NCBI GenBank assembly: GCA_025062045.1
Contig: JANXAF010000001.1
Coordinates: forward strand, 267,256-331,255
Length of the DNA stretch: 64,000 nucleotides
Origin: Thermodesulfobacteriota bacterium
GTDB lineage: Bacteria > Desulfobacterota > Syntrophorhabdia > Syntrophorhabdales > JANXAF01
Direction of reading: 5' to 3'
In this document: one piece after another, positions 1 through 64,000 of the stretch
Numbering within the stretch: position 1 is the first letter of the stretch
Layout: each line of letters opens with the position of its first letter
Made by a program: the position numbers and the translations under genes
The notes under the pieces: model-generated
The model's input: only the letters and a program-made list of their open reading frames with translations
The model's database searches: none
What the model was told of the DNA's origin: nothing

Positions 1-731
1 TCCTCCAAAGAGTGAAAAGATATGACCCCAATCCTTCCCCCCTTTTTTAAAATTTCAGTCGCGCGACAAAGTCCAGCTTTGAGGTTATCGAGTTCTTCGT
101 TAATTGCTATCCTCAGAGCCTGAAATGTCAAAGTAGCCGGATGTATTTTCCCCTTCTTTCTTTTCGCGTGTATAATGATCTCAGCAAGTTCTTTTGCGGT
201 AGTGATTTTCCTTTCTCTTCTGGCCTCTACTATCGCTTTTGCAATCCTAGATGCTTCTTTTTCCTCTCCGTACTTCTCTATAATCTCTTTAAGTTTCCGT
301 AATGGATAAGTGTTCACTATATCGAAGGCTGTAAGAACCCCTCTTTTATCCATCCTCATGTCTAGAAACTCATCTTCGTAGAAGCTGAATCCCCTTTTTG
401 AGCTCAGCTGATAAGAGGATACCCCCAAATCGAAAAGGACAGAATCGACCTCCTCAATACCGATTTTCCTTAAGATGACGTCAATACTCCTGAAGTTTTC
501 TCTTAAAATCGTTATCCTCCCAGAAAAAGGTTTTAGCCTTTCTCTGGCCAATTCCATCTGCTCTTCATCGATCTCAAACCCTATTATCTTTACGAACTTA
601 TACCTCCTTAATATTTCGTATGAATGCCCCCCACATCCAAGTGTCGCATCAACGAATATCCTCGTCTTTTCACTTATTAGCCCCTGGATAACTTCCTCTA
701 AGAGAACTGGCACATGGAAAAGATCTTCCAT
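1..731 (-). CDS. rsmH: 16S rRNA (cytosine-1402-N4)-methyltransferase, 3' end cut by window edge
   Basis: RsmH (MraW) transfers a methyl group from SAM to N4 of C1402 in the 16S rRNA decoding centre. The frame encodes 243 residues of the usual ~300. It shows the N-terminal HVPVLLEEV segment, the SAM site with DATLGCGGHS, the LFDLGVSSYQL motif, the DMRMD motif and, at the left edge, GVISFHSLE. The start ATG (729-731) overlaps the mraZ stop in an ATGA arrangement, so the pair is translationally coupled. The C-terminal ~60 residues lie outside the window. mraZ-rsmH is the classical start of the division and cell-wall cluster, which should continue to the left. Confidence 0.95.
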   Translation of the reverse strand, partial: MEDLFHVPVLLEEVIQGLISEKTRIFVDATLGCGGHSYEILRRYKFVKIIGFEIDEEQMELARERLKPFSGRITILRENFRSIDVILRKIGIEEVDSVLFDLGVSSYQLSSKRGFSFYEDEFLDMRMDKRGVLTAFDIVNTYPLRKLKEIIEKYGEEKEASRIAKAIVEARRERKITTAKELAEIIIHAKRKKGKIHPATLTFQALRIAINEELDNLKAGLCRATEILKKGGRIGVISFHSLE

Positions 732-1171
732 CAAAGTCCGAGTTCTGAGACCATGTCGACGATCTTTTCGAAATTAGACGTAACTTCTCGAACTAGCTCA
801 TCCCATCTTTCCTTGCTCCATATCTCGATCTTCTTATTCATCCCTATTATGACGACCTGTTTCTCTATTTTCGCGTACGATTTCAGGGACTGTGGAATAA
901 GGATTCTCCCAAGTCTGTCGATTGGGCACTCGCACGCACCTGAAAAGTAGAATCTTAAAAACGTCCTTGCCTCTTTCTTGAGGTTCCCGATCCTCGATAT
1001 GTTCTCTTTTATCGCTTCCCATTCTTTTTTTGGATATGCAACTATGCAACCATCGAGATTGGTGAGGATAAGGTTAAGATCGTAGTGACGCGCGAGTACT
1101 TCCCTAAACTTAGCAGGAATACTCACCCTGTTTTTGTCGTCGAGACTATACTCGTATCTACCCTCAAACAT
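731..1171 (-). CDS. mraZ: MraZ transcriptional regulator
   Basis: MraZ is an AbrB-fold DNA-binding protein that represses its own division/cell-wall operon. The 146-residue product has the usual length and begins MFEGRYEYSLDDKNRVSIP, with a second SpoVT/AbrB-like repeat around residues 78-100 (GACECPIDRLGRILIPQSL). It is the first gene of the operon and overlaps rsmH by ATGA. A strong promoter and short repeats lie directly upstream (1176-1231), consistent with autoregulation. Confidence 0.95.
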   Translation of the reverse strand: MFEGRYEYSLDDKNRVSIPAKFREVLARHYDLNLILTNLDGCIVAYPKKEWEAIKENISRIGNLKKEARTFLRFYFSGACECPIDRLGRILIPQSLKSYAKIEKQVVIIGMNKKIEIWSKERWDELVREVTSNFEKIVDMVSELGL

Positions 1172-1175
1172 TTAA

Positions 1176-1199
1176 CACCATATACCACACTTTACCACA
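1176..1199 (-). promoter_or_regulatory. mraZ: putative MraZ-box operator
   Basis: Between the -10 box and the mraZ start, TGTGGTA occurs twice exactly 10 bases apart (plus-strand TACCACA at 1183 and 1193), followed by a TGGTG copy at 1176-1180. Known MraZ boxes are short TGGG-like direct repeats with a 10-base period near the promoter. These copies read TGGT rather than TGGG, so assignment rests on position and spacing. Confidence 0.5.
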
Positions 1200-1202
1200 T
1201 CA

Positions 1203-1231
1203 ACTATACGCCCACACTTGGAGGATGTCAA
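1203..1231 (-). promoter_or_regulatory. sigma70-type promoter of mraZ-rsmH
   Basis: On the minus strand TTGACA (1226-1231) and TATAGT (1203-1208) are separated by exactly 17 bases. The match to consensus is 6/6 and 5/6. Transcription should start near 1196, about 25 bases before the mraZ ATG. Confidence 0.8.
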
Positions 1232-1305
1232 GTTTTTTATCTCAGATTTCCCTGCGCTCTTATTCACTTGATTATTGCCGAGAAAGTTATAAAATAATAA
1301 GCCTC

Positions 1306-2193
1306 ATGTCTCAAAAGAATCTCCGTCTTCTTTTACAGGATTTTCTGAGTTACCTCGAATATGAGAAATCTTACTCTCAAAATACCCTTAAGGCTTACAG
1401 AAGGGATATAGAAGAGTTCCTTTTCTTCTTGGACAGAAAAGATTATGGCTTAGAGGATCATCACGCAATCAGGGCCTACTTGATTGAAAAATACAAGGCC
1501 TTAAGAAAGACCTCTATGTGTAGAAAAATTTCGGCCATCAAATCCTTTTATAGGTTTATGAAGAAAAAGGGACACATAGATGAAGATCCAACCTTCCTCA
1601 TAAAGAGTCCGAGACCTGAAAAACTCCTTCCCAAATTTTTCACGATCGATGAAATCTTCAAATTTCTCGATTCGATTCCCGATAAAGGGATCTTACAGAA
1701 AAGGAACAAGGCCCTCTTCGAACTTTTATACTCCACGGGGATCAGGGCTCAGGAGGCTCTAAATACGAACGTAGAGGATATCCATTTAGAGGGAATGTGG
1801 CTTAAAGTTAAAGGGAAAGGTGGAAAAGAAAGGATAGTTCCGTTTGGGGAAAAAGCAAAAGTAGCAATTGTGGAGTATTTACAAGAGAGGGCTAAAATAT
1901 TTCCTTACAGGGATAATGATCCTCTCTTCGTAAATAGATACGGAAGGCGTTTATCTTACAGGGGACTACATAGCATAATGAAAAAGTTAAAACGGATCTC
2001 GGGCATAGATAAAAACCTGGCATTACACAGCATCCGGCACTCCTTTGCCACCCACATGCTGGATGGGGGAGCCGATCTGAGATTCATCCAAGAACTTCTT
2101 GGCCATTCAAAGCTCTCTACCACTCAGAGGTACACACATGTATCTATCGATAAGCTCATGGAGGTATATGATAGGGCGCACCCGAGAAAGTAA
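1306..2193 (+). CDS. xerC: site-specific tyrosine recombinase XerC
   Basis: XerC, with XerD, resolves chromosome dimers at dif. The 295-residue protein has an N-terminal SAM-like core-binding domain (roughly residues 5-90) and a C-terminal catalytic domain. Visible active-site residues are Arg in [10 protein letters not shown], Lys in [13 protein letters not shown], His-x-x-Arg in [11 protein letters not shown], His in [11 protein letters not shown] and the nucleophile Tyr in RYTHVS. The ATG at 1306 is preferred over an upstream in-frame ATG at 1225 because the extra 27 residues do not look like XerC. It precedes hslVU, an order also seen in codV-clpQY of Bacillus. Its 3' end overlaps hslV by about 26 bases. 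Confidence 0.9.
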
Positions 2194-2725
2194 GATAAAA
2201 CAGACTACCATCCTCTGTGTGAGAAGGAAAGGATCTGTAGCAATGGGTGGAGATGGTCAAGTAACGTTTAGCAATTATGTAATGAAGCGGGAAGCAAAAA
2301 AGATTAGAAAAGTTTACAAAGACAAGTGTCTTGCCGGGTTTTCGGGGGCAAGTGCGGACGCTCTTACACTTCTCGAGAGGTTCGAAAGAAAGATGGAGGA
2401 ATACGCGGGTAATCTCATGAGGGCCTCTGTTGAACTGGCAAAGGACTGGAGAACTGATAGACTCCTAAGGAGGCTCGAAGCCTTCCTTGTCGTTGCGGAC
2501 AGAGAACACACACTAATCCTAAGCGGAAACGGTGACGTAGTAGAGCCAGACGATGGAATTGCCGCAATAGGCTCAGGGGGACCTTACGCTTTAGCTGCTG
2601 CCCGTGCTCTTTTACGACACACCGATCTTAGCGCATCAGAGATCGTAAAAGAGGCTATGAGAATAGCTTCTGAGATATGCATATACACCAATGACAACAT
2701 AATAATCGAGGAAATTCCTCTATGA
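2168..2725 (+). CDS. hslV: ATP-dependent protease peptidase subunit HslV
   Basis: HslV is the threonine peptidase of the HslUV (ClpQY) cytoplasmic protease. [20 protein letters not shown] carries the catalytic N-terminal Thr, normally exposed by removing Met or a short propeptide. The rest matches HslV throughout ([46 protein letters not shown]). The start is uncertain: the nearest ATG (2168) has GGAGG only 3 bases upstream and leaves a 12-residue leader before the catalytic Thr. No GTG or TTG lies closer; an ATA codon at 2195 would leave only two residues between Met and Thr. Length from 2168 is 185 residues. It overlaps hslU by ATGA. Confidence 0.9.
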
Positions 2726-4047
2726 AGACTTTAACACCAAAAGAGATAATGGAGGAGCTCAATAGGTACATAGTCGGCCAGGAAAAGGCAAAAAGGGCCG
2801 TCTCAATTGCTTTACGCAATAGGTGGCGTAGGCAGATGATACCAAAGGAGTTACGCGATGAAGTAGCGCCCAAAAATATAATAATGATAGGACCAACAGG
2901 AGTTGGAAAGACTGAGATAGCAAGAAGACTCGCAAAGCTTGCAAATGCCCCTTTTTTGAAGGTTGAGGTGACAAAATTCACAGAGATAGGTTACGTGGGA
3001 AGGGACGTGGAATCTATGATACGGGAACTTACGGAACTGGCTGTGAACATGGTCAAAAAAGAGGAGCAGGAAAAAGTAAGAGAGAAGGCAAGACAGCTTG
3101 CCGAAGAACGCCTTCTTGACCTACTTCTTCCAAGAAGATCAGAAACTTCCGAAGAGCAGGTTTTGACCAGTCAATCCAGGGAAAAACTCAGGCAGAAACT
3201 CCACTCAGGCCAACTGGACGATAAGTTTGTTGAGATAGACGTACCAGAGAGTACGATCCCTGTTGTTGAGATCTTTGCTGCTCAAGGTCTTGAGGAGTTT
3301 GATGCTCAACTCAGGGAGATCTTCAGCAACATCCTGCCTAAAAGGACCAAAAAACGCAAAATGAAGGTTAAAGAAGCGCTCGAATATCTAACGCAAGAAG
3401 AGTCGAAAAAGCTAATAGATATGGACAAGGTGACAAAGGAAGCGATAGAGAGAGTGGAACAGGCAGGAATAATCTTTCTTGACGAGATAGACAAGATAGC
3501 AACAAGAGACAAAACTTACGGACCCGACGTTTCAAGGGAAGGAGTTCAAAGGGATATACTTCCTATCGTTGAGGGAACTACCGTTACGACAAAGTACGGG
3601 ATGGTAAAAACTGACCACATCCTTTTTATTGCCGCAGGCGCATTCCACATGTCAAAACCATCTGACCTTATCCCTGAACTTCAAGGTAGGTTCCCCATAA
3701 GGGTAAATCTGGACCCTTTGACGAAGGAGGATTTCTTTAGAATCCTTACAGAACCTGAAAATGCCCTTATAAAACAGTATAAAGAACTTTTAAAGACCGA
3801 AGAAGTTGAGTTGGAGTTCGAAAGGGAAGCGATCTACGAGATAGCGGAGATAGCCCAAAAGATAAATGAAATGACGGAGAACATCGGTGCAAGAAGGTTA
3901 TACACGGTTATGGAAAAGCTCTTGGAGGATATCTCCTTTCACGCGCCCGAGATGAAAGGTCAAAAGGTAGTTATAACTAAAGAGTACGTAAGGGAGAGGC
4001 TTTCAGAGTTCTTAGAAAAAGAAGACCTAAGCAGGTATATTTTGTAG
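2722..4047 (+). CDS. hslU: ATP-dependent protease ATPase subunit HslU
   Basis: HslU is the AAA+ unfoldase that feeds substrates to HslV. The 441-residue protein has Walker A in [17 protein letters not shown] near residues 58-74, Walker B in [12 protein letters not shown] near residue 250, and the C-terminal [18 protein letters not shown] sensor-2 region, ending SRYIL, the tail that activates HslV. The long middle (about residues 100-240) is the I-domain. The start ATG overlaps the hslV stop and argB begins directly after its stop codon. Confidence 0.96.
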
Positions 4048-4887
4048 ATGAAAGAGAAAATAGCAGTACTTCTTGAAGCGTTACCTTACATAGTTAAGTT
4101 TCACGGAAAGACTTTTGTCATAAAGTACGGCGGGGCTGCAATGGAGGAAGAGGCCTTAAGAAAGGAATTTGCAAGGGACATCGTGCTTTTGAACCACGTG
4201 GGCATAAAGACTGTGATCGTCCACGGCGGAGGAAAAAAGATAACTAAGTTTCTTGAAGAGCTAAAAATATCGAGTTCATTCATAGATGGCTTGAGGGTAA
4301 CCGATAAGCAAACCTTAGAGATCGTCGAAATGGTACTTTCGGGAAGCATAAATAAGGAAATAGTGAAATACATAAACGAGATGGGAGGGAGGGCGATAGG
4401 TCTTTCTGGTAAGGATGGTAGGCTTCTTTTGGCAAAAAGAGTGGAAGACGAAAGACTCGGTTTTGTCGGAGAAGTCATCTCAGTGAACGCTGAGATGATT
4501 GAGAGTTTAAATGAGATGGGATATATCCCTGTTATAGCCCCTTTGGCGGATGGCCTAGATGGGCATACTTACAACGTAAATGCTGACACAGCCGCAGGTT
4601 CGATTGCGGCAACATTAAAAGCTGAAAAACTCATTCTTCTTACCGATGTTGATGGGATCATGGACGCTTCCGGGAACCTCATTTCTGCTCTCAATGTGGA
4701 AGAGATCGATACATTAATAGAAAAAGGGATAGTAAAAGGCGGCATGGTTCCTAAATTAGAGTGTGCCAAAGAGGCTTTAAGGAAGGGTACTTGTAAAGTT
4801 CATATCATAAATGGAAACGTACCGCATGCTTTGCTTCTTGAGATATTTACGGATTCAGGTATTGGAACCCAAATCTCAGGAGAATAG
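4048..4887 (+). CDS. argB: acetylglutamate kinase
   Basis: ArgB phosphorylates N-acetylglutamate in arginine biosynthesis. The 279-residue protein shows KYGGAAM at residues 26-32, the substrate loop VIVHGGGKKITK and the nucleotide region NADTAAGSIAATLKAEKLILLTDVDGI, then GGMVPKLECA. The ATG directly abuts the hslU stop with no gap, so coupled translation is likely. It starts an uninterrupted argB-argD-argF-argG block. Confidence 0.95.
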   Translation: MKEKIAVLLEALPYIVKFHGKTFVIKYGGAAMEEEALRKEFARDIVLLNHVGIKTVIVHGGGKKITKFLEELKISSSFIDGLRVTDKQTLEIVEMVLSGSINKEIVKYINEMGGRAIGLSGKDGRLLLAKRVEDERLGFVGEVISVNAEMIESLNEMGYIPVIAPLADGLDGHTYNVNADTAAGSIAATLKAEKLILLTDVDGIMDASGNLISALNVEEIDTLIEKGIVKGGMVPKLECAKEALRKGTCKVHIINGNVPHALLLEIFTDSGIGTQISGE

Positions 4888-4892
4888 AAGGG

Positions 4893-6146
4893 ATGCAGGA
4901 CAAGATCATCTCCAAGGCTAATGAGCTACTGGCAAATACTTACAAAAGGTTTCCCATAGTCGTCACACGGGGTGAGGGATGCTGGGTGTGGGATTTGACT
5001 GGCAGGAGATACTTAGATTTTATAAGCGGTATCGCGGTATGCAACCTTGGACACACCCACAGAGGTGTGGTAAGTGCTATAGCCTCTCAGCTTGAAAAAC
5101 TAACCCATATTTCGAATCTTTTTTACAATGACGTGCAGGTTAAGGCGGCGGAGATGCTTATCGAGCATTCTTTTGGCGATAAAGTCTTTTTCTGTAATAG
5201 TGGCGCTGAGGCAAACGAAGCGGCCATAAAATTAGCACGGAGGTATTCTTACAAAAAATACGGTCCTTCACGGTTCAAGATAGTAACGATGGAGAATTCA
5301 TTCCACGGAAGGACCCTCGCCACCCTTTCTGCTACAGGTCAAAATAAGGTGAAAGAGGGTTTTGAGCCCCTCCTTCCCGGTTTCATCCATGTCCCTTTTA
5401 ACTCGAAGGAAAAACTGGAGGAAGCGATAAACGAAGGGGTATGTGCGGTTATTATTGAGCTTGTGCAAGGTGAAGGGGGTGTTCGTATTGCCGATTTCGA
5501 CTACGTGCAATTCTTAAGGGAAATCACAGAGAAAAACGATATCATTTTGATTGTCGATGAGGTCCAAACTGGCATCGGCAGGACCGGAAAGCTCTTTGCT
5601 TACGAACACTACGGGATAGAGCCAGATCTTATGACCCTTGCAAAGGCGCTTGGAAATGGTTTTCCCTGTGGAGCCCTTGTCGGTAAGGAAAGATATATGG
5701 AGGTACTAGAGGTCGGAACGCATGCATCCACTTTTGGGGGTAATCCTCTGGCGGCAAGCGCAATTTTTGCGACATTGAACACCATATTCGATGAAGGACT
5801 CCTTACTCACGCCCAGAAAGTTGGAGATTACCTGGGGCAGGGTCTTGCAAATTTAAAGGAGAGGTTCGGTGTCATTAGAGAGATTCGAGGATTGGGGCTC
5901 ATGTGGGGGATAGAGATCGAGGGAGACGGTGAAAGATTGGTGCGCGATTTCTTCGAGGAAGGGATACTTATAAACTGTACGCAGGGAAATGTACTTAGAA
6001 TCCTTCCACCCCTTATAGTTGAGGAGGAACAGATAGATCTTTTTTTGGAAATTGCAGAACGGATTATGGGAAGGTACGAGAACCAAAGGGGGTTAGCGAA
6101 AAATGAAAAGAGACTTCACAAAGCTACTCGATATAACCATCGATGA
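4893..6146 (+). CDS. argD: acetylornithine aminotransferase
   Basis: ArgD is a PLP-dependent class III aminotransferase converting N-acetylglutamate semialdehyde to N-acetylornithine. Over 417 residues it shows the NSGAEANEAAIKLAR motif, SFHGRTLATLSATGQ, IVDEVQTGIGRTGK and the Schiff-base lysine in LAKALGNGFPCGALV. Its last 14 codons overlap the start of argF by 44 bases; the basic tail (NEKRLHKATRYNHR) is dispensable-looking and probably exists because of the overlap. Confidence 0.94.
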   Translation: MQDKIISKANELLANTYKRFPIVVTRGEGCWVWDLTGRRYLDFISGIAVCNLGHTHRGVVSAIASQLEKLTHISNLFYNDVQVKAAEMLIEHSFGDKVFFCNSGAEANEAAIKLARRYSYKKYGPSRFKIVTMENSFHGRTLATLSATGQNKVKEGFEPLLPGFIHVPFNSKEKLEEAINEGVCAVIIELVQGEGGVRIADFDYVQFLREITEKNDIILIVDEVQTGIGRTGKLFAYEHYGIEPDLMTLAKALGNGFPCGALVGKERYMEVLEVGTHASTFGGNPLAASAIFATLNTIFDEGLLTHAQKVGDYLGQGLANLKERFGVIREIRGLGLMWGIEIEGDGERLVRDFFEEGILINCTQGNVLRILPPLIVEEEQIDLFLEIAERIMGRYENQRGLAKNEKRLHKATRYNHR

Positions 6147-7008
6147 GGCAAGATCGATCCTTGAAAGAGCTAAAGAATTAAAAGACTACAAGAAGAGAAG
6201 AGTACCCATCAAAACACTCGAGGACAAGATTCTCGCCATGATTTTTGAGAAGGCATCAACTAGAACCAGGATTTCCTTTGAGGTAGCCATGAGGGAATTG
6301 GGCGGACACGCTATCTCGCTAAACGTTTCCGAAACACAGATGAGTCGTGGTGAACCATTAAAAGACACAGGCCGCGTACTAAGTAGATACGTAAGTGCTA
6401 TACTGATTCGAACCTATAGTCAAGAAACAGTCGATGAGCTTGCGAGGTGGTCCACTATCCCTGTGATTAACGGCCTTTCAGACAAATATCACCCCTGTCA
6501 GATCTTATCAGATATATTTACGATAGAGGAGCTAAAGGGAGATATAAGGCGACTCCGGATAAGTTACATTGGTGACGGTAACAACGTAGCGAATTCTTTA
6601 ATCGAGGCTTCCATTCTTTTTGGTTTTAAACTTAGCCTAGCAAGCCCTGAAGGTTTTTTTCCTGATGAGGAATTAACAAAGAGGGCAAAAAGGGCGAATC
6701 TTTTGGACATGACAACGAATCCAGAGGACGCGGTGAAAGGAGCGGACGTAATTTACACTGATGTGTGGGTTTCAATGGGTCAGGAAAAGGATTCAGAGAG
6801 AAAAAAGGAGGTCTTCAGGCCTTTTAGAATCGACGACAATCTCTTAAGAAGAGCAAAAGACGATTCAATAGTACTACACTGCCTGCCAGCCCATAGGGGA
6901 GAGGAGATAACGGACGAGGTATTTGAAAAATTTCAGGAGGCGATCTTTACGCAAGCCGAAAATAGGTTGCACGTCCAAAAGTCTCTCCTTGAATGGCTTA
7001 TGGCTTAA
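6103..7008 (+). CDS. argF: ornithine carbamoyltransferase
   Basis: ArgF makes citrulline from ornithine and carbamoyl phosphate. The 301-residue protein carries the carbamoyl-phosphate motif STRTR (in EKASTRTRISFEVAM), HPCQILSD, the GDGNNVANSL region and the ornithine-binding HCLPAHRGEEITDEVF. Length is typical. It overlaps argD and is followed after 15 bases by argG. Confidence 0.96.
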   Translation: MKRDFTKLLDITIDEARSILERAKELKDYKKRRVPIKTLEDKILAMIFEKASTRTRISFEVAMRELGGHAISLNVSETQMSRGEPLKDTGRVLSRYVSAILIRTYSQETVDELARWSTIPVINGLSDKYHPCQILSDIFTIEELKGDIRRLRISYIGDGNNVANSLIEASILFGFKLSLASPEGFFPDEELTKRAKRANLLDMTTNPEDAVKGADVIYTDVWVSMGQEKDSERKKEVFRPFRIDDNLLRRAKDDSIVLHCLPAHRGEEITDEVFEKFQEAIFTQAENRLHVQKSLLEWLMA

Positions 7009-7023
7009 AGCTTGGAGGGAATC

Positions 7024-8229
7024 ATGGATCGAATAAGAAAGGTTGTGCTTGCGTATTCTGGCGGTCTTGATACTTCTGTAATCCTTCACTGGCTTAAAGA
7101 GAAGTACGACTGCGAGGTAATCGCTTACGTTGCGGACATAGGCCAAGAGGAAGACTTCCAAGAAATAAAGGAAAAAGCATTAAATACAGGCGCAAAAAAG
7201 GTGTACATAGAAGACCTAAAGGAGGAGTTCGCAAAAGACTTTATATTCTTCGCCATAAAAGCCTCCGCTATTTACGAGGGACAGTACCTTTTGGGTACTT
7301 CTATTGCGAGGCCACTTATAGCAAAAAGGCAGATCGAGATAGCCAGAATGGAGAATGCCGATGCTGTTGCGCACGGAGCGACGGGAAAAGGAAACGATCA
7401 AGTGAGATTCGAGCTCACTTATTACGCCTTTGAGCCAGATATAAAAGTCATAGCTCCTTGGAGAGAGTGGGATTTCACATCCAGAGAAGAGCTGATCGAA
7501 TACGCGAAAAAAAACAAGATTCCAGTAAGCGTTACCAAAGAGAAACCGTATAGCATAGACAGAAATCTCATGCATATAAGTTATGAAGGGGGCATCCTCG
7601 AAGATCCATGGCTCGAACCGGAAGAAGACATGTTCCTTCTTACAAATTCACCTGAAAAGGCCCCGGATAGACCCACTTACCTTGAGATTTCGTTCGAGGA
7701 CGGGACTCCAGTAGCCATTGATGGAAAAAAGATGTCTCCGTATGAAATAGTCTCATTTTTAAACAAAGTTGGTGGAGAAAATGGAGTGGGAAGGGCTGAT
7801 GTGGTGGAAAACCGTTTTGTTGGGATGAAATCTAGGGGTGTTTATGAGACGCCCGGTTGTACTATTCTCCACATCGCCCATAGGGCAGTAGAATCTATAA
7901 CTATGGATAGAGAAGTCATGCACCTAAGGGATAGTCTCATCCCTAAAATTTCCGAGCTTATCTACTATGGATTCTGGTTTTCTCCCGAGATGGAGTGTAT
8001 AAAAGAGTTTGTGGAGAGCTCTCAAAAGGGCGTCACGGGAATAGTGAGGGTAAAGTTATATAAGGGTGGTTGCTACGTTGTTGGTAGAAAGTCTGAAAAA
8101 TCCCTGTATTTAAAGGACTTGGCAACCTTTGAAAAGGGAAAAATGTATGACCAAAAAGACGCAACCGGTTTTATTAAACTCAATTCTCTTCGTTTGAGAG
8201 TTCGCAATCTCGTAAATAGAGGAGGATGA
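7024..8229 (+). CDS. argG: argininosuccinate synthase
   Basis: ArgG condenses citrulline and aspartate using ATP. The N-terminal ATP pyrophosphatase loop is [10 protein letters not shown] near residues 8-17; further motifs are [13 protein letters not shown] and the aspartate/citrulline-binding TSIARPL region. The ATG at 7024 is chosen because GGAGGG ends 4 bases upstream; a TTG at 7012 in the same frame would place the ribosome binding site inside the gene. The product has 401 residues, the family length. argH is not in this window. Confidence 0.95.
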
Positions 8230-8235
8230 TTCTGT

Positions 8236-10713
8236 ATGAAAAATTACGACCATGAAGAGATTGAGAAAAAGTGGCAGAGGATTTGGGAAGAGAAAAAGCT
8301 GTTTAAGGCTACGGAAACCGGTGAAAAACCGAAGTATTACCTCCTCGAGATGTTCCCTTACCCATCTGGAAGGATCCATATGGGACATGTGAGAAACTAC
8401 TCGATTGGGGACGTTCTTGCGAGATATAAGTGGATGAAGGGATATAATGTCCTCCATCCGATGGGATGGGACGCTTTTGGAATGCCTGCGGAAAACGCAG
8501 CGATGGAACACGGTATACATCCCGCGGAGTGGACTTATCAGAATATCGAGTACATGAAAAGTCAGTTAAAAAGGCTCGGTTTTAGTTACGACTGGGATAG
8601 GGAGATAACCACATGCGATGTGGAATATTACAAATGGGAACAGTGGATGTTTCTCAAGATGTATGAGAAGGGGCTCGCCTATCGGAAAAAGGCACCCGTT
8701 AACTACTGCGAAAAATGCACAACGGTGCTAGCGAACGAGCAAGTAATCGACGGAAGGTGCTGGAGGTGTGGAGAGCAGGTTATTCAGAGAGAACTCACCC
8801 AATGGTTCTTTGCAATAACAAAATACGCCGATGAACTATACGAATTCTGTGACAAACTCAAAGGCTGGCCTGAAAAGGTAAGACAGATGCAGAAAAACTG
8901 GATAGGCAAAAGTGACGGAGCCGAGGTCGATTTCATATTGGAAGATGGCAGACCTTTAAAAATATTTACCACAAGACCTGACACCCTTTTCGGAGTTACA
9001 TTTATGGTACTAGCTCCGGAACATCCGCTTTCCGAAGAGCTCCCTAAGGGGACGCCGTACGAAAAAGAGGTAAAAGCATTTATAGAAAGAACGAAAATTC
9101 AAAGCAGGTCCCAAAGGCTGGAAGGGCTTACGGAGAAGGAAGGAGTCTTTACCGGAAGGTATGCAATAAATCCTTTAAATAATGCGAGGGTTCCTATATT
9201 TGTTGGGAATTTTGTACTTATGGAGTACGGGACCGGTGCAATAATGTCTGTTCCGGCCCACGATCAGAGGGATTTCGAGTTTGCCAAAAAGTATGGACTT
9301 CCCATAGTCATTACTATTATGCCCTACGACAGGACTCTTGACCCAGCTACAATGGAAGCCGCCTACGAGGGCGAAGGGTACCTTGTAAACTCTATGGATT
9401 TTAATGGAATGGACAACAAAGAGGCAATTCCGAAGATAGTCGATTTTCTTGAAAAAAAAGGGATTGGAAAAAGAGCAACGTACTATCGACTTAGGGATTG
9501 GGGCATTTCGCGGCAGAGGTACTGGGGGGCACCCATACCGATAATATACTGTGATGAGTGTGGAATAGTTCCGGTACCCTATGAGGATCTTCCAGTTATC
9601 CTACCACTCGATCTTGAAGTGAAAGTGGTTGGAAAATCTCCGCTTGCTGAAAGTCAGAGCTTTTACGAGACCGAGTGTCCTAGATGTAAAAGATCTGCCA
9701 AGAGGGAAACCGATACGATGGATACCTTCGTTGAGTCTTCTTGGTACTTTTTGAAGTTCACGTGTCCACATTATAAAGAGGGTCCTTTGGATAAGAAACT
9801 CGTCGACTATTGGATGCCCGTAGATCAGTACATAGGGGGAATAGAGCACGCAATCCTCCACTTGCTGTACTCTCGCTTCTTTAATAGAGTCCTAAACGAG
9901 CTCGGTTTCGTAAAAGTGAGGGAACCTTTTGAAAATCTCCTCACCCAGGGGATGGTTATAAAAGACGGTGCAAAAATGAGTAAATCGAAAGGAAACGTTG
10001 TGGATCCCGACTATCTAATAGAAAGATACGGAGCAGACACAACAAGACTCTACTGTCTCTTTGCCGCCCCACCGGAAAAAGATCTCGATTGGTCAGACAG
10101 GGGTGTGGAGGGATGCTATAGGTTCCTTCAGAGGCTTTGGAGGTTTGTCTCGGAAAGAGAAGAGAGTCTCAAAAAAGTAGAGACTATTCTCACAGTCTCG
10201 GAGAAATCGTCTAAAGACAGAGAACTCACTTTTAGGATCCACAAAACCGTAAAAAAGGTGACAGAAGACATAGAGAGATTCCATCTCAATACCGCAATTG
10301 CATCGATCATGGAATTTCTAAACTTCCTCTATAAACTTCAAGAAGAGAAAGGCACGGATGAGATATCCCCGGAGCTTCTCAAAGGTGCGGTATGGACGAT
10401 TCTTAAGCTTCTTTACCCTTTCACACCGCATATAACCTGTGAACTCTGGGAGATGACAGGGGGAAGATTGGAAGAACTAATTGATGGATGGCCTGCATAC
10501 GAAGAGAAATATACAACCGAAGAGACAGTAACGATTCCGATCCAGATAAATGGCAAGCTGCGGGATACGCTAATAGCAAAAAGGGGGTTGAGCGAAGAAG
10601 AATTAAAGAGTATGGTCTTTTCACTGGAGAAAGTTAGAAAGTACACGGAGGGAAAGGAGATAAAGAAGGTGATAATTTTGCCAGACAAACTAGTAAACAT
10701 AGTATGCCAGTGA
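8236..10713 (+). CDS. leuS: leucyl-tRNA synthetase
   Basis: LeuS charges tRNA-Leu. The 825-residue class Ia synthetase has HIGH-type HMGH in PYPSGRIHMGHVRNYS, a zinc knuckle (CEKC...CWRC) near residues 155-178, an editing domain in the middle with TRPDTLFG, and KMSKSKGNVV. GGAGG lies 9 bases before the ATG. It sits downstream of the arg genes and its last 10 bases overlap lptE. Confidence 0.97.
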   Translation: MKNYDHEEIEKKWQRIWEEKKLFKATETGEKPKYYLLEMFPYPSGRIHMGHVRNYSIGDVLARYKWMKGYNVLHPMGWDAFGMPAENAAMEHGIHPAEWTYQNIEYMKSQLKRLGFSYDWDREITTCDVEYYKWEQWMFLKMYEKGLAYRKKAPVNYCEKCTTVLANEQVIDGRCWRCGEQVIQRELTQWFFAITKYADELYEFCDKLKGWPEKVRQMQKNWIGKSDGAEVDFILEDGRPLKIFTTRPDTLFGVTFMVLAPEHPLSEELPKGTPYEKEVKAFIERTKIQSRSQRLEGLTEKEGVFTGRYAINPLNNARVPIFVGNFVLMEYGTGAIMSVPAHDQRDFEFAKKYGLPIVITIMPYDRTLDPATMEAAYEGEGYLVNSMDFNGMDNKEAIPKIVDFLEKKGIGKRATYYRLRDWGISRQRYWGAPIPIIYCDECGIVPVPYEDLPVILPLDLEVKVVGKSPLAESQSFYETECPRCKRSAKRETDTMDTFVESSWYFLKFTCPHYKEGPLDKKLVDYWMPVDQYIGGIEHAILHLLYSRFFNRVLNELGFVKVREPFENLLTQGMVIKDGAKMSKSKGNVVDPDYLIERYGADTTRLYCLFAAPPEKDLDWSDRGVEGCYRFLQRLWRFVSEREESLKKVETILTVSEKSSKDRELTFRIHKTVKKVTEDIERFHLNTAIASIMEFLNFLYKLQEEKGTDEISPELLKGAVWTILKLLYPFTPHITCELWEMTGGRLEELIDGWPAYEEKYTTEETVTIPIQINGKLRDTLIAKRGLSEEELKSMVFSLEKVRKYTEGKEIKKVIILPDKLVNIVCQ

Positions 10714-11207
10714 AAATCTTTTTAACCCTTATTGTAGTTACTCTCATTCTTTCCTCATGCGGTTATCAAATCGTCAAAGAAAGGGGTCTATATAGTGGTG
10801 AGATAAAATCGATATACCTCTCCGGTTTTAGGAATGAAACCTTCGATCCCCACATATCAATGTACGTGACACAGGCATTCTCGTCCGAACTTATATCTCT
10901 GGGCATCTTCGACATAAATAGACCCGCCTTCGATGCAAAACTCGAAGGTCTTATACGGAAGATTACAGTAACACCTAGAACTCTGGATAAAAGAGGGTTT
11001 GCACTGGAAAAAAACCTAGAGATGGAGCTTGAGATCTCGCTTACGGCCAAAGATGGAACACTAATAAAGAGATGGCTCCTTACGGACACTGAAATTTTTA
11101 GGGCAGATAACCCTAACTACGAGGATTACTACAAAAGGGAGGCGATTCAGAGGGCCGCAGCGAAGATTGCAAGACGGTTCTCCTCCCTCATCCTTATGGA
11201 GTACTAA
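10704..11207 (+). CDS. lptE: LPS-assembly lipoprotein LptE
   Basis: LptE is the outer-membrane lipoprotein that plugs LptD during lipopolysaccharide export. The 167-residue product has a lipoprotein signal peptide with lipobox LILSSC (Cys about residue 19), then GYQIV and the family's pattern of NETFDP and SELISLG segments. leuS-lptE adjacency is the standard arrangement in Proteobacteria and supports the call. Its presence implies an LPS-bearing outer membrane. Confidence 0.88.
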   Translation: MPVKIFLTLIVVTLILSSCGYQIVKERGLYSGEIKSIYLSGFRNETFDPHISMYVTQAFSSELISLGIFDINRPAFDAKLEGLIRKITVTPRTLDKRGFALEKNLEMELEISLTAKDGTLIKRWLLTDTEIFRADNPNYEDYYKREAIQRAAAKIARRFSSLILMEY

Positions 11208-11212
11208 TACAA

Positions 11213-11497
11213 TCAGGCACTTCCTTGAAGGAGCTTATTTACCTTTTTTGTGAACCTTGAAATCTTTCTGGATGCTGTCCTTCTGTGGATAACGCCTTTG
11301 CTTTTTGCTTTATCGATCATAGAAATGGCCTTTCTTACTAGCTCGTCTATTGTTTTAGGATCTTTTTTCTCTTGGATCGCAAGAAGGGCCTTCTTCATGT
11401 ACGTCTTCATTGCCGATTTGATGCTGGCATTCCTTATCCTTCTTGCTTCAGCCTGTCTCGCCCTCTTTAAAGCCGACTTATTCTTCTTTTTCTTCAA
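11213..11497 (-). CDS. rpsT: 30S ribosomal protein S20
   Basis: S20 binds 16S rRNA early in 30S assembly. The 94-residue, Lys/Arg-rich helical protein has the typical ALKRARQAEARRIRN start and ...KGVIHRRTASRKISRFTKKV end. A good ribosome binding site (GGGAGG) precedes the ATG. It converges on lptE with a 5-base gap. A TTGACA at 11542-11547 (minus strand) could belong to its own promoter, but no convincing -10 box follows. Confidence 0.95.
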   Translation of the reverse strand: MKKKKNKSALKRARQAEARRIRNASIKSAMKTYMKKALLAIQEKKDPKTIDELVRKAISMIDKAKSKGVIHRRTASRKISRFTKKVNKLLQGSA

Positions 11498-11547
11498 TCT
11501 TGCCTCCCTTTATGTCACTAACTAACACGAACTTAGAGCTCTGTCAA

Positions 11548-11832
11548 TCACTTCCTTCCAGCACTCCTTTTTGATGCTTTAAGAGGATTTATCTTCTGTT
11601 CTTCCTGCTTTACAACCCTCTTCACATGGGTGGCCATCGGGCAAAGACCATTCTGCCATTTCAGTGCTGGGTATGGAAAACTCAGACAATACTTTCCTGA
11701 ATCAAATTCCTTAACCCTGGCACAACCTTCACAATTTTCCACAATTGGATAACAAGAACCACCGTTGAAGGAGCAACCAGTCTTTTTCATAAAGACGCAT
11801 TCCACACCTTTCTTTACTGTTTGGCAAACCAT
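11548..11832 (-). CDS. PxxKW family cysteine-rich protein
   Basis: This 94-residue protein has eight cysteines, two of them in the CEGC pair, and the PALKW sequence that names the PxxKW family known from Desulfobacterota. The function is unknown; the Cys pattern suggests metal or Fe-S binding. The ATG at 11832 is chosen because GGAGG lies 5 bases upstream and family members begin at the same point; an ATG 21 bases upstream adds residues not seen in the family. The C-terminal 25 residues are basic. It has its own promoter (11893-11921), divergent from the CoA-binding gene. Confidence 0.8.
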   Translation of the reverse strand: MVCQTVKKGVECVFMKKTGCSFNGGSCYPIVENCEGCARVKEFDSGKYCLSFPYPALKWQNGLCPMATHVKRVVKQEEQKINPLKASKRSAGRK

Positions 11833-11892
11833 GCTTACCTCCGGTGTACTCAAATTTTTCTAGGTTTTAACCAGGATGAAAACTGGCTCGTT

Positions 11893-11921
11893 ATTAAACA
11901 AAATTTTTTGAAAAATGTCAA
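11893..11921 (-). promoter_or_regulatory. promoter of the PxxKW gene
   Basis: On the minus strand TTGACA (11916-11921), a 17-base spacer and TTTAAT (11893-11898). The leader is about 55 bases, with a strong GGAGG before the start. Confidence 0.7.
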
Positions 11922-11934
11922 CAACTAAGGAATA

Positions 11935-11963
11935 TTGACAAGGCGATTCCTTAAAAGTATGCT
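11935..11963 (+). promoter_or_regulatory. promoter of the CoA-binding gene, predicted near-leaderless
   Basis: TTGACA (11935-11940), a 17-base spacer and TATGCT (11958-11963). Only 9 bases separate the -10 box from the ATG at 11973, so the transcript should begin within about 3 bases of the start codon. No Shine-Dalgarno sequence is present. Confidence 0.65.
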
Positions 11964-11972
11964 TTTTAACGG

Positions 11973-12392
11973 ATGCCTCTTTTGGAAACCGACGACAGTA
12001 TCAGAAAGATTCTAGAGACCGCGAGAAAAGTTGCTGTCTTTGGTATAACTAAAGATCCAAACAAACCCAGTAATTTCGTACCAAAAGCTCTAAAAGAAAA
12101 AGGATTCTCTCTTGTAGGTATCAATCCGAGATATGCGGGCCAACAAATAGAAGGAATAAAAGTTTTTGGTTCTTTATCCGAGGTTTCTGAAGAAATAGAT
12201 GTCGTTTTGGTATTTAGGCGACCAGAGGATCTGCCTGAAATAGTAAATCAGGCCGAACTCAAAGGGTTTAGAACATTTTGGATGCAACCTGGCACTGTAA
12301 ACGAGGCCGTAAAAGAAGATCTCATAAACAAAGGTTATAATGTGGTTGCAAGAAGGTGTATGAAAATAGAGGCCGAGAGGTTACTGAGATGA
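11973..12392 (+). CDS. CoA-binding domain protein (YccU-like)
   Basis: This 139-residue single-domain protein of the CoA_binding_2 (Rossmann) family shows KVAVFGITKDPNKPSN near residue 20, VGINPRYAGQQIEG, the DVVLVFRRPEDLPEI strand-helix and FWMQPGT. These match YccU/YneT-type CoA-binding proteins; the cellular role is not known. It lacks a ribosome binding site and its promoter lies immediately upstream. The stop codon is followed at once by the region of the flavoprotein-ArsC fusion gene, so the two are probably cotranscribed. Confidence 0.82.
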   Translation: MPLLETDDSIRKILETARKVAVFGITKDPNKPSNFVPKALKEKGFSLVGINPRYAGQQIEGIKVFGSLSEVSEEIDVVLVFRRPEDLPEIVNQAELKGFRTFWMQPGTVNEAVKEDLINKGYNVVARRCMKIEAERLLR

Positions 12393-12422
12393 ATGTCTTT
12401 AATTCCATTTGAGGAGGGTCCA

Positions 12423-13415
12423 TTGGCTTTTGTTCTTTTTATACTTGGGAGTCCTAGAAAGAACGGAAGTTCTGAGAGGCTTCTAAATCTTTTTCAGGAG
12501 GAAATGGTTGATAGAACGGTAATTTCCGAGACCGTCCGTGTGGGAGACTTGCACATATCGGCGTGTCAGGGGTGCCGTTTCTGTGAGGTTCACGGTGTTT
12601 GTAGAATTAAAGACGACATGGAAAGGATTTATCACCTTTTTAGGGAGTCCGATCTCATCGTAATCTCGACTCCTGTTTTCTTTTATAACGTTCCGTCCCA
12701 GCTCAAAGCCTTAATTGACAGAACCCAGACACTTTGGGCAAGAAGGTATCGTTTCGGATTAAAGGACCCCAAAGCCGAAAAAAGACAGGCTCTGTTTTTA
12801 GTTGTTGGCGCCACCAAGGGCCAGAAATTGTTTTCCGGAGTTGAGCTTACCGCCAAGTACTTTTTGGACGCTCTCGGAGCAAGATTTTTAGGCCTTCATG
12901 GCTTAAGAGAGGTGGAAAAACCTGCAGACATCGATTCCTTTCCTCAATTCGTGGACGAACTTAAAAGAAGGGCAAAAGATTTACTAGAGGATCTGACGAA
13001 GAAAAAGAGAATTCTCTTTTTGTGTAGGGAAAATGCTTGCAGAAGTCAGATGGCGGAGGCTCTTTTTCAGCACCATGCCAAGGGAGAATTTGAAGCTCTT
13101 AGTGCCGGTGAGAGCCCTGCCTCGTTCGTTAATCCGAACGCAGTTGAAGCCATGAGAGAGGTTGGAATCGATATCATGTTTAGGCGACCTAAAAGTTTGG
13201 AAAGGTTGAATAGTATGTTTCCAATCGATTTTGCCATCACGATGGGTTGCGAGGGTTCTTGCCCTGCTTTCATTGCAAAAAGAGTATTCGAATGGAAAAT
13301 TGAGGATCCTAGTGGAAAGCCATTGGAAAAATTCAGGGAGGTGAGAGATACGATCGATAGAAAGATTATTGAGCTTTTGAAGATTATAGAAAAGGAAGGC
13401 GTTGGAAATGGGTAG
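12423..13415 (+). CDS. iron-sulfur flavoprotein / arsenate reductase (ArsC) fusion
   Basis: One frame joins two oxidoreductase domains over 330 residues. Residues ~1-190 are an NADPH-dependent FMN reductase-like flavodoxin fold: FILGSPRKNGSS phosphate loop and a compact CQGCRFCEVHGVC cluster typical of iron-sulfur flavoproteins. Residues ~195-325 are a low-molecular-weight phosphatase-type arsenate reductase: LCRENACRSQMAEALF (CX5R loop), a second Cys pair in MGCEGSCP and the DPSGKP loop. The TTG at 12423 is preferred because GGAGGG ends 4 bases upstream and the flavodoxin fold begins there; an ATG at 12393 in frame has no ribosome binding site. The natural inference is flavin-linked arsenate or disulfide reduction. 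Confidence 0.8.
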   Translation: MAFVLFILGSPRKNGSSERLLNLFQEEMVDRTVISETVRVGDLHISACQGCRFCEVHGVCRIKDDMERIYHLFRESDLIVISTPVFFYNVPSQLKALIDRTQTLWARRYRFGLKDPKAEKRQALFLVVGATKGQKLFSGVELTAKYFLDALGARFLGLHGLREVEKPADIDSFPQFVDELKRRAKDLLEDLTKKKRILFLCRENACRSQMAEALFQHHAKGEFEALSAGESPASFVNPNAVEAMREVGIDIMFRRPKSLERLNSMFPIDFAITMGCEGSCPAFIAKRVFEWKIEDPSGKPLEKFREVRDTIDRKIIELLKIIEKEGVGNG

Positions 13416-13502
13416 TTTTTTTTCGTTCTTTAAAGCGTTATGAGTTCTGACTGGTCTACGATGAATGGGGTCTTAAGTGGTACTGACCTAAACTTTAATA
13501 TC

Positions 13503-13531
13503 TTGACAAAAAGCGCAACGTGAGGTAAACG
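13503..13531 (+). promoter_or_regulatory. putative promoter of dctPQM
   Basis: TTGACA at 13503-13508 with a 17-base spacer to a poor -10 sequence, TAAACG (13526-13531). A weak -10 would fit an activated or tightly regulated promoter. The rest of the 178-base gap (13416-13593) holds the palindrome at 13544-13553 and a strong AGGAGGGG before dctP. Confidence 0.4.
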
Positions 13532-13543
13532 ATTAGGGAAGAA

Positions 13544-13553
13544 TTGTATACAA
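13544..13553. promoter_or_regulatory. palindromic operator TTGTATACAA upstream of dctP
   Basis: A perfect 10-base palindrome just downstream of the predicted transcription start. The identical sequence overlaps the promoter of the acyl-CoA dehydrogenase-fix operon at 56631-56640. GntR-family (FadR subfamily) regulators bind GTATAC-centred palindromes of this form; no such regulator gene is in the window. Confidence 0.6.
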
Positions 13554-13593
13554 AACGTCTCTTTAAGGGGGGACAGTAAAAAAGGAGGGGAAC

Positions 13594-14619
13594 ATGAAAA
13601 GGTCTATAAGTATCCTTATTACGCTCAGTCTCATTTTTTGCGCCTATTTGGCTATCTCCAAAATCTCTTTTGCGCAGCAGATAGTCTTAAAATACGCTAA
13701 CTTCCCACCTGCCACAACATTTCCCTGTGTTCAGATGGAGAGATGGGCAAAAGAGCTTGAGAAAAGGACAAACAACAAGGTAAAGGTGCAGACTTTTCCC
13801 GGTGGTACGCTGCTTTCTGCAAGAAATATGTTTGACGGTGTAATAGCAGGAACAGCCGATATAGGAAATTTCGCCATGAGCTACCATCCTGGGAGGTTCC
13901 CAGTAAGCGAGGCAATAGATCTGCCTATCGGGTTTACGAGCGCAAGGGCGGCAAGTATGTCACTTATCGATCTTTTAGAAAAGTATAACCCCAAGGAATT
14001 TGAACAGGTAAAGGTTCTTACTGCCTTCACATGCCCTCCTGCGGATTTCATGACCAAAATCCCCGTAAGATCTCTAAAGGATATAAAAGGTATGGAGCTC
14101 AGAGCAGCAGGCACTGGCGCAGAAGTATTAAAGAGACTCGGTGCAGTCCCTGTTGCTATGCCTCAGTCTGAAGCACCTGAGGCGATCCAAAAAGGGGTTG
14201 TAAAGGGGAATGTATCATCGATGGAGATACTTAAGGATTTTAATTTTGCTGCCTATCTACCATACGCTACGGAGGCAAACCTCTTTGTTGTGAGTTTCGC
14301 AGTTGTTATGAATAAAGATAAGTGGAATGCTCTCCCGGAGGATGTGAAGAAAGTTATGGAAGACCTAAGAAGGGAACAGGCCGAGTGGACGGCAACGTAT
14401 GTGGATAATCACGTAAAGGAAGCCCTAAAGTGGGCAAGAGAAAATTACAACCACCAGCTTTTTAAGTTACCTCCAGAGGATATAGAGGAGATAAGAAGGC
14501 TTACAAGACCAATGATAGATGATTACATAAGAAGGGTAACAGCGCAAGGACTCCCAGGAAAGCAGATTATAGACGACGTGTATAGGTTCAAGGAGAAGTA
14601 CGAGAGGATCTATAAGTAA
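13594..14619 (+). CDS. dctP: TRAP transporter substrate-binding protein, DctP family
   Basis: This periplasmic receptor of a tripartite ATP-independent transporter delivers an anionic (usually carboxylate) substrate to the DctQM permease. The 341-residue precursor has a signal peptide ending around SFAQQ (residues 1-28) and the DctP fold with FPGGTLLSARNMFDGVIAGTADIG and LKDIKGMELRAAGTGAEVLKRLGAVPV. AGGAGGGG precedes the ATG. Substrate cannot be read from sequence; the shared operator with the acyl-CoA dehydrogenase operon hints at an organic acid. Confidence 0.92.
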   Translation: MKRSISILITLSLIFCAYLAISKISFAQQIVLKYANFPPATTFPCVQMERWAKELEKRTNNKVKVQTFPGGTLLSARNMFDGVIAGTADIGNFAMSYHPGRFPVSEAIDLPIGFTSARAASMSLIDLLEKYNPKEFEQVKVLTAFTCPPADFMTKIPVRSLKDIKGMELRAAGTGAEVLKRLGAVPVAMPQSEAPEAIQKGVVKGNVSSMEILKDFNFAAYLPYATEANLFVVSFAVVMNKDKWNALPEDVKKVMEDLRREQAEWTATYVDNHVKEALKWARENYNHQLFKLPPEDIEEIRRLTRPMIDDYIRRVTAQGLPGKQIIDDVYRFKEKYERIYK

Positions 14620-14623
14620 AATT

Positions 14624-14646
14624 GTCCGCGGGGTAAACCCGCGGAC
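14624..14646 (+). other. intercistronic stem-loop after dctP
   Basis: A perfect 9-base stem, GTCCGCGGG and CCCGCGGAC, with loop GTAAA, lies 4 bases after the dctP stop. No U-tract follows (CCTCAAAAAAAGGGG instead). It therefore looks like an mRNA 3'-protecting or partial-attenuation hairpin that would keep the receptor message more abundant than the permease message. Confidence 0.7.
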
Positions 14647-14666
14647 CCTCAAAAAAAGGGGTACGG

Positions 14667-15143
14667 ATGGGTGGGCTTAAAGCTTTAAGTTTGCACATAA
14701 ATAAGTTCTGCGCTTTTTTAAGCGGGATCTGTATCGTTATATTGACGGCTCTTGCTTTGGGAAACATGATTTTTAGGATTGTCTATAGACCGATTCAGGG
14801 TTCCTATGAACTTATAGGTTTTTTCGGTGCTGTCTCCGTTGGGCTTGCTCTTGGTTACACCCAGATGAGGAAGGATCATGTAATAGTTACGATTCTTAGC
14901 GATAAGTTTAATTTAAGACTTAGAAGATTCTTGGATAGGATTTCATACACTGGAAGTGCCCTTTTTTTCGTCATATCCGGGTGGCAAACTTTTAGATGGG
15001 GAACGAGGCTTCTAAAGACAGGCGAGCTTTCTGAGACATTAAAGATTATTTATTATCCCTTCGTATACGCTCTCGCTTTCGGATTTTTTGTCATAGCCTT
15101 TACCCTAATCGTCGATCTTTTACTCACTTTAGAAAGGAAATAG
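14667..15143 (+). CDS. dctQ: TRAP transporter small permease, DctQ family
   Basis: The 158-residue small membrane subunit has four predicted transmembrane helices (about residues 10-30, 45-65, 85-105 and 125-150) and the DctQ signature FGAVSVGLALGYTQMRKDHV in the loop after helix 2. AGGGG precedes the ATG by about 7 bases. It lies between dctP and dctM in the expected order. Confidence 0.9.
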   Translation: MGGLKALSLHINKFCAFLSGICIVILTALALGNMIFRIVYRPIQGSYELIGFFGAVSVGLALGYTQMRKDHVIVTILSDKFNLRLRRFLDRISYTGSALFFVISGWQTFRWGTRLLKTGELSETLKIIYYPFVYALAFGFFVIAFTLIVDLLLTLERK

Positions 15144-15147
15144 CGAA

Positions 15148-16452
15148 ATGACCCCACTGGACGGTCTTATAGGTACCCTCTTTATGCTTTTTTGTATGCT
15201 TTTTTTGCGGATTCCTGTTGGCTTTGTAATGGCAATAGTTGGATTTTTGGGTATGGGATACGGAGTTTCTTGGAAAGCAGCCCTCAACATGGTAGGAACC
15301 GACCTCTGGCATACATTTTCCGCTTACGGGCTTACGGTTATTCCGATGTTCGTACTTATGGGACAGATATGCTTTTACTCACAAGTAAACGAAAGACTCT
15401 ATGGAACCGCGTATAAATGGTTTGGAAGCATAAGGGGCGGGCTCGCCGTAACTACAATAATGGCTTGCGCTTCTTTCTCAGCTATATGTGGCTCCAATAC
15501 CGCAACAGCTGCCACTATGACAGCTGTAGCCCTTCCCGAAATGAAAAAATACCGGTACGAGCCTCTCATAGTAGCTGGATCTATTGCATCCGGCTCAACT
15601 CTTGGCGTTGTGATTCCTCCAAGTGTGGTACTCGTTGTTTACGGCTTATATACTGGAACATCCATAGCGAAACTTTTTTTCGGAAGTTTTGTTCCTGGAC
15701 TTATACTCGCAGCAATTATGGCAATAATAGCCTTTCTTTTATGTGCCATAAAACCCGAGCTCGGGCCTGAAGGACCGCGCTCATCATGGCAAGAAAAGCT
15801 TAGGTCCTTACCTGATGCGTTGGACATGGTTTTACTTTTTGGAATCATAATGGTGAGTCTTTACGCTGGAGTTTTTACGCCTTCGGAGGCAGGCGCTGCT
15901 GGATCTTTTGTGGCAATAGTCATTGCACTTCTAAGAAGGAAATTAACGCTTAAAGGATTCTTTAATGCTCTCATAGATACTTTGAGAGTTACCTGTTTGA
16001 TATTCATGCTTATAGGCGGGGCCACTTTATTTGGACGATTTTTGGCAGTAACAAGGCTTCCTTATGTGGCTGCCGAATGGGTTGCCTCATTGCCATATCC
16101 AGCCTGGGTTATCCTTTGGGCAATGATCGCAATCTACATAATCGGTGGATGCGTAATGGACGCTTTAGCCTTCCTTTTGATCACCATACCGATATTTTAT
16201 CCCGTTTCCCAAAAACTCGGTTATGACCCTATATGGTTCGGTGTCGTCCTCACTGTCGTAACAACAATGGGGGCCGTTACCCCACCTGTCGGTATTTCGG
16301 CTTACATTGTTTCGGGCATATCAAAGGAGATTCCTCTCTCCGTCGTATTCAGGGGGATTTCGTTCTTTCTTCCCTCCTACATAATGACGCTCATACTTCT
16401 AAATCTCTTTCCCTCCCTCGTTACTTTCTTTTCTGGCCTTGTAAAGCATTAA
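15148..16452 (+). CDS. dctM: TRAP transporter large permease, DctM family
   Basis: The 434-residue polytopic subunit, about 11-12 transmembrane helices, performs the Na+- or H+-driven transport step. Family landmarks include FLRIPVGFVMAIVGFLG at the N terminus, the SFSAICGSNTATAATM segment and IPPSVVLVVYGLYT. It starts 4 bases after dctQ. It ends 1 base before the convergent flavin reductase gene; no clear terminator is visible. Confidence 0.93.
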   Translation: MTPLDGLIGTLFMLFCMLFLRIPVGFVMAIVGFLGMGYGVSWKAALNMVGTDLWHTFSAYGLTVIPMFVLMGQICFYSQVNERLYGTAYKWFGSIRGGLAVTTIMACASFSAICGSNTATAATMTAVALPEMKKYRYEPLIVAGSIASGSTLGVVIPPSVVLVVYGLYTGTSIAKLFFGSFVPGLILAAIMAIIAFLLCAIKPELGPEGPRSSWQEKLRSLPDALDMVLLFGIIMVSLYAGVFTPSEAGAAGSFVAIVIALLRRKLTLKGFFNALIDTLRVTCLIFMLIGGATLFGRFLAVTRLPYVAAEWVASLPYPAWVILWAMIAIYIIGGCVMDALAFLLITIPIFYPVSQKLGYDPIWFGVVLTVVTTMGAVTPPVGISAYIVSGISKEIPLSVVFRGISFFLPSYIMTLILLNLFPSLVTFFSGLVKH

Positions 16453-16453
16453 T

Positions 16454-16960
16454 TTAATCTTTAACGAACGTTGGCGCATTCTTTGCCGTTTTACCTCCCT
16501 TTATCTTGTGGTAGTAATCGTAAGTTAAAGGTTCGAGATCCGAAAGTACTTCCGCATTCTCTACTTTTCCGACAAATATCGTGTGTGTCATGACTTCCAG
16601 CTTTTTTTCAAGTCTGCACTCTATGAACGCTATCCCATGATCCAATACTATGGGCGCTCCGGTGAGCCCTACTCTAAAGTTTAAATTCTCAAACTTGTTA
16701 ATCTCCCTTCCCGATCTGAAACCGAATCTCCCTATAAATTCGAGGGGTGTATGTATGGAGAGTACGGTTATCGAGAATACTTGGCTCCTATCTATAAAGT
16801 CGTGCGTTAGATTATTCTTGTTTATGCAAACCGCAAAAGTTGCAGGATCAGATGAAACTTGGAAAACTGTATTCGCTATCTGGCCGTTCAGGCTCGAATC
16901 TTTCCTCGAAGCGATAATGTAAACCCCGTAGCTTATCTTTTGAAATGCTTTTTTATTCAT
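16454..16960 (-). CDS. flavin reductase-like FMN-binding protein
   Basis: This 168-residue split-barrel FMN-binding protein (DIM6/NTAB, flavoredoxin-like) shows SYGVYIIASRKDSSLNGQIANTVFQVSSDP, the flavin-binding start of the family, then NNLTHDFI and FSITVL. Such proteins in anaerobes reduce flavins or act as flavoredoxins with rubredoxin-type partners. It starts 9 bases after recJ with GGAGG, so it is the last gene of the mobA-recJ transcription unit. Confidence 0.8.
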   Translation of the reverse strand: MNKKAFQKISYGVYIIASRKDSSLNGQIANTVFQVSSDPATFAVCINKNNLTHDFIDRSQVFSITVLSIHTPLEFIGRFGFRSGREINKFENLNFRVGLTGAPIVLDHGIAFIECRLEKKLEVMTHTIFVGKVENAEVLSDLEPLTYDYYHKIKGGKTAKNAPTFVKD

Positions 16961-16969
16961 CCTACCTCC

Positions 16970-18595
16970 TTATTCTATAAAGTCTCTAATCAAGAGGTTT
17001 ACGAAAACCTCTCCCATCTCCTCTTTTAGGAAAGGCGTTACAATTATTCCTCGTACCTTTTCCTTCAGAGAATCAAAAGGCTTTGCCATGTAGCCGTACC
17101 ATATTCTCTTTTTCTTATCCAATATCTTTACTTTTCCTCCAGACTCGTAGATTGCTTCTGGAAAGAGAAGGATTCTCGGTGGAGGGTTGCCATATCCAAA
17201 TGGTCCAAGAAGCTCTAGTGCCTCAACAGCTTCTCTACTTAATTCGTCAAAATTTGCCTCAGTATCAAATGGAATTTCTTTTTTCTCGTATGAGATGGAT
17301 TCAAGAATAGATTCAAAGGCCAAAGAGAATTCCTCAAGACTTTCCCTCGTGAGGGAGAGTCCGCAAGCGTACTTATGGCCACCGTATTTTAAAAGGAGAT
17401 GTGAGATTGATTTGAGAGATTCGAAAAGATTTATCTTCTCTGGTGCCCTACCTGAACCCTTAATCACACCATCTACCGACGTCAAAATTATAGCTGGTTT
17501 TGCGTGGGCCTCACAGAGCCTTTGAGCCACTATTCCCAAGACTCCTATATGCCAGTCTTCCTTAAAAAAAACTAGGCATTTCTTTTCATAGAGATCTACT
17601 TTTGCCGTAAAGGCGTTTATTTCATTTAAGATCTTCTCTTCCATAGACTGTCTCATCCTATTGTCCTCATTGAGCTCCTCTAAAAGGCGGATCGAAATCT
17701 CAGGATCTTCTTCGATCAAAAAATCTAGGGATTTTTTCGGCCGGGAGACCCTTCCCGGCGCATTTATCCTGGGAATGATAAAAAATGTGAGGATATAATC
17801 GTCGAGTCTGTTTCTGGGTATAGTCTTCGTCTCGTAAAATGATTTAAGCCACTGCCTTGGTTTTTTTTTCATCATCTCAAACCCGAATTTCACGATCAAC
17901 CTGTTCTGTCCAGTCAAAGGTACAACGTCTCCGACTGTGCCTAAAGTGACAAAATCGAGTTCATTTTTTAGATTGATAGGGAAATGTAACTTGCCCATCT
18001 TTAAAAGTTCTCGCCTTAGTGCAATAAGAAAGAAGAATGTGACGCCACATGCGGCAAGATCCCTCGTGGGAAAGGAAGAGTCCTCTCTTTTTGGATTTAC
18101 AAACGCATATGAAGGCGGACCTTCATCTTTTACCTCATGGTGGTCGATTATAACAGTGTCCATTCCTAAACTTTTTGCAAGTTCTACTTCTTCCGCATTT
18201 GTCGATCCGCAATCTAGCGTTATTAGAAGTCTATTACCTCTCGCAAAAAGTTTTCTTACTGCTTTTTCGTTAAGTCCGTATCCTTCCATCCTCGTTGGGA
18301 TGTAACATTCAAAGTCTATACCTAACTTCTTGAAGAAATTGACAAGAAGAGCACAGGATGTGATCCCATCTGCATCGTAGTCACCATAAATCGCAATCTT
18401 CTCGTTTTTTGTAATCGCTTCTACTACCCTTTTTACAGCCAAGTCCATATCCGGAAGAAGATACGGGTCCGAAAGGTCTTTAAGATCCGGAAATAGGAAT
18501 TTCTCCGCCTCTTCCTTTGTGCGTATTCCTCTCGCAAGCAAAACCCTTGCCACAACCGAAGGCAGGCCAAAGTAACTTTTTAGGTCCTCTACCAT
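16970..18595 (-). CDS. recJ: single-stranded-DNA-specific exonuclease RecJ
   Basis: RecJ is the 5'-3' single-strand exonuclease used in recombination and mismatch repair. The 541-residue protein shows DHH-family motifs DYDADGIT (72-79), LDCGST and DHH (151-153) coordinating Mn2+, the DHHA1 motif YGGHKYACGLSL and a C-terminal OB-like domain. It is slightly shorter than E. coli RecJ. The ATG overlaps the pyrD stop by 7 bases. Confidence 0.94.
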   Translation of the reverse strand: MVEDLKSYFGLPSVVARVLLARGIRTKEEAEKFLFPDLKDLSDPYLLPDMDLAVKRVVEAITKNEKIAIYGDYDADGITSCALLVNFFKKLGIDFECYIPTRMEGYGLNEKAVRKLFARGNRLLITLDCGSTNAEEVELAKSLGMDTVIIDHHEVKDEGPPSYAFVNPKREDSSFPTRDLAACGVTFFFLIALRRELLKMGKLHFPINLKNELDFVTLGTVGDVVPLTGQNRLIVKFGFEMMKKKPRQWLKSFYETKTIPRNRLDDYILTFFIIPRINAPGRVSRPKKSLDFLIEEDPEISIRLLEELNEDNRMRQSMEEKILNEINAFTAKVDLYEKKCLVFFKEDWHIGVLGIVAQRLCEAHAKPAIILTSVDGVIKGSGRAPEKINLFESLKSISHLLLKYGGHKYACGLSLTRESLEEFSLAFESILESISYEKKEIPFDTEANFDELSREAVEALELLGPFGYGNPPPRILLFPEAIYESGGKVKILDKKKRIWYGYMAKPFDSLKEKVRGIIVTPFLKEEMGEVFVNLLIRDFIE

Positions 18596-19449
18596 TTTTG
18601 GCCTCTCTTAAAATAAGCTTTTAAGCCTTTTACTATCTTCGGGATAGCAAGAGGGTCGAGAAAGGTGGCTGTCCCGACCTGGATAGCTGAACAACCGGCC
18701 TCTAAGAAAAGGATCGCATCTTTTACGTTCATTATCCCTCCAGCTCCAACTATCGGAATTGGTAAAGATCTTTTACAATCGTAGATGGCTTTTAGTGCGA
18801 GAAACTTAAGGAAAGGCCCAGATATCCCCCCTCTTACCAAGGTATCTCTTTCTTTCCACATTCCAGGAAGAGTATTTATGAGCGTTAGGCCGTCTGCTCC
18901 CGCCTCATAAGCCGCATAGGCAATCTCCACTATATCGGTTACTTCTGAGGAAAGTTTTACCAATACCGGAATTTTAGTCACGGATTTAAGTCCGCGAACT
19001 ATCCTTCCAACGATTTTTGGATCCTTTCCAAAAATAATTCCACCTTGTTTGACATTAGGACAGGAGAGATTTGCCTCCAAAGCCAAAACAGCCGGATTTT
19101 CACCTATAAGTCTACCACACTCGACGTACTCATCCTCCGTAAACCCAAAGATGTTGAGTATCACGGGGGTTTTACGTCTTATGAAAAATTCTGTATACTC
19201 CTCGAGAAATCTTTTAATTCCAAAGTTTTGGAGGCCTATCGAATTTAACATCCCGAATCCGAGATCGAGTATACGGGGCTGGGGGTTTCCCTTATGTGGA
19301 AACACGGATAAGCCCTTTGTCACGAAGGCTCCAAGAGTACTTATCTTCCACAATCTTTCTATTTCCTTTCCGTATCCAAGGGTTCCCGAGGCGTTCATCA
19401 CGGGATTCCGTAATTTTTTTCCAAAAAGCTCTAAAGGGAAAGTTCCCAT
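18589..19449 (-). CDS. pyrD: dihydroorotate dehydrogenase, class 1B catalytic subunit
   Basis: PyrD oxidises dihydroorotate to orotate in pyrimidine synthesis; the 1B type passes electrons to NAD+ through PyrK. The 286-residue protein has NPVMNASGTLGYG near the N terminus, the catalytic Cys in LEANLSCPNVKQGG, VLVKLSSEVTDI and VGAGGIMNVKDA. The ATG at 19449 fits the family start; a longer in-frame version from 19575 adds 42 non-homologous residues inside pyrK. It overlaps pyrK by 19 bases, matching the obligate PyrDK pair. Confidence 0.93.
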   Translation of the reverse strand: MGTFPLELFGKKLRNPVMNASGTLGYGKEIERLWKISTLGAFVTKGLSVFPHKGNPQPRILDLGFGMLNSIGLQNFGIKRFLEEYTEFFIRRKTPVILNIFGFTEDEYVECGRLIGENPAVLALEANLSCPNVKQGGIIFGKDPKIVGRIVRGLKSVTKIPVLVKLSSEVTDIVEIAYAAYEAGADGLTLINTLPGMWKERDTLVRGGISGPFLKFLALKAIYDCKRSLPIPIVGAGGIMNVKDAILFLEAGCSAIQVGTATFLDPLAIPKIVKGLKAYFKRGQKW

Positions 19450-20189
19450 AGGCTGAAGACTGGGCCTTCGTAACATACCCTCTTTATCGGATCCTTCGGA
19501 TCTAAAGTTTCCACTACACATCCGAAACAGAGTCCCATTCCACATGCCATTCTCTCTTCGTATAGAACCTGGCATGGAAGTCTGTATTTCAAAAGAGCAT
19601 CTTTTAGGCTTTTGTACATCTCTTTGGGCCCGCAGGCGAAGATTTCCACATCCTTATTCTTAAGATCATCGATCTTTTCCCTAAAAAGGGAGATCACATC
19701 CCCCTTCTTGCCGTAAGTCCCATCCAACGTAGATATGAATAGATCATAATTTGTGAGGTTTCCAAGTAACGAAAGGTTGGAAGAAGAAGATGTTCCAAAA
19801 AAAATCCAAACGTTCTTTTTTAGGCTTTTTATAAGAAGATTGACCCCCGCTACACCTATACCACCGGCGATAACGACGTATAATTCTCGCTCAGTTATAC
19901 TGAATCCTCTACCGCAAGGTCCAAGAATGAAAGTCTTTTCGCCTCTCTTCATCTTGCTTAAAACCCTTGTTCCAACTCCTTTCACTTTGTAAAGGATAGA
20001 AATTGTGTCTTTTTCGCATTCGTAAGCTGTGAAAGGTCTCCTCAAAAATACCTGAGGTCCCTGTATTTTTACCATCACGAACTGGCCTGGTCTAAATGCG
20101 GGGATCCTTCCCTTTACTTTAGCTTTTAGAAGGAAATGGTCCTTTATAACTTCCCTGTTTTCGATAACGGTAACTTCCATGTCTTTCAT
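19431..20189 (-). CDS. pyrK: dihydroorotate dehydrogenase electron transfer subunit PyrK
   Basis: PyrK carries FAD and a [2Fe-2S] cluster and couples PyrD to NAD+. The 252-residue protein has FAD-domain motif RRPFTAYE, the NAD-domain VIAGGIGVAGVNLL and the C-terminal cluster ligands CGMGLCFGC plus a later Cys in RVCYEG. ATG codons at residues 1 and 4 are both possible starts. Confidence 0.92.
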   Translation of the reverse strand: MKDMEVTVIENREVIKDHFLLKAKVKGRIPAFRPGQFVMVKIQGPQVFLRRPFTAYECEKDTISILYKVKGVGTRVLSKMKRGEKTFILGPCGRGFSITERELYVVIAGGIGVAGVNLLIKSLKKNVWIFFGTSSSSNLSLLGNLTNYDLFISTLDGTYGKKGDVISLFREKIDDLKNKDVEIFACGPKEMYKSLKDALLKYRLPCQVLYEERMACGMGLCFGCVVETLDPKDPIKRVCYEGPVFSLWELSL

Positions 20190-20195
20190 GGTAAT

Positions 20196-20672
20196 TCAAA
20201 GTCTTAGGCGCATAAGAAGTGCATCTTCTTTGGTGTCTTGGTAGTAGCCTTTCCTTCTTCCGATTATTTCGAAACCGAACTTTAAATACAGATGGATCGC
20301 CACGAAATTATTCTCTCGAACTTCAAGAAACACGTATTTTACGCCCCTCTGTTTGAGAGTTGAAAGAGTATACGAGAGAAGTTTTGTTGCGTATCCCTTT
20401 TTACGAAATTTTGGGTCCACCGCAAGACTCAACACATGGCACTCGTCATATGCCAAAAGACACATGATATATCCCACTATCCTTTCATGCACCTCGAGAA
20501 GGTAATTTAAAGCAATGGGCGAGCATATCTGCATTTTTAAGGTTTCTTTCGTCCATGGAGAAGGAAAGGATGCTTTTTCAATCTCAAAGATTCTATTTAT
20601 GTCCTCAATCTCGATCTCTCTTATCTTCGAATCCTCTTTTTTATACTCGAGTTCTGAAAAATTTTCTTTCAT
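20196..20672 (-). CDS. rimI: GNAT acetyltransferase, RimI type
   Basis: RimI acetylates the N-terminal alanine of ribosomal protein S18. The 158-residue GNAT protein has FPSPWTKETLKMQI near residue 36, the acetyl-CoA loop DPKFRKKGYATKLL (R-x-x-G-x-A/G), VFLEVRENNFVAIHLYLKFG and the C-terminal RRKGYYQDTKEDALLM, all RimI hallmarks. It follows mobA with a 1-base gap and has no clear ribosome binding site. Confidence 0.87.
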   Translation of the reverse strand: MKENFSELEYKKEDSKIREIEIEDINRIFEIEKASFPSPWTKETLKMQICSPIALNYLLEVHERIVGYIMCLLAYDECHVLSLAVDPKFRKKGYATKLLSYTLSTLKQRGVKYVFLEVRENNFVAIHLYLKFGFEIIGRRKGYYQDTKEDALLMRLRL

Positions 20673-20673
20673 A

Positions 20674-21252
20674 TCAAAAAAGGGAGGAGAACCTAACTAG
20701 ATCCTCCTTGGAGTTTATATTTGCAAATACTGAGACTTTTCCGTTATAAAAGAATGGGTTATCAAAGAGTGTTTTGACGTTAAGGTACGGAAAAACGGAT
20801 TGTATCTTCATAAAGCCTGAGGCGAGGCTTTTTACAAAGAATGGGATGCACCTTCGGCTGTAGATAGCGTGTAACGGTTCGAATCCTTTTTCGGTCCTGG
20901 GAATTACTACATCCTCTCCCCTCAAATTATCAACTACATAACGTACGCTTTTTTCGGTAACGAATGGCATGTCACAGGCGAGAACAAAAGTGTACTCTTG
21001 TTCGCTACACACAAGGGAAGTAACGATTCCAGATATAGGGCTCCTAATATTTATTAGGTCCCGTACTACTCGTGCTCCAATTCCCGAGAGAACTCTGTGA
21101 TTGTTCGTCACAATTATAATATCATCGAAGATCCTTCTCGCCACATCATACACATAAGTTATCAAGGCCTTCTTATTGAATTCGATTGTAGCCTTATCGT
21201 GTCCCATTCTCGTGCTTAAGCCACCTGCTAAAATAGCACATGAGATAGGCAC
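20674..21252 (-). CDS. mobA: molybdenum cofactor guanylyltransferase
   Basis: MobA attaches GMP to molybdopterin for DMSO-reductase-family enzymes such as formate dehydrogenase. The 192-residue nucleotidyltransferase has the signature AILAGGLSTRMGHDKA at residues 6-21 and ACDMPFV. The start is GTG at 21252, in a promoter-proximal position without a Shine-Dalgarno sequence. A weak TTTACT/TAAATA promoter with a 17-base spacer ends 10 bases before it. Note that the AOR-type enzyme in this window uses the cofactor without GMP, so MobA serves other enzymes. Confidence 0.88.
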   Translation of the reverse strand: MPISCAILAGGLSTRMGHDKATIEFNKKALITYVYDVARRIFDDIIIVTNNHRVLSGIGARVVRDLINIRSPISGIVTSLVCSEQEYTFVLACDMPFVTEKSVRYVVDNLRGEDVVIPRTEKGFEPLHAIYSRRCIPFFVKSLASGFMKIQSVFPYLNVKTLFDNPFFYNGKVSVFANINSKEDLVRFSSLF

Positions 21253-21335
21253 GGCGAATCTTTATTTAGCATCTTTTGTAGAGGGAGTAAAGGATTCCCG
21301 TTTTTTGGGATAGCAAATCTACATTTAGGATCTTA

Positions 21336-21366
21336 TTGACATTGGCTAAAGCGAATTTGCTATCAT
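21336..21366 (+). promoter_or_regulatory. putative promoter of the TIGR04076 / HTH pair
   Basis: TTGACA (21336-21341) and TATCAT (21361-21366) flank a long 19-base spacer. The leader is about 25 bases and carries AGGAGGGG before the ATG. The remaining gap 21253-21335 shows a short CCC/GGG dyad around 21298-21310 and nothing else. Confidence 0.45.
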
Positions 21367-21397
21367 ATTTTCGTCAGTTAAAATCGAAGGAGGGGTT

Positions 21398-21676
21398 ATG
21401 GCGAGGGATCCTGAGATCGGATATAGAATTTTAGGTACAATAGTCAGTGTTAAAGGAAAATGTAACGCCGGCCATTTTGTGGGAGAAGAGTTCGAAATAT
21501 CCTGTCACAATCCGGCAGGTCTTTGCGGTTTCTTTTACTACCACATCTTTCCCAGTCTTGCGACCTTTCAATTCGGGGGGTCCATGCCTTGGTGGGGTAG
21601 TGACACGATTGAGCTTTCCTGTCCAGACAAAAACAATGAGGTCATCATTCGCCTCTTTCGGCAAAAAAGAAGTTGA
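21398..21676 (+). CDS. TIGR04076 family small protein
   Basis: The 92-residue protein has the pattern of the TIGR04076 family: a cysteine after an initial strand (KGKCNAGHFVGEEFEI), an Ala-Gly-Leu-Cys turn (HNPAGLCGFFYYHIFP), a FQFGG segment and a C-terminal CPD. The function of the family is unknown; conserved Cys suggest metal or redox chemistry. It has a strong AGGAGGGG site and is translationally close to the next gene. Confidence 0.78.
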   Translation: MARDPEIGYRILGTIVSVKGKCNAGHFVGEEFEISCHNPAGLCGFFYYHIFPSLATFQFGGSMPWWGSDTIELSCPDKNNEVIIRLFRQKRS

Positions 21677-21678
21677 AG

Positions 21679-22005
21679 ATGGGCGAAGCTGAAAAAGAGG
21701 AATTAGAACCAAGAACGAAAACGCTAAGGCAGGACATAATAGAGGCTTTAAAGGTCCAAAGTATGTCACTTAGAGAGATTTCTAAGGCTGTAGGGATCCC
21801 CGAAAGTGAGGTTCTTTCACACTTAGGCCACATAAAAAAGACGATAGCTAAATTAGGGTACGTTCTTGAAGTTTCACCCGCTCAATGTCTTTCTTGCGGT
21901 TTCATTTTCAAAAAGAGGGACAGACTGAAAAAGCCGGGTAAATGTCCCTCCTGTCGAAGTACGTTTATAGAGCCCCAGATCTTTAATCTGAAAAAAAATA
22001 AATAG
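21679..22005 (+). CDS. HTH transcriptional regulator with C-terminal zinc ribbon
   Basis: The 108-residue protein combines an ArsR/winged-helix-like domain (residues ~12-60, with SLREISKAVGIPESEVLSHL) and a zinc ribbon with CLSCGF and CPSC (residues ~70-95). This is the domain pair of COG3357 predicted regulators. The ATG at 21679 lies 2 bases after the preceding stop. An upstream TTG (21673) in frame is less likely. It may control its neighbour; that is inference from adjacency. Confidence 0.8.
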   Translation: MGEAEKEELEPRTKTLRQDIIEALKVQSMSLREISKAVGIPESEVLSHLGHIKKTIAKLGYVLEVSPAQCLSCGFIFKKRDRLKKPGKCPSCRSTFIEPQIFNLKKNK

Positions 22006-22064
22006 ATGCTTGATCTTAGAAAGACGTAGATATCGTCCTTTTGAAACCTCAAAAATTTTTTCTC

Positions 22065-22093
22065 TTGACATGGTCTTTTGAATTTAATACAAA
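22065..22093 (+). promoter_or_regulatory. promoter of the TetR gene, short leader
   Basis: TTGACA (22065-22070), 17-base spacer, TACAAA (22088-22093). The chosen ATG at 22107 lies 13 bases after the -10 box, giving a leader of about 7 bases and no room for a ribosome binding site. Confidence 0.55.
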
Positions 22094-22106
22094 TTTCGTA
22101 GAATCG

Positions 22107-22712
22107 ATGTCTAATGATAAACTAATTGTTAGGTCAAAAAAAGAAAAGAAAGCTATTCATATCGCTAAAGTTGCTGCCAAGCTTTTCAGTAAGAAAGGAT
22201 TCCTGGAGACTTCGATAACCGATATAGCAAAATCTTCAAGGATGAGCAAAGCCAACATTTATTACTATTTTGAGGACAAAAATTACTTACTAACATACAT
22301 ACTCAACAGCTTTTTTGATACTATTCTTTCTGGGACAGAAGTGTACGAAAGTCAGAATCTGAGCTGGGAAGAAAAACTTAAACTGTTTATAAAGAGGCAT
22401 GTGGACATCTATGTTCAGAATACGCCTCAGGCAAAGGTACTCTTTAAAGAGGTCAATAATCTGGACTTAAAAAATCGAAAGATAATGAGGCAGAAAGAGA
22501 GAAAGTACTTTGAGATCTTAAGAAATATTGTTGCTGGCTATTTAGGGGATAAGGTTCCAAAAGAATATGTGACTGCTTTGACCTTTTTTATACTTGGAGC
22601 CTGCAACTGGATGTACCTTTGGTACGACCCGAAAAAGAAGATAACGCCGGAAAAGATATCGGAAATGATCTTCCAGGTATTCAAAAACGGGATATCCTCC
22701 TTTATCCATTAG
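22107..22712 (+). CDS. TetR family transcriptional regulator
   Basis: The 201-residue protein has the N-terminal TetR helix-turn-helix: IHIAKVAAKLFSKKGFLETS and ITDIAKSSRMSKANIYYYFEDK at residues ~17-60. The C-terminal ligand domain is all-helical and resembles fatty-acid/acyl-CoA-type regulators only in general layout. The ATG at 22107 is preferred to one at 22041 because the promoter lies between them. The effector and targets are unknown. Confidence 0.85.
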   Translation: MSNDKLIVRSKKEKKAIHIAKVAAKLFSKKGFLETSITDIAKSSRMSKANIYYYFEDKNYLLTYILNSFFDTILSGTEVYESQNLSWEEKLKLFIKRHVDIYVQNTPQAKVLFKEVNNLDLKNRKIMRQKERKYFEILRNIVAGYLGDKVPKEYVTALTFFILGACNWMYLWYDPKKKITPEKISEMIFQVFKNGISSFIH

Positions 22713-22722
22713 ATTCGTCTCC

Positions 22723-22751
22723 TTGACAAACATTTCCGTCAAAATTAAGCT
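22723..22751 (+). promoter_or_regulatory. promoter of the Memo gene, predicted leaderless
   Basis: TTGACA (22723-22728), 17-base spacer, TAAGCT (22746-22751). The ATG follows the -10 box by 8 bases, so the transcription start should fall on or next to it. Confidence 0.5.
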
Positions 22752-22759
22752 TAGACAGA

Positions 22760-23962
22760 ATGGAGTGTCCAAAGTTAAGGCCCGTTGAGATGGTCCCGGT
22801 CAAGGATGGCCAAAAGGAGCTGATCCTTATCCGGGATCCGGAAGGCATACTGGAGGAAAATTTAGTAGTTTCGAAGGATGTGGCCTACCTTTTTTGCCTT
22901 ATGAATGGGAAGAGAACTTTAAGGGATTTGCAAGCTGAATATATGAAAGCTTTTGGCGAGCTAATATACATTGAAAAGTTAAATGATCTTATAGCATCGC
23001 TGGACAAACACTTCCTTTTGGAAAACGAAAATTATTACGGCCGTTTAAATACGTTAAAAAGAGAGTACGAGGCTTCGCAATCTCGACCCGCTTATCTTGC
23101 GGGAAAAAGTTATCCGGCAAATAGAATGGAACTACTTCTTTTTCTTGATTCATTTTTCTCAGAAAAGGAAAAGAGGGCAAAGCTTGAAGGAAGAATCACA
23201 GGCGTTCTCTCTCCTCATATTGACTATTTGAGGGGAAGGGACGTTTACGTAAGTACCTACGAGTACTTAAGAAACTTAACGATACCCCTCATAGTAATAT
23301 TTGGAACTTCCCATAAGGTGTCAGAAAAGCTTTGGAATATTTCGATTAAGGATTTTTTAACTCCTATCGACAGGGTTCCCGTATCCAACGACTTAAAAAA
23401 GTTGATATCCGGCAACAAGGTTTTAAAAGATTACATTTGCGAATGGCCCCACAGGACGGAACATTCTATAGAATTACAGCTTCCGCTTTTACAGTTTACG
23501 ATTCAGAACGAATTTGAAATCCTTCCGATTCTTACTGGTTCGATGCACGAATATGTACTTGACGAAAAGAACCCAGACGACGGAGAGATCGAGGATCTTG
23601 TATCGTCTTTAAAATCCTGTCTCGATACCTACGGAAAACCTCATATTGTCCTTTCAGCAGCCGATCTTGCGCATATAGGTGCCCAATTTGGGGATGAATA
23701 CCCTCTTGACATTTGGACCCTTAAGAGTTCCCAGGCAAAAGACGAAAGGCTTTTGGAAGCTGTAAAAGAGTGTGATGCGCAAAGGTTTTTGAATCTTATA
23801 AAGGAGGAGAAGGACAGAAGGAGAATTTGCGGGCTTGCCCCCATATATTTCCAGTTAAAAATGGTCAGTGGTTCCCGCTGTCAAATTACAAAGTACAAAC
23901 AGTGGACTGATGGGGCATCGTCCGTTAGTTTTGCAGGTGCAATATTCTATACTGATGAGTAA
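22760..23962 (+). CDS. Memo-like protein (AmmeMemoRadiSam B) with N-terminal PqqD-like domain
   Basis: Residues ~115-395 match the Memo/AMMECR-associated fold (non-haem-dioxygenase-like): VLSPHIDYLRGRDVY, IVIFGTSHK, RTEHSIELQLPLLQ, ILTGSM, AADLAHIGAQFGDEY. The AmmeMemoRadiSam partners (AMMECR1 domain and radical SAM protein) are not next to it. Residues ~5-95 form a PqqD-like winged helix (GILEENLVVSKDVAYLFCLMNG...TLRDLQAEY). PqqD domains bind peptide leaders, so peptide modification is a possible but unproven role. No ribosome binding site is visible. Confidence 0.78.
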   Translation: MECPKLRPVEMVPVKDGQKELILIRDPEGILEENLVVSKDVAYLFCLMNGKRTLRDLQAEYMKAFGELIYIEKLNDLIASLDKHFLLENENYYGRLNTLKREYEASQSRPAYLAGKSYPANRMELLLFLDSFFSEKEKRAKLEGRITGVLSPHIDYLRGRDVYVSTYEYLRNLTIPLIVIFGTSHKVSEKLWNISIKDFLTPIDRVPVSNDLKKLISGNKVLKDYICEWPHRTEHSIELQLPLLQFTIQNEFEILPILTGSMHEYVLDEKNPDDGEIEDLVSSLKSCLDTYGKPHIVLSAADLAHIGAQFGDEYPLDIWTLKSSQAKDERLLEAVKECDAQRFLNLIKEEKDRRRICGLAPIYFQLKMVSGSRCQITKYKQWTDGASSVSFAGAIFYTDE

Positions 23963-23964
23963 AA

Positions 23965-24038
23965 TCGGGAAGACAGGATTTGAACCTGCGACCCCAGCGT
24001 CCCGAACGCTGTGCTCCCCCGGGCTGAGCTACTTCCCG
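23965..24038 (-). tRNA. tRNA-Pro (CGG)
   Basis: The minus strand folds into a full cloverleaf of 74 bases: acceptor CGGGAAG with CTTCCCG, D arm with AGCTCAG, anticodon stem CAGCG/CGCTG around loop TTCGGGA (anticodon CGG) and T arm GCAGGTTCAAATCCTGT. The discriminator is A. The 3' CCA is not encoded (TTTT follows). Confidence 0.95.
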
Positions 24039-24047
24039 AATGTTTTT

Positions 24048-24053
24048 ATTATA
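24048..24053 (-). promoter_or_regulatory. extended -10 box of tRNA-Pro
   Basis: A perfect TATAAT preceded by TGG (TGGTATAAT, extended -10) lies 9 bases before the mature tRNA 5' end. No good -35 at standard spacing was found. Confidence 0.6.
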
Positions 24054-24125
24054 CCACAAAGATGATGGAGAGTAACCAAGCTCCCATTTAGGATTTACTT
24101 TTTTGTCAATCCAACTTTTTCTAAT

Positions 24126-24155
24126 TTGACAATCATAAAGCCAGAAAAGTAAGAT
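24126..24155 (+). promoter_or_regulatory. promoter of the radical SAM gene, predicted leaderless
   Basis: TTGACA (24126-24131), 18-base spacer, TAAGAT (24150-24155). The ATG at 24165 follows after 9 bases; no ribosome binding site is present. Confidence 0.5.
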
Positions 24156-24164
24156 TAGTCTCCT

Positions 24165-25430
24165 ATGATACGCGAATTTCTTATTACGAAGGTCGCCAGG
24201 GCGAAAATTAAAAGATTGCTCAACTTCGATTTCGCAAAAAAGGTCCCTTTTGGTGAAAAAAAACATAGATTACCAATCCTTATGTACGTGCACGTGCCTT
24301 TCTGTGAAGAGCTCTGCCCTTACTGTTCCTTCCACAGATTTCCACTCGAAAGAGAGACTGCAAAAGCGTATTTTTCAGCTTTAAGGAAGGAGATCCTCCT
24401 CTATAGAGACCTGGGTTTTGAGTTCGAAGGCGTATACATCGGAGGGGGAACTCCAACTGTACTTATAGATGAACTTCTAGAGACGCTAAGACTTATTCGT
24501 TCGAGCTTTAAAGTTAAAGAAATATCCTGTGAAACGAATCCCAATCATCTAAAAGATGAATACCTAAAGCTGCTCTCCGGTGAAGGAGTAAAGAGGCTTT
24601 CCGTTGGTGTTCAGAGTTTCGACGATCAAATTCTTAAGTCAGTGAAAAGGTTCCACAAGTATGGAAGCGGAAAAGAGATAATTGAAAGGATTTACGCAAC
24701 TACTGGTTACTTTCAGACCTTAAACGTCGATATGATCTTTAACTTTCCCAACCAGACCCTAAAAAGTTTAGAAAATGACATCCGGATCCTCAACGAGATC
24801 CCGGTATCTCAAATCACATATTACCCTCTCATGGTCTCTTCAATGACAAGAAAAAGTATGGAGGCGAACTTAGGTAAGCTCGATTTAAGAAAGGAGAAAC
24901 TCTTCTACGAGACAATACTCAAAGGTCTAAGTAAAGAGTTCTTCCCTGCTACAGCCTGGTGCTTCTCCAAGACGACAGGGATGATAGATGAGTACGTTGT
25001 TCGTTACGACGAGTACGCAGGTTTGGGAAGTGGATCGATCGGGTATATTGATGGCTTCGCCTACGCCAATACCTTCCATTTAAGGAAATACATAGACGGA
25101 GTAAAAAAGGGGGAAATTCCTGTTGAGGGAATCCGCAAATACACAAGGAAAGAAAGGATGCAGTATGACTTTCTTATGAAACTTTTCGGTCTGAGGCTGA
25201 ATTTGGCGGAACTCAAAAAAAAGTATGGTAGAGCAAGTATGTTTCTCATCCTGCCGGAGCTTTTTTTCTTTAGTGCTTTAGGGGCTTTAAAATTTGACAG
25301 AGAAAGAATATCGCTTACCAATTGTGGTCTTTACTTCTGGGTAATAATGATGAGGGAGTTTTTTACTGGCGTTAATAACTTTAGGGACTTCCTCCGCAAT
25401 CTACCTCAGGCTCATGCCGGTTTAAGTTGA
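24165..25430 (+). CDS. radical SAM protein, HemN/HemW (coproporphyrinogen oxidase-like) family
   Basis: The 421-residue protein has the radical SAM cluster CEELCPYCSF (CX3CX2C) at about residue 48, GVYIGGGTPTVL, ETNPNHL, RLSVGVQSFDDQILKSVKR and NVDMIFNFPNQT, all in HemN/HemW order. HemW proteins are haem chaperones and related members degrade or modify porphyrins; which applies here cannot be told from the sequence. Its last 19 bases overlap the 3' end of the small convergent gene at 25412-25570. Confidence 0.84.
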   Translation: MIREFLITKVARAKIKRLLNFDFAKKVPFGEKKHRLPILMYVHVPFCEELCPYCSFHRFPLERETAKAYFSALRKEILLYRDLGFEFEGVYIGGGTPTVLIDELLETLRLIRSSFKVKEISCETNPNHLKDEYLKLLSGEGVKRLSVGVQSFDDQILKSVKRFHKYGSGKEIIERIYATTGYFQTLNVDMIFNFPNQTLKSLENDIRILNEIPVSQITYYPLMVSSMTRKSMEANLGKLDLRKEKLFYETILKGLSKEFFPATAWCFSKTTGMIDEYVVRYDEYAGLGSGSIGYIDGFAYANTFHLRKYIDGVKKGEIPVEGIRKYTRKERMQYDFLMKLFGLRLNLAELKKKYGRASMFLILPELFFFSALGALKFDRERISLTNCGLYFWVIMMREFFTGVNNFRDFLRNLPQAHAGLS

Positions 25431-25570
25431 GCGACATTCCTCTTTATTATTTTTCCTTTATGCTTTGGAAAGTCCACCTTTATGTACGCTGTCTTTTCAA
25501 AGAGCTTATAAATCACACCCTCCTTCTCTTTTTTTGCGAAACTGAATTTTACTCTGTCTCCCACCTTCAT
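25412..25570 (-). CDS. small basic SH3/KOW-like protein, 52 residues
   Basis: An ATG (25568-25570) preceded by AGGAGG opens a 52-residue frame beginning MKVGDRVKFSFAKKEKEG and ending AQLKPA. The pattern V-G-D-R-V, then alternating strands with GVIYKLFEKTAYIKV and KIIKRNVAQLKP, looks like a small SH3-like beta barrel of the KOW type. It begins 13 bases after the FmdB stop, so the two genes are probably cotranscribed. It is easily missed for its length and because its 3' end overlaps the convergent radical SAM gene. The function is unknown; RNA binding is a guess from the fold. Confidence 0.75.
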   Translation of the reverse strand: MKVGDRVKFSFAKKEKEGVIYKLFEKTAYIKVDFPKHKGKIIKRNVAQLKPA

Positions 25571-25583
25571 CTCTACCTCCTCC

Positions 25584-25868
25584 TTACTCCTCCGCCTTCG
25601 TCGAAGTTCCCTCTGGTTTTGGCTCCCTAAGTTCCGCCTTCTTTTTCACAATCTTTTCTAAGTTCTCGCTTTCCCATATCGGTTCCGTTTTCCTTTTGTA
25701 ATCGGTAGCATACCACCCTGATCCCTTTAGGTGAAAACTGCACTGGGATATAAGTTTTTGAACCTTCCCATTGCAAAACCTGCAGGTGTTTAAAGGTTCC
25801 TCCGTTATTTTTTGGAATATCTCGAAAACCTTACCACAATCTAGACACCTGTATTCGTAGATCGGCAT
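25584..25868 (-). CDS. FmdB family zinc-ribbon protein
   Basis: The 94-residue protein starts [20 protein letters not shown] and has the second pair in CRFCNG, the FmdB/CxxC_CXXC_SSSS zinc ribbon, followed by the usual [14 protein letters not shown]. The C-terminal 30 residues are charged and low in complexity. The ATG at 25868 has GGAGGAG upstream; an ATG 12 bases earlier lies within that site. Members were proposed as regulators, but no function is established. Confidence 0.88.
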
Positions 25869-25920
25869 ATTCTCCTCCATGCAGGCTTTTTATAGAATAT
25901 AGTGTCCGCTATATCCGTGG

Positions 25921-26520
25921 TCAAGGGGATGATCTCTTCAGTTCAATCCATATTCCCCCTTCTTCTGAAACTCTCGCGTTTTCATTTAGGCCAAACTTTT
26001 TTATGAGCGACACTACCTCATCCTTGCTTACATTAATCCTTTTTAGTTGTGAATTTAAAATCTTTGACTTCGGTTTTATAGACTCTATGATTTCCGGGGG
26101 CGTGTCCTTTCCGAATCCACCTCCGATTACTGCAGTCCCACCTCTTTTTAGAACCCTATAGATACTCAAAAGATCGACTTCAAAGATAGAGGGAAAAAAG
26201 AAAGCCCCTCTGAAAAAGATAAAATCGAAATATTCCCCTTGTATACCTTCAAGAGAAAAAGTGGTTGAAATGATTTTTATGTTTTTTAATCCTCTTTGTT
26301 TGACCTCGTCTCTGTACACTTCATCCATCCCTTCTGGGAAGGAAAGAATGTATAGTTCGGTGCCCAAATTACTTTTCGAAAATTCGTAAATTACCCCACA
26401 GAAGGGACCCATTTCTGCTATTCGTTCAGGATAAGAAGAGCAAAATGTTGCCGCAAACTGCGCAAGGTATGGAAAGACAGGTTCCCAGAGTTGGTTCAGT
26501 TCTTTTATTTTCTCAATCAA
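25921..26520 (-). CDS. class I SAM-dependent methyltransferase-like protein
   Basis: The 199-residue protein resembles a Rossmann methyltransferase: an AEMGPFCGVIYEFSK motif-I-like segment (residues ~35-50), FDFIFFRGAFFFP and IYRVLKRGGTAVIGGGFGKDTP (motif post-III, typical of methyltransferase type 11). Motif I is degenerate compared with ExGxGxG, so activity is uncertain. The first codon is TTG at 26520, without a clear ribosome binding site. The substrate is unknown. Confidence 0.65.
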   Translation of the reverse strand: MIEKIKELNQLWEPVFPYLAQFAATFCSSYPERIAEMGPFCGVIYEFSKSNLGTELYILSFPEGMDEVYRDEVKQRGLKNIKIISTTFSLEGIQGEYFDFIFFRGAFFFPSIFEVDLLSIYRVLKRGGTAVIGGGFGKDTPPEIIESIKPKSKILNSQLKRINVSKDEVVSLIKKFGLNENARVSEEGGIWIELKRSSP

Positions 26521-26592
26521 GGATTTCTGTTGCTTTATAAGGGCTGACGTGTAAAATTATTATAGTTTACCTGAAAAAATAGGGGGAAATCA

Positions 26593-27273
26593 ATGAACGG
26601 TCACATCTCCAAAACATTTGATCAAGAGCTCAAAGAGCTAAAAGAGGGGCTTTTATATGAGGGAAGTCTCGTTGAAAAGGCCATAGATAACGCCATAAAG
26701 GCTTTACTTGAGAGAGATTCGAACCTTGCAAGAGAGGTAATATCTAATGACGATATACTTAACGCTAAGGAAGTTGAACTAGACGAATTCTGCCTGAGGC
26801 TTCTCGCACTGAGACAGCCCGCAGCCAAGGATCTCAGATTCATAACTACGGCAATTAAGATAAACTACGATTTAGAAAGGATAGGGGATCTTGCGGTCAA
26901 TATATGCGAACGCGTCTTAGAATTAAACCAGGAACCACAACTTAAACCGTACATAGATCTGCCCAAAATGGCAAAGATAGCACAGCAGATGGTCAAAGAG
27001 AGTCTGGATGCTTTCGTAAGGGAGGATGTGGACCTTGCGCTTAAAGTTGCAAAAGATGATGAACTAGTTGATCAGCTTCTCGATCAGATTTTTAGGGAGT
27101 TACTAACTTATATGATGGAGGATCCAAGAACTATAACAAGAGCCACAAGGCTCATCTTCATATCAAAATATTTAGAAAGGATCGCCGATCACGCGGTAAA
27201 CATAGCAGAATTAGTGATATTCATGGTAAAGGGAAAGATTATAAGACACATGAAACCGATTCCAGAAGCTTAA
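26593..27273 (+). CDS. phoU: phosphate-specific transport regulator PhoU
   Basis: PhoU connects the PstSCAB transporter to the PhoR kinase and restrains the Pho response when phosphate is plentiful. The 226-residue all-helical protein has the duplicated three-helix repeat with metal-binding E/D motifs: LRQPAAKDLRFITTAIKINYDLERIGDLAVNI and its second copy RATRLIFISKYLERIADHAVNIAE. AGGGGG precedes the ATG. It lies about 5 kb from pstB rather than beside it. Confidence 0.94.
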   Translation: MNGHISKTFDQELKELKEGLLYEGSLVEKAIDNAIKALLERDSNLAREVISNDDILNAKEVELDEFCLRLLALRQPAAKDLRFITTAIKINYDLERIGDLAVNICERVLELNQEPQLKPYIDLPKMAKIAQQMVKESLDAFVREDVDLALKVAKDDELVDQLLDQIFRELLTYMMEDPRTITRATRLIFISKYLERIADHAVNIAELVIFMVKGKIIRHMKPIPEA

Positions 27274-27280
27274 GTTTTTT

Positions 27281-27357
<77 letters not shown>

Positions 27358-27364
27358 AACTTTG

Positions 27365-27393
27365 ATTTTAAATCATGTCTGGGCTTATGTCAA
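27365..27393 (-). promoter_or_regulatory. promoter of tRNA-fMet
   Basis: Minus-strand TTGACA (27388-27393), 17-base spacer, TAAAAT (27365-27370). Transcription would start close to the mature 5' end at 27357. Confidence 0.75.
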
Positions 27394-27408
27394 CAGGAGT
27401 TCTTTTCT

Positions 27409-28869
27409 ATGGACGTTCTAAAAAGACTAAAAGAAATAGGTATTGCGCTGTCGAAAGAAAAAGACATTATGAGACTTTTTGATATGATAGTAGAATCTGC
27501 TATGGAATTTACAAAATCTGACGGAGGAACACTTTATATCGTCTCTGAAGACAAAAAGAGTTTAGAGTTTGCAATTGTCAGAAACAAAACACTTGGTATC
27601 CGGACAAACGGGATAATATCCCTTACGCCCTGGGAGTCTGTGCCTTTATTAAACGAGGATGGAAGTCCCAACTACTCTAACGTCTCCTCCTACTGTGCTC
27701 TGACAGGTAAGACAGTAAGTATAGACGACGTTTACGATACAAAAATCTTCAACTTTGAAAAAACGAAGGATTTCGATTTAAAAGCAAATTACAGGTCCAA
27801 ATCGATGCTTGTCGTTCCCATGAAGAACCATGAAGCTGAAATAATAGGCGTTTTGCAATTGATAAATGCAAAAGATGAAATAACAGGAAAAGTAATTCCA
27901 TTTTCTCAAGAAGATGAAGAGCTTATCGAGTGTCTGGCTTCCCAGGCAGCCATAGCTCTCACAAATAGAATGCTCATTAACGATCTTGAAGAACTTTTCC
28001 AATCCTTTATAAGAGCCATAACGTCCGCCATAGATGAAAAGTCTCCTTACACGAGGGGCCACGCAGAAAGGGTCACTCAAATTGCAGTAATGTTAGCACA
28101 AAAGATAAACGAAACGAATTTGGGCCCTTTTGCAAACACCTATCTTACGGATGATGAGATAGAAGAAATAAAGATCGCTGCGATCTTACACGATGTGGGA
28201 AAGGTGTCCATCCCGGAACATATACTAGACAAGGCCACAAAGTTGCACTCTCTTCTTGATAGGATAGAACTGATAAGGCTAAGATACGAGATTTTAAAAA
28301 GGGAGTACGCTTTCTTCCCTGAAAAACGGGAGGAGCTAAAAAGCGAGATGGAACTCTTAGAAAGGATAAATTTAGGACTAGAGCCCGTAACCGAAAGCAC
28401 TGTTGAAAAATTAGAAAAAATTGGTGAAAGGACGTGGCAATCGGATAGAGGAGAGGAGCCATTCTTAAAAGAAGAGGAGCTACAAAGCCTATGCGTTAAA
28501 AGGGGAACCCTCACAGAAAAGGAAAAGAAAATAGTGAATAGCCATGCAGAGATAACCTATAAAATTCTTTCTAACCTCAGATTCCCGAAAAAGCTAAAAA
28601 ACGTACCGTTTATTGCCTCTTCCCACCATGAAAAGTTAAACGGCAAAGGCTATCCTAGGGGCATCGATGCAAAGTCTCTTCCCTTACAGTCGAGAATTAT
28701 ATCCATAGCCGATATATTTGAGGCCCTAACTGCAAAGGATAGACCTTATAGAGCTTCAAATACTCGATCCGAGGCACTAATTATCATGGAAAAAATGGCC
28801 AAAGACGGAGAGATTGATAAGGACCTTTTTGAACTCTTCGTAAGTAGCGGAATTCCTGAGCTATTTTGA
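27409..28869 (+). CDS. GAF-HD-GYP protein, probable cyclic-di-GMP phosphodiesterase
   Basis: Residues ~5-190 are a GAF sensor domain (FTKSDGGTLYIVSEDKKSLEF, LVVPMKN...IIGVLQLINAK). Residues ~195-480 are an HD-GYP domain with HAERV, HDVGK (261-265), HHE (406-408) and GYP (414-416). HD-GYP enzymes hydrolyse c-di-GMP. About 90 extra residues, rich in charged helix, separate the HDVGK motif from the next conserved helix (~276-366), more than in most members. AGGAG precedes the ATG. The gene is divergent from tRNA-fMet. Confidence 0.87.
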   Translation: MDVLKRLKEIGIALSKEKDIMRLFDMIVESAMEFTKSDGGTLYIVSEDKKSLEFAIVRNKTLGIRTNGIISLTPWESVPLLNEDGSPNYSNVSSYCALTGKTVSIDDVYDTKIFNFEKTKDFDLKANYRSKSMLVVPMKNHEAEIIGVLQLINAKDEITGKVIPFSQEDEELIECLASQAAIALTNRMLINDLEELFQSFIRAITSAIDEKSPYTRGHAERVTQIAVMLAQKINETNLGPFANTYLTDDEIEEIKIAAILHDVGKVSIPEHILDKATKLHSLLDRIELIRLRYEILKREYAFFPEKREELKSEMELLERINLGLEPVTESTVEKLEKIGERTWQSDRGEEPFLKEEELQSLCVKRGTLTEKEKKIVNSHAEITYKILSNLRFPKKLKNVPFIASSHHEKLNGKGYPRGIDAKSLPLQSRIISIADIFEALTAKDRPYRASNTRSEALIIMEKMAKDGEIDKDLFELFVSSGIPELF

Positions 28870-28889
28870 AATCTTCGCCTGTCAAAAAC

Positions 28890-29621
28890 CTATAGATACT
28901 CCTTTTCAAGCTTGTAAAATATACCGTATTTGAGACTCGAAACAAAAATAAAGTCAGGATCCGTTCTTGCTCCAAGCATCCTGGAGATTGAATAAATTTT
29001 AGTCTTTTCCCTTATGGTATCGTACTTATTTAGGCAAATTGCGTATCTTTTGCCAGATATCCGTCTTACCATCCCCTTGCACACAATAGATACAAATCTC
29101 TCTTCATCGATTACGCTTTCATCACTAAATCTTTCCATCTCCTTTAAAAGTTCCCACCGGAAAACAACGTCTTTCACCTTTTTTCCCAGACCATCAAGTC
29201 CACAGATAACTATTACAAAATCAGACGAAGGGGGGATTACTGGTTCATGCTCAGCACAGTATTTTAGCGGCCTTCCTTTTGCTCCATCTCCCTCGACAAA
29301 AATAACATCATAAAATCTTTTTAGCTTCGCTAAAGTTTCTTCTGATACGGAGTGCAATTTTCCATCTTTGAGTTCCCCTCCTATCCTTAAGAGAGGTCTA
29401 AGACTCAATAGTTCTTCGGTTAGCTGACTCTCGAGTAGGTAGGGCTCTTTTGCGAGAATCTTTGTCGTCGTGGTCATTACAACCGAAAACCCTTTGTCCT
29501 TAATTTCCTTAGAGGCACATTCTATAAGGGTAGTTTTTCCGCCAGCCCCTATGACAGTTATTAACTTGTACCCGGAAAGAAGTGAAAAAAGATCCTTCAC
29601 CCTTTTTTGGTGAAAGATCAT
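28890..29621 (-). CDS. yqeC: YqeC-type P-loop protein (selenium-dependent hydroxylase accessory)
   Basis: The 243-residue protein has the Walker A-like GAGGKTTLIE at residues ~25-34, TTTTKI, VEGDGAKGRPLK and PPSSDFVIVICGLDGLGKK, the YqeC family pattern. YqeC is linked by genome context to maturation of selenium-dependent molybdenum hydroxylases; the biochemical activity is not established. It is the last gene of the rplC-queD-folE2-lipoprotein run, and its presence fits the selenoproteins elsewhere in the window. Confidence 0.75.
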   Translation of the reverse strand: MIFHQKRVKDLFSLLSGYKLITVIGAGGKTTLIECASKEIKDKGFSVVMTTTTKILAKEPYLLESQLTEELLSLRPLLRIGGELKDGKLHSVSEETLAKLKRFYDVIFVEGDGAKGRPLKYCAEHEPVIPPSSDFVIVICGLDGLGKKVKDVVFRWELLKEMERFSDESVIDEERFVSIVCKGMVRRISGKRYAICLNKYDTIREKTKIYSISRMLGARTDPDFIFVSSLKYGIFYKLEKEYL

Positions 29622-29644
29622 GGAGTCTTTCTTGATTCTACGGT

Positions 29645-30109
29645 TTACTTCTCAGGACCCCTTGGTGAAGGACTGATACCAGCCTGTGGGCCAACAGAGA
29701 TCTCAACGTCCGTTGTGAATCCTTCTCTGCTTATCTTTATAGTGCAGGTCTTATCGTCTTTTGCATAGTTGAGCATTATCTCCCTGAATCTAAAACTGTT
29801 CACAAACCTCCACCCATTTTTCGACATGTTAATTTTAAAGTAGTTCTGTAGAGAGTCCACATCCACATTTCCCCTAAATACCAAAACACCCGCCTTAATA
29901 CCAGGAGACTCGTAAATAAAACTCCTATCTGATACAAGCTCGAGCTCCTTTGGAATAGGAATATCCGGAAAGTTATAGAATACTTGGTTTAGAGCAGGTC
30001 CTTCCTTTGCCTTTTTTTCTCCCTCCGCTACTTTTGCTTTCTCGAAATGGGCGCAGCCAAATAGTATAAGACCCATAATTAACCCTATTATTGTTAATCC
30101 TTTACTCAT
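29645..30109 (-). CDS. hypothetical lipoprotein
   Basis: The 154-residue product has a short signal peptide and lipobox LILFGC (Cys at about residue 19), a charged linker, then one globular domain (residues ~40-150) with PDIPIPKELELV, AGVLVFRGNVDVDSLQNYF and MSKNGWRFVNSFRF. The pattern of a small secreted domain with G-V-L-x-F-x-G-x-V is shared by several Desulfobacterota lipoproteins; the function is unknown. The ATG at 30109 is chosen because GGGGG lies upstream and the signal peptide begins there; it overlaps the folE2 stop by 8 bases. Confidence 0.75.
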   Translation of the reverse strand: MSKGLTIIGLIMGLILFGCAHFEKAKVAEGEKKAKEGPALNQVFYNFPDIPIPKELELVSDRSFIYESPGIKAGVLVFRGNVDVDSLQNYFKINMSKNGWRFVNSFRFREIMLNYAKDDKTCTIKISREGFTTDVEISVGPQAGISPSPRGPEK

Positions 30110-30899
30110 GGCAACCCCCTTTTTCGTTGTTTCTTTCAATAAAGGCATAAGCGTTGTGATTATGGATACTTTCAAGATTCTCCGCTTCTATGGCGAACCA
30201 TGTGAAATTGTTATCCTTCGATAGCTCAATGGCTATGTCCCTGACCACATCTTCTACAAACTTTGGATTCTCGTATGCCTTTTCTGTTACGTACTTTTCA
30301 TCCTCTCTTTTTAAGACAGAATAGATGTCCGAACTTGCACAATTCTCTATGGTGTTTATCAAGTCCTCAATCCAGAAAAACTTTTTGAACTTGACGCTCA
30401 CCCTAACAATTCCCCTTTGGTTATGGGCTCCATAATTCGATATCTCTTTTGAGCAGGGACATAAGGTATTTATCGGAACAGAGACAGATACTATGAACTC
30501 TTTCATTTCATCAGCCTCGTTCATAGACCCGATAAAAGCACATTCGTACTCAAGGTAACCAGGTGTCTTACTCACAGGGGCTTGCTTTTTTATGAAGTAA
30601 GGGAACCTTATCTCTATGTGAGCCTTTTCTGCGTTTAGACGCTTCTTCATCTCTTTTAAAATACCCGGGAGGTTCTTCATATTTATCATGTTCTTGTTCT
30701 CATGGAGTATCTCCACGAAACGGCTCATATGCGTTCCCTTAAAATTGTGCGGAAGGTTCACATACATGTCTATGGTTGCGACAGTGTGCTGAATACCGTT
30801 TTTTTTGTCGAGAACAACAATAGGGTACTTTATATTTTTCACTCCCACTTTATCGATGTCGACCATCCTATGATCTTCCATGTTTTGGACGTCTATCAA
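30102..30899 (-). CDS. folE2: GTP cyclohydrolase FolE2 (type IB)
   Basis: FolE2 makes dihydroneopterin triphosphate from GTP, the shared precursor of folate and queuosine, and does not strictly need zinc. The 265-residue protein shows TVATIDMYVNLPHNFKGTHMSRF, the signature NTLCPCSKEISNYGAHNQRG with its catalytic Cys, and DLINTIENCASSDIYSVLKR. ATG overlaps the queD stop. The queD-folE2 pairing indicates use for 7-deazaguanine synthesis. Confidence 0.95.
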   Translation of the reverse strand: MIDVQNMEDHRMVDIDKVGVKNIKYPIVVLDKKNGIQHTVATIDMYVNLPHNFKGTHMSRFVEILHENKNMINMKNLPGILKEMKKRLNAEKAHIEIRFPYFIKKQAPVSKTPGYLEYECAFIGSMNEADEMKEFIVSVSVPINTLCPCSKEISNYGAHNQRGIVRVSVKFKKFFWIEDLINTIENCASSDIYSVLKREDEKYVTEKAYENPKFVEDVVRDIAIELSKDNNFTWFAIEAENLESIHNHNAYAFIERNNEKGGCHE

Positions 30900-31267
30900 T
30901 TATCCTCCCTATACGAAGCACAACTGTTTTCGGATTCCCAGACACGGACTTCCTTTAGTCTTAGTTTCTTTTCTTTGACTTTCGGTTCGAGTTTGCTAAA
31001 GATGTAATAGGCTACCGACTCCGCTGAACTAGAGTTGGTTTTGAAGAAATCTAATTCGTTTAGATACTTATGGTCTAATTCCAATAGGATGTCTCTTAAA
31101 GCAACCTTTAGTTCCCTAAAGTCGATAAGCAATCCGTCTTTTAGATTTTCGCCTTCCACAAAGACTTCTACCACGTAATTGTGACCGTGAAGTTCTTCAC
31201 ATTTTCCCGCAATTCCAGAGAGACGGTGCGCCGCAGAGAACGAATCTTTTACGCTAACTATGTACAT
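30896..31267 (-). CDS. queD: 6-carboxy-5,6,7,8-tetrahydropterin synthase
   Basis: QueD converts dihydroneopterin triphosphate to 6-carboxytetrahydropterin on the way to queuosine. The 123-residue protein has SFSAAHRL, catalytic CEELHGHNY (Cys plus zinc His residues), LLIDFRELK and LDHKYLN, with Glu in VRVWES. It is directly upstream of folE2, which supplies its substrate. Confidence 0.93.
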   Translation of the reverse strand: MYIVSVKDSFSAAHRLSGIAGKCEELHGHNYVVEVFVEGENLKDGLLIDFRELKVALRDILLELDHKYLNELDFFKTNSSSAESVAYYIFSKLEPKVKEKKLRLKEVRVWESENSCASYREDN

Positions 31268-31302
31268 CGAACTTCCCGCTATAGACAGATTGAGAGAAGA
31301 GA

Positions 31303-31950
31303 TTATGGTTTTTTCTTCGCCTTTCTTATGATGACATATCCGTTTGTGGGTCCAGGAATGGCTCCCTTTACTAGCATCACATTTAAATCCGGTTTTATGT
31401 CCACAACCTTAAGATTCTGCACTGTCACCTTTCTCATTCCCATGTGACCTGGCATCTTCTTCCCTTTCATGGTGCGACCAGGTGTCATGTTCTGGCCTAT
31501 GGAACCTCCGTGTCTGAAGTATTCGTGTGTCCCTCTTGATGCAGGAGCTCCACTGAAACCATGCCTTTTTACGACACCCTGGAACCCCTTTCCTTTTGAA
31601 GTTCCTGTCACATCAACATACATTCCCTGCTTGAAGACATCCGCTACATTGTACGATTTACCGATTTCAAAAAGTTTCAGTTCTTCCTCATCGACCTTAA
31701 ATTCCCTTATGAATCTCAGTGGCGGTGTCCCTGCTTTTTTGAATAGTCCTCTCATAGGTTTGTTAACCCTTTTTACCTTAGTTATCTCATCGAAACCAAC
31801 CTGAATCGCGTTGTATCCGTCCCTTTCTACAACTTTTTTTCTGATCACGTAGCAGGGCCCTGCCTGTATAACTGTCACGGGAACTATGTTTCCCTGCTCG
31901 TCAAAGATTTGCGTCATTCTGAGTTTTTTTCCAAGTATACCAACGGGCAT
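31303..31950 (-). CDS. rplC: 50S ribosomal protein L3, outside the S10 operon
   Basis: L3 nucleates 50S assembly and contacts the peptidyl-transferase centre. The 215-residue protein is canonical: MPVGILGKKLRMTQIFDEQG, TSKGKGFQGVVKRHGFSG, GGSIGQNMTPGRTMKGKK (with the Gln that PrmB methylates in other species) and GPTNGYVIIRKAKK. GGGAGG precedes the ATG. Normally rplC follows rpsJ; here no other ribosomal protein gene adjoins it and its neighbours are pstB and queD. Confidence 0.95.
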   Translation of the reverse strand: MPVGILGKKLRMTQIFDEQGNIVPVTVIQAGPCYVIRKKVVERDGYNAIQVGFDEITKVKRVNKPMRGLFKKAGTPPLRFIREFKVDEEELKLFEIGKSYNVADVFKQGMYVDVTGTSKGKGFQGVVKRHGFSGAPASRGTHEYFRHGGSIGQNMTPGRTMKGKKMPGHMGMRKVTVQNLKVVDIKPDLNVMLVKGAIPGPTNGYVIIRKAKKKP

Positions 31951-31976
31951 CTTGATACCTCCCGAGAAGTTGGGAA

Positions 31977-32005
31977 ATCTTACATTAAAAACCCTGTAAT
32001 GTCAA
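31977..32005 (-). promoter_or_regulatory. promoter of rplC-queD-folE2
   Basis: Minus-strand TTGACA (32000-32005), 17-base spacer, TAAGAT (31977-31982). The leader is about 20 bases and includes CGGGAGG, 7 bases before the rplC ATG. Confidence 0.65.
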
Positions 32006-32046
32006 GGAAACCAAGCCCGAAGTCACTTAAAGCCCACTTCAGCTAC

Positions 32047-32835
32047 CTATCCAAATCGTCCAGTGATGTAATCTTCCGTTAGTTTCTCCTTAGGATTTGT
32101 AAATATCCTGTCCGTCTTTCCAAATTCGATGATCCTTCCCAGATACATAAAGGCTGTATAATCCGAGACTCGCGCAGCCTGTTGCATATTATGCGTGACT
32201 ATTAAGATTGTAACCTCCTTTTTGAGCTCTATCATCAACTCTTCTATCTTTGCCGTAGCGATAGGATCCAGTGCGGAGGTTGGTTCATCGAAAAGAAGGA
32301 TCGCTGGGTTAGTTGCTAAAGCCCTTGCGATACATAGCCTCTGTTGTTGACCACCCGAAAGGTCATAGGCAGGCTTGTGGAGCCTGTCTTTCACCTCATC
32401 CCAAAGTGCCGCGCTTTTTAACGATTTTTCTACCACCTCATCGAGGTAACTTTTTTTGTTTATTCCCCTGATACGGAGTCCATATACGACGTTCTCGTAT
32501 ATTGATTTCGGGAAAGGGTTCGGTTTTTGAAAAACCATAGTTATTTGCATTCTCACTTTAATAGGATCCACATCGCTCGAAAGGATGTTAACCTGTTCGG
32601 GGTAAAGGATGATTTCACCCTCGTATCTGTTTCCTGGATAGAGATCGTGCATTCTGTTGAAACATCTCAGAAAGGTTGTCTTTCCACATCCCGAAGGTCC
32701 TATAAGAGCTGTAATCTTTCCTTTAGCAATAGAAAGGTACACGTTTTCCAATACCTTGTTTTCGCCATAGTAGAAGTTCAAATTCCGTACTTCAGCTTTA
32801 ACCTCATCACCTGGTAACTTTTCTCCGTCTACCAT
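32047..32835 (-). CDS. pstB: phosphate ABC transporter ATP-binding protein
   Basis: PstB is the cytoplasmic ATPase of the high-affinity phosphate importer. The 262-residue protein shows Walker [13 protein letters not shown] near residue 42, Q-loop [12 protein letters not shown], signature [15 protein letters not shown], Walker [14 protein letters not shown] and the His switch VTHNM. It overlaps pstA by 7 bases and is last in the pst operon. Confidence 0.97.
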
Positions 32836-33749
32836 CTTATCCTCTTCCTATACCTGTACCTTATGTAAATGGCAAGACCGTTCATAAGAAGGGTCATGAC
32901 CATAAGAACGATGCAGGCTGCAGCCGCATTCATGTGGAAACCTTTCTGAGGCCTAGAAATCCAATTGAATATTTGTACGGGCATGACTGTGAAACTGTCA
33001 AATAGCCACTTAAACGATATAAAAGGAAACTCACCACTTATCGGTGGAGAAGGAAGAAACGCGATGAAGGTCAAGGCACCAACCGTAATAAGCGGTGCCG
33101 TCTCGCCTATTGCCCTCGATAGCCCTATTATTATTCCGGTAAGGATACCTCCCATTGAATAGGGAAGTACATGGTGGCGCACAGTCTGCCACTTCGTAGC
33201 CCCGCATGCGTACGAAGCCTCCCTTATCGATTGTGGTACCGACCTTATGGCTTCTCTTGTGGCGGTAATTCCTATGGGCAATATAAGTAGTCCTAGGGCT
33301 AGGCCTCCAGTAAGTATGCTCTCTCCGAAATCTAGTAAATAAACGAATAGACCAAGCGCAAGAAGACCGTATATTATAGATGGGATCCCTGCAAGGTTCG
33401 CTATGTTTATCTCAATGAGATTAGTGAGCCAATTTTTCTTAGCGTACTCTTCGAGGTAAATTCCAGCACCAACTCCAAGTGGTATTGCACAGAAAGCGGT
33501 GACAAACATCACAGCAAAACTTCCGACCCATGCCGATAAGATTCCCGCCTGTTCCGGAAACCTGGACGGAAAAGATGTAAAAAACCTCCAGTTGAGCCGG
33601 GACGCGCCATCAATGAAGAGGTCTATAAGAAGTACAAGTATGAGCCCAAGTCCTATAAAGCAGAACAAAAGACCGAATATTGCAAAAATTTGATCCAAGT
33701 ACTTCGCTACTCTTATGTGTTCATTTATGTGGTTGGGCTCTTTTAGCAT
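32829..33749 (-). CDS. pstA: phosphate ABC transporter permease PstA
   Basis: The 306-residue inner-membrane permease has six to seven transmembrane helices. The EAA-like cytoplasmic loop is [29 protein letters not shown], and [12 protein letters not shown] follows, both standard PstA motifs. Together with PstC it forms the channel. It starts 8 bases after pstC. Confidence 0.95.
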
Positions 33750-33757
33750 AAGATGCT

Positions 33758-34660
33758 TTAGTACCGTTCCATGAATTTCATTTTCAGAAAAAAGCTTACC
33801 ACGTTTGCAGCTAATGTTATGATAAAAAGAACGAGTCCCACAGCGAATATAGTGCTGTACTCTAAAGTCCCGTGTGGGACATCACCGAGGCTTACTTGAA
33901 CGATATAGGAAGTGAAAGTTTGGACAGGCTCTAAAGGATTTATCGTCCAGTTAGGCATCATTCCAGCGGCTATTGCGACTACCATCGTCTCCCCTATAGC
34001 CCTCGAAATACCCATTATGAACGCAGCAGCAATCCCAGAGAAGGCTGCCGGAACCACAACACGGATGGCAGTTTGAAGTCTCGTTGCACCCATTGCGTAC
34101 GAACCTTCCCTTATACTCATTGGAACTGCTCTCATCGCATCTTCGCTGACTGAGCTCACATAGGGAACGATCATTATACCCATTATAATCCCTGGGCTTA
34201 AAGCGTTAAAACCGGACAAATCAGGAATGAATTTCTGTAAAAGCGGAGTTACAAATAAAAGGGCGAAGTATCCGTAAACGACCGTGGGAACAGCGGCAAG
34301 TAGCTCAAGAATAGGTTTTAAAGCCTCTCTCAGTTTCGCCGGTGCGTATTCGCTTAGATAAATGGCCGTTATAAGTCCGACCGGAAGAGCAACCATCAAA
34401 GCGATCGTTGTCGTAAGAAAGGTACCAGCAACAAGCGGAAGAACACCGAATTTAGGTTCGGCAAAAAGGGGAGTCCATTGGGTCCCCGTTAGGAACTCTT
34501 TGATCGATACTTTCCGGAAAAATCCGTAGGAATCATAAAAAAGTATAACAACGATGCTTATGGTCACAAAAACAGAAAAAGCTGCGCAAAAAAAGAGTGA
34601 GGCAACTATCGCTTTCTCTTTGATCCGACTAGGTGCTTTCACGCTCCGGAAATTTCGCAT
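33758..34660 (-). CDS. pstC: phosphate ABC transporter permease PstC
   Basis: The 300-residue permease has helices from about residues 20-45 and onward, SIREGSYAMGATRLQTAIRVV (EAA-like loop) and GISRAIGETMVVAIAAG. It has no Shine-Dalgarno sequence. A TTGACA promoter whose -10 box ends 8 bases upstream (34669-34697) suggests a second, leaderless transcript for pstCAB, besides read-through from pstS. Confidence 0.95.
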   Translation of the reverse strand: MRNFRSVKAPSRIKEKAIVASLFFCAAFSVFVTISIVVILFYDSYGFFRKVSIKEFLTGTQWTPLFAEPKFGVLPLVAGTFLTTTIALMVALPVGLITAIYLSEYAPAKLREALKPILELLAAVPTVVYGYFALLFVTPLLQKFIPDLSGFNALSPGIIMGIMIVPYVSSVSEDAMRAVPMSIREGSYAMGATRLQTAIRVVVPAAFSGIAAAFIMGISRAIGETMVVAIAAGMMPNWTINPLEPVQTFTSYIVQVSLGDVPHGTLEYSTIFAVGLVLFIITLAANVVSFFLKMKFMERY

Positions 34661-34668
34661 TCAGAAAC

Positions 34669-34697
34669 TTTTTAAACCTTTGGCTTCTTTTTGTCAA
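34669..34697 (-). promoter_or_regulatory. internal promoter for pstCAB, predicted leaderless
   Basis: Minus-strand TTGACA (34692-34697), 17-base spacer, TAAAAA (34669-34674). The pstC ATG at 34660 lies 8 bases past the -10 box. Confidence 0.5.
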
Positions 34698-34778
34698 TAA
34701 ATTCATTCGTAGGGGCCCTTCTCAATCCAAGTTCGGAACCGAAAAAAAGGTTTAAAATTTTCTTAAAGTTATGAGAAA

Positions 34779-34797
34779 GGCAGGGTTTTACCCTGCC
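34779..34797 (-). terminator. stem-loop between pstS and pstC (attenuator-like)
   Basis: A perfect 7-base stem GGCAGGG/CCCTGCC with loop TAAAA lies 29 bases after the pstS stop, followed by TTTCTC on the minus strand. The weak U-tract suggests partial termination or mRNA 3' protection. The 166-base gap 34661-34826 also contains the internal pstC promoter. Confidence 0.6.
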
Positions 34798-34826
34798 CTT
34801 TGGAATGACGACTGATGGTTCAAATA

Positions 34827-35828
34827 CTATTTCTTCGCTTCCCTTCTTAAGAGTTCCTCTATGCTCAATCCAACCTCAGGCTCCCCTCCAAAGACAGACC
34901 CTGTAACCCCTTTGGTGAATCTTTCTCTCACAAGCTCATAGGCCTTTGGAGGAAGGGGTATGTAACCTACCTGCCTGGCCAGTCTGGGCACATTCCTTAT
35001 ATAAAATTCCACAAATTCTTTTACTTCCGGCTTTTTTAGCGAGGAGACACTCACATATATGAAAAGGGGTCTTGACAGTGGCTGATACGATCCGTTCATA
35101 ACAGTCTCATGCGATGGAAGTACCGCCTTTCCGGTCTTTGGATTCACAATAGGAACAAGTTTTAGCTTGTCTTTGTTCTCCTCGTAGTATGCGAGGCCAA
35201 AGTATCCAAGGCTATACTTATCGCCAGCTATTCCCTGAACCAGCACGTTATCGTCCTCACTGGATGTGTAATCTCCTCTGGATGCCTTTGCCTTTCCCAC
35301 GATAGCCTCAGTGAAATAATCGAACGTTCCCGAATCTACACCGGGACCGAAAAGCTTAAGAGGCGCGTTGGGCCACGTAGGACGGATCTGGTTCCATCTC
35401 GTAATCGTACCCTGGGCCGCTGGCTCCCAGATCTTTTTCAGTTCTTCCACGGTCAGTTTGTCGACCCAGTCATTCTTCGGGTTCACCATAACAGCCAACC
35501 CGTCGTAAGCAATCGGGAGTTCTATGTAATCCACACCTCCAGCTCTGCAAGCTTCGATCTCAGCTTTTAGAATTGGCCTCGATGCGTTAGATATATCGAT
35601 CTCTCCCCTACAGAACTTTTTAAATCCCCCTCCGGTTCCCGATATCCCTACTGTTACTTTAATTTCACCTTTTTTTGCCTTCTGGAACTCCTCACCCACC
35701 GCCTCAGTTATAGGATACACTGTGCTAGAACCATCGATCTTTACGATCTTTCCTGCGCCAAATGCCAACTCGGAAGCAAAAAACATCGCAACCGCAAAAC
35801 ATATAAGTAGCATTTGCTTTAACTTCAT
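34827..35828 (-). CDS. pstS: phosphate-binding protein PstS
   Basis: PstS is the periplasmic phosphate receptor. The 333-residue precursor has a signal peptide ([17 protein letters not shown]..., cut near AFGA) and the phosphate-site motifs [38 protein letters not shown] and [15 protein letters not shown]. The ATG at 35828 has GGAGGG 3-8 bases upstream; a longer frame from 35858 would include the leader. A Pho-box-like element precedes it. Confidence 0.95.
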
Positions 35829-35888
35829 GGGACCCTCCTTTATAGATTTTTGCCACAATGGCCGTAAATAGCTTACCGTTCCAACATT

Positions 35889-35923
35889 AAGATATTTTTA
35901 GGAAAATGTTAATTTTCTGTTAA
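35889..35923 (-). promoter_or_regulatory. Pho box and -10 of the pst operon
   Basis: On the minus strand TTAACA occurs at 35918-35923 and 35907-35912, an exact 11-base direct repeat, followed after 12 bases by TATCTT (35889-35894) as -10. An 11-base repeat period replacing the -35 box is the hallmark of PhoB/PhoP operators. The box overlaps the last codons of phoR, so pst can be induced separately from phoBR. Confidence 0.65.
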
Positions 35924-37630
35924 ACTTTGCTCGAATCGAAGAGGAAGCCTAACGGTGAAACGACTTCCCTCTCCCGGAGAACTTTTTAATTCAATAGTTC
36001 CATTATGAAGCATAACTACGTGCTTTACAATGGAAAGGCCCAGTCCCGTCCCGCCGAACTTTTTGGATCTGGATCGGTCAACGACGTAGAACCTTTCAAA
36101 TATTCTTTTGTGGTCTTTTTCAGGTATTCCTATACCTGAGTCCTCGACAGTGATTACGGCAAAATCTTTCTCCCTTTTTATTGTAATTTTTATGTATCCT
36201 CGATCTGTGTACTTAACTGCGTTATCTATAAGGTTTACGAAGATCTGCTCGATCTGAAACTTGTCCGCTTCCACCTTTACACCTTTTTCAATGTCCACAA
36301 TTAGGTCTAGACTTTTCTCTTTGATCTTCTGCTCAAAGAGTTTGAGTATCGGTTCAAAAACTTCCCCTAAGTCTACCTCTTCGATCTGCATTAAATGTTT
36401 TCCCTCTTCTAATTTTGAAAGTACAAGAAGGTCGTTTACGATTCCTATAAGTCTCTCCGTGTTTCTCTTTATTATTTCCATGTAGGTTTTCGCACTCTCC
36501 GGTATCTCGCATTCCAAAGTCTCCACAAATCCCTTAATGGCACTGAGTGGAGTCCGTAGCTCGTGAGACAAATTTGCTATAAAGTCTTTCTTCATCCTCT
36601 CTACTTCCACTATATCTGTTACGTCATGGAAGACGTATAACCTTTCTCCATTTTGATTTATGGCCGATCCTGTTATTCTGAACCTTCGCCCCTTAAGTTC
36701 AAGCTCTTTTTTTACCTGGGTTCGTCCACTCCTTATAAGGAGAGAGTGTTCCTTTATAAGGTCATGGAACGCCGCATCCCTTATCACTTCAAAATAGTGC
36801 ATCCCTTGCTTTAACCTTTCATCGACGAGAGCGGAAAATGAGTCGTTAAAAAATTCTATCTTTCCTTGATGGTCGATTACTAGAATCGGGTCGGATATTG
36901 CCAAAAGCACCCCTTCGCTGATTTTTATCCGCTTAGATATGTTTTCTAGGTCATTTTTTAGCTTCTTTATCATTTCTTCAAATTCCAAAGGCAACTTTCC
37001 CTTGATCTCGTGAAATATGGCAACATCTTTTAAGCCGTGATTAGCTATCTTTTTTGCGCCATCTCGCATAATGTTGAAAGGCTGGTATACTCTTCTGAGA
37101 AAGACGAGAATGAAAACTAGTATGGCAAGGAGAATAATGGATGGGTAACCGTACACCAAAAACACGTAATATGGACTATTCTCAATAGAGTCTACGAAGA
37201 CGATCGTCCCTAAAACTGAGTTACCTCTCTTTATCGATTTACCGAAAAAGAGTTCCTCTTTTCCATTGATCCTAATCCTCAATGTCCCATTTTTAATTGA
37301 CTGACCTTTTTTTAACTCGGAAGCAATTTCGTATAAGTCTTTGGATCCTTCATAAGACGTATAAATGACATTCCAAGAAGGATCAAAGATGATAACTTTC
37401 AGTCCGGTTAAATTTTCAAACTCAGAGATCTCTCCTTTTAGAATTTTTAGATTTTTTCCCGAGATAAGGGACGCGACTTTCTTATCAAATAATAACGCCA
37501 TCCTTTCTATACTTTGTGAACGTTCGTCAAATAGGATCGAATCTAGGAACTTTGCCTGAAAAGGAGCAAAGAGTAAGGCAATAGCAAAAATTGAAAGTAA
37601 AAAAGGATGTTTAATTGAAGAAACTGCCAA
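35909..37630 (-). CDS. phoR: phosphate regulon sensor histidine kinase PhoR
   Basis: The 573-residue membrane kinase has transmembrane segments at ~10-30 and ~155-175 around a periplasmic region, then a HAMP-like linker, a PAS domain (ISDPILVIDHQGKIEFFNDSF), the HisKA box NLSHELRTPLSAIKGF and HATPase motifs VNLIDNAVKYTDRG, DSGIGIPEKD and GTGLGLSIVKHVV. It starts 6 bases after phoB. A periplasmic domain of this size is larger than in E. coli PhoR but usual for the Bacillus type. Confidence 0.9.
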   Translation of the reverse strand: MAVSSIKHPFLLSIFAIALLFAPFQAKFLDSILFDERSQSIERMALLFDKKVASLISGKNLKILKGEISEFENLTGLKVIIFDPSWNVIYTSYEGSKDLYEIASELKKGQSIKNGTLRIRINGKEELFFGKSIKRGNSVLGTIVFVDSIENSPYYVFLVYGYPSIILLAILVFILVFLRRVYQPFNIMRDGAKKIANHGLKDVAIFHEIKGKLPLEFEEMIKKLKNDLENISKRIKISEGVLLAISDPILVIDHQGKIEFFNDSFSALVDERLKQGMHYFEVIRDAAFHDLIKEHSLLIRSGRTQVKKELELKGRRFRITGSAINQNGERLYVFHDVTDIVEVERMKKDFIANLSHELRTPLSAIKGFVETLECEIPESAKTYMEIIKRNTERLIGIVNDLLVLSKLEEGKHLMQIEEVDLGEVFEPILKLFEQKIKEKSLDLIVDIEKGVKVEADKFQIEQIFVNLIDNAVKYTDRGYIKITIKREKDFAVITVEDSGIGIPEKDHKRIFERFYVVDRSRSKKFGGTGLGLSIVKHVVMLHNGTIELKSSPGEGSRFTVRLPLRFEQSLTEN

Positions 37631-37636
37631 AACCTC

Positions 37637-38320
37637 TTAATCCTTCTCCAGCTTGTAACCTATGCCCCGTACGCTTTTTATACATTTTCCCATATCTTTT
37701 AGCTTTTCCCTTATGTGCCTTATATGTACATCTATCGTCCTATCGACCACTACCTTTTCGTCTCCCCAAAGATGGTCAAGGATCGCCTCCCTTGTGAGCA
37801 CGATACCTTTCTTTTTCATTAGAAGTTCCAGTATTCTAAATTCGGTTGTTGTAAGTTCCAGCCTGTTCCCGTCGAGATAAGCTTCATAGCTTTCCGGATA
37901 CACGAAAAGCCTGTTTTTTAACTCTAAAACTTCACTGGTCTTTATCGAATATGCTCTTCTCAGTACTGCCTTTGCCCTAGCTAAAAGTTCCCGTATCGAA
38001 AACGGTTTTGTTACATAATCGTCCGCACCAACCTCAAAGCCCACGATTTTGTCTGTCTCGTCAACTTTTGCCGTAAGCATAATCACAGGAATTCTAGAAT
38101 ACTTCTCGCTCTTTTTCAGCTTCTTGCAGACTTCAAACCCATCCATGTCAGGCAGCATAAGGTCCAATATTATGAGGTCCGGTATCTCTTTTACTATCTG
38201 ATAAAAAAAAGACTCCGCAGAAGTAAAAGTTTTGACTCTGTACCTTTCCTTTGTGAAGTTTATCCTTATGAGTTCACATATATCAGCCTCGTCGTCTAGA
38301 ACGAATACAAGCTCATCCAT
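37637..38320 (-). CDS. phoB: phosphate regulon response regulator PhoB
   Basis: The 227-residue OmpR-family regulator has a receiver domain with DDEAD, phospho-acceptor Asp in LIILDLMLPDMDG and Lys in YVTKPFS, then a winged helix (TTTEFRILELLMKKKG, VDVHIRHIREKL-type pattern RTIDVHIRHIREKL). It heads the phoB-phoR-pstSCAB series and has a near-perfect promoter. Confidence 0.92.
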   Translation of the reverse strand: MDELVFVLDDEADICELIRINFTKERYRVKTFTSAESFFYQIVKEIPDLIILDLMLPDMDGFEVCKKLKKSEKYSRIPVIMLTAKVDETDKIVGFEVGADDYVTKPFSIRELLARAKAVLRRAYSIKTSEVLELKNRLFVYPESYEAYLDGNRLELTTTEFRILELLMKKKGIVLTREAILDHLWGDEKVVVDRTIDVHIRHIREKLKDMGKCIKSVRGIGYKLEKD

Positions 38321-38340
38321 AAGGTATGGCTTTTTTAGAC

Positions 38341-38368
38341 ATTATAACTTTGTAAAAAGCAATGTCAA
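38341..38368 (-). promoter_or_regulatory. strong promoter of phoBR
   Basis: Minus-strand TTGACA (38363-38368) and a perfect TATAAT (38341-38346) with a 16-base spacer, giving 12/12 consensus bases. The -35 overlaps the stop codon of the upstream amidohydrolase gene. It predicts high constitutive phoBR expression. Confidence 0.8.
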
Positions 38369-39252
38369 CCTCGGCCAAATGTTCGAAGCATACTCAACGG
38401 ATTCTCGCTTATACACGTTTCTATAAGTTCTGCATCGAATCCTGCCTCTATTAATCTTTTAGCGCAAAGAGAAAGCGGTGCGTCACCTCCCTCGAGTCTT
38501 TTTTTCTTTTTGTTGTTTTTCAAGGTGCCGCGAAAAGAATCCGAAACGAGAATTATCCGGTCATTTTTTTTCATTCGGAAGACAAGTTCAATCGTTTTAA
38601 TATCTAGATGGTTCAGGTCCCCTATCACCTCAACATAAACATCCCTTTTTAAAAGTCCGAATCCGGCAATCCCTACGTTTCTGTGGTGGAAAGGTTTCAT
38701 CGCATTAAAGATATGGGTTATTAACCGGGCACCATTTTTATACGCCTCTTCCGCCTCTGTATATGTAGCCTCGGAGTGGCCCATACTCACAATGATTCCC
38801 TTTTTTGTAAGAAGCTTAATGAGCCTCATTGCACCATCAAGCTCCGGTGCGACCGTTATGACTTTCACTACATCGTAGAAACCTTCCAAAATCTCTTCCA
38901 ACTTTTTTTCATCCGGTTTTAGAAAAAACCTTCTATCCAGGGCTCCGCACCTTTTCTCATTCAAAAAGGGTCCTTCAAGGTACACACCTAAGATCCTGGC
39001 AGTATCAGAATAAGACGAATCTTTTCCAAGATAGTCCATCGCCTTTTTTATAACCTCCATGTTTTGACGCATCCTTTCTATGGGACCAGGATAGACTGCA
39101 AGAAGAATGTTACGGGTTCCGAAAGAGAAATGAGTCTTTGCGATTCTTAAAATCTCTTCGGGCGATGTAGTATCCGTACTTAGCCCTAGAATTCCATGTG
39201 TGTGGATGTCAGTGATCTCTAAGTCCTTTTGGCCCTTTCCCGAAAGAAAAAC
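38365..39252 (-). CDS. NagA-like amidohydrolase (compact), start codon not canonical
   Basis: The frame matches the barrel of N-acetylglucosamine-6-phosphate deacetylase: DIHTHGI (metal HxH at 39196-39204), YLEGPFLNEKRCGALD, MGHSEATY, THIFNAMKPFHHRNVG and VSDSFRG. The N- and C-terminal beta-sandwich parts of NagA are both absent, so this is a compact barrel form of about 295 residues. The first ATG (39070-39072) lies after the HxH motif and would give a 235-residue protein without metal ligands. Upstream the frame stays open to a stop at 39274-39276 but contains no ATG, GTG or TTG. A GGAGGTG site (39261-39267) points 8 bases downstream to a GTT codon at 39250-39252, used here as provisional start. 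Possibly degraded or sequence-errored. Confidence 0.6.
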   Translation of the reverse strand, partial: VFLSGKGQKDLEITDIHTHGILGLSTDTTSPEEILRIAKTHFSFGTRNILLAVYPGPIERMRQNMEVIKKAMDYLGKDSSYSDTARILGVYLEGPFLNEKRCGALDRRFFLKPDEKKLEEILEGFYDVVKVITVAPELDGAMRLIKLLTKKGIIVSMGHSEATYTEAEEAYKNGARLITHIFNAMKPFHHRNVGIAGFGLLKRDVYVEVIGDLNHLDIKTIELVFRMKKNDRIILVSDSFRGTLKNNKKKKRLEGGDAPLSLCAKRLIEAGFDAELIETCISENPLSMLRTFGRG

Positions 39253-39254
39253 TC

Positions 39255-40103
39255 TTAGGCCACCTCCTTCTCTTTATCCTTTCTTAATATCCTTTTTTCT
39301 TCGGGAAGGGGTGGAGGCACAGGAACACCAACGAGTTTTAAAACGGCTTTGAATTTAGGAGGACATACATCAAGGCACGTTCCACACTTTACACATTTTT
39401 CCTGATCTATTATATGGACCATCCCTTTTTTGCTGTCTATTGCTTCAACAGGACATCTTCTCGCACACGCCATGCATGCATGGCATCTTTCAGGATCTAT
39501 GTAGTAAGATGGAACATCTCTCAAAAGCGACTCGATCTCTTCTTTTGTGAAGAAGCTTTCCCACTTTTCAGGTGAGTTTTTATCGAGTCTCGTTTTGAGT
39601 TTTTCCCTCTTTTCAATCTTTATGTAGGGGATAAGCTTCATCACTCTCTCTATCTTTTCTTTAAACTCCTCATCTGAAATCTTTTCTCCTATCCCGATAG
39701 GTCCAAGTTCCCTTATCTTCGATACCATTTCGTTAACTGTCTCTGCAAAATACTGACCCATGCTGGCGTTCATAAACTCGATTCTCAATCTTTCAGGAAA
39801 TATCCCTATGTTCTCCATTATCCTTTTTGCAAGAAGAGTCATAGTGAGAGCATGGTAGTTTCCATGGGTTATGTAGTTACATTCGTCAAGCCTACAACCA
39901 GCTATATAGACACCGTCTAATCGGTTAAGAAAGGCCCTGAATATGAAGGTTAAATCGACCCTTCCTGCACACATAATCCGTATTATCCTTATATCAGGTG
40001 AGTACTGCAGCCTGGAAACTCCAGCCATATCCGCTGCGCCGTACCCTCACCAATGGCAAAGGAAAGCAAGAATTTTAGGTCTAAATTTCCCTGGGTTTTT
40101 CAC
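39255..40103 (-). CDS. MvhD/BamF-like iron-sulfur protein with selenocysteine
   Basis: This 282-residue protein accepts or passes electrons between HdrA and a partner. GTG at 40101-40103 is preceded by AAAGGAGGTGA. Codon 19 is an in-frame TGA (40047-40049) inside CHWUGYGAADMAGVSR; MvhD proteins have CxxC in that position ([2Fe-2S] ligands), so TGA is read as Sec. Then follow RIMCAGRVDLTF and AGCRLDECNY (further ligands), ending the MvhD domain at ~residue 140. A C-terminal ferredoxin domain has CHACMACARRCP and CVKCGTCLDVCP (~205-255). In Geobacter the equivalent BamF also carries selenocysteine. Starting at the first ATG after TGA (40028) would remove the N-terminal cluster motif. Last but one gene of the bam-like operon, 26 bases after hdrA. 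Confidence 0.85.
40007..40037 (-). promoter_or_regulatory. candidate SECIS element of the MvhD/BamF-like gene
   Basis: Downstream of the TGA (40047-40049) the mRNA can form GCAGC/GCTGC and, nested in it, CTGGA/TCCAG with loop GTT, the loop starting 28 bases after UGA. An alternative is CAGC/GCTG with a 7-base loop. The 5' side carries an 8-base bulge, so this is the least clean of the three. Confidence 0.4.
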
Positions 40104-40129
40104 TCTATCTCACCTCCTTTAAACCCTCT

Positions 40130-43100
40130 TTAAGATGCCACCTCTTTTACCTCTTCGAATACGAATCTTTCAGGATTTGCCGCATCGATCTGTGCGAACA
40201 ACTGCTCGTCCTTAAAATGTTTTAGCTGAATAGCACCGGTCGGACATTTGGAATTACAGAGCCCACACCCTTTGCAAAGAACAGGGTTCATCTTTGCCTT
40301 TTTCCCCTGCTTAGTCTCGATTATCTCTATAGCACCGTATGTACAAACTTCGCTACACGCTCCACATCCTATGCATCTTTTCTCATCGACAACGCACACT
40401 GAACCGGATGCCACAACCGTATCATGGGATATGAGCGTTATTGCCCTTCCTGCGGCGCCATAAGCCTGGCTTATCGCCTCGTTTATGAATTTCGGATAGT
40501 GGGCGAGTCCGCAGAGATACACACCGTCTGTACCGAAATCTACAGGTCTTAGCTTCACGTGTGCCTCTTTGAAGAAGTTATCGAGGCCCAGTTGCAAATT
40601 AAAGAAGGAGGCGATCTCTTCATTCGTTGAGGGAGCCACAATAGCCGAAGCAAGTGAAACTATATCTGCATCTATCTCCAAATATTTGTCGAGTATAGGC
40701 TCGAAGACTATGACTTTTAAGTACTCTTTCGCTCCTTCCCTCACGACTCTAAGAGAAGGTTTTCTTTGAGGTTCGTACCTTATGAACCTAATTTCCCTTC
40801 TTTGGGCTTCCCTATAATAGTCTTCCTTAAACCCATAAGTCCGCATATCCCTAAAGAGGATATAGATATCAACATTCGGATTTATCTCCTTAAGCCATAG
40901 CGCATTCTTTACCGATTCTGCACAGCAGACCCTCGAACAGTAATTTCTCTCTTCATTTCTCGATCCAACACACTGGATCATGACTACTGTATTTGCTTTG
41001 AGAACCTTTTCGTCCTTTTTCGCTATGAGCTCTTCGAGTTCCAAGTTCGTAAAAACTTTATCTGACTCTCCGTACATGTACTCATTTGGTTTCAGTTCCT
41101 CCGCACCTGTTGCGATGATCGTGGCACCATGTTTAATCTCGAACTCTCCCCTCTCAGATTCAATCTTTGTTACAAAGTTCCCAACATATCCTGAGGCAGA
41201 TATGATTTTCGAACCCAAAAAAACATGTATACGCGGTTCGCTATAGACTTTCTTTATCAGATCTTTTAGATAGGCCTGGACATCCATACCTTCGAGGGTG
41301 TAATAGATCCTTCTCGCTATCCCTCCCAGCTCTTTCTCCTTCTCGATAAGAAAGACTTCAAAACCTTGGGACGCGCAGCTTATGGCGCTTGTCATACCCG
41401 CAATCCCTCCTCCTACTACGAGCACCCGCTTATCAACAGGTAGTTCGAACTCTTCAAGAGATTCCAAAAATAACGCTCTCGCTAAGGACATCCGCACAAG
41501 ATCCTTAGATTTTTCGGTGGCGTCCTCTTTTTCCTTTGAGTGCACCCATGAGCAGTGCTCTCTTATGTTCGCAAACTCAAAATAATACTGGTTCAATCCT
41601 CCTTCCCGCAAAGAATCCCTGAATGTTGGCTCGTGCGTTCTTGGTGTACAGGCGGCAACTACAACTCTATTGAGATTGTATTCTTTTATAGCCTCCATTA
41701 TCTGTTTTGTCGATTCCGTCGAGCATGAGAAGAGTTGGCCAGCCACATGCACGACGTAAGGAAGTTTATTGGCATATTCTATGACGGAGGGCACGTCCAC
41801 GACGCGCCCTATATTTGCCCCTCAGTAACAGACAAAGACACCGACCCGCGGTATTTCGTCTTTAACATCCTTTTCCGGAGGATAGATCCTTCTCTTTGTA
41901 AGCTTGCCTCTACGGTAATTTAGCAGCTCCCCACACTTGGAGGCAGCCCCGCTTGCACCGAAGACAGCCTCTGGAATATCTAGCGGACCTATGGATGCCC
42001 CACATACAAAGACACCTGGCCGGTTCGTCTCAATAGGTGAAAATGGTTGGGTTTTTACGAAATCGTGCTCGTTTAGCTCAACTCCTAACTTCTGAGCAAG
42101 GCTTCTCACATTCTTGGGGGGACAGAGTCCGACAGCGAGAACGACCATTTCGAATTCTTCCTCCTTCACCCCCTCCGTTGTCGAATACCTGATCGTTATG
42201 TTGTGTGTTGAAGGGTCCTCCCGCACTATGTTAACGAAGCTTCTTATAAACCTCACTTTTGGTAAGCCTTCCGCCCTCTGATAAAACCTCTCAAAGTCCT
42301 TTCCGTACGCCCTTATATCGTTGTGAAAGACCACACATTCTGCATCCGGATTATGATCTTTAGTGAGGATTACCTGTTTTTGGGTATATGTGCAACAAAC
42401 AGCAGAACAGTAACTTTTACTTCCCTTGACCAGATCCCTAGAACCTACGCATTGGATCCATGCTATCTTGTTTGGGTGCCTAAGATCTGAGGATCTTTTT
42501 ATCTCACCCTCGTAAGGTCCTGTGGAACTTAGGATTCTCTCATAGTCCATGCTGGTCACAATATTTTTGTACACCCTATATTTGTAGTCCCTTCTTAAGC
42601 GCGGATCATAAGGATCAAAACCCCACGCAATTACTATGGCGCCGACATTTATATCCACTTTTTTTGGCCTGTCTGTGAAATCTATAGCATTATGCTTGCA
42701 AACCGCCTCGCATATCTTGCACTTCTTTTCTTTGAGGTAGAGACAGTTCTCATCGATGTACGTGATAAGCGGGATTGCCTGTGAAAAGTATATGTGTATT
42801 GCCTTGTTTTTAGAGATCTCTTGGTTGAAAGGATCCGGAATTCTGACAGGGCAATAATCAACACAGGCACTGCATCCAGTGCATTTGTCTTCCCTTATAT
42901 ACCTTGGCTTTTTAAGTATCGTTACCGTAAAGTCGCCTGCCTCACCCTCTACATGCTCGATCTCTGTGTAACTTAGAACCTTTATGTTTGGATGCCGGCC
43001 GACCTCGACCAGCTTAGGGGAAAGTATTCAGATAGAACACTCATTAGTGGGGAATGTCTTGTCTAGTTGGGCCATATGGCCGCCGATGGAAGGGGCACTG

Positions 43101-43249
43101 TCAACAAGAAAGACTTTGAACCCTGAATTAGCCAAATCTAAAGAAGCCTGAATTCCGCTAATGCCCCCTCCTATGACAAGCACATCTGCATAGTCTTCCC
43201 TGTCAACTGGTGGTCTTATTTTTGGCATCTCTAAAATCTTTCCATCCAT
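40130..43249 (-). CDS. hdrA: tandem HdrA-like flavoprotein (BamE type) with two selenocysteines
   Basis: One frame of 1039 residues runs through two TGA codons. N-half (1-~460): FAD motif GGGISG (27-32), [19 protein letters not shown]74 where HdrA has CSxC, ferredoxin [11 protein letters not shown] and CKICEAVC, and [23 protein letters not shown]-half (~466-1039) begins like a full HdrA: VFVCYU476[13 protein letters not shown] (normally CHCG), [14 protein letters not shown] motif [10 protein letters not shown] (~610), [19 protein letters not shown] and ferredoxins [11 protein letters not shown] and [11 protein letters not shown]. Both TGA (43028-43030, 41822-41824) are in phase with all conserved blocks and followed by hairpins. 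Normal HdrA distributes electrons in flavin-based bifurcation. Without Sec insertion the gene would look like three fragments. Confidence 0.88.
41789..41809 (-). promoter_or_regulatory. candidate SECIS element for HdrA Sec476
   Basis: Starting 13 bases after the TGA, GGGCGCGTC pairs with GACGTGCCC (9 pairs, one G:U) around loop GTG. The loop begins 22 bases after UGA, the same distance as in the first element. Confidence 0.6.
42994..43013 (-). promoter_or_regulatory. candidate SECIS element for HdrA Sec74
   Basis: Starting 15 bases after the TGA, GCTGGTC pairs with GGCCGGC (7 pairs, two G:U) around loop GAGGTC. The loop begins 22 bases after UGA and contains GGTC, as in the E. coli fdhF SECIS, where the GGUC loop begins 19 bases after UGA. 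Confidence 0.65.
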
Positions 43250-43262
43250 TGATGCCTCCGGT

Positions 43263-44051
43263 TTATCTGAACTTTATTCTTTCAGGATTCGAAAATATTG
43301 AAAATCCGTTTTTTTTTGCGTGACCAATCAAAGTGATACCGAGATTTTTTGCGTGATCGACTGCACCCTCTGTCGGGGAACGCCTGCTCACAACTAAAGG
43401 AACACCGAGCTTTGCTCCCTTAAGGATCATCTCTGAGGAAACCCGTCCCGTTGTAATTAGAATCATCTCCTCTATCCGAACATTACTTTTTAAAGCCTCG
43501 CCTGCGAGTTTGTCGAGAGTGTTGTGCCTCCCAATGTCGTCCGCCACAAAGACAAGATCTTTTGATCGCGCAAGGGCTGAGGTATGGATCCCACTTGCCT
43601 GTCTTCGTTCCTCAACGTATCCTGTGAAATTCTTTATAGCTTCTACGAGTTCATCCGCAAAGAAACAGATATCCGAATCCACCTTTTTAATCTCTTTTTC
43701 GAAGATTGCTCCTCCACCCAATCCCACAGGTACCGTCCTTCCTTTTGGTGAAAGGGAATTAGCTCCCAAAATCTCCACATCAACTTCGTTTTTATCGTAT
43801 GACCAGACCATCTTTTTTAGATCGTCAAGTCCAGAAATGAACCCCTCCAGGTACAGATACCCAATGACTAAGAACTCAAGCTTTATGGGAGTACAAAGGA
43901 TATTCACCAGTTCAACGCCGTTAATTTTAAGTTTTAGCTTCTTTTCTCTAGGGATTGTTGCAAAGCCTTGAGAAAGATCACCTTCAAAGAAAAAATCACA
44001 TGGAACGTTTATCGTTTTTTCTTCCACCTTCGTCGTCTGGATTGTGCTCAT
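43263..44051 (-). CDS. fdhD: FdhD-like protein lacking the CxxC pair
   Basis: FdhD transfers sulfur from IscS to the Mo/W cofactor of formate dehydrogenase. This 262-residue homologue has the family core: [68 protein letters not shown] (in two pieces) and NPERI. Where E. coli FdhD has CGVCG this protein reads GLGGGA, with no cysteine, so sulfur relay by the usual residues is not possible. It is embedded between the BamD-like and HdrA genes (ATGA overlap upstream, 13 bases downstream), suggesting a role in tungsten-cofactor handling for the AOR-type subunit. Confidence 0.82.
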
Positions 44052-45199
44052 ATAACCTCGTCTAGAATTTCAGCTATATCCTTTACCTCAATTCTGTCGC
44101 TCAAATTCATTACCAGTCTCGAGTCCTCGAACGCCGTTATGCAATACGGGCATGATGTAACGAGCTCTTGAGCTTCAATCTTTGCAGCTTCTTCAATCCT
44201 TAAGTTTGAGAACCTCTCCTCCTTTGGGGTTTCCATCCACACTCTCCCTCCCCCCATTCCGCAACATAGGCTGTCTTCCCTTGAATCTTTTAATTCCACA
44301 AGCTCAAGTCCCGGGATAGACTTAAGGATCTCTCTCGGCTCGTCAAATATTCCGTTATGTCTACCCAAATAGCAGGGGTCATGATAGACAACCCTTTTTT
44401 TGTACTCTTTTTTTATTTTGAGTCTTCCGTTTAAAAGAAGTTCGTATGCGACCTCCGATAGGTGGAGCACCTCAAAGTTAACTTTTAATTCTGGATATTC
44501 ATTTTTGAATGTGTGGTAGCAATGCGGTGAGGAGACTATGATTCTTTTCACGCCGCTATCCACAAAGGCCTTTATGTTTTCCTTAGCTAGGCGGATAAAA
44601 AGATCCTCATTTCCGGATCTCTTAATGCTCTCACCGCAGCAATTCTCTCTTTGTCCCAGGATTCCAAAGTCAATCTTTGCCTTGTTAAGAATATTGACGA
44701 CCGATCTTGCCACCCTTTTCAATCTAGGATCGTATGAAAGGTAACAACAGGTAAAGTACAGATACTCGGTCTTGTCATTATGCTCTTTTACTGATAATCC
44801 GGAAGCCCATTCATTTCTTTTCTGCCTTTCTTCATTGAAAGGATTTCCTTGCCACTGGAGTCCCTGAACTATCGACCTTATAGGCTTTACTGGACCAGGA
44901 AATATTCCATATTTGGTGGCTATCCTTCTTAAAGCGACCATATCTTCTATCTGCTTCACATCTCGAGGGCATATAACCGGGCATCTACCACACGTTGTGC
45001 ACTTCCATATTTCTTCCTTTTCTACCTCGCTAAGTCCGAACGTAGCCTCGCGAATAACCTTTCTTACACTGAAATTCGAAACCTCATTCCAGGGACAAAC
45101 AGTATCGCACTTCCCGCACTGGAAGCAGTTCGTTACAGCTCTTCCTCCGCACTCTTTTATCTCATCTATTACTTCCTTGAAAGGGGCTAAAGTCTCCAT
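44048..45199 (-). CDS. HdrD/BamD-like iron-sulfur subunit with two CCG domains
   Basis: The 383-residue protein starts with two [4Fe-4S] motifs, CFQCGKCDTVCPW and CTTCGRCPVICP (residues ~25-82). Two CCG domains follow: YFTCCYLSYDP...NCCGESIK and HDPCYLGRHNG...LCCGMGGG, which in HdrB/HdrD bind the noncubane disulfide-active clusters. It begins 2 bases after the ferredoxin gene and overlaps fdhD by ATGA. In Bam complexes the equivalent is BamD, linking the BamBC catalytic unit to the HdrA-like subunit. Confidence 0.87.
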   Translation of the reverse strand: METLAPFKEVIDEIKECGGRAVTNCFQCGKCDTVCPWNEVSNFSVRKVIREATFGLSEVEKEEIWKCTTCGRCPVICPRDVKQIEDMVALRRIATKYGIFPGPVKPIRSIVQGLQWQGNPFNEERQKRNEWASGLSVKEHNDKTEYLYFTCCYLSYDPRLKRVARSVVNILNKAKIDFGILGQRENCCGESIKRSGNEDLFIRLAKENIKAFVDSGVKRIIVSSPHCYHTFKNEYPELKVNFEVLHLSEVAYELLLNGRLKIKKEYKKRVVYHDPCYLGRHNGIFDEPREILKSIPGLELVELKDSREDSLCCGMGGGRVWMETPKEERFSNLRIEEAAKIEAQELVTSCPYCITAFEDSRLVMNLSDRIEVKDIAEILDEVI

Positions 45200-45201
45200 T
45201 T

Positions 45202-45753
45202 TTACTCTTTTCCACCTAGTCTATATACGGCGTTGAGGACTTTGTCCCAGCCATATCTGTCTATGAGCGCCTGGACGCCAGTATCTATCTCATCAGGCTT
45301 TGTTTCCTCTTCAACTTCTTCCTCCTTCTCCTCATAGGTTATGGCATCCACAAGACACCACTTTGCGCACATAGGCTTATCGAGGGGTGGATCGCTCTCA
45401 CACATGTCGCATTTAAGTGGAAGGCCAGTGTCGGGCTCTTTAAAGATGTCTCTCGAAGGACAGGAGGCTCCACAGAAACTACACACGCTTATTCCATCAC
45501 CGTAGCTACTCTGTGGTCTCTCTTCTAAAAAGTATACAGGTCTTCCCGCGCACTCGGCACTCGTATAAAAACTCGATTTTACTGGAACAAAAACGTTTTT
45601 CAGCTCATTCCTGAAAACGTGGATCCTGGATCTTGCGAGGTTGACACTACTGAACTTGGGATTTGCGTGAAATGCAGCACAAGCAACTTCGCAAGCTTTA
45701 CAGCCCATGCATTTGTTAAGATCGATTTTTAGAACTTTGACCTTCCTTTTCAT
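45202..45753 (-). CDS. BamC-like ferredoxin subunit
   Basis: The 183-residue protein has an N-terminal cluster motif CMGCKACEVAC (15-25), a middle CSFCGASC, then CDMCESDPPL and CAKWC, enough for about three [4Fe-4S] clusters. It closely follows the AOR-type gene (10 bases) and precedes the HdrD-like gene, the bamB-C-D order. The C-terminal 45 residues begin with an acidic stretch (EEKEEEVEEETK). It probably delivers electrons to the tungsten subunit. Confidence 0.82.
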   Translation of the reverse strand: MKRKVKVLKIDLNKCMGCKACEVACAAFHANPKFSSVNLARSRIHVFRNELKNVFVPVKSSFYTSAECAGRPVYFLEERPQSSYGDGISVCSFCGASCPSRDIFKEPDTGLPLKCDMCESDPPLDKPMCAKWCLVDAITYEEKEEEVEEETKPDEIDTGVQALIDRYGWDKVLNAVYRLGGKE

Positions 45754-45763
45754 TTCAACCCCT

Positions 45764-47728
45764 CTATTCGCTCAGTATTCCCCGTTTTACAAAGTCTTCA
45801 TAGACATAATCAAGTCCTAGCTTTTTAAGTGTCTCCTTTGTTGGTATCCCTTGGGAATTCCATCCTCTGTATTTGTAGTACTCATCCATAAGCTTCTTCT
45901 CATATTCGGGGAACCTTTTTTTCCAGTGATCCTCTGGAGGTTTTTCATCCTCTCTTCTAAGGCCCCTCCTTATATTGTTAGCCCTCACCAAGTTTCTGAC
46001 CCGTGTAGCAATCTTCCAGAGTTCATCTTCATCAACCTCGAATCCCGCACCGTATGACACAAATAAAGGAAGATTGTGAATGTGATACGGAGGCTTTATC
46101 GGGAATGATGATACACCAGCACAAAGCCCTAATGAATCATCTATGTAATGCATAGTCTCCTGCCATTCCACAAGCTCACACACAAGGTCAGGGGGAGGCC
46201 AGAACGGAAAAGTCTTTCCCTCTTCGCCCCACTCCAATATGAACTGCTTAAACCTTTCCTCTTTTCCCGTTGGTATCTGTATCCAGTCCTTTACAAACTC
46301 CTCTCTCCACTCCCTCGGTAGAGGCGCCTGTGGTATCTGTCCTTCTATTTGCGTTATATTTGCCTTTTCCCCTGTAGACCACATTATGTAATAAATCGGG
46401 TTTAGCATTCCCAGTTTTATCGGTACCTGCTCGTGTTTCTTTATCGTGTTATGGTCAAAGGCTTCCGCCCCTCGCCCAATCTTTCTTGCAGCCCAGTAGA
46501 CTCCGTCCGCTAAAACGTCTCCTATACCTTCTCTTCTCACTATTCTTTCCAAAAGCCAGAAAAACCTTTCCTTTTTATCCTTTGGAAAACCTTCCATCTC
46601 ACTTTCTGTAAGTATTCCATTCTCGTAAAGTTCTATGGCAAATGCCATGACCTGAGGTGCAGTAAAGCCGTCAACACCGTAATGCTGCGCCCGAGATAGT
46701 ATCTGGAAGCCAAAGTCAAGATCGTCGACTTCGGCCGCCATAACGTAAGTCAGCTTTGTAAAGCATTTAAGTATATAGGTTGGATATCCTGGAACCTCTA
46801 TTATTCCGGCGCACCTTACAGGGCAATTGTAACAGCTAATCAGCCTCTTTCTCACACTTTCCATCGTTTCTGCCCATCTTTTTTCTATATCCTTATTCCA
46901 GAACCCTTTTCTCCTGTACCTCGCATGACCCCAGGCGAAGCTATCGAGGTGCCATTCCTCATCGTGGAGAGCCATCTCCTGGGGTGAACCGATGTAAGCC
47001 AGTATTGGAGGTACACCAGGTATCGGATTGTTCAGCCTGTACTGTATGTACTCTAGTACTTTATTACATTCATTTATGAACTCTAAAGGTTTTGCCACAT
47101 TTATGTCCTTTGTTCCCCTAACAGCCACTGCCTTTAGTTTTTTGTCACCCATTATCGCTCCGAGACCGAGTCTACTAGCGCTTCCTCTGTGGGTTTCAAT
47201 GGATGCGAAGTAAACCCTGTTTTCGCCGGCTAGGCCTATTGAAACGATCTGAGCCCTGGGTTCGCCAAGCTCCTCTCTTATTGTTTCCGCAGTCTCATAG
47301 GTGCTCTTTCCTTGGAGGTGTCTGGCATCTCTTATTTCGACTTTGTCGTTGTTTATCCATATGTAGACCCAGTCCGGGGCTTTTCCTTTTACAACTATCT
47401 TGTCGTATCCAGCGAATTTGAGCTCCGGAGCCCAGTAACCTCCCATTATGGAAAAACCGAAAAGAGAGTTTTGAGGAGAAATTGAGGTTATGATTGTTCT
47501 ATTTGCAGCGGGAGCCGGAGTACCGACAAGGAGTCCCGCGCTAAATATGAGAAGGTTTTCCGGGGAAAAGGGTTCGACATCCGGTGAAATCCTATCCCAA
47601 AAGATCTTAGCGTTTGTGCCTAAACCCCCTAGATACACTTGCGTTGTCTCTGGGTCAGTCTGAACTTTCTCAATGTTTCCAGTGGAAAGATCTATCTCAA
47701 GGATATAACCGGTTTCCGCGTACCTCAT
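45764..47728 (-). CDS. bamB: BamB-like tungsten oxidoreductase (class II benzoyl-CoA reductase active-site subunit type)
   Basis: The 654-residue AOR-family protein begins MRYAETGYILEIDLSTGN and is collinear with BamB of Geobacter. Residues E251, H255 and H260 (in SPQEMALHDEEWH) and C322 (in LKCFTKLTY) fall at the same numbers as the active-site residues recalled for the Geobacter enzyme. [4Fe-4S] ligands are C299, C302, C306 and a Cys near 536. BamB reduces benzoyl-CoA to the 1,5-dienoyl-CoA. It heads the operon. No benzoate-CoA ligase, dienoyl-CoA hydratase or BamGHI genes are in this window, so another aromatic or cyclic acyl-CoA is possible. A weak TTGACT/TAGAGA promoter lies at 47785-47807. 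Confidence 0.85.
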   Translation of the reverse strand: MRYAETGYILEIDLSTGNIEKVQTDPETTQVYLGGLGTNAKIFWDRISPDVEPFSPENLLIFSAGLLVGTPAPAANRTIITSISPQNSLFGFSIMGGYWAPELKFAGYDKIVVKGKAPDWVYIWINNDKVEIRDARHLQGKSTYETAETIREELGEPRAQIVSIGLAGENRVYFASIETHRGSASRLGLGAIMGDKKLKAVAVRGTKDINVAKPLEFINECNKVLEYIQYRLNNPIPGVPPILAYIGSPQEMALHDEEWHLDSFAWGHARYRRKGFWNKDIEKRWAETMESVRKRLISCYNCPVRCAGIIEVPGYPTYILKCFTKLTYVMAAEVDDLDFGFQILSRAQHYGVDGFTAPQVMAFAIELYENGILTESEMEGFPKDKKERFFWLLERIVRREGIGDVLADGVYWAARKIGRGAEAFDHNTIKKHEQVPIKLGMLNPIYYIMWSTGEKANITQIEGQIPQAPLPREWREEFVKDWIQIPTGKEERFKQFILEWGEEGKTFPFWPPPDLVCELVEWQETMHYIDDSLGLCAGVSSFPIKPPYHIHNLPLFVSYGAGFEVDEDELWKIATRVRNLVRANNIRRGLRREDEKPPEDHWKKRFPEYEKKLMDEYYKYRGWNSQGIPTKETLKKLGLDYVYEDFVKRGILSE

Positions 47729-47863
47729 CTCGAATCTCCTTTTAGGGTTAATCTTTATGAATTAGGTAACATTCTAAATCTCTAGCACACAATCTGTCTT
47801 GAGTCAAGAGAAAAAATGAAATAATTCACAAGCTCGCAAGTCATTTATTTTCAAACTTTTTTC

Positions 47864-47891
47864 TTGACACTTCCAACATTACTGATAGAAT
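47864..47891 (+). promoter_or_regulatory. promoter of the dodecin gene
   Basis: TTGACA (47864-47869), 16-base spacer, TAGAAT (47886-47891). The leader is about 20 bases with AAGGGAGGG before the ATG. Confidence 0.7.
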
Positions 47892-47917
47892 TTAGGTAAA
47901 AGGCAAGGGAGGGTTTC

Positions 47918-48133
47918 ATGAGCAACAGTGTCTACAAAATAATTGAAGTTGTCGGAACAAGTACCGTTTCTTGGGAAGATGCGGCCAAAAACGCTGTTGA
48001 AATGGCCTCCAGAACTCTTGAGGATCTAAGAATTGCCGAGGTCGTAAGGCAGGATGTCACTATCGAGGACGGAAAGGTAAAGCTTTATAGAGTAAGGCTT
48101 AATCTTTCATTCAAGTACCATCCAGAGCTTTAA
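47918..48133 (+). CDS. dodecin (flavin-binding storage protein)
   Basis: Dodecins are 65-75 residue proteins that assemble as hollow dodecamers storing or quenching flavins. The 71-residue product has VYKIIEVVGTSTVSWEDAAK, AVEMASRTLEDLRIAEV and a final strand VKLYRVRLNLSFK, the canonical beta-alpha-beta-beta layout. The aromatic flavin-binding Trp is the W in SWEDA. Monocistronic with its own promoter and terminator. Confidence 0.92.
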   Translation: MSNSVYKIIEVVGTSTVSWEDAAKNAVEMASRTLEDLRIAEVVRQDVTIEDGKVKLYRVRLNLSFKYHPEL

Positions 48134-48142
48134 TCTAAATTA

Positions 48143-48172
48143 AAAAGGGGAAGGGATTTCCCTTCCCCTTTT
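48143..48172. terminator. bidirectional terminator between dodecin and groEL
   Basis: AAAAGGGGAAGGG pairs perfectly with CCCTTCCCCTTTT around loop ATTT. A-tract and T-tract flank the stem on both strands, so it can terminate dodecin and the convergent groESL transcripts. Confidence 0.85.
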
Positions 48173-48175
48173 ATC

Positions 48176-50117
<1,942 letters not shown>

Positions 50118-50141
50118 ATCACTCTCCTTTCTTGATTTTTA

Positions 50142-50168
50142 TTAGCAATCGCCCTTAAAAATTGCTAA
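50142..50168. promoter_or_regulatory. CIRCE-like operator of groESL
   Basis: TTAGCAATC-N9-AATTGCTAA. Consensus CIRCE is TTAGCACTC-N9-GAGTGCTAA; the arms match 8/9 and 7/9 with the exact 9-base spacer. It lies directly downstream of the -10 box, where HrcA would block initiation. Confidence 0.8.
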
Positions 50169-50172
50169 CTGA

Positions 50173-50201
50173 AATATAATAACGACCTAAATCTTTGTCA
50201 A
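50173..50201 (-). promoter_or_regulatory. promoter of groESL
   Basis: Minus-strand TTGACA (50196-50201), 17-base spacer, TATATT (50173-50178), a vegetative-type promoter. Between it and the dnaJ stop (50202-50299) only a GTATAT-N7-ATATAC dyad (50276-50294) is visible. Confidence 0.75.
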
Positions 50202-50299
50202 GGGGAGAGATCCGGTTTCCAGAAAAATTTAAGAAGCTTTTAATTCCAGTACGAAGAAGGCGCCTTTTAGGCTTTGTATATGTTGAGTATATACCAAAT

Positions 50300-51232
50300 T
50301 TACAGGCCCTCTTTTCTTAACTCTTCGATTAATCTCCTTTGCCTTTCTGTGAGTTTTTTGGGAATTTCGACTATCACTTCCACGTACTGATCACCGTTTA
50401 TATTCCTTTTCGGGTCAGAAATACCAAGCCCTTTAAGTCTCATCTTTGAGTGGCTAGCAATCCCCGGAGGAATCTTTACCTTTTTTGGCCCCGAGATGCT
50501 CGGTACCTCAACCTCACCACCTAAAAGTGCATCGGTGAGCTTTATGTTCTTTGTCACGTATATATCATACCCTTCCCTTCTGAATACCGGATGTTCTCCG
50601 ACTTTTATTGTTAAGTAAAGGTCACCAACCTCTCCTGTTATTGGATCCCGATTTCCCTTTCCGGGAAGTCGCAGCTTGGTACCTGTGGAAACCCCAATCG
50701 GAATCTTCACATTCACCTCTTCAAGCCTTCCATTTCTCACAAAAGAGATTCTTTTTTCGGCACCTTTTACCGCGTCCATGAATGGGATTTCAAGCTCGTA
50801 GTGGATATCCAGCCTTCCTTCAGATTTCTGTTCCCGTGTTACGAAGTCCCCAAAGTTGAAATCGAAGAACCTTCTTTTAGTTTGTGCTCTTCCAGGCTCT
50901 CTTCCAAATATTATGCTGAAGATATCTGTACTTCCAAAGCCCAGATCTCTAAAGAGATCACCGATGTTAAAACCGCGAAAGATGTCCTCTTCTGTGTAAT
51001 ACTTATGAAAATCGGTCATTCCATACGTGTCGTAATGTTTTCTCTTCTCCTTGTCACTAAGTACCGCGTAAGCCTCATTTATCTCCTTAAATTTTTCCTC
51101 AGCCTCTTTGTCTCCAGGGTTCCTGTCGGGATGGTATTTAAGTGCAAGTCTTCTATAAGCCTTCTTTATCTCCTCATCGGTTGCGTTCCTCGGAACCCCC
51201 AATATTTCGTAGTAATCTTTTTTTGCTGGCAT
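50300..51232 (-). CDS. DnaJ/CbpA-type co-chaperone without zinc finger
   Basis: The 310-residue J-protein has an N-terminal J domain with [20 protein letters not shown] and the HPD tripeptide in [10 protein letters not shown], a Gly/Phe-rich linker (~75-125), and two C-terminal substrate-binding domains ([38 protein letters not shown]). The four CxxCxGxG zinc repeats of true DnaJ are absent, so it is CbpA/DjlA-like class B. It follows the DUF89 gene by 2 bases. Confidence 0.9.
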
Positions 51233-51234
51233 AA

Positions 51235-52053
51235 CTAACCTTCCCTGTATATGGCAACGTACTTGCCCATCGGATAGCCGGTAGATCTCATAACTTCACG
51301 GCATTTAATCTTCATGATATATAGTACGGGTCTTCTCGAAAATTCCGTAAGTGTCTCGTAGTTTCCCATTCCCTTAGATATTACAAAGGTTTCTCCCTCA
51401 AACAGATCCTTAAGCTGACCTTTGAGGTCGCTTTCTTTTAGCCCAACTTCCCCTGTATCTGTGGATAAAAACCGATTGAAGAACTCATATAACCCGTATC
51501 TTTCCACATCCCGCATAGATAGATCGTTTTGGACAGGTCTTTCTCTTACGACGTAGTAAACAGTCTTTCCCATCTTTTCTAATAAGTCAATAAGTGGAAG
51601 GTCAAAGAAAAAGTCCGAAACGTTATCACCGAGCATTAAAACGTCTTTCCTTTTTACAAGCTCATTTTCTATTCTGTCCATGTCCGCAAAAAAATCCATT
51701 TCCTCCCAGTTGTATTCCGGCTCAATAAAAAAGTCTGAAGAATTTCCTAAAGCTGAAAATTTCAAAACCCAAAAAAGATCATGGGAAAGTCTGCTTTTAA
51801 GACGCGATGATACATCTTTTGCAAGTTCGATTTCTCTAAGTTTTATTGACGCGTAGGGGTCTTCAACACCGTACTTCGCACTTATTGCATGCAATACCAG
51901 ATTTGCTATGCTTGGGGGTGTCCTTTCACTTCCCCATTCTCTTCTTATTAGGTCCTCAAACTCTTCAATATCCGAACCATCAACTCCAATTAGCTCTAGA
52001 GTCCTTCTTGCAAGCCCAAGTATACAGGGAAAGCAAGAATCTCCAACCTTCAT
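51235..52053 (-). CDS. DUF89 family protein (damage-control phosphatase-like)
   Basis: The 272-residue protein has the DUF89/ARMT1 pattern: an N-terminal [34 protein letters not shown] (metal/phosphate site), [13 protein letters not shown] and [15 protein letters not shown]89 proteins include metal-dependent phosphatases acting on damaged sugar-phosphate metabolites; the substrate here is unknown. It is cotranscribed with the J-protein. Confidence 0.83.
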
Positions 52054-52064
52054 CTTCCAATTAA

Positions 52065-52093
52065 AAGATAAGAACGATCCTTCGCCGTTTCAA
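52065..52093 (-). promoter_or_regulatory. promoter of the DUF89-dnaJ pair
   Basis: Minus-strand TTGAAA (52088-52093), 17-base spacer, TATCTT (52065-52070). Only 11 bases lie between the -10 box and the ATG at 52053, another short leader. Confidence 0.45.
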
Positions 52094-52126
52094 CGTAAAA
52101 CGGAAGTAAACACGACCTAAGATCCC

Positions 52127-52402
52127 TTAACCGTACCTATACTGAACACCATATTCTCCGCGAGGATAACGCCAAAGAATAGCACCTTTTACACAGGCGA
52201 TCATGCATGTCCCGCATTCTAAACATCCGGAGTGCTCAACGGTTACTTCATTGGTCTCCTCGTTATACTTGTAAAGATTTCCGGGACAAACGATTAGACA
52301 GTATTTTTTTTCACAGTTACTACAAATTTCGCCCTTTATTTCAATGTGGCTTTCTCTGTCAATTTTTACTATGTTTTTGGCAAGTTTTTCCTCGACCTTC
52401 AT
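52127..52402 (-). CDS. fixX: ferredoxin-like protein FixX
   Basis: FixX is the small iron-sulfur subunit of the FixABCX electron-bifurcating complex. The 91-residue protein shows CSNCEKKYCLIVCPGNLYK and CLECGTCMIACVKGAI. The ATG overlaps the fixC stop by 4 bases. It ends the operon. Confidence 0.9.
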   Translation of the reverse strand: MKVEEKLAKNIVKIDRESHIEIKGEICSNCEKKYCLIVCPGNLYKYNEETNEVTVEHSGCLECGTCMIACVKGAILWRYPRGEYGVQYRYG

Positions 52403-53682
52403 ATCTTTTTCGCAGAAAGTAAAACCTTTATTGTCCTTAGGCTTACCATCTCCTTAATAAAAGGCCAGAGAATATCCCATGTTTTCCCTTTTGGTCCACA
52501 ACCAAAATAGGTGAGCTTTTCTAAGATCGCTGGAAACTTTTCTGGATAATGCGCGAAAATATCATCGTTATCCAAAAAATCCGGCATATGACGGAATGTA
52601 TTGAGATCTTTGAGGACAAAGCTCTCCTTTAACTTATCCGCGTATCCTTTGAGGACGCTTTCGGAAAAGTCGCCTTTGTCATAAGCCTCTTTTATGGTTT
52701 CTGCGGCGAGTATCCCTGAAACTATCGCAAAGTCCATACCACGGACCGTAAAGCCCATATTGAGCGCCAACCCAGCCGCATCTCCAACGATAAGGACGCC
52801 ATTCCCATAGAGCTTTGCGCAACCTCTAAAACCTGCCTCTGGGATTAAGTGGGCTGAGTATTCCAGAGTCTCTCCTTCACGGATGAGGGTTTTTATCTCA
52901 AACCTCTCCTTAAATCTTTCCAAAAGCTCGTACGTTTTTATTTTGGGGTAGGCGTTTATGACAGAGCTTATTTTGACGACAATCCCTAAAGAGACTGTAT
53001 CTATGTTTGTGTAGAGGAAACCACCACCGAATATCCCTTCTGTAACATCTCCTATGAAAAGGTGGGCAACGCCTTCCCGTTCTCCAACGTTAAACCTCTC
53101 ATTTATCGTGTTTGCGGAAAGCCCGATCACCTCTTTTATTCCCACGGCATAGTCGTTAGCTTTAAGCTCCTCTTTCAGTCCGAGTCTTCTCGTAAGAATA
53201 GAGAGAGCACCCTCTGCAATCACAACGACATTGGCGTAGAGCCTCTCGTCACCAACTGTAACACCATCTACCTTTCCATCAGTCATAATTAAACCGTCAA
53301 CTCTGTACTTTGGCACCACAAGGACCCCTTGAGCCAAAAGTTTTTCCGCTATGTGCTTGTCAAGCCTTCCTCTAAGTACCGTGTAGCTGTGGTTTTCGTA
53401 TCTTAGTTTTTCAGATGTGAAGTCAAAGGTTAAGGAACTATTTTTTGCAAGAAGCGTCCATCTTTCCCTCACAATTTTCCTTTCCAAAACCGAATCATCG
53501 AACATACCATCCATATATGGATAGACCGGATTAAGATATAACCTACCCCCAGTCATATTTTTTGTGCCAGGGAATTCGCCCCGTTCTAATACGAGAACGC
53601 TCAACCCACTATCCTTTAACCCGTAGGCGCAAGAAAGTCCAGCAAGGCCTCCACCCACAATTATCACATCCAGCCTTTCCAT
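52399..53682 (-). CDS. fixC: FixC flavoprotein (ETF:quinone oxidoreductase-like)
   Basis: FixC is the membrane-associated flavoprotein that takes the high-potential electron from EtfAB to quinone. The 427-residue protein starts VIIVGGGLAGLSCAYGLKDSGL (FAD Rossmann) and has NMTGGRLY, the second FAD motif GVLIVGDAAGLALNMGFTVRGMD and the C-terminal KGKTWDILWPFI, all FixC-like. It starts directly after fixB. Confidence 0.93.
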   Translation of the reverse strand: MERLDVIIVGGGLAGLSCAYGLKDSGLSVLVLERGEFPGTKNMTGGRLYLNPVYPYMDGMFDDSVLERKIVRERWTLLAKNSSLTFDFTSEKLRYENHSYTVLRGRLDKHIAEKLLAQGVLVVPKYRVDGLIMTDGKVDGVTVGDERLYANVVVIAEGALSILTRRLGLKEELKANDYAVGIKEVIGLSANTINERFNVGEREGVAHLFIGDVTEGIFGGGFLYTNIDTVSLGIVVKISSVINAYPKIKTYELLERFKERFEIKTLIREGETLEYSAHLIPEAGFRGCAKLYGNGVLIVGDAAGLALNMGFTVRGMDFAIVSGILAAETIKEAYDKGDFSESVLKGYADKLKESFVLKDLNTFRHMPDFLDNDDIFAHYPEKFPAILEKLTYFGCGPKGKTWDILWPFIKEMVSLRTIKVLLSAKKI

Positions 53683-54663
53683 CTAGATCTCTTCTTTTGC
53701 CTTTTTCAATTCTTCCTTAAGGAGAGGTAGAATTTCGAAAAGATCATCGATTATCCCGTAGTCAGCGATATTGAAGATGGGAGCATTGGGATCCGAATTT
53801 ATCGCAACGATCGTCTTTGAAGAGTCTATTCCCATTGTGTGATGAATTGCTCCGGAGATGCCACATGCTATGTATAGGAGGGGGGATACCGTCTTTCCAC
53901 TCTTTCCGATCTGCTCTTCGTAACTTCTCCACTTTGCGTCCACAACGGATCTTGAGGCCCCAACCCTTCCACCCATTATTTCCGCTATCTCTTCGAGTAT
54001 TTTAAAGTTCTCAGGAGATCTCATCCCTCTTCCGCCGCAGATTACAAAGTCTGCTTCCTCCAAAGCCACTTTCTTTTCCTCTTTCTTTTCCGATCTCAAG
54101 AACTTAATTTTAGGGTTCTCTTTTATGACCACTTCCTCCTTCAAAACCTCTCCTTTTGAACCTTTCTTGGCGAGCGGAAAACTGTTCGGCCGTACGGTTA
54201 CGACTGCTTTTTTTTCGCCTTCAAGAAAACTAGTCGATATAACCCTTCCTCCAAAGAGAGGCTTTTTGAAAAATAGGTTTCCGTCCTTCATCTCAAGTCC
54301 GGTTATGTCCGCAACTATCGCCCAGTCGAGCATACATGAAACTTTTGGGAGTAAGAACCTACTATAGCCCGTGTGAGGTCCTAAAATGAAAGAAAACCTA
54401 AATTTCTCAACAAGTGAAAATAACGCACTCGCGTAGGAGTGCAATATGAAGTCTTTGAGTCTCTCATCATCTACGACTATTACAAAATCTACATACTCTT
54501 TTAGGTCTTCGGCTTGTGATTCAACTCCGTAACCTAATAAAGCCGCATAAAGCTTAGAACCGAACGACTCCTTAAGTCTATTACCCACCTCTAAAACTTC
54601 GTACGACACCTTTCTCACACTATTATTTTTGAGCTCCACATAGGCCAAAACGTCATTTACCAT
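53683..54663 (-). CDS. fixB: electron transfer flavoprotein alpha subunit FixB
   Basis: EtfA/FixB binds the FAD that hands over the high-potential electron. The 326-residue protein has the C-terminal FAD signature GGRVGASRSVVDAKW, GKTVSPLLYIACGISGAIHHT and IVAINSDPNAPIF. The C-terminal region matches bifurcating Etf types that partner with FixC/FixX. It follows fixA by 10 bases. Confidence 0.93.
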   Translation of the reverse strand: MVNDVLAYVELKNNSVRKVSYEVLEVGNRLKESFGSKLYAALLGYGVESQAEDLKEYVDFVIVVDDERLKDFILHSYASALFSLVEKFRFSFILGPHTGYSRFLLPKVSCMLDWAIVADITGLEMKDGNLFFKKPLFGGRVISTSFLEGEKKAVVTVRPNSFPLAKKGSKGEVLKEEVVIKENPKIKFLRSEKKEEKKVALEEADFVICGGRGMRSPENFKILEEIAEIMGGRVGASRSVVDAKWRSYEEQIGKSGKTVSPLLYIACGISGAIHHTMGIDSSKTIVAINSDPNAPIFNIADYGIIDDLFEILPLLKEELKKAKEEI

Positions 54664-54673
54664 TTTTGCACCT

Positions 54674-55444
54674 CTATAAGGCCTTTGCTTCTTCTTTTAA
54701 GAGAGCCACAAGCTTTGTGACCTTTTCTTTCGGTGTTTTACCCTCGATGATTTTCACCGCTGGCCTTTTAGGTGGAGGTTCGTATCCTAAAATTACAGTC
54801 CTTGGGGAAGCAGAAATAAGGGATGTGGGCTCTATCGATGGAATCTGGGCCCTCATAGCCTTCATGACACCCGTTATGGCGGGCACTCTCGGCTCGTTTA
54901 TCCCTTTCCTTAAAGAGAAGACTGCGGGTAACTCAACCTTATAGCTTAAAAGCTCACCATCGATCTCCGAATCAACAGTCACGGTCTTTTCGTCTTCGAA
55001 TTCCATTTTCACAACCGAACCGACGTAAGGGACATCTAAACTTTCCGCAACTAGAACTCCCATTATCCCATTTTCGTCATCCATTGCCCTCTCTCCACAG
55101 AGAATCATGTCGAACCCCTCATTTTTCGCGAAGGTAGCAAGTATCTTTGCCGTATAACCTGGGTCTCCGATTCCGTATGTTTGCGCCTCTATGAGTATCC
55201 CTCTATCACCACCCATAGCTATGGCGGTTCTAAGCACTTCTTGAGCCTTTTTTGGCCCGTAACTTACGGCAACTATCTCGCAACTCTGCCATTTTTCCTT
55301 TATTCTTATGGCCTCTTCGATGGCAAACTCATCAAAGAAATTAAGACTGAATCGTTCTTCATAGTCTATTGATTTGCCATCATCCTTTATACTGAGCTTC
55401 GCTTCCGAGTCTAGGATCTGTTTAACAAAAACGAGCACCTTCAA
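54674..55444 (-). CDS. fixA: electron transfer flavoprotein beta subunit FixA
   Basis: EtfB/FixA holds the bifurcating FAD that oxidises NADH in FixABCX. The 256-residue protein has MKVLVFVKQILDSEAKL, the ETF-beta signature region EAESLDVPYVGSVVKMEFE-like (VAESLDVPYVGSVVKME) and IEPTSLISASP. It starts 13 bases after the acyl-CoA dehydrogenase gene. Confidence 0.93.
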   Translation of the reverse strand: MKVLVFVKQILDSEAKLSIKDDGKSIDYEERFSLNFFDEFAIEEAIRIKEKWQSCEIVAVSYGPKKAQEVLRTAIAMGGDRGILIEAQTYGIGDPGYTAKILATFAKNEGFDMILCGERAMDDENGIMGVLVAESLDVPYVGSVVKMEFEDEKTVTVDSEIDGELLSYKVELPAVFSLRKGINEPRVPAITGVMKAMRAQIPSIEPTSLISASPRTVILGYEPPPKRPAVKIIEGKTPKEKVTKLVALLKEEAKAL

Positions 55445-55457
55445 TTTTCTCCTCCGG

Positions 55458-56606
55458 TTATAGCTTCCCGATTATACTCCTTCCTATAAAATCCTTCAAC
55501 ACCTCGTGTGTACCCCCGCCGTATAGCAAAAATCTCGCATCCCTAAAGTACCTTTGCGGATTATATTCCCGCGCAAACGCGTTTGCCCCAAAAATCCGTG
55601 TCACTTCGTCGACAACCTTTAGACAAACCTCGGTCGCGAACATTTTTGCCTCAGCCGCAATTATCCTCGCATCCATCTTATTCTCCAATAACCATGCTCC
55701 GTAATAGACTAGAAGCCTTGCCGCATTCATAAGGGCGTCCATTTCGGCAAATTTTTCTCTTATGAGCTGATAGTTACCTATGGGCTGACCGAAGGCAACC
55801 CTCTTTCTTGCGTATTCGAGCCCTTCCTCATAGGCGGCACGTGCCAAGCCTAGTGCCATCGCACCTGTCATAAGCCTTACCTCTTCAAGTATCTCCCCTA
55901 TGTATTGCATACCCTTTCCAAGTTCCTCACCTAAAAAATTCTCGTCTGGCACCCATACATCATCGAAGATCAGTTCACCGGTTACTGTTCCTCGACAACC
56001 GAGTTTATCTATTATCTGGCCTGCAGAAAAACCGGGCATCCCTTTTTCAACTAGAAAGAAGTTGAGCCCTTTCACACCAAGAGACGGGTCGACAGTTGCC
56101 AAAACCGTGCAGAAATCGCAGATCGGCCCGTTGGTTATCCACATCTTCGTTCCCTTGATTCTCCAGCCATTTCCATCCTTTATAGCCCTTGTTCTCGTTG
56201 CGGCAAGATCGGACCCGGAATGGTCCTCAGTGAAACATATGGTGGCTATCTTTTCACCCCTCATTGCCGGATAGAGGCATCTCTGCTTTACGGCCTCACT
56301 CCCGAACCTATAAATAAAGTAGGTTCCCATAAGAATGTTCATTATGACACTCTGGGCAAATCCCACAGATCCTCTCGTTATCTCTTCGTAAAATATCATG
56401 CACATGATTTTATCCGCGTTCATCCCCCCTATTTCTTCTGGATAACGAAGTCCAAGGTATCCTAGCTTCGCAAACTCTCTCCAAAGATCCCAAGGAAACT
56501 CATCTTTTTCGTCTATCTCCTTTGCCTTTGGAACTATCATTCTATCTACTGTTTCTTTTATCGTTTTTCTAAAAAATTCCTGCGCTTCTGTGAGCCTGAA
56601 GTCCAT
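55458..56606 (-). CDS. acyl-CoA dehydrogenase
   Basis: The 382-residue FAD enzyme has the standard family layout: CFTEDHSGSDLAATRTRAIKD (flavin-binding), MWITNGPICDF, RVAFGQPIGNYQLI and RDARFLLYGGGTHEV. The canonical catalytic Glu of the YEGT motif is Gly here (YGGGT). The alternative helix-G base of the QER type is also displaced, since the corresponding site reads LEEVR. The catalytic base is therefore not assigned. As first gene of the fixABCX operon it is a likely electron donor or partner of the complex. The substrate is unknown; a cyclic or aromatic-derived acyl-CoA would fit the neighbouring Bam-like genes. Confidence 0.88.
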   Translation of the reverse strand: MDFRLTEAQEFFRKTIKETVDRMIVPKAKEIDEKDEFPWDLWREFAKLGYLGLRYPEEIGGMNADKIMCMIFYEEITRGSVGFAQSVIMNILMGTYFIYRFGSEAVKQRCLYPAMRGEKIATICFTEDHSGSDLAATRTRAIKDGNGWRIKGTKMWITNGPICDFCTVLATVDPSLGVKGLNFFLVEKGMPGFSAGQIIDKLGCRGTVTGELIFDDVWVPDENFLGEELGKGMQYIGEILEEVRLMTGAMALGLARAAYEEGLEYARKRVAFGQPIGNYQLIREKFAEMDALMNAARLLVYYGAWLLENKMDARIIAAEAKMFATEVCLKVVDEVTRIFGANAFAREYNPQRYFRDARFLLYGGGTHEVLKDFIGRSIIGKL

Positions 56607-56630
56607 ATTTTCACACCCCTTTTTTTGACT

Positions 56631-56665
56631 TTGTATACAATATTTTAAGGGGTTCTATTTGTCAA
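56631..56665 (-). promoter_or_regulatory. promoter and palindromic operator of the acd-fixABCX operon
   Basis: Minus-strand TTGACA (56660-56665), 17-base spacer, TATTGT (56637-56642). The perfect palindrome TTGTATACAA (56631-56640) overlaps the -10 box and the start site, a classic repressor position, and is identical to the one at 13544-13553 before dctP. Confidence 0.65.
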
Positions 56666-56684
56666 GAAAAAGATCTCCTGCTTT

Positions 56685-58202
56685 TTAAGCTTCGAGAAAG
56701 GGGTATATCTTTTTTGCTCTTGTTGGATGCTTCAGTTTCTTTAGAGCTTTTGCTTCGATCTGTCTTATCCTCTCCCTTGTCACTTCGAAAATCTGTCCAA
56801 CTTCCTCAAGTGTGTAATGCTGTTTCTCCCCTATTCCAAACCTCATTCTTATAACCTTTTCCTCCCGCGGACTCAAGGTTGCAAGAATTTTTTCTATTTG
56901 CTCTCTCAAATCGTTCAATATTGCGTAGTCCTGCGGCGATGGGGTTTTTTTGTCCTCTATGAAGTCGCTTAAATGGCTATCCTCCTCATCGTTAATCGGA
57001 GTTTCTAAGGAAATCGGTTCTTTTGTTATCCGAAGAACCTTTCTCACTTTGTCCGGAGGAAGACCGATACGGGATGCTATCTCTTCTGGACTCGGTTCAC
57101 GCCCATTTTCTTGGACTAGTTCTCTCGAAATCTTTATAATTTTATTTATCGTTTCAATCATGTGAACCGGAATCCTTATTGTCCTTGCTTGATCAGCGAT
57201 CGCTCTCGTGATTGCCTGTCTGACCCACCATGTCGCATAGGTACTGAACTTATAGCCCCTTTTGTACTCGAATCCTTCCACTGCCTTCATAAGGCCTAAA
57301 TTCCCTTCTTGAACGAGATCCAGAAATGAGAGGCCTCTGTTAAGGTACCTCTTAGCTATGCTCACAACGAGTCTCAGGTTCGCTTTCACAAGAACGTTTT
57401 TGGCCTCGGTATACCTTCTTTCCGCATCCACAATCCGGGACACGTATTTTTTAAGTTTTTTTGAAGAAATTCCTGCCTCCTTTTCTATATGTTTGAGAGC
57501 TCTTTTTAGCTCTTTCTTCCTTTCCTCATCCGCACTCCCCATCTCCCTTTCTATATCTTCCACTTTCGCAAGAAGGCTCTTCATCTCTTTTATTATCGAT
57601 TCCGTTATCTTTTTGCCAAGACTCAACTCTTTTATTATGTTTTCAATCTCCTTTAGGTGTTCTTTCTTTTCTTTTTTGTCTTTCGCTCTATCTAGCCTTT
57701 CTTTTGCCTTTTTCAATTTCTCTAAAAGGTTTATGACCCTTTCCGCTTCATCTTCAATTTCGCCTTCCTCCTCGAAAGAATCGAATGTGATCTCCCGTAA
57801 GATCGAACTCGTCCTTTTGAGCTTAGGCAGAATGTCGAGTAACTCCTTTACAGTTCCTGGGTACGAGATTAGCACCTTATTCATCTCCCTCTTTGCCTCT
57901 TCAATTTCTTTTGCTACTTTTAATTCCTCTTCCCTCGTCAAAAGTTTTAGATTTCCCATTTCACGGATGTAATGTCTTACAGGATTCGTGATGTCGTCCT
58001 CGTATCCACTTCCAATAGCATCATCCAAAAGTCCTTCAAACCCATCTTCCACAAAAGAATCGAAGGGTGCCTCATCGAGATCGAAACTCTCTATCTCTTC
58101 AAAGATACCTCCTTGTTCTTCGGTTTTACTCAATAAATTTAGAACCTCGCCATCTTCGTGCGAGTCCTCGTAGGGAAAGTAAACCCTAAGGTCCTCGTCC
58201 AT
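56685..58202 (-). CDS. rpoD: RNA polymerase primary sigma factor RpoD
   Basis: The 505-residue sigma70 has region 1.2 ([21 protein letters not shown]), a long charged non-conserved region (~130-275), region 2 with [20 protein letters not shown] and [17 protein letters not shown], region 3 ([12 protein letters not shown]) and region 4.2 [20 protein letters not shown] (C-terminal helix-turn-helix). The short N terminus suggests a reduced region 1.1. Last gene of the rpsU operon. Confidence 0.96.
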
Positions 58203-58223
58203 TTTAACCCCCCTTTAATTTAA

Positions 58224-59915
58224 CTACTTGAAGGTTGTTAAAACCTTCTTCTTTTCCGCAAGAATCTCAAAGATCCTCTTTTCATCCTTTTCTTTTTCTG
58301 CCAATTTCAGCTCTTCCGTGAGAGATCTTAACTTCTCTTTAGCACTTTTTTGCTTTATGTATTTCACATAATCCTCAATTAATTTCCTTTTGGCATCGCT
58401 TTCGAGCTTTTGCGTTTCAAAGACACCGGAAATTATGGAGATACGCAGATCCTCGTCACCGATCTCACTTAAGTATCTATTGATATGGAAATTTGAACTT
58501 CTAATCCCTATCTCAAAAAATCTCTCTATCAAAGCCTTAACTCCAACGTCAGGAATCCTTTCCACTACCTCCTTGAGGCCTGACGAATACGCAAGATCTG
58601 GATCATTAAGGATTATACCTATGATAGTTTTATTTACAGGCACCAAACCTTTACTCTCATTAGTTTCCGTCTCATCCTTTTTCATCTTCTGCCTAAGCTC
58701 ATCCCAAAAGATGTTTTCGTCTAAGCCCGTAAGTTCAGAAACCCTTCTCACATAGAGCCTCTTTTGCAAATTGTCCTTCATCTGTTCTATATAGGGCATA
58801 ACATCCCTTATGAAAGCCAGTTTTTTTTGGGTCGTCTCCATACCACGAGTTTTTCTTAGATGTTCAAAATAGTACTCAAGGATTGGCAATCTTCTATCTA
58901 GCAAAGATTGTAAAGCTTCCAAATCTCCTTTCCTCACAAGGCTATCGGGATCTTCACCTTCTGGGAGTAACACCATCTCTCCATTCACATTCAAGGATGA
59001 AAAAATGTCCATGGCCCTTAATGCGCTCTTTATCCCAGCATCGTCTGGATCTAACATAAGGGTTATGTTTTCAGTATAATTTTTTAGTCTTCTTATTTGC
59101 TCTTCAGTAATTGCGGTTCCCAAAGAAGCAACAACATTTTTTAGCCCGCATCTAAATAACGATATCACGTCGAAATAACCTTCAACTATTATCGCCAAGT
59201 TCTTTTCAAGGATATACTTTTTTGCCTTGTCTAATCCAAAAAGAACGTTCCTTTTGGAAAAAACAGACGATTCCGGTGAGTTTATGTACTTCGGCAGCCT
59301 ATCATCTATGCTTCTTCCCCCAAAGCCAATCACTTTTCCATTTACGTCAAAAATGGGGATGATGATCCTTCCCCGAAATATATCCTGAATCCCCTTTTCT
59401 GATATTTTAAAGATCCCGGTAGAAAGAAAAACATCTTTTGGGATATTGGAAGTCGAAAGAAATTCATCGATCTCTTTTCCGCTAAAGCCAAGTTTAAACT
59501 CTTCTTGGGTTGCTGGATCTATCCCCCTTTCCTTCAGATAGTTGAGAGCAGTTTCATTATTTTTCAGGCACCTCTGATAAAAGACCAGAAGTTCGGCCAG
59601 CGCATCGTAAACCGAAGATGTTTTCGCTTTCCAGTCCTTAAGGGGTATTCCGTATTCTCTCGCTATGGCTTCAGTAGCATCATGAAAATCGAGGTTCTCC
59701 ACCTTCATCATGAAGTTTATTGCATTTCCACCTGTCTGACATCCAAAACAGTAGAAGAGTTGTTTTTCTGGACTCACTGTAAATGAGGGGGTCTTCTCCT
59801 TGTGAAAGGGGCATAGTCCAACAAAATTGCGGCCAGATCTTTTAAGCTTTACGTACTTAGATACGATGTCGACTATGTCTATCTTTTCTAAAAGCTCAGC
59901 GATCCCGTACTTCAT
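58224..59915 (-). CDS. dnaG: DNA primase
   Basis: DnaG makes RNA primers for replication. The 563-residue protein has the N-terminal zinc ribbon (CPFHKEKTPSF...CFGC, residues ~36-61), FGGRSIDDRLPKYINSPES, the TOPRIM motifs VEGYFDVISL and DPDDAG, and a C-terminal helicase-binding-like region. The ATG overlaps the mutS2 stop by 4 bases. Confidence 0.95.
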   Translation of the reverse strand: MKYGIAELLEKIDIVDIVSKYVKLKRSGRNFVGLCPFHKEKTPSFTVSPEKQLFYCFGCQTGGNAINFMMKVENLDFHDATEAIAREYGIPLKDWKAKTSSVYDALAELLVFYQRCLKNNETALNYLKERGIDPATQEEFKLGFSGKEIDEFLSTSNIPKDVFLSTGIFKISEKGIQDIFRGRIIIPIFDVNGKVIGFGGRSIDDRLPKYINSPESSVFSKRNVLFGLDKAKKYILEKNLAIIVEGYFDVISLFRCGLKNVVASLGTAITEEQIRRLKNYTENITLMLDPDDAGIKSALRAMDIFSSLNVNGEMVLLPEGEDPDSLVRKGDLEALQSLLDRRLPILEYYFEHLRKTRGMETTQKKLAFIRDVMPYIEQMKDNLQKRLYVRRVSELTGLDENIFWDELRQKMKKDETETNESKGLVPVNKTIIGIILNDPDLAYSSGLKEVVERIPDVGVKALIERFFEIGIRSSNFHINRYLSEIGDEDLRISIISGVFETQKLESDAKRKLIEDYVKYIKQKSAKEKLRSLTEELKLAEKEKDEKRIFEILAEKKKVLTTFK

Positions 59916-62212
59916 TTGAGATTTACGACCGTCACACCGGGATTTTTGTCGTCAGGTTTAAAATCCATTACATATTTCGATGTTGACAGATATTCCCTGA
60001 CCTTTGACATGAGCTTTCCTGTCCCTATTCCGTGAAGAATTTTTACCCTTGTTACCCCGTTTAGAATAGCCCGGTCCATAAATCGCTCGAGGGATTCTAT
60101 GGCATCTTCAACTGTCATACCTCTAAGATTGAGATTCCACTCGTTTAAATTCTCATTAACTACTCTTATTTCCGGTCCGCCCTCTTTTATGACTTCCTCT
60201 CTCCCATCTAGCTTTATTAAGTTTTTTCTATCAATCTTCGTCCTCACATTCCCAATTACTATCTCATAAAGGTCATCATCCAAGATTCTAGATACGTAAC
60301 CTTGGCTTCCTATGTTTTTAATCCTTACCAGGTCTCCGACTTTTATATCTTCAAGCAGTTCTTTCTCTTCCCTCTCAACCTTTAACGTTCCTTTTATCGC
60401 TTTTAATAAAGTCGCAGCCCGCTTAATGGAAGCCCTTTCCTTTTTTGATATCTCTTCCTCTACCTCTTTGATTTTGGTCTCTAATTCTTCTATTTTTGAT
60501 CTAAATCTCTCCTCTATCTTCTTTAAGATCTCTTTTTTTCTTTCGCTTACGGATTCGAGCTTTCTTTTGAGGGCTGCCTTTGTCGCGGCAATTTCCTCTT
60601 TTTCCTTTTCAAGAGTTTCTTTTTCTTTTTTTAAAGATTCTATAAGATCTGTGAGTATGTATTCTTGCTTACCCAGATACTCAACGCTCCTTTGTACGAT
60701 CTTTTCCGGAAGACCAACAAATCTCGCCACATCTAAAGCACAGCTTGTACCCGAGATTCCATATATGAGCCTGTATAAGGGCACCATTCTTTCCGTATCG
60801 TAGGCGCATGCTACATTTTCGGCAAATTCTTTTGTAAAACCATAGCCTTTGAGGTGGGCAAGGTGTGTGGTTACAACTATCTTACAGCCCTTCTCCACAA
60901 AGGCATCGATTACCGCCATAGAGAGAGCAGAGGCCTCCTGGGGGTCTGTTCCTCCTCCTATCTCGTCGACGAGAATAAGTTCACCACCTTCTGCGTTCTG
61001 GTAAATATCTCTTAAACCTATTACGTGGGACGTGAAGCTACTTAGGTCTTTGGATAGGTCTTGCTCGTCCCCAATCAGGGCGTATATTTTCTTAAAAAGA
61101 GGGATTCTAGCCTTATAAGATGCTGGCACGAACATACCAGAATACGCCATAAGAAGAAGAAGTCCGATTGTCTTTAAAGCGACAGTTTTTCCTCCTGCAT
61201 TGGGACCACTGATTATGAGGACGCTTTTATCTTTTTTGAAGATTATGTCTATAGGCACGACATTATCACCCTTGTAACTCCGTAAAATGGGGTTTACCGC
61301 ATCTTTTACGTAGAGATCTCCAGATTCTACGACCTCTGGTCTGACACAGCTAAAGTCAATGGCAAAGGAAGCCAAAGACGAAAAAAAGTCAAGTTCCTTT
61401 ATAAGCTCAATGTTTCTTTTAATAATCAATATCTGGTCATTCACCTGAGATGTAAGCTCTTTAAGTATCCTTTCCTCTTCCTCCCTCTCCATCTTTTCAA
61501 GCACGTTTATCTCGTTATTGAGCCCCACACATTCGATAGGTTCCACAAATGAAGTCTTAAGCGTATGAGAGTAATCGTGGACGATCCCCTCGACGGCCTG
61601 ATTGAAGTTGGGTTTCATGGGGATTACGTACCTTCCGTTTCTGATTGTAATGTAATTATCCTGAAGGAAGTTTCTGAACCTATCACTCTCTATTAGCTTT
61701 TCCATATACCTTTTTATCTTTGACCTTTTCACCTGGAGCTCTTTTCTTATCTCCAATAACTCGAAAGACGCGTTGTCCTCCACGTACCCTTCCTTATTTA
61801 TAATTTTTGCGATCCTTTTCTTTAGTTCCGGAAGCGGATCGAGACCCTCTAAAACCCGCGTTAAGTATCTACCCCTTTTGGGAAGCTTCCTCAAAAAGAC
61901 GGCGAGGTCATGAACTGACTGTAGAAAAGACTCGAGTAAAAGAAACTCTTTAGCTTCCAAAAAAGTGTTCCCGATCGAAACCCTCTTTACAATTTCCCTT
62001 ATGTCTGGGATTCCAAAAAGGGGAAGCTTGCCGTATCTACTGATAACTTCTAGAACTTCTCCTACGACTTCGTGTCTTTCTTTTATAATCGCTATGTCGT
62101 AGGTCGGTCTCAATTCCAGTATGGTTGGAGGTGCGTACTCGGTCTGGGCATATGATTTTAAAAGATGGAGGATCTTTAAGTAATCAAGGTAGTGTAATGT
62201 ATTGTCTGGCAT
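59912..62212 (-). CDS. mutS2: endonuclease MutS2
   Basis: MutS2 is a MutS-like ATPase without the mismatch domain, acting on recombination intermediates and stalled ribosomes in different species. The 766-residue protein has Walker A GPNAGGKTVALKT near residue 340, LVDEIGGGTDPQEASALS, a coiled coil (~515-600) and a C-terminal Smr nuclease domain with LNLRGMTVEDAIESL and LHGIGTGKLM. It is inserted between yqeY and dnaG in the macromolecular synthesis operon. Confidence 0.93.
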   Translation of the reverse strand: MPDNTLHYLDYLKILHLLKSYAQTEYAPPTILELRPTYDIAIIKERHEVVGEVLEVISRYGKLPLFGIPDIREIVKRVSIGNTFLEAKEFLLLESFLQSVHDLAVFLRKLPKRGRYLTRVLEGLDPLPELKKRIAKIINKEGYVEDNASFELLEIRKELQVKRSKIKRYMEKLIESDRFRNFLQDNYITIRNGRYVIPMKPNFNQAVEGIVHDYSHTLKTSFVEPIECVGLNNEINVLEKMEREEEERILKELTSQVNDQILIIKRNIELIKELDFFSSLASFAIDFSCVRPEVVESGDLYVKDAVNPILRSYKGDNVVPIDIIFKKDKSVLIISGPNAGGKTVALKTIGLLLLMAYSGMFVPASYKARIPLFKKIYALIGDEQDLSKDLSSFTSHVIGLRDIYQNAEGGELILVDEIGGGTDPQEASALSMAVIDAFVEKGCKIVVTTHLAHLKGYGFTKEFAENVACAYDTERMVPLYRLIYGISGTSCALDVARFVGLPEKIVQRSVEYLGKQEYILTDLIESLKKEKETLEKEKEEIAATKAALKRKLESVSERKKEILKKIEERFRSKIEELETKIKEVEEEISKKERASIKRAATLLKAIKGTLKVEREEKELLEDIKVGDLVRIKNIGSQGYVSRILDDDLYEIVIGNVRTKIDRKNLIKLDGREEVIKEGGPEIRVVNENLNEWNLNLRGMTVEDAIESLERFMDRAILNGVTRVKILHGIGTGKLMSKVREYLSTSKYVMDFKPDDKNPGVTVVNLK

Positions 62213-62236
62213 AAGTGCTTCAAAAGCTATCCGTTA

Positions 62237-62683
62237 TCATTGAGATAGCCTCTTGAGCACCATTTCGTTTAGGGTCTTTCCGTCTATTCGTCCAGGATAG
62301 TTTTCCATTATAAGCTTCATAACCTTGCCTAAGTCTTTTTTATCCTTTGCCCCAACATTCCGGATAGTATCTTCCACAATCCTTTCTATCTCATCATGGG
62401 TTAGAGGTGGGGGCAAAAGTTCCTTTAAAATTTCGAGTTCCTTTTCCTCTTTTTTTACCAGATCCTGCCTTTCCCCTTTTTTGAAGCTTTCAATCGACTC
62501 TTCGTGCTGTTTAATTAGGCTCTTTACAATCTGATAGATTTCCCCTTCCGTTAGCTCTTTTCCCTTTTCGATCTCTTTATTTTTGATTTGGGTAAGAAGA
62601 ATCCTATAAACGGAGATCTTTACTTTATCCTGGCTCTTTAGGGCCTGCTTTAGGCCTTCCTCAATTGCCTTTTTTTTCTGCAT
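62237..62683 (-). CDS. yqeY: GatB/YqeY domain protein
   Basis: The 148-residue helical protein matches the YqeY family: YRILLTQIKNKEIEKGKELT, KQHEESIESFKKGERQDL and MKLIMENYPGRIDGKTLNEMV. It resembles the tRNA-binding tail of GatB; the function is unproven. The adjacent rpsU-yqeY pair is widespread. It starts 4 bases after rpsU. Confidence 0.9.
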   Translation of the reverse strand: MQKKKAIEEGLKQALKSQDKVKISVYRILLTQIKNKEIEKGKELTEGEIYQIVKSLIKQHEESIESFKKGERQDLVKKEEKELEILKELLPPPLTHDEIERIVEDTIRNVGAKDKKDLGKVMKLIMENYPGRIDGKTLNEMVLKRLSQ

Positions 62684-62687
62684 TACT

Positions 62688-62897
62688 TTAATACAGGCCC
62701 TTCTCCATTATCTTGCGAAGCTTTTTAAGCGCCCTCTTTTTTGCAGCTAGAATCTTTTTCTTCCTTCTTACACTCGGTTTTTCGTAATGTTCACGTTTTT
62801 TGATTTCTGAGAGTATCCCTGTCTTTTCACACTGTTTTTTAAATCTTTTCAAGGCGCTTTCTAAGGATTCACCTTCCTTTACTATAACAGCGGGCAT
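62688..62897 (-). CDS. rpsU: 30S ribosomal protein S21
   Basis: S21 helps in translation initiation by pairing of mRNA with 16S rRNA. The 69-residue basic protein has [21 protein letters not shown] and [12 protein letters not shown]. The ATG at 62897 is chosen because GGAGGGAGG lies upstream; a longer frame from 62963 crosses the promoter. It heads the rpsU-yqeY-mutS2-dnaG-rpoD operon, a variant of the macromolecular synthesis operon. Confidence 0.94.
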
Positions 62898-62934
62898 ACA
62901 TTTCCCTCCCTCCGTTCTAAGTTTAAGTGGTATA

Positions 62935-62963
62935 TTTAAACCTAAAAGAAGAGAGAGTGTCAA
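62935..62963 (-). promoter_or_regulatory. promoter of the rpsU operon
   Basis: Minus-strand TTGACA (62958-62963), 17-base spacer, TTTAAA (62935-62940). The leader is about 30 bases with GGAGGGAGG. Confidence 0.65.
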
Positions 62964-63063
62964 TAAATTGCCAAATGGTAGGCTTTATGAGTTTTATCCT
63001 TAGCGAAAACGCAGAATCCTGTGCGGAAATCCAGAAAACTCTAATTTTTCGGCAAAAGAACTG

Positions 63064-63115
63064 AGACTAAGATAAAAAGATTAGTCTGGACTCGACGAGA
63101 AAAGAAACGTAAAAT
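63064..63115 (+). promoter_or_regulatory. promoter and inverted repeat before the sensor gene
   Basis: AGACTAA (63064-63070) and TTAGTCT (63081-63087) are perfect 7-base inverted arms with a 10-base spacer. The right arm touches a -35-like TGGACT (63087-63092), which is 17 bases from TAAAAT (63110-63115). The ATG lies 12 bases after the -10. A regulator site overlapping the promoter is a fair reading. Confidence 0.45.
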
Positions 63116-63127
63116 TATGACCGAAAC

Positions 63128-64000
63128 ATGCGAAAAAGGTTTGAAGCCTTACCGATTTCAAAAAAGACCTTTCTTATAGGATTTATTTCTCTCACGTTGG
63201 CTCTATTTTTTTTCTCGATTGTCACCTTCTTTCTAGAAATAGCTGAACTTAAAAACCTCTACGTTTCTCAACTCAGCTCAATTTCAGAAGTGTTAGGAAA
63301 GAATCTGGCATCCGCATTAGCGACCGAAAACCGCGAGATAGCAAATTCGGTTCTTAACTCTTTGAAGGAGATGAATAGAATAGAACAGGCAATTCTCTTT
63401 GACGAAACAAAGAGGGTCTTTTCGTACTATAAAGCTTGCAACTCTCCTTTCGAAATTCCTGAAAGACTCGACAGATGCGAAAAAGCCCGCTTTCCGATGA
63501 GGAAGTTACAGGTCTGCACAGCGATTTTAGGACCTGACGAAAAAAAGTACGTCGGATACCTACTACTTACCGCAGACATTACAGGTTTTTACCGGAGGAT
63601 AGGGACATATGCTTTCGTTCTTGTTACCTTCTTGGGCCTTACATACATTTTGGCCTCTTCCATCCTTCGCAAAATCACAGGTTCGGTTTACGAACCTTTA
63701 AGGGAATTCGTGAACTTTATAAGGGGAATAACTCAAAGTAGGGATTATACACGGCGCTTTAAGTTGGACAACAGGGATGAGATCGGATTCCTCGCAGATG
63801 CATTTAACGAAATGTTAGATATAGTGGAAAAGCATAAAGCGGAGCTAGAAAAACACCAGAAGTACCTCGAATCCCTCATCCAAGAAAGGACACGAGAACT
63901 AAACATCACTTATGAAAAACTGGAAAAGGAGCTAAAAGAAAAGATTAGGGCTCAGGATGCCCTAATAGAGTCAAAAATGAGATATGAAACGGTTTTTGAA
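63128..64000 (+). CDS. membrane sensor protein with CHASE-like, HAMP and start of PAS domains (3' end cut)
   Basis: The first 291 residues are visible. A transmembrane helix (~14-36) is followed by a periplasmic sensor resembling CHASE8 (SSISEVLGKNLASALATENR and later residues to ~155), a second helix (~158-178), a HAMP domain (REFVNFIRGITQSRDYTRRF, DEIGFLADAFNEMLD) and a coiled coil leading into a PAS domain (residues from ~278). The output domain, most likely a histidine kinase, lies outside the window. There is no ribosome binding site. Confidence 0.8.
   Translation, partial: MRKRFEALPISKKTFLIGFISLTLALFFFSIVTFFLEIAELKNLYVSQLSSISEVLGKNLASALATENREIANSVLNSLKEMNRIEQAILFDETKRVFSYYKACNSPFEIPERLDRCEKARFPMRKLQVCTAILGPDEKKYVGYLLLTADITGFYRRIGTYAFVLVTFLGLTYILASSILRKITGSVYEPLREFVNFIRGITQSRDYTRRFKLDNRDEIGFLADAFNEMLDIVEKHKAELEKHQKYLESLIQERTRELNITYEKLEKELKEKIRAQDALIESKMRYETVFE

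Follow-up and report, generated by a model that had tools for sequence, protein, structure and literature searches.

The window, a 64-kb stretch of DNA (G000:C1:267256-331255) from a 1.76-Mb genome that is 97% complete, carries six genes on the minus strand between 39255 and 47728, in the order bamB-bamC-bamD-fdhD-bamE(hdrA)-bamF(mvhD) that the earlier note had read, and with intergenic gaps of -4 to +26 nt they look like one operon. That note began the operon at 38365; the operon stands, with its end at 39255, and 38365-39072 is an unrelated nagA-like gene that is truncated (without about its first 107 model positions) and is likely a remnant. The operon contains the following.

45764-47728, minus strand: bamB, tungsten (AOR-family) catalytic subunit, 654 aa
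45202-45753, minus strand: bamC, small FeS (polyferredoxin) subunit, 183 aa
44048-45199, minus strand: bamD, 383 aa, HdrBC/HdrD-like, with a 4Fe-4S dicluster plus two CCG domains
43263-44051, minus strand: fdhD, sulfurtransferase, over the TIGR00129 cut-off, between bamD and bamE and overlapping bamD by 4 nt
40130-43249, minus strand: bamE, 1039 aa, FAD/FeS protein of the HdrA type carrying two flavin modules, with in-frame TGAs at U74 and U476
39255-40103, minus strand: bamF, 282 aa from a GTG start, an MvhD/FlpD-like domain followed by a ferredoxin domain at the C terminus, with a single in-frame TGA (U19)
39318-39518, minus strand: ferredoxin domain (2x[4Fe-4S]) at the C terminus of BamF, roughly residues 196-262, akin to the BamH C terminus and a hallmark of operons lacking bamGHI

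Profile searches agree with these assignments, with AFOR domains in BamB, an HdrBC-like BamD with CCG domains, FdhD, an HdrA-like BamE, and FlpD and ferredoxin domains in BamF, and BamC, BamD, BamE, and BamF are all encoded adjacent to bamB, as is required for a class II benzoyl-CoA reductase. The fdhD gene lies between bamD and bamE in eight surveyed operons (the window and seven others); a role for FdhD in maturation of the tungsten site is our guess.

The window BamB matches the crystallized Geobacter metallireducens BamB (4z3w) over its full length at 1011 bits, with the next AOR at 226 bits, and the two are 65% identical. Residues E251, H255, H260, and C322 lie at the same numbers in both proteins, as claimed earlier, and so does E257; in class II benzoyl-CoA reductase, Cys322 is the tungsten ligand and E251, H255, E257, and H260 are zinc/proton residues, according to available passages of PMC12096430. 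A tree of 111 BamB homologues places the window protein inside the BamB group and apart from the source genome's other AORs; these are the outgroup sampled, and at their great distance they do not fix the root inside the BamB group. A plasmid search for BamB gave no match. Distant BamB-like proteins (about 30% identity) are encoded near pathway genes or a compact operon at L221:9920-11818 and L214:16337-18223.

The bamG, bamH, and bamI genes are absent from all 64 kb of the window, as the earlier note had it, but are present elsewhere in the source genome, in a second operon on contig C2.

L024:6182-16476 (G000:C2), strand not given: second bam operon, IclR-type regulator plus bamB2-C-D-E-F-G-H-I

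BamB2 shares 57% identity with the Geobacter protein and is without the loop bearing E251, H255, and E257 (W, E, and D are found instead), as are six related sequences; loss of this loop is common to a distinct clade, and BamB2 probably has another substrate. Close to this operon, genes for a BadF/BadG-type acyl-CoA dehydratase activase (L024:1615-2394), a glutaryl-CoA-dehydrogenase-like protein, and a biotin carrier lie near one another.

A total of 111 distinct bamB loci were scored for bamGHI and for ferredoxin motifs in BamF, with operons counted as GHI-less when at least 2.5 kb downstream contained no G, H, or I, and as GHI bearing when any of these was downstream. The window and 25 other operons have no GHI module by this measure, and BamF has two ferredoxin motifs in all 26, compared to none of the 40 GHI operons; four further operons with the BamF fusion have shorter or complicated flanks. 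Carriers of compact loci include Desulfospira joergensenii DSM 10085 (L141), whose locus has no adjoining bamD and which is not known to use benzoate, and Peptococcaceae bacterium CEB3 (L104). One candidate for a GHI operon with a BamF-ferredoxin fusion, L098, was rejected, the fusion belonging to the second of two tandem operons on this contig, a compact one that directly follows a GHI one. The earlier proposal of a compact Bam version is supported, and with GHI missing from the operon the window operon is filed as a variant rather than a typical class II benzoyl-CoA reductase. The accompanying idea that electrons enter at a different point is plausible, given that the extra BamF ferredoxin domain appears exactly where GHI is absent.

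The fused domain is nearest to the C-terminal ferredoxin domain of BamH in 30 of 30 cases, with best matches of 48 to 76% identity over 74 to 120 residues, and the window domain scores 117 bits against its best BamH versus 72 bits against the NuoF-like protein on contig C8 of the source genome. Of 36 readable BamH proteins, 35 carry this C-terminal domain themselves; the C2 BamH of the source genome does not. The BamF and BamH sides of a ferredoxin-domain tree are split by one branch (99/91, from 87 columns and with the bootstrap not fully settled), which fits a single fusion. With a gene order of F-G-H, a deletion that began at the end of bamF and reached into bamH would yield such a protein, and BamF may have kept the BamH ferredoxin domain when the rest of the GHI module (G, I, and the flavin core of H) disappeared. 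The compact operons do not form one clade, a grouping rejected for BamE (AU p 2e-8) and unsupported for BamB, where they are interleaved on the tree; from their scatter in BamE trees, the compact module has apparently passed from one lineage to another. The fusion is widespread and apparently undescribed, with no description found in open-access passages.

Benzoyl-CoA pathway genes, proposed earlier as a genome-wide search, are not absent from the source genome, in which Had scores 459 bits against a cut-off of 339. Neither outcome that the earlier note set as refuting, a BamB-like protein among non-Bam AORs or a genome devoid of benzoyl-CoA pathway genes, is seen. Had sits in an SDR-Had-hydratase cluster without Oah, the adjacent hydratase scoring below the TIGR03189 (Dch) cut-off, and no Oah over the cut-off was found in the genome. 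A candidate for its place is encoded on contig C6.

L026:9593-10573 (G000:C6), strand not given: Oah/BadI-like protein, 326 aa, with a zinc-ribbon-like tail

This protein is 90% identical to proteins in genomes of distant families (G007 and G111), and because the G007 counterpart stands in the place of Oah, with Had on one side and the hydratase on the other, it probably replaces Oah (the BamA/Oah marker) in the source genome. The lack of Oah over the cut-off, with a substitute proposed from this 90% identity, and the low score of the hydratase beside Had count against reading the window operon as a compact benzoyl-CoA reductase. Relatives carry full SDR-Had-Oah-hydratase clusters, and these are directly upstream of a compact-type bam operon in G097 (the contig breaks off within bamF), with SDR-Had-Oah also near the compact operon of G169. 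Action of the complex on a different cyclic or aromatic acyl-CoA, such as a substituted benzoyl-CoA, or mainly oxidative running in syntrophy, is unlikely but the best surviving of the alternatives: it would suit the missing Oah, the presence in G111 of a compact operon with neither Had nor Oah over the cut-off, the variability of position 255 within the BamB family, and the six bamB copies of unclear assignment in D. gibsoniae (available passages of PMC4148979), whereas the window BamB retains all of the named benzoyl-CoA reductase residues, Had is present, and relatives tie compact bam genes to Had and Oah. Another cyclic acyl-CoA substrate, as suggested in the earlier note, is less likely for the window BamB than for BamB2.

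The GHI genes of the C2 operon could also act in trans, which counts against a compact reductase; the window operon would then belong to an ordinary class II benzoyl-CoA reductase with BamGHI supplied from C2, much as BamB-F and BamG-I are in separate clusters in the draft genome of strain NaphS2 (available passages of PMC2988823). We rate this slightly lower than a change of substrate. BamH alone fails to part Bam from other NuoF-like proteins, so BamI was used as the GHI marker, Bam-type matches being at least 53% and other near-full-length matches at most 47%. In G024, a 98% complete genome of the same family, BamI gave no match at 1e-20 and BamH none above 46%, yet the genome has a compact operon as well as Had and Oah over the cut-off. 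Genomes G045, G053, and G169 likewise have compact operons as well as Had and Oah, and lower-grade BamI matches only; in G152, where BamB, Had, and Oah are present, BamI again has no match, with the bam operon cut by a contig end so that the architecture is not visible. The C2 BamH, moreover, is without the C-terminal ferredoxin domain, and the ferredoxin fusion of BamF tracks GHI absence, both of which argue against supply in trans. The converse arrangement, in which C2 encodes the actual benzoyl-CoA reductase and the window operon plays an auxiliary part, is improbable: C2 has a full B-I subunit set, but its BamB2 is without the E251/H255/E257 loop, and G024 has only bamB2 and bamC2 at the equivalent place, with no D-I adjoining.

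A further feature of the operon is its three in-frame TGA codons, two in bamE and one in bamF, each followed by a SECIS-like hairpin.

43028-43030, minus strand: UGA/Sec codon U74 of BamE (CSIU); HdrA structures have Cys at the aligned position
42994-43013, minus strand: SECIS-like hairpin GCUGGUCG-AGGU-CGGCCGGC, 17 nt after U74, kept in relatives
41822-41824, minus strand: UGA/Sec codon U476 of BamE (CYU), C-x-C in HdrA
41788-41810, minus strand: SECIS-like hairpin 14 nt after U476, with a 3-nt loop (GUG), shared with G342, which has Sec, and not with G024, which has Cys (TGT)
40047-40049, minus strand: UGA/Sec codon U19 of BamF (CHWU)
40012-40024, minus strand: SECIS-like hairpin CUGGA-GUU-UCCAG, after U19

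The hairpin folding z-scores, -0.8 to -2.3, are modest or weak alone, and the source genome has a tRNA-Sec(UCA); with the tRNA, a hairpin after each in-frame UGA, and Cys in homologues, reading as selenocysteine is supported. Among 73 near-complete BamE proteins surveyed, 52 have one TGA, 2 have two, and 19 have none; U19 of BamF is present in 65 of 73. The second BamE codon, U476, is seen only in the window and a sister genome, G342, and a second TGA in G320 was rejected as an independent case, being the terminal stop. Of the earlier claim of three selenocysteines per complex, the three codons hold and "per complex" does not, the count being three per BamDEF set; similarly, the extra selenium that it proposed applies to U476, with U74 and U19 ordinary for Bam. 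Selenocysteine in BamF is found at Geobacter loci L129 and L135 as in the window, and we take Geobacter BamF to be a selenoprotein. Nonsense mutation in a decaying operon, suggested by the way gene calling with table 11 breaks bamE and bamF into pieces, is very improbable, as the same TGAs recur in relatives (U74 in most bamE genes and U19 in most bamF genes), each is followed by a hairpin, tRNA-Sec is present, and the frames are otherwise intact. The window also codes for a YqeC-family selenium cofactor biosynthesis protein (28890-29621), suggesting further selenium use.

Judging from sequence, the product of the window operon is rather probably a compact, BamGHI-less subtype of the tungsten-dependent (class II) benzoyl-CoA reductase, which would receive its electrons from ferredoxin by way of BamF. 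BamBC would reduce benzoyl-CoA to 1,5-dienoyl-CoA at the tungsten cofactor, and reduced ferredoxin would dock at the ferredoxin domain of BamF and pass electrons through the FlpD domain (U19) to the HdrA-like BamE (U74 and U476). BamE alone would bifurcate, sending the low-potential electrons to BamBC and the high-potential ones out to an acceptor by way of BamD (HdrD-like); the complex would lack the NAD(P)H-linked step that BamGHI provides in Geobacter, with the BamF fusion in place of that module. A quinone exit via futalosine menaquinone was considered and rejected, the source genome having no family match to futalosine menaquinone genes. Upstream of the bam operon lie FixABCX-like genes that might supply electrons to Bam.

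52127-56606, minus strand: possible electron-supply genes, ferredoxin-like (52127), FixC-like (52399), EtfA/FixB (53683), EtfB/FixA (54674), and acyl-CoA dehydrogenase (55458)

In some other compact operons (L217, L219, L229, and L149), bamF is followed by a gene for an ∼670-aa membrane FeS oxidoreductase-like protein and etfBA, a possible electron exit or supply. More broadly, and tentatively, we propose that there is a widespread minimal class II subtype that reduces the ring by HdrA-type bifurcation alone, with no NAD(P)-linked module, that its BamF-ferredoxin fusion is of apparently single origin, and that the BamE electron hub gained an extra selenocysteine in one lineage, a joint statement to which we give a little less than an even chance.

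The means by which class II benzoyl-CoA reductases power a -622 mV reaction with no ATP are unsettled, and double bifurcation has been proposed, with one step at BamGHI and one at the HdrA-like module (available passages of PMC9304861 and PMC12096430). If the compact reading is true, a natural BamGHI-less form would part the two bifurcation steps and show whether the HdrA-like half suffices, and genome surveys demanding bamGHI or bamA/Oah may miss aromatic degraders.

The closest known system is BamBCDEFGHI of G. metallireducens (BamBC, PDB 4Z3W-4Z40), which shares with the window the B-C-D-E-F order, a BamB at 65% identity, and residues E251/H255/E257/H260 and C322; the window operon differs in having no BamGHI, a ferredoxin domain on BamF, two selenocysteines in BamE, and an inserted fdhD. 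Bam clusters of sulfate reducers are alike in the reported selenoprotein BamE of Desulfococcus multivorans (PMC5109826), the separation of B-F from G-I in NaphS2, and several BamB paralogues, and the available passages on these strains make no mention of a BamF-ferredoxin fusion or a second BamE selenocysteine. The benzene degrader ORM2a has a bamBCD-fdhD-EFGHI-bamR cluster, with FdhD listed between BamD and BamE and the proteins detected (available passages of PMC13101534); it resembles the window in placing fdhD with Bam subunits and differs in keeping GHI, so fdhD is no mark of the compact form. Finally, the methanogen HdrABC-MvhD bifurcating complexes include HdrA and MvhD, with whose known structures BamE and BamF can be aligned, although the window module is coupled to a tungsten ring reductase rather than to a hydrogenase or heterodisulfide.

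Follow-up and report, generated by a model that had tools for sequence, protein, structure and literature searches.

Loss of the single loop cysteine from an FdhD-like protein encoded in a bam-like operon

A bam-like operon in the window, by which we mean the whole 64,000-nucleotide stretch of Thermodesulfobacteriota DNA analysed here, encodes an FdhD-like protein that keeps the FdhD fold and core motifs and has no cysteine in its loop, a loss that dates to one family. With a probability of roughly 0.5, we interpret this protein as a bam-operon-specific paralogue without a loop-cysteine sulfur relay, which most likely would still bind the pterin cofactor and would assist in loading or protecting BamB's tungsten cofactor. 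FdhDs without loop cysteines and fdhD genes in bam clusters have both been published already; the present case adds a lineage-specific loss at a recently published location.

The fdhD-like reading frame (Table 1) is intact, and its match to the FdhD/NarQ family spans the whole length, with scores of 194.9 bits for PF02634 (E 2.4e-57, cut-off 27.2) and 157 bits for TIGR00129 (cut-off 140.9). An AlphaFold2 model (pLDDT 87) adopts the FdhD fold, with 4PDE as the best PDB match (E 2.3e-23) and 2PW9 at E 3.3e-22. The first of these, Escherichia coli FdhD, is a formate dehydrogenase sulfurtransferase and chaperone that has the fold (TM 0.80/0.85) and family motifs in common with the window protein, but it carries a CxxC loop, serves formate dehydrogenases and is only 23% identical. 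The closest solved sequence is the FdhD-like protein of Desulfotalea psychrophila (2PW9, E 2.9e-20), which belongs to the GCGG-type class of single-cysteine loops and, unlike the window protein, retains that cysteine. DIGRHNT, TGRxSSEM and related motifs are conserved, with cofactor or GDP binding being their putative function. Loop residues 102-114 are predicted to be disordered in the model, and the loop is likewise described as disordered in solved FdhDs (PMC10609526). Thus, the sequence-only reading correctly recognized an FdhD-like protein in a bam-like operon, otherwise conserved.

Table 1. Features of the bam-like operon and of its FdhD-like protein, in window coordinates
Feature	Position	Strand	Remarks
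fdhD-like gene	43263..44051	(-)	262 aa; PF02634 195 bits, TIGR00129 157 bits; AlphaFold2 model
Cys18, N-terminal	43998..44000	(-)	common to bam-operon FdhDs
Cys53 of LCTP motif	43893..43895	(-)	kept across whole bam-FdhD clade
Leu111 codon TTG	43719..43721	(-)	site of single loop Cys, GCGGG to GLGGG; TTA in sister genus
bamB, AOR/WOR-family catalytic subunit	45764..47728	(-)	4Z3W 1011 bits over residues 1-653
bamC-like polyferredoxin subunit	45202..45753	(-)	Fe-S profiles and operon synteny
bamD-like HdrC/HdrB-type subunit	44048..45199	(-)	CCG domain 121 bits; stop overlaps fdhD start by 4 bases
bamE-like HdrA, 1039 aa	40130..43249	(-)	HdrA2 profile; two in-frame TGA (43028-43030, 41822-41824) read as Sec
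bamF-like MvhD and ferredoxin	39255..40103	(-)	FlpD 117 bits; in-frame TGA 40047-40049; start codon tentative

The genes are arranged in the order bamB-C-D-fdhD-bamE-bamF. When BamB is aligned to its Geobacter metallireducens counterpart (4Z3W), the tungsten ligand Cys322 and the zinc/proton-relay residues Glu251, His255, Glu257 and His260 are all conserved (for their roles see PMC12096430). Every known catalytic residue of class II benzoyl-CoA reductase is therefore present, and benzoyl-CoA reduction is the predicted activity. The bamE-like HdrA is a probable double-Sec selenoprotein: both of its in-frame TGA codons fall where Cys or Sec is conserved (NECSI-U-ILSPKL and VGVFVCY-U-G), and because of them an ORF caller breaks the gene into three. 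A TGA in the bamF-like gene (FLCHWUGYGAADMAGVSRL) likely specifies a third selenocysteine of the operon. The same genome holds a second bamB-C-D-HdrA-MvhD operon (G000:C2:56500-76000) that has neither an fdhD nor an in-frame TGA in its HdrA, and whose BamB is 59% identical to the one in the window. Near the operon, positions 38365-39072 (-) encode an N-acetylglucosamine-6-phosphate deacetylase-like ORF that covers only profile positions 108-283 of 380 and is probably a remnant.

The loop of the window protein reads GLGGG and so has neither the CxxC nor the GCGGG sequence expected of an FdhD that relays persulfide through its loop. Two types of FdhD exist among relatives, the classic SSCGxCG and the single-cysteine SGCGGG. 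In our tree the SSCGxCG proteins form a separate clade, and the window protein falls in a 26-row SGCGGG clade (support 100/98) that unites the bam-linked FdhDs, nearly all of those in bam operons, with two orphan copies. Because this clade carries a single-cysteine loop, one cysteine was lost and not a pair, and descent from a CxxC ancestor is ruled out. Hence, the sequence-only reading was right that the loop (given as GLGGGA) lacks cysteine, but the motif replaced was GCGGG and not CGxCG. The only close partner in the tree (100/100) is the orthologue L090 from a sister genus (SKW240 MAG, G002), which was also the sole match in a scan of genome contigs and has the same GLGGG loop, with TTA instead of TTG as the leucine codon. 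The simplest account is a single loss of the cysteine before the two genera diverged. Such a loss is not a rare event, since the loop cysteine is independently missing elsewhere in our sample (L052, L098, L103, L050 and a tandem pair in L043). The tandem pair consists of overlapping FdhD-like ORFs (L043 586-2216, G019), neither of which has loop cysteines; their genome encodes BamB and no recognisable formate dehydrogenase.

There is almost no chance that GLGGG reflects a shifted cysteine or an error in sequencing or assembly, and we found no support for either. An independent MAG has the same leucine with another codon, which refutes an error. As for a shift, which the sequence-only reading had named as a possible objection, there is no in-frame cysteine nearby. 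The other cysteines of the protein are C18 and C53, which are common to Cys-loop relatives and thus not new, and C129, which is private to it. Cys84, typical of the clade, is also gone.

About 20 loci have the gene order bamB-C-D-fdhD-bamE-bamF; they occur in many genomes of the order and in some outside it. The window FdhD, whose gene lies between bamD and bamE, clusters with the other FdhDs encoded at that place. A survey of FdhDs adjacent to bam genes for the same loss, as had been suggested with the sequence-only reading, largely bears out what that reading had itself named as a refutation: about 20 related bam operons encode an FdhD that keeps the GCGGG loop. Relay loss is therefore not a property of bam-linked FdhDs, and the missing cysteine is a derived trait of one family, not a consequence of serving tungstopterin. 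What survives of the proposed cofactor chaperone without a relay is the loss of the cysteine from a protein with a preserved core, together with a bam-linked role. Such a role is plausible because many bam operons include fdhD as an integral part, among them one from a 99%-complete genome in which no formate dehydrogenase can be recognised. An FdhD between BamD and BamE has also been reported for the bam cluster of a benzene-degrading culture, where its peptides were detected by proteomics (PMC13101534). We liken this protein, from Candidatus Anaerobenzenivorax ORM2a, to the window FdhD by its position; relatives with that gene order have GCGGG. Nevertheless, BamB needs no FdhD in cis: in a third genus of the window's family (G001) the syntenic operon, groEL-bamB-C-D-E-F, lacks fdhD, and the gene is also absent from several other bam operons.

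The chemistry of BamB fits a chaperone without a relay. The loop cysteine of classical FdhD accepts sulfur from a cysteine desulfurase, and FdhD passes this sulfur to bis-MGD, the cofactor that it binds and delivers (PMC10609526). In BamB, the tungsten of W-bis-MPT is described as coordinated by four dithiolene sulfurs, Cys322 and water as the sixth ligand (PMC12096430), such that there is no terminal sulfido ligand to install. Moreover, FdhD/FdsC function does not strictly depend on the loop cysteines, and binding and delivery of bis-MGD persist in Cys-to-Ala variants (PMC6239281). Since such variants function, we infer rather than observe that the window protein no longer relays sulfur. Natural parallels are the group III FdhDs (PMC6239281) and that of Methanococcus maripaludis (PMC10609526), which likewise have no loop cysteines and a preserved cofactor-binding motif, although they are tied to formate dehydrogenases and the window protein to a benzoyl-CoA reductase. 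Two further observations count against a BamB chaperone: most bam-linked FdhDs retain the loop cysteine even though a sulfido ligand seems unnecessary for BamB, and classical FdhD binds the nucleotide-bearing bis-MGD whereas the MPT of BamB has no nucleotide.

It is also conceivable, although rather unlikely, that constraint has simply been relaxed, with the bam-linked fdhD of this family being partly redundant and drifting toward loss, so that the cysteine disappeared and no new role arose. For example, fdhD has been lost from the orthologous G001 operon, and nearly half of the BamB-bearing genomes of the order have no bam-clade FdhD. Between the window's genome and the sister MAG, FdhD is only 52% identical and BamB 92%, and the FdhD/BamD distance ratio is 2.2 in this family versus 1.35 among other bam operons; this roughly 1.6-fold faster evolution of FdhD relative to BamD also fits decay. 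However, the gene is intact, and an identical GLGGG persists in two genera that have diverged to synonymous saturation. Given this saturation, we compared pN and pS for the FdhD pair instead of dN/dS, and pN (0.31) is well below the saturated pS (0.80), which indicates that purifying selection persists. Both GLGGG proteins retain 61 of the 92 near-invariant columns of the clade, including C53-T-P, GxHxSAL, DIGRHNT and TGRxSSEM, and both have changed at 18, including Cys111, Cys84, Leu148-Tyr149 and Glu171.

Alternatively, the window FdhD might still mature a Sec formate dehydrogenase by a route independent of loop cysteines, its bam location being incidental. We consider this improbable. The sequence-only reading was right that the operon contains no formate dehydrogenase, but a Sec-type enzyme is encoded elsewhere in the genome (G000:C3:152094-154097; TIGR01591 873 bits, one in-frame TGA). 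That gene (L140 8580-11249) has a NuoG-like N-terminus, and its neighbours, read by eye, are ETF, NiFe-hydrogenase and NfnB-like genes, possibly forming a bifurcating complex. No second FdhD was found in this 97%-complete genome, and thus the window protein may have to serve formate dehydrogenase too, unless another copy lies in the missing 3%. Full-length aminotransferase-V proteins, of the cysteine desulfurase family, are present as well. There is precedent for such a route in Rhodobacter capsulatus FdsC, whose loop-Cys variants are fully active (PMC6239281), and in Cys-less FdhDs, archaeal ones among them, of formate users (PMC10609526). FdsC, unlike the window protein, has loop cysteines naturally, and it belongs to group I with an NAD-dependent formate dehydrogenase as its client. 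Against this alternative stands bam synteny conserved across families, and the 99%-complete genome mentioned above (G006) has a bam-linked GCGGG FdhD without a TIGR01591-level formate dehydrogenase, a pattern repeated in the less complete G014 and G036. A bam copy thus has a use beyond that enzyme, and bam-linked FdhD probably has another client. In addition, G001 and the sister MAG each have a TIGR01591-level formate dehydrogenase and, away from the bam operon, an orphan FdhD with a GCGGG loop. In the sister genus this second, Cys-bearing FdhD could serve the Sec enzyme, in which case the bam copy could lose its loop cysteine. A topology with the two FdhD copies of the family as sister clades is neither demonstrated nor rejected (p-AU 0.29). 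The ferredoxin gene found near fdhD in G001 has a homologue in the window's genome (C6:27491-28123) in a different gene neighbourhood, which lacks fdhD.

Of our new observations, the pattern at Cys18 lends itself best to testing. The sample takes in nearly all of the 46 genomes of the order. This column holds cysteine in 21 of the 23 bam-operon FdhDs of the clade, although the N-terminus aligns less surely than the rest. It holds none in the sampled FdhDs outside the clade or in either orphan copy. In the sister MAG, Cys18 is present and Cys111 missing in the bam copy L090, and the opposite holds for the orphan copy L120. Similarly, of two bam copies in G036, L052 has Cys18 and no loop cysteine, and L097 the reverse, with another cysteine nine residues upstream of the Cys18 column. 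Hence, in two lineages the Cys-less copy holds Cys18 while its Cys-loop paralogue has no cysteine at the aligned position. Because the sequences are related by descent, we claim no significance for this distribution, but the bam role of FdhD may depend on Cys18. A more speculative and doubtful extension is that bam-linked FdhDs form a separate class of factors that mature the tungsten cofactor of BamB, in which the loop cysteine would act in sulfuration for formate dehydrogenases and Cys18 in handling the BamB cofactor, and that duplications split these tasks by reciprocal cysteine loss (L090 versus L120, L052 versus L097).

Maturation of the tungsten cofactor of BamB, and hence of class II benzoyl-CoA reductase, appears to be little studied in the literature that we found. 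A family that has lost the loop cysteine beside relatives that keep it constitutes a natural experiment that bears on the way in which FdhD acts on BamB, sulfuration or cofactor delivery. For mutation, Cys18 is a specific target.
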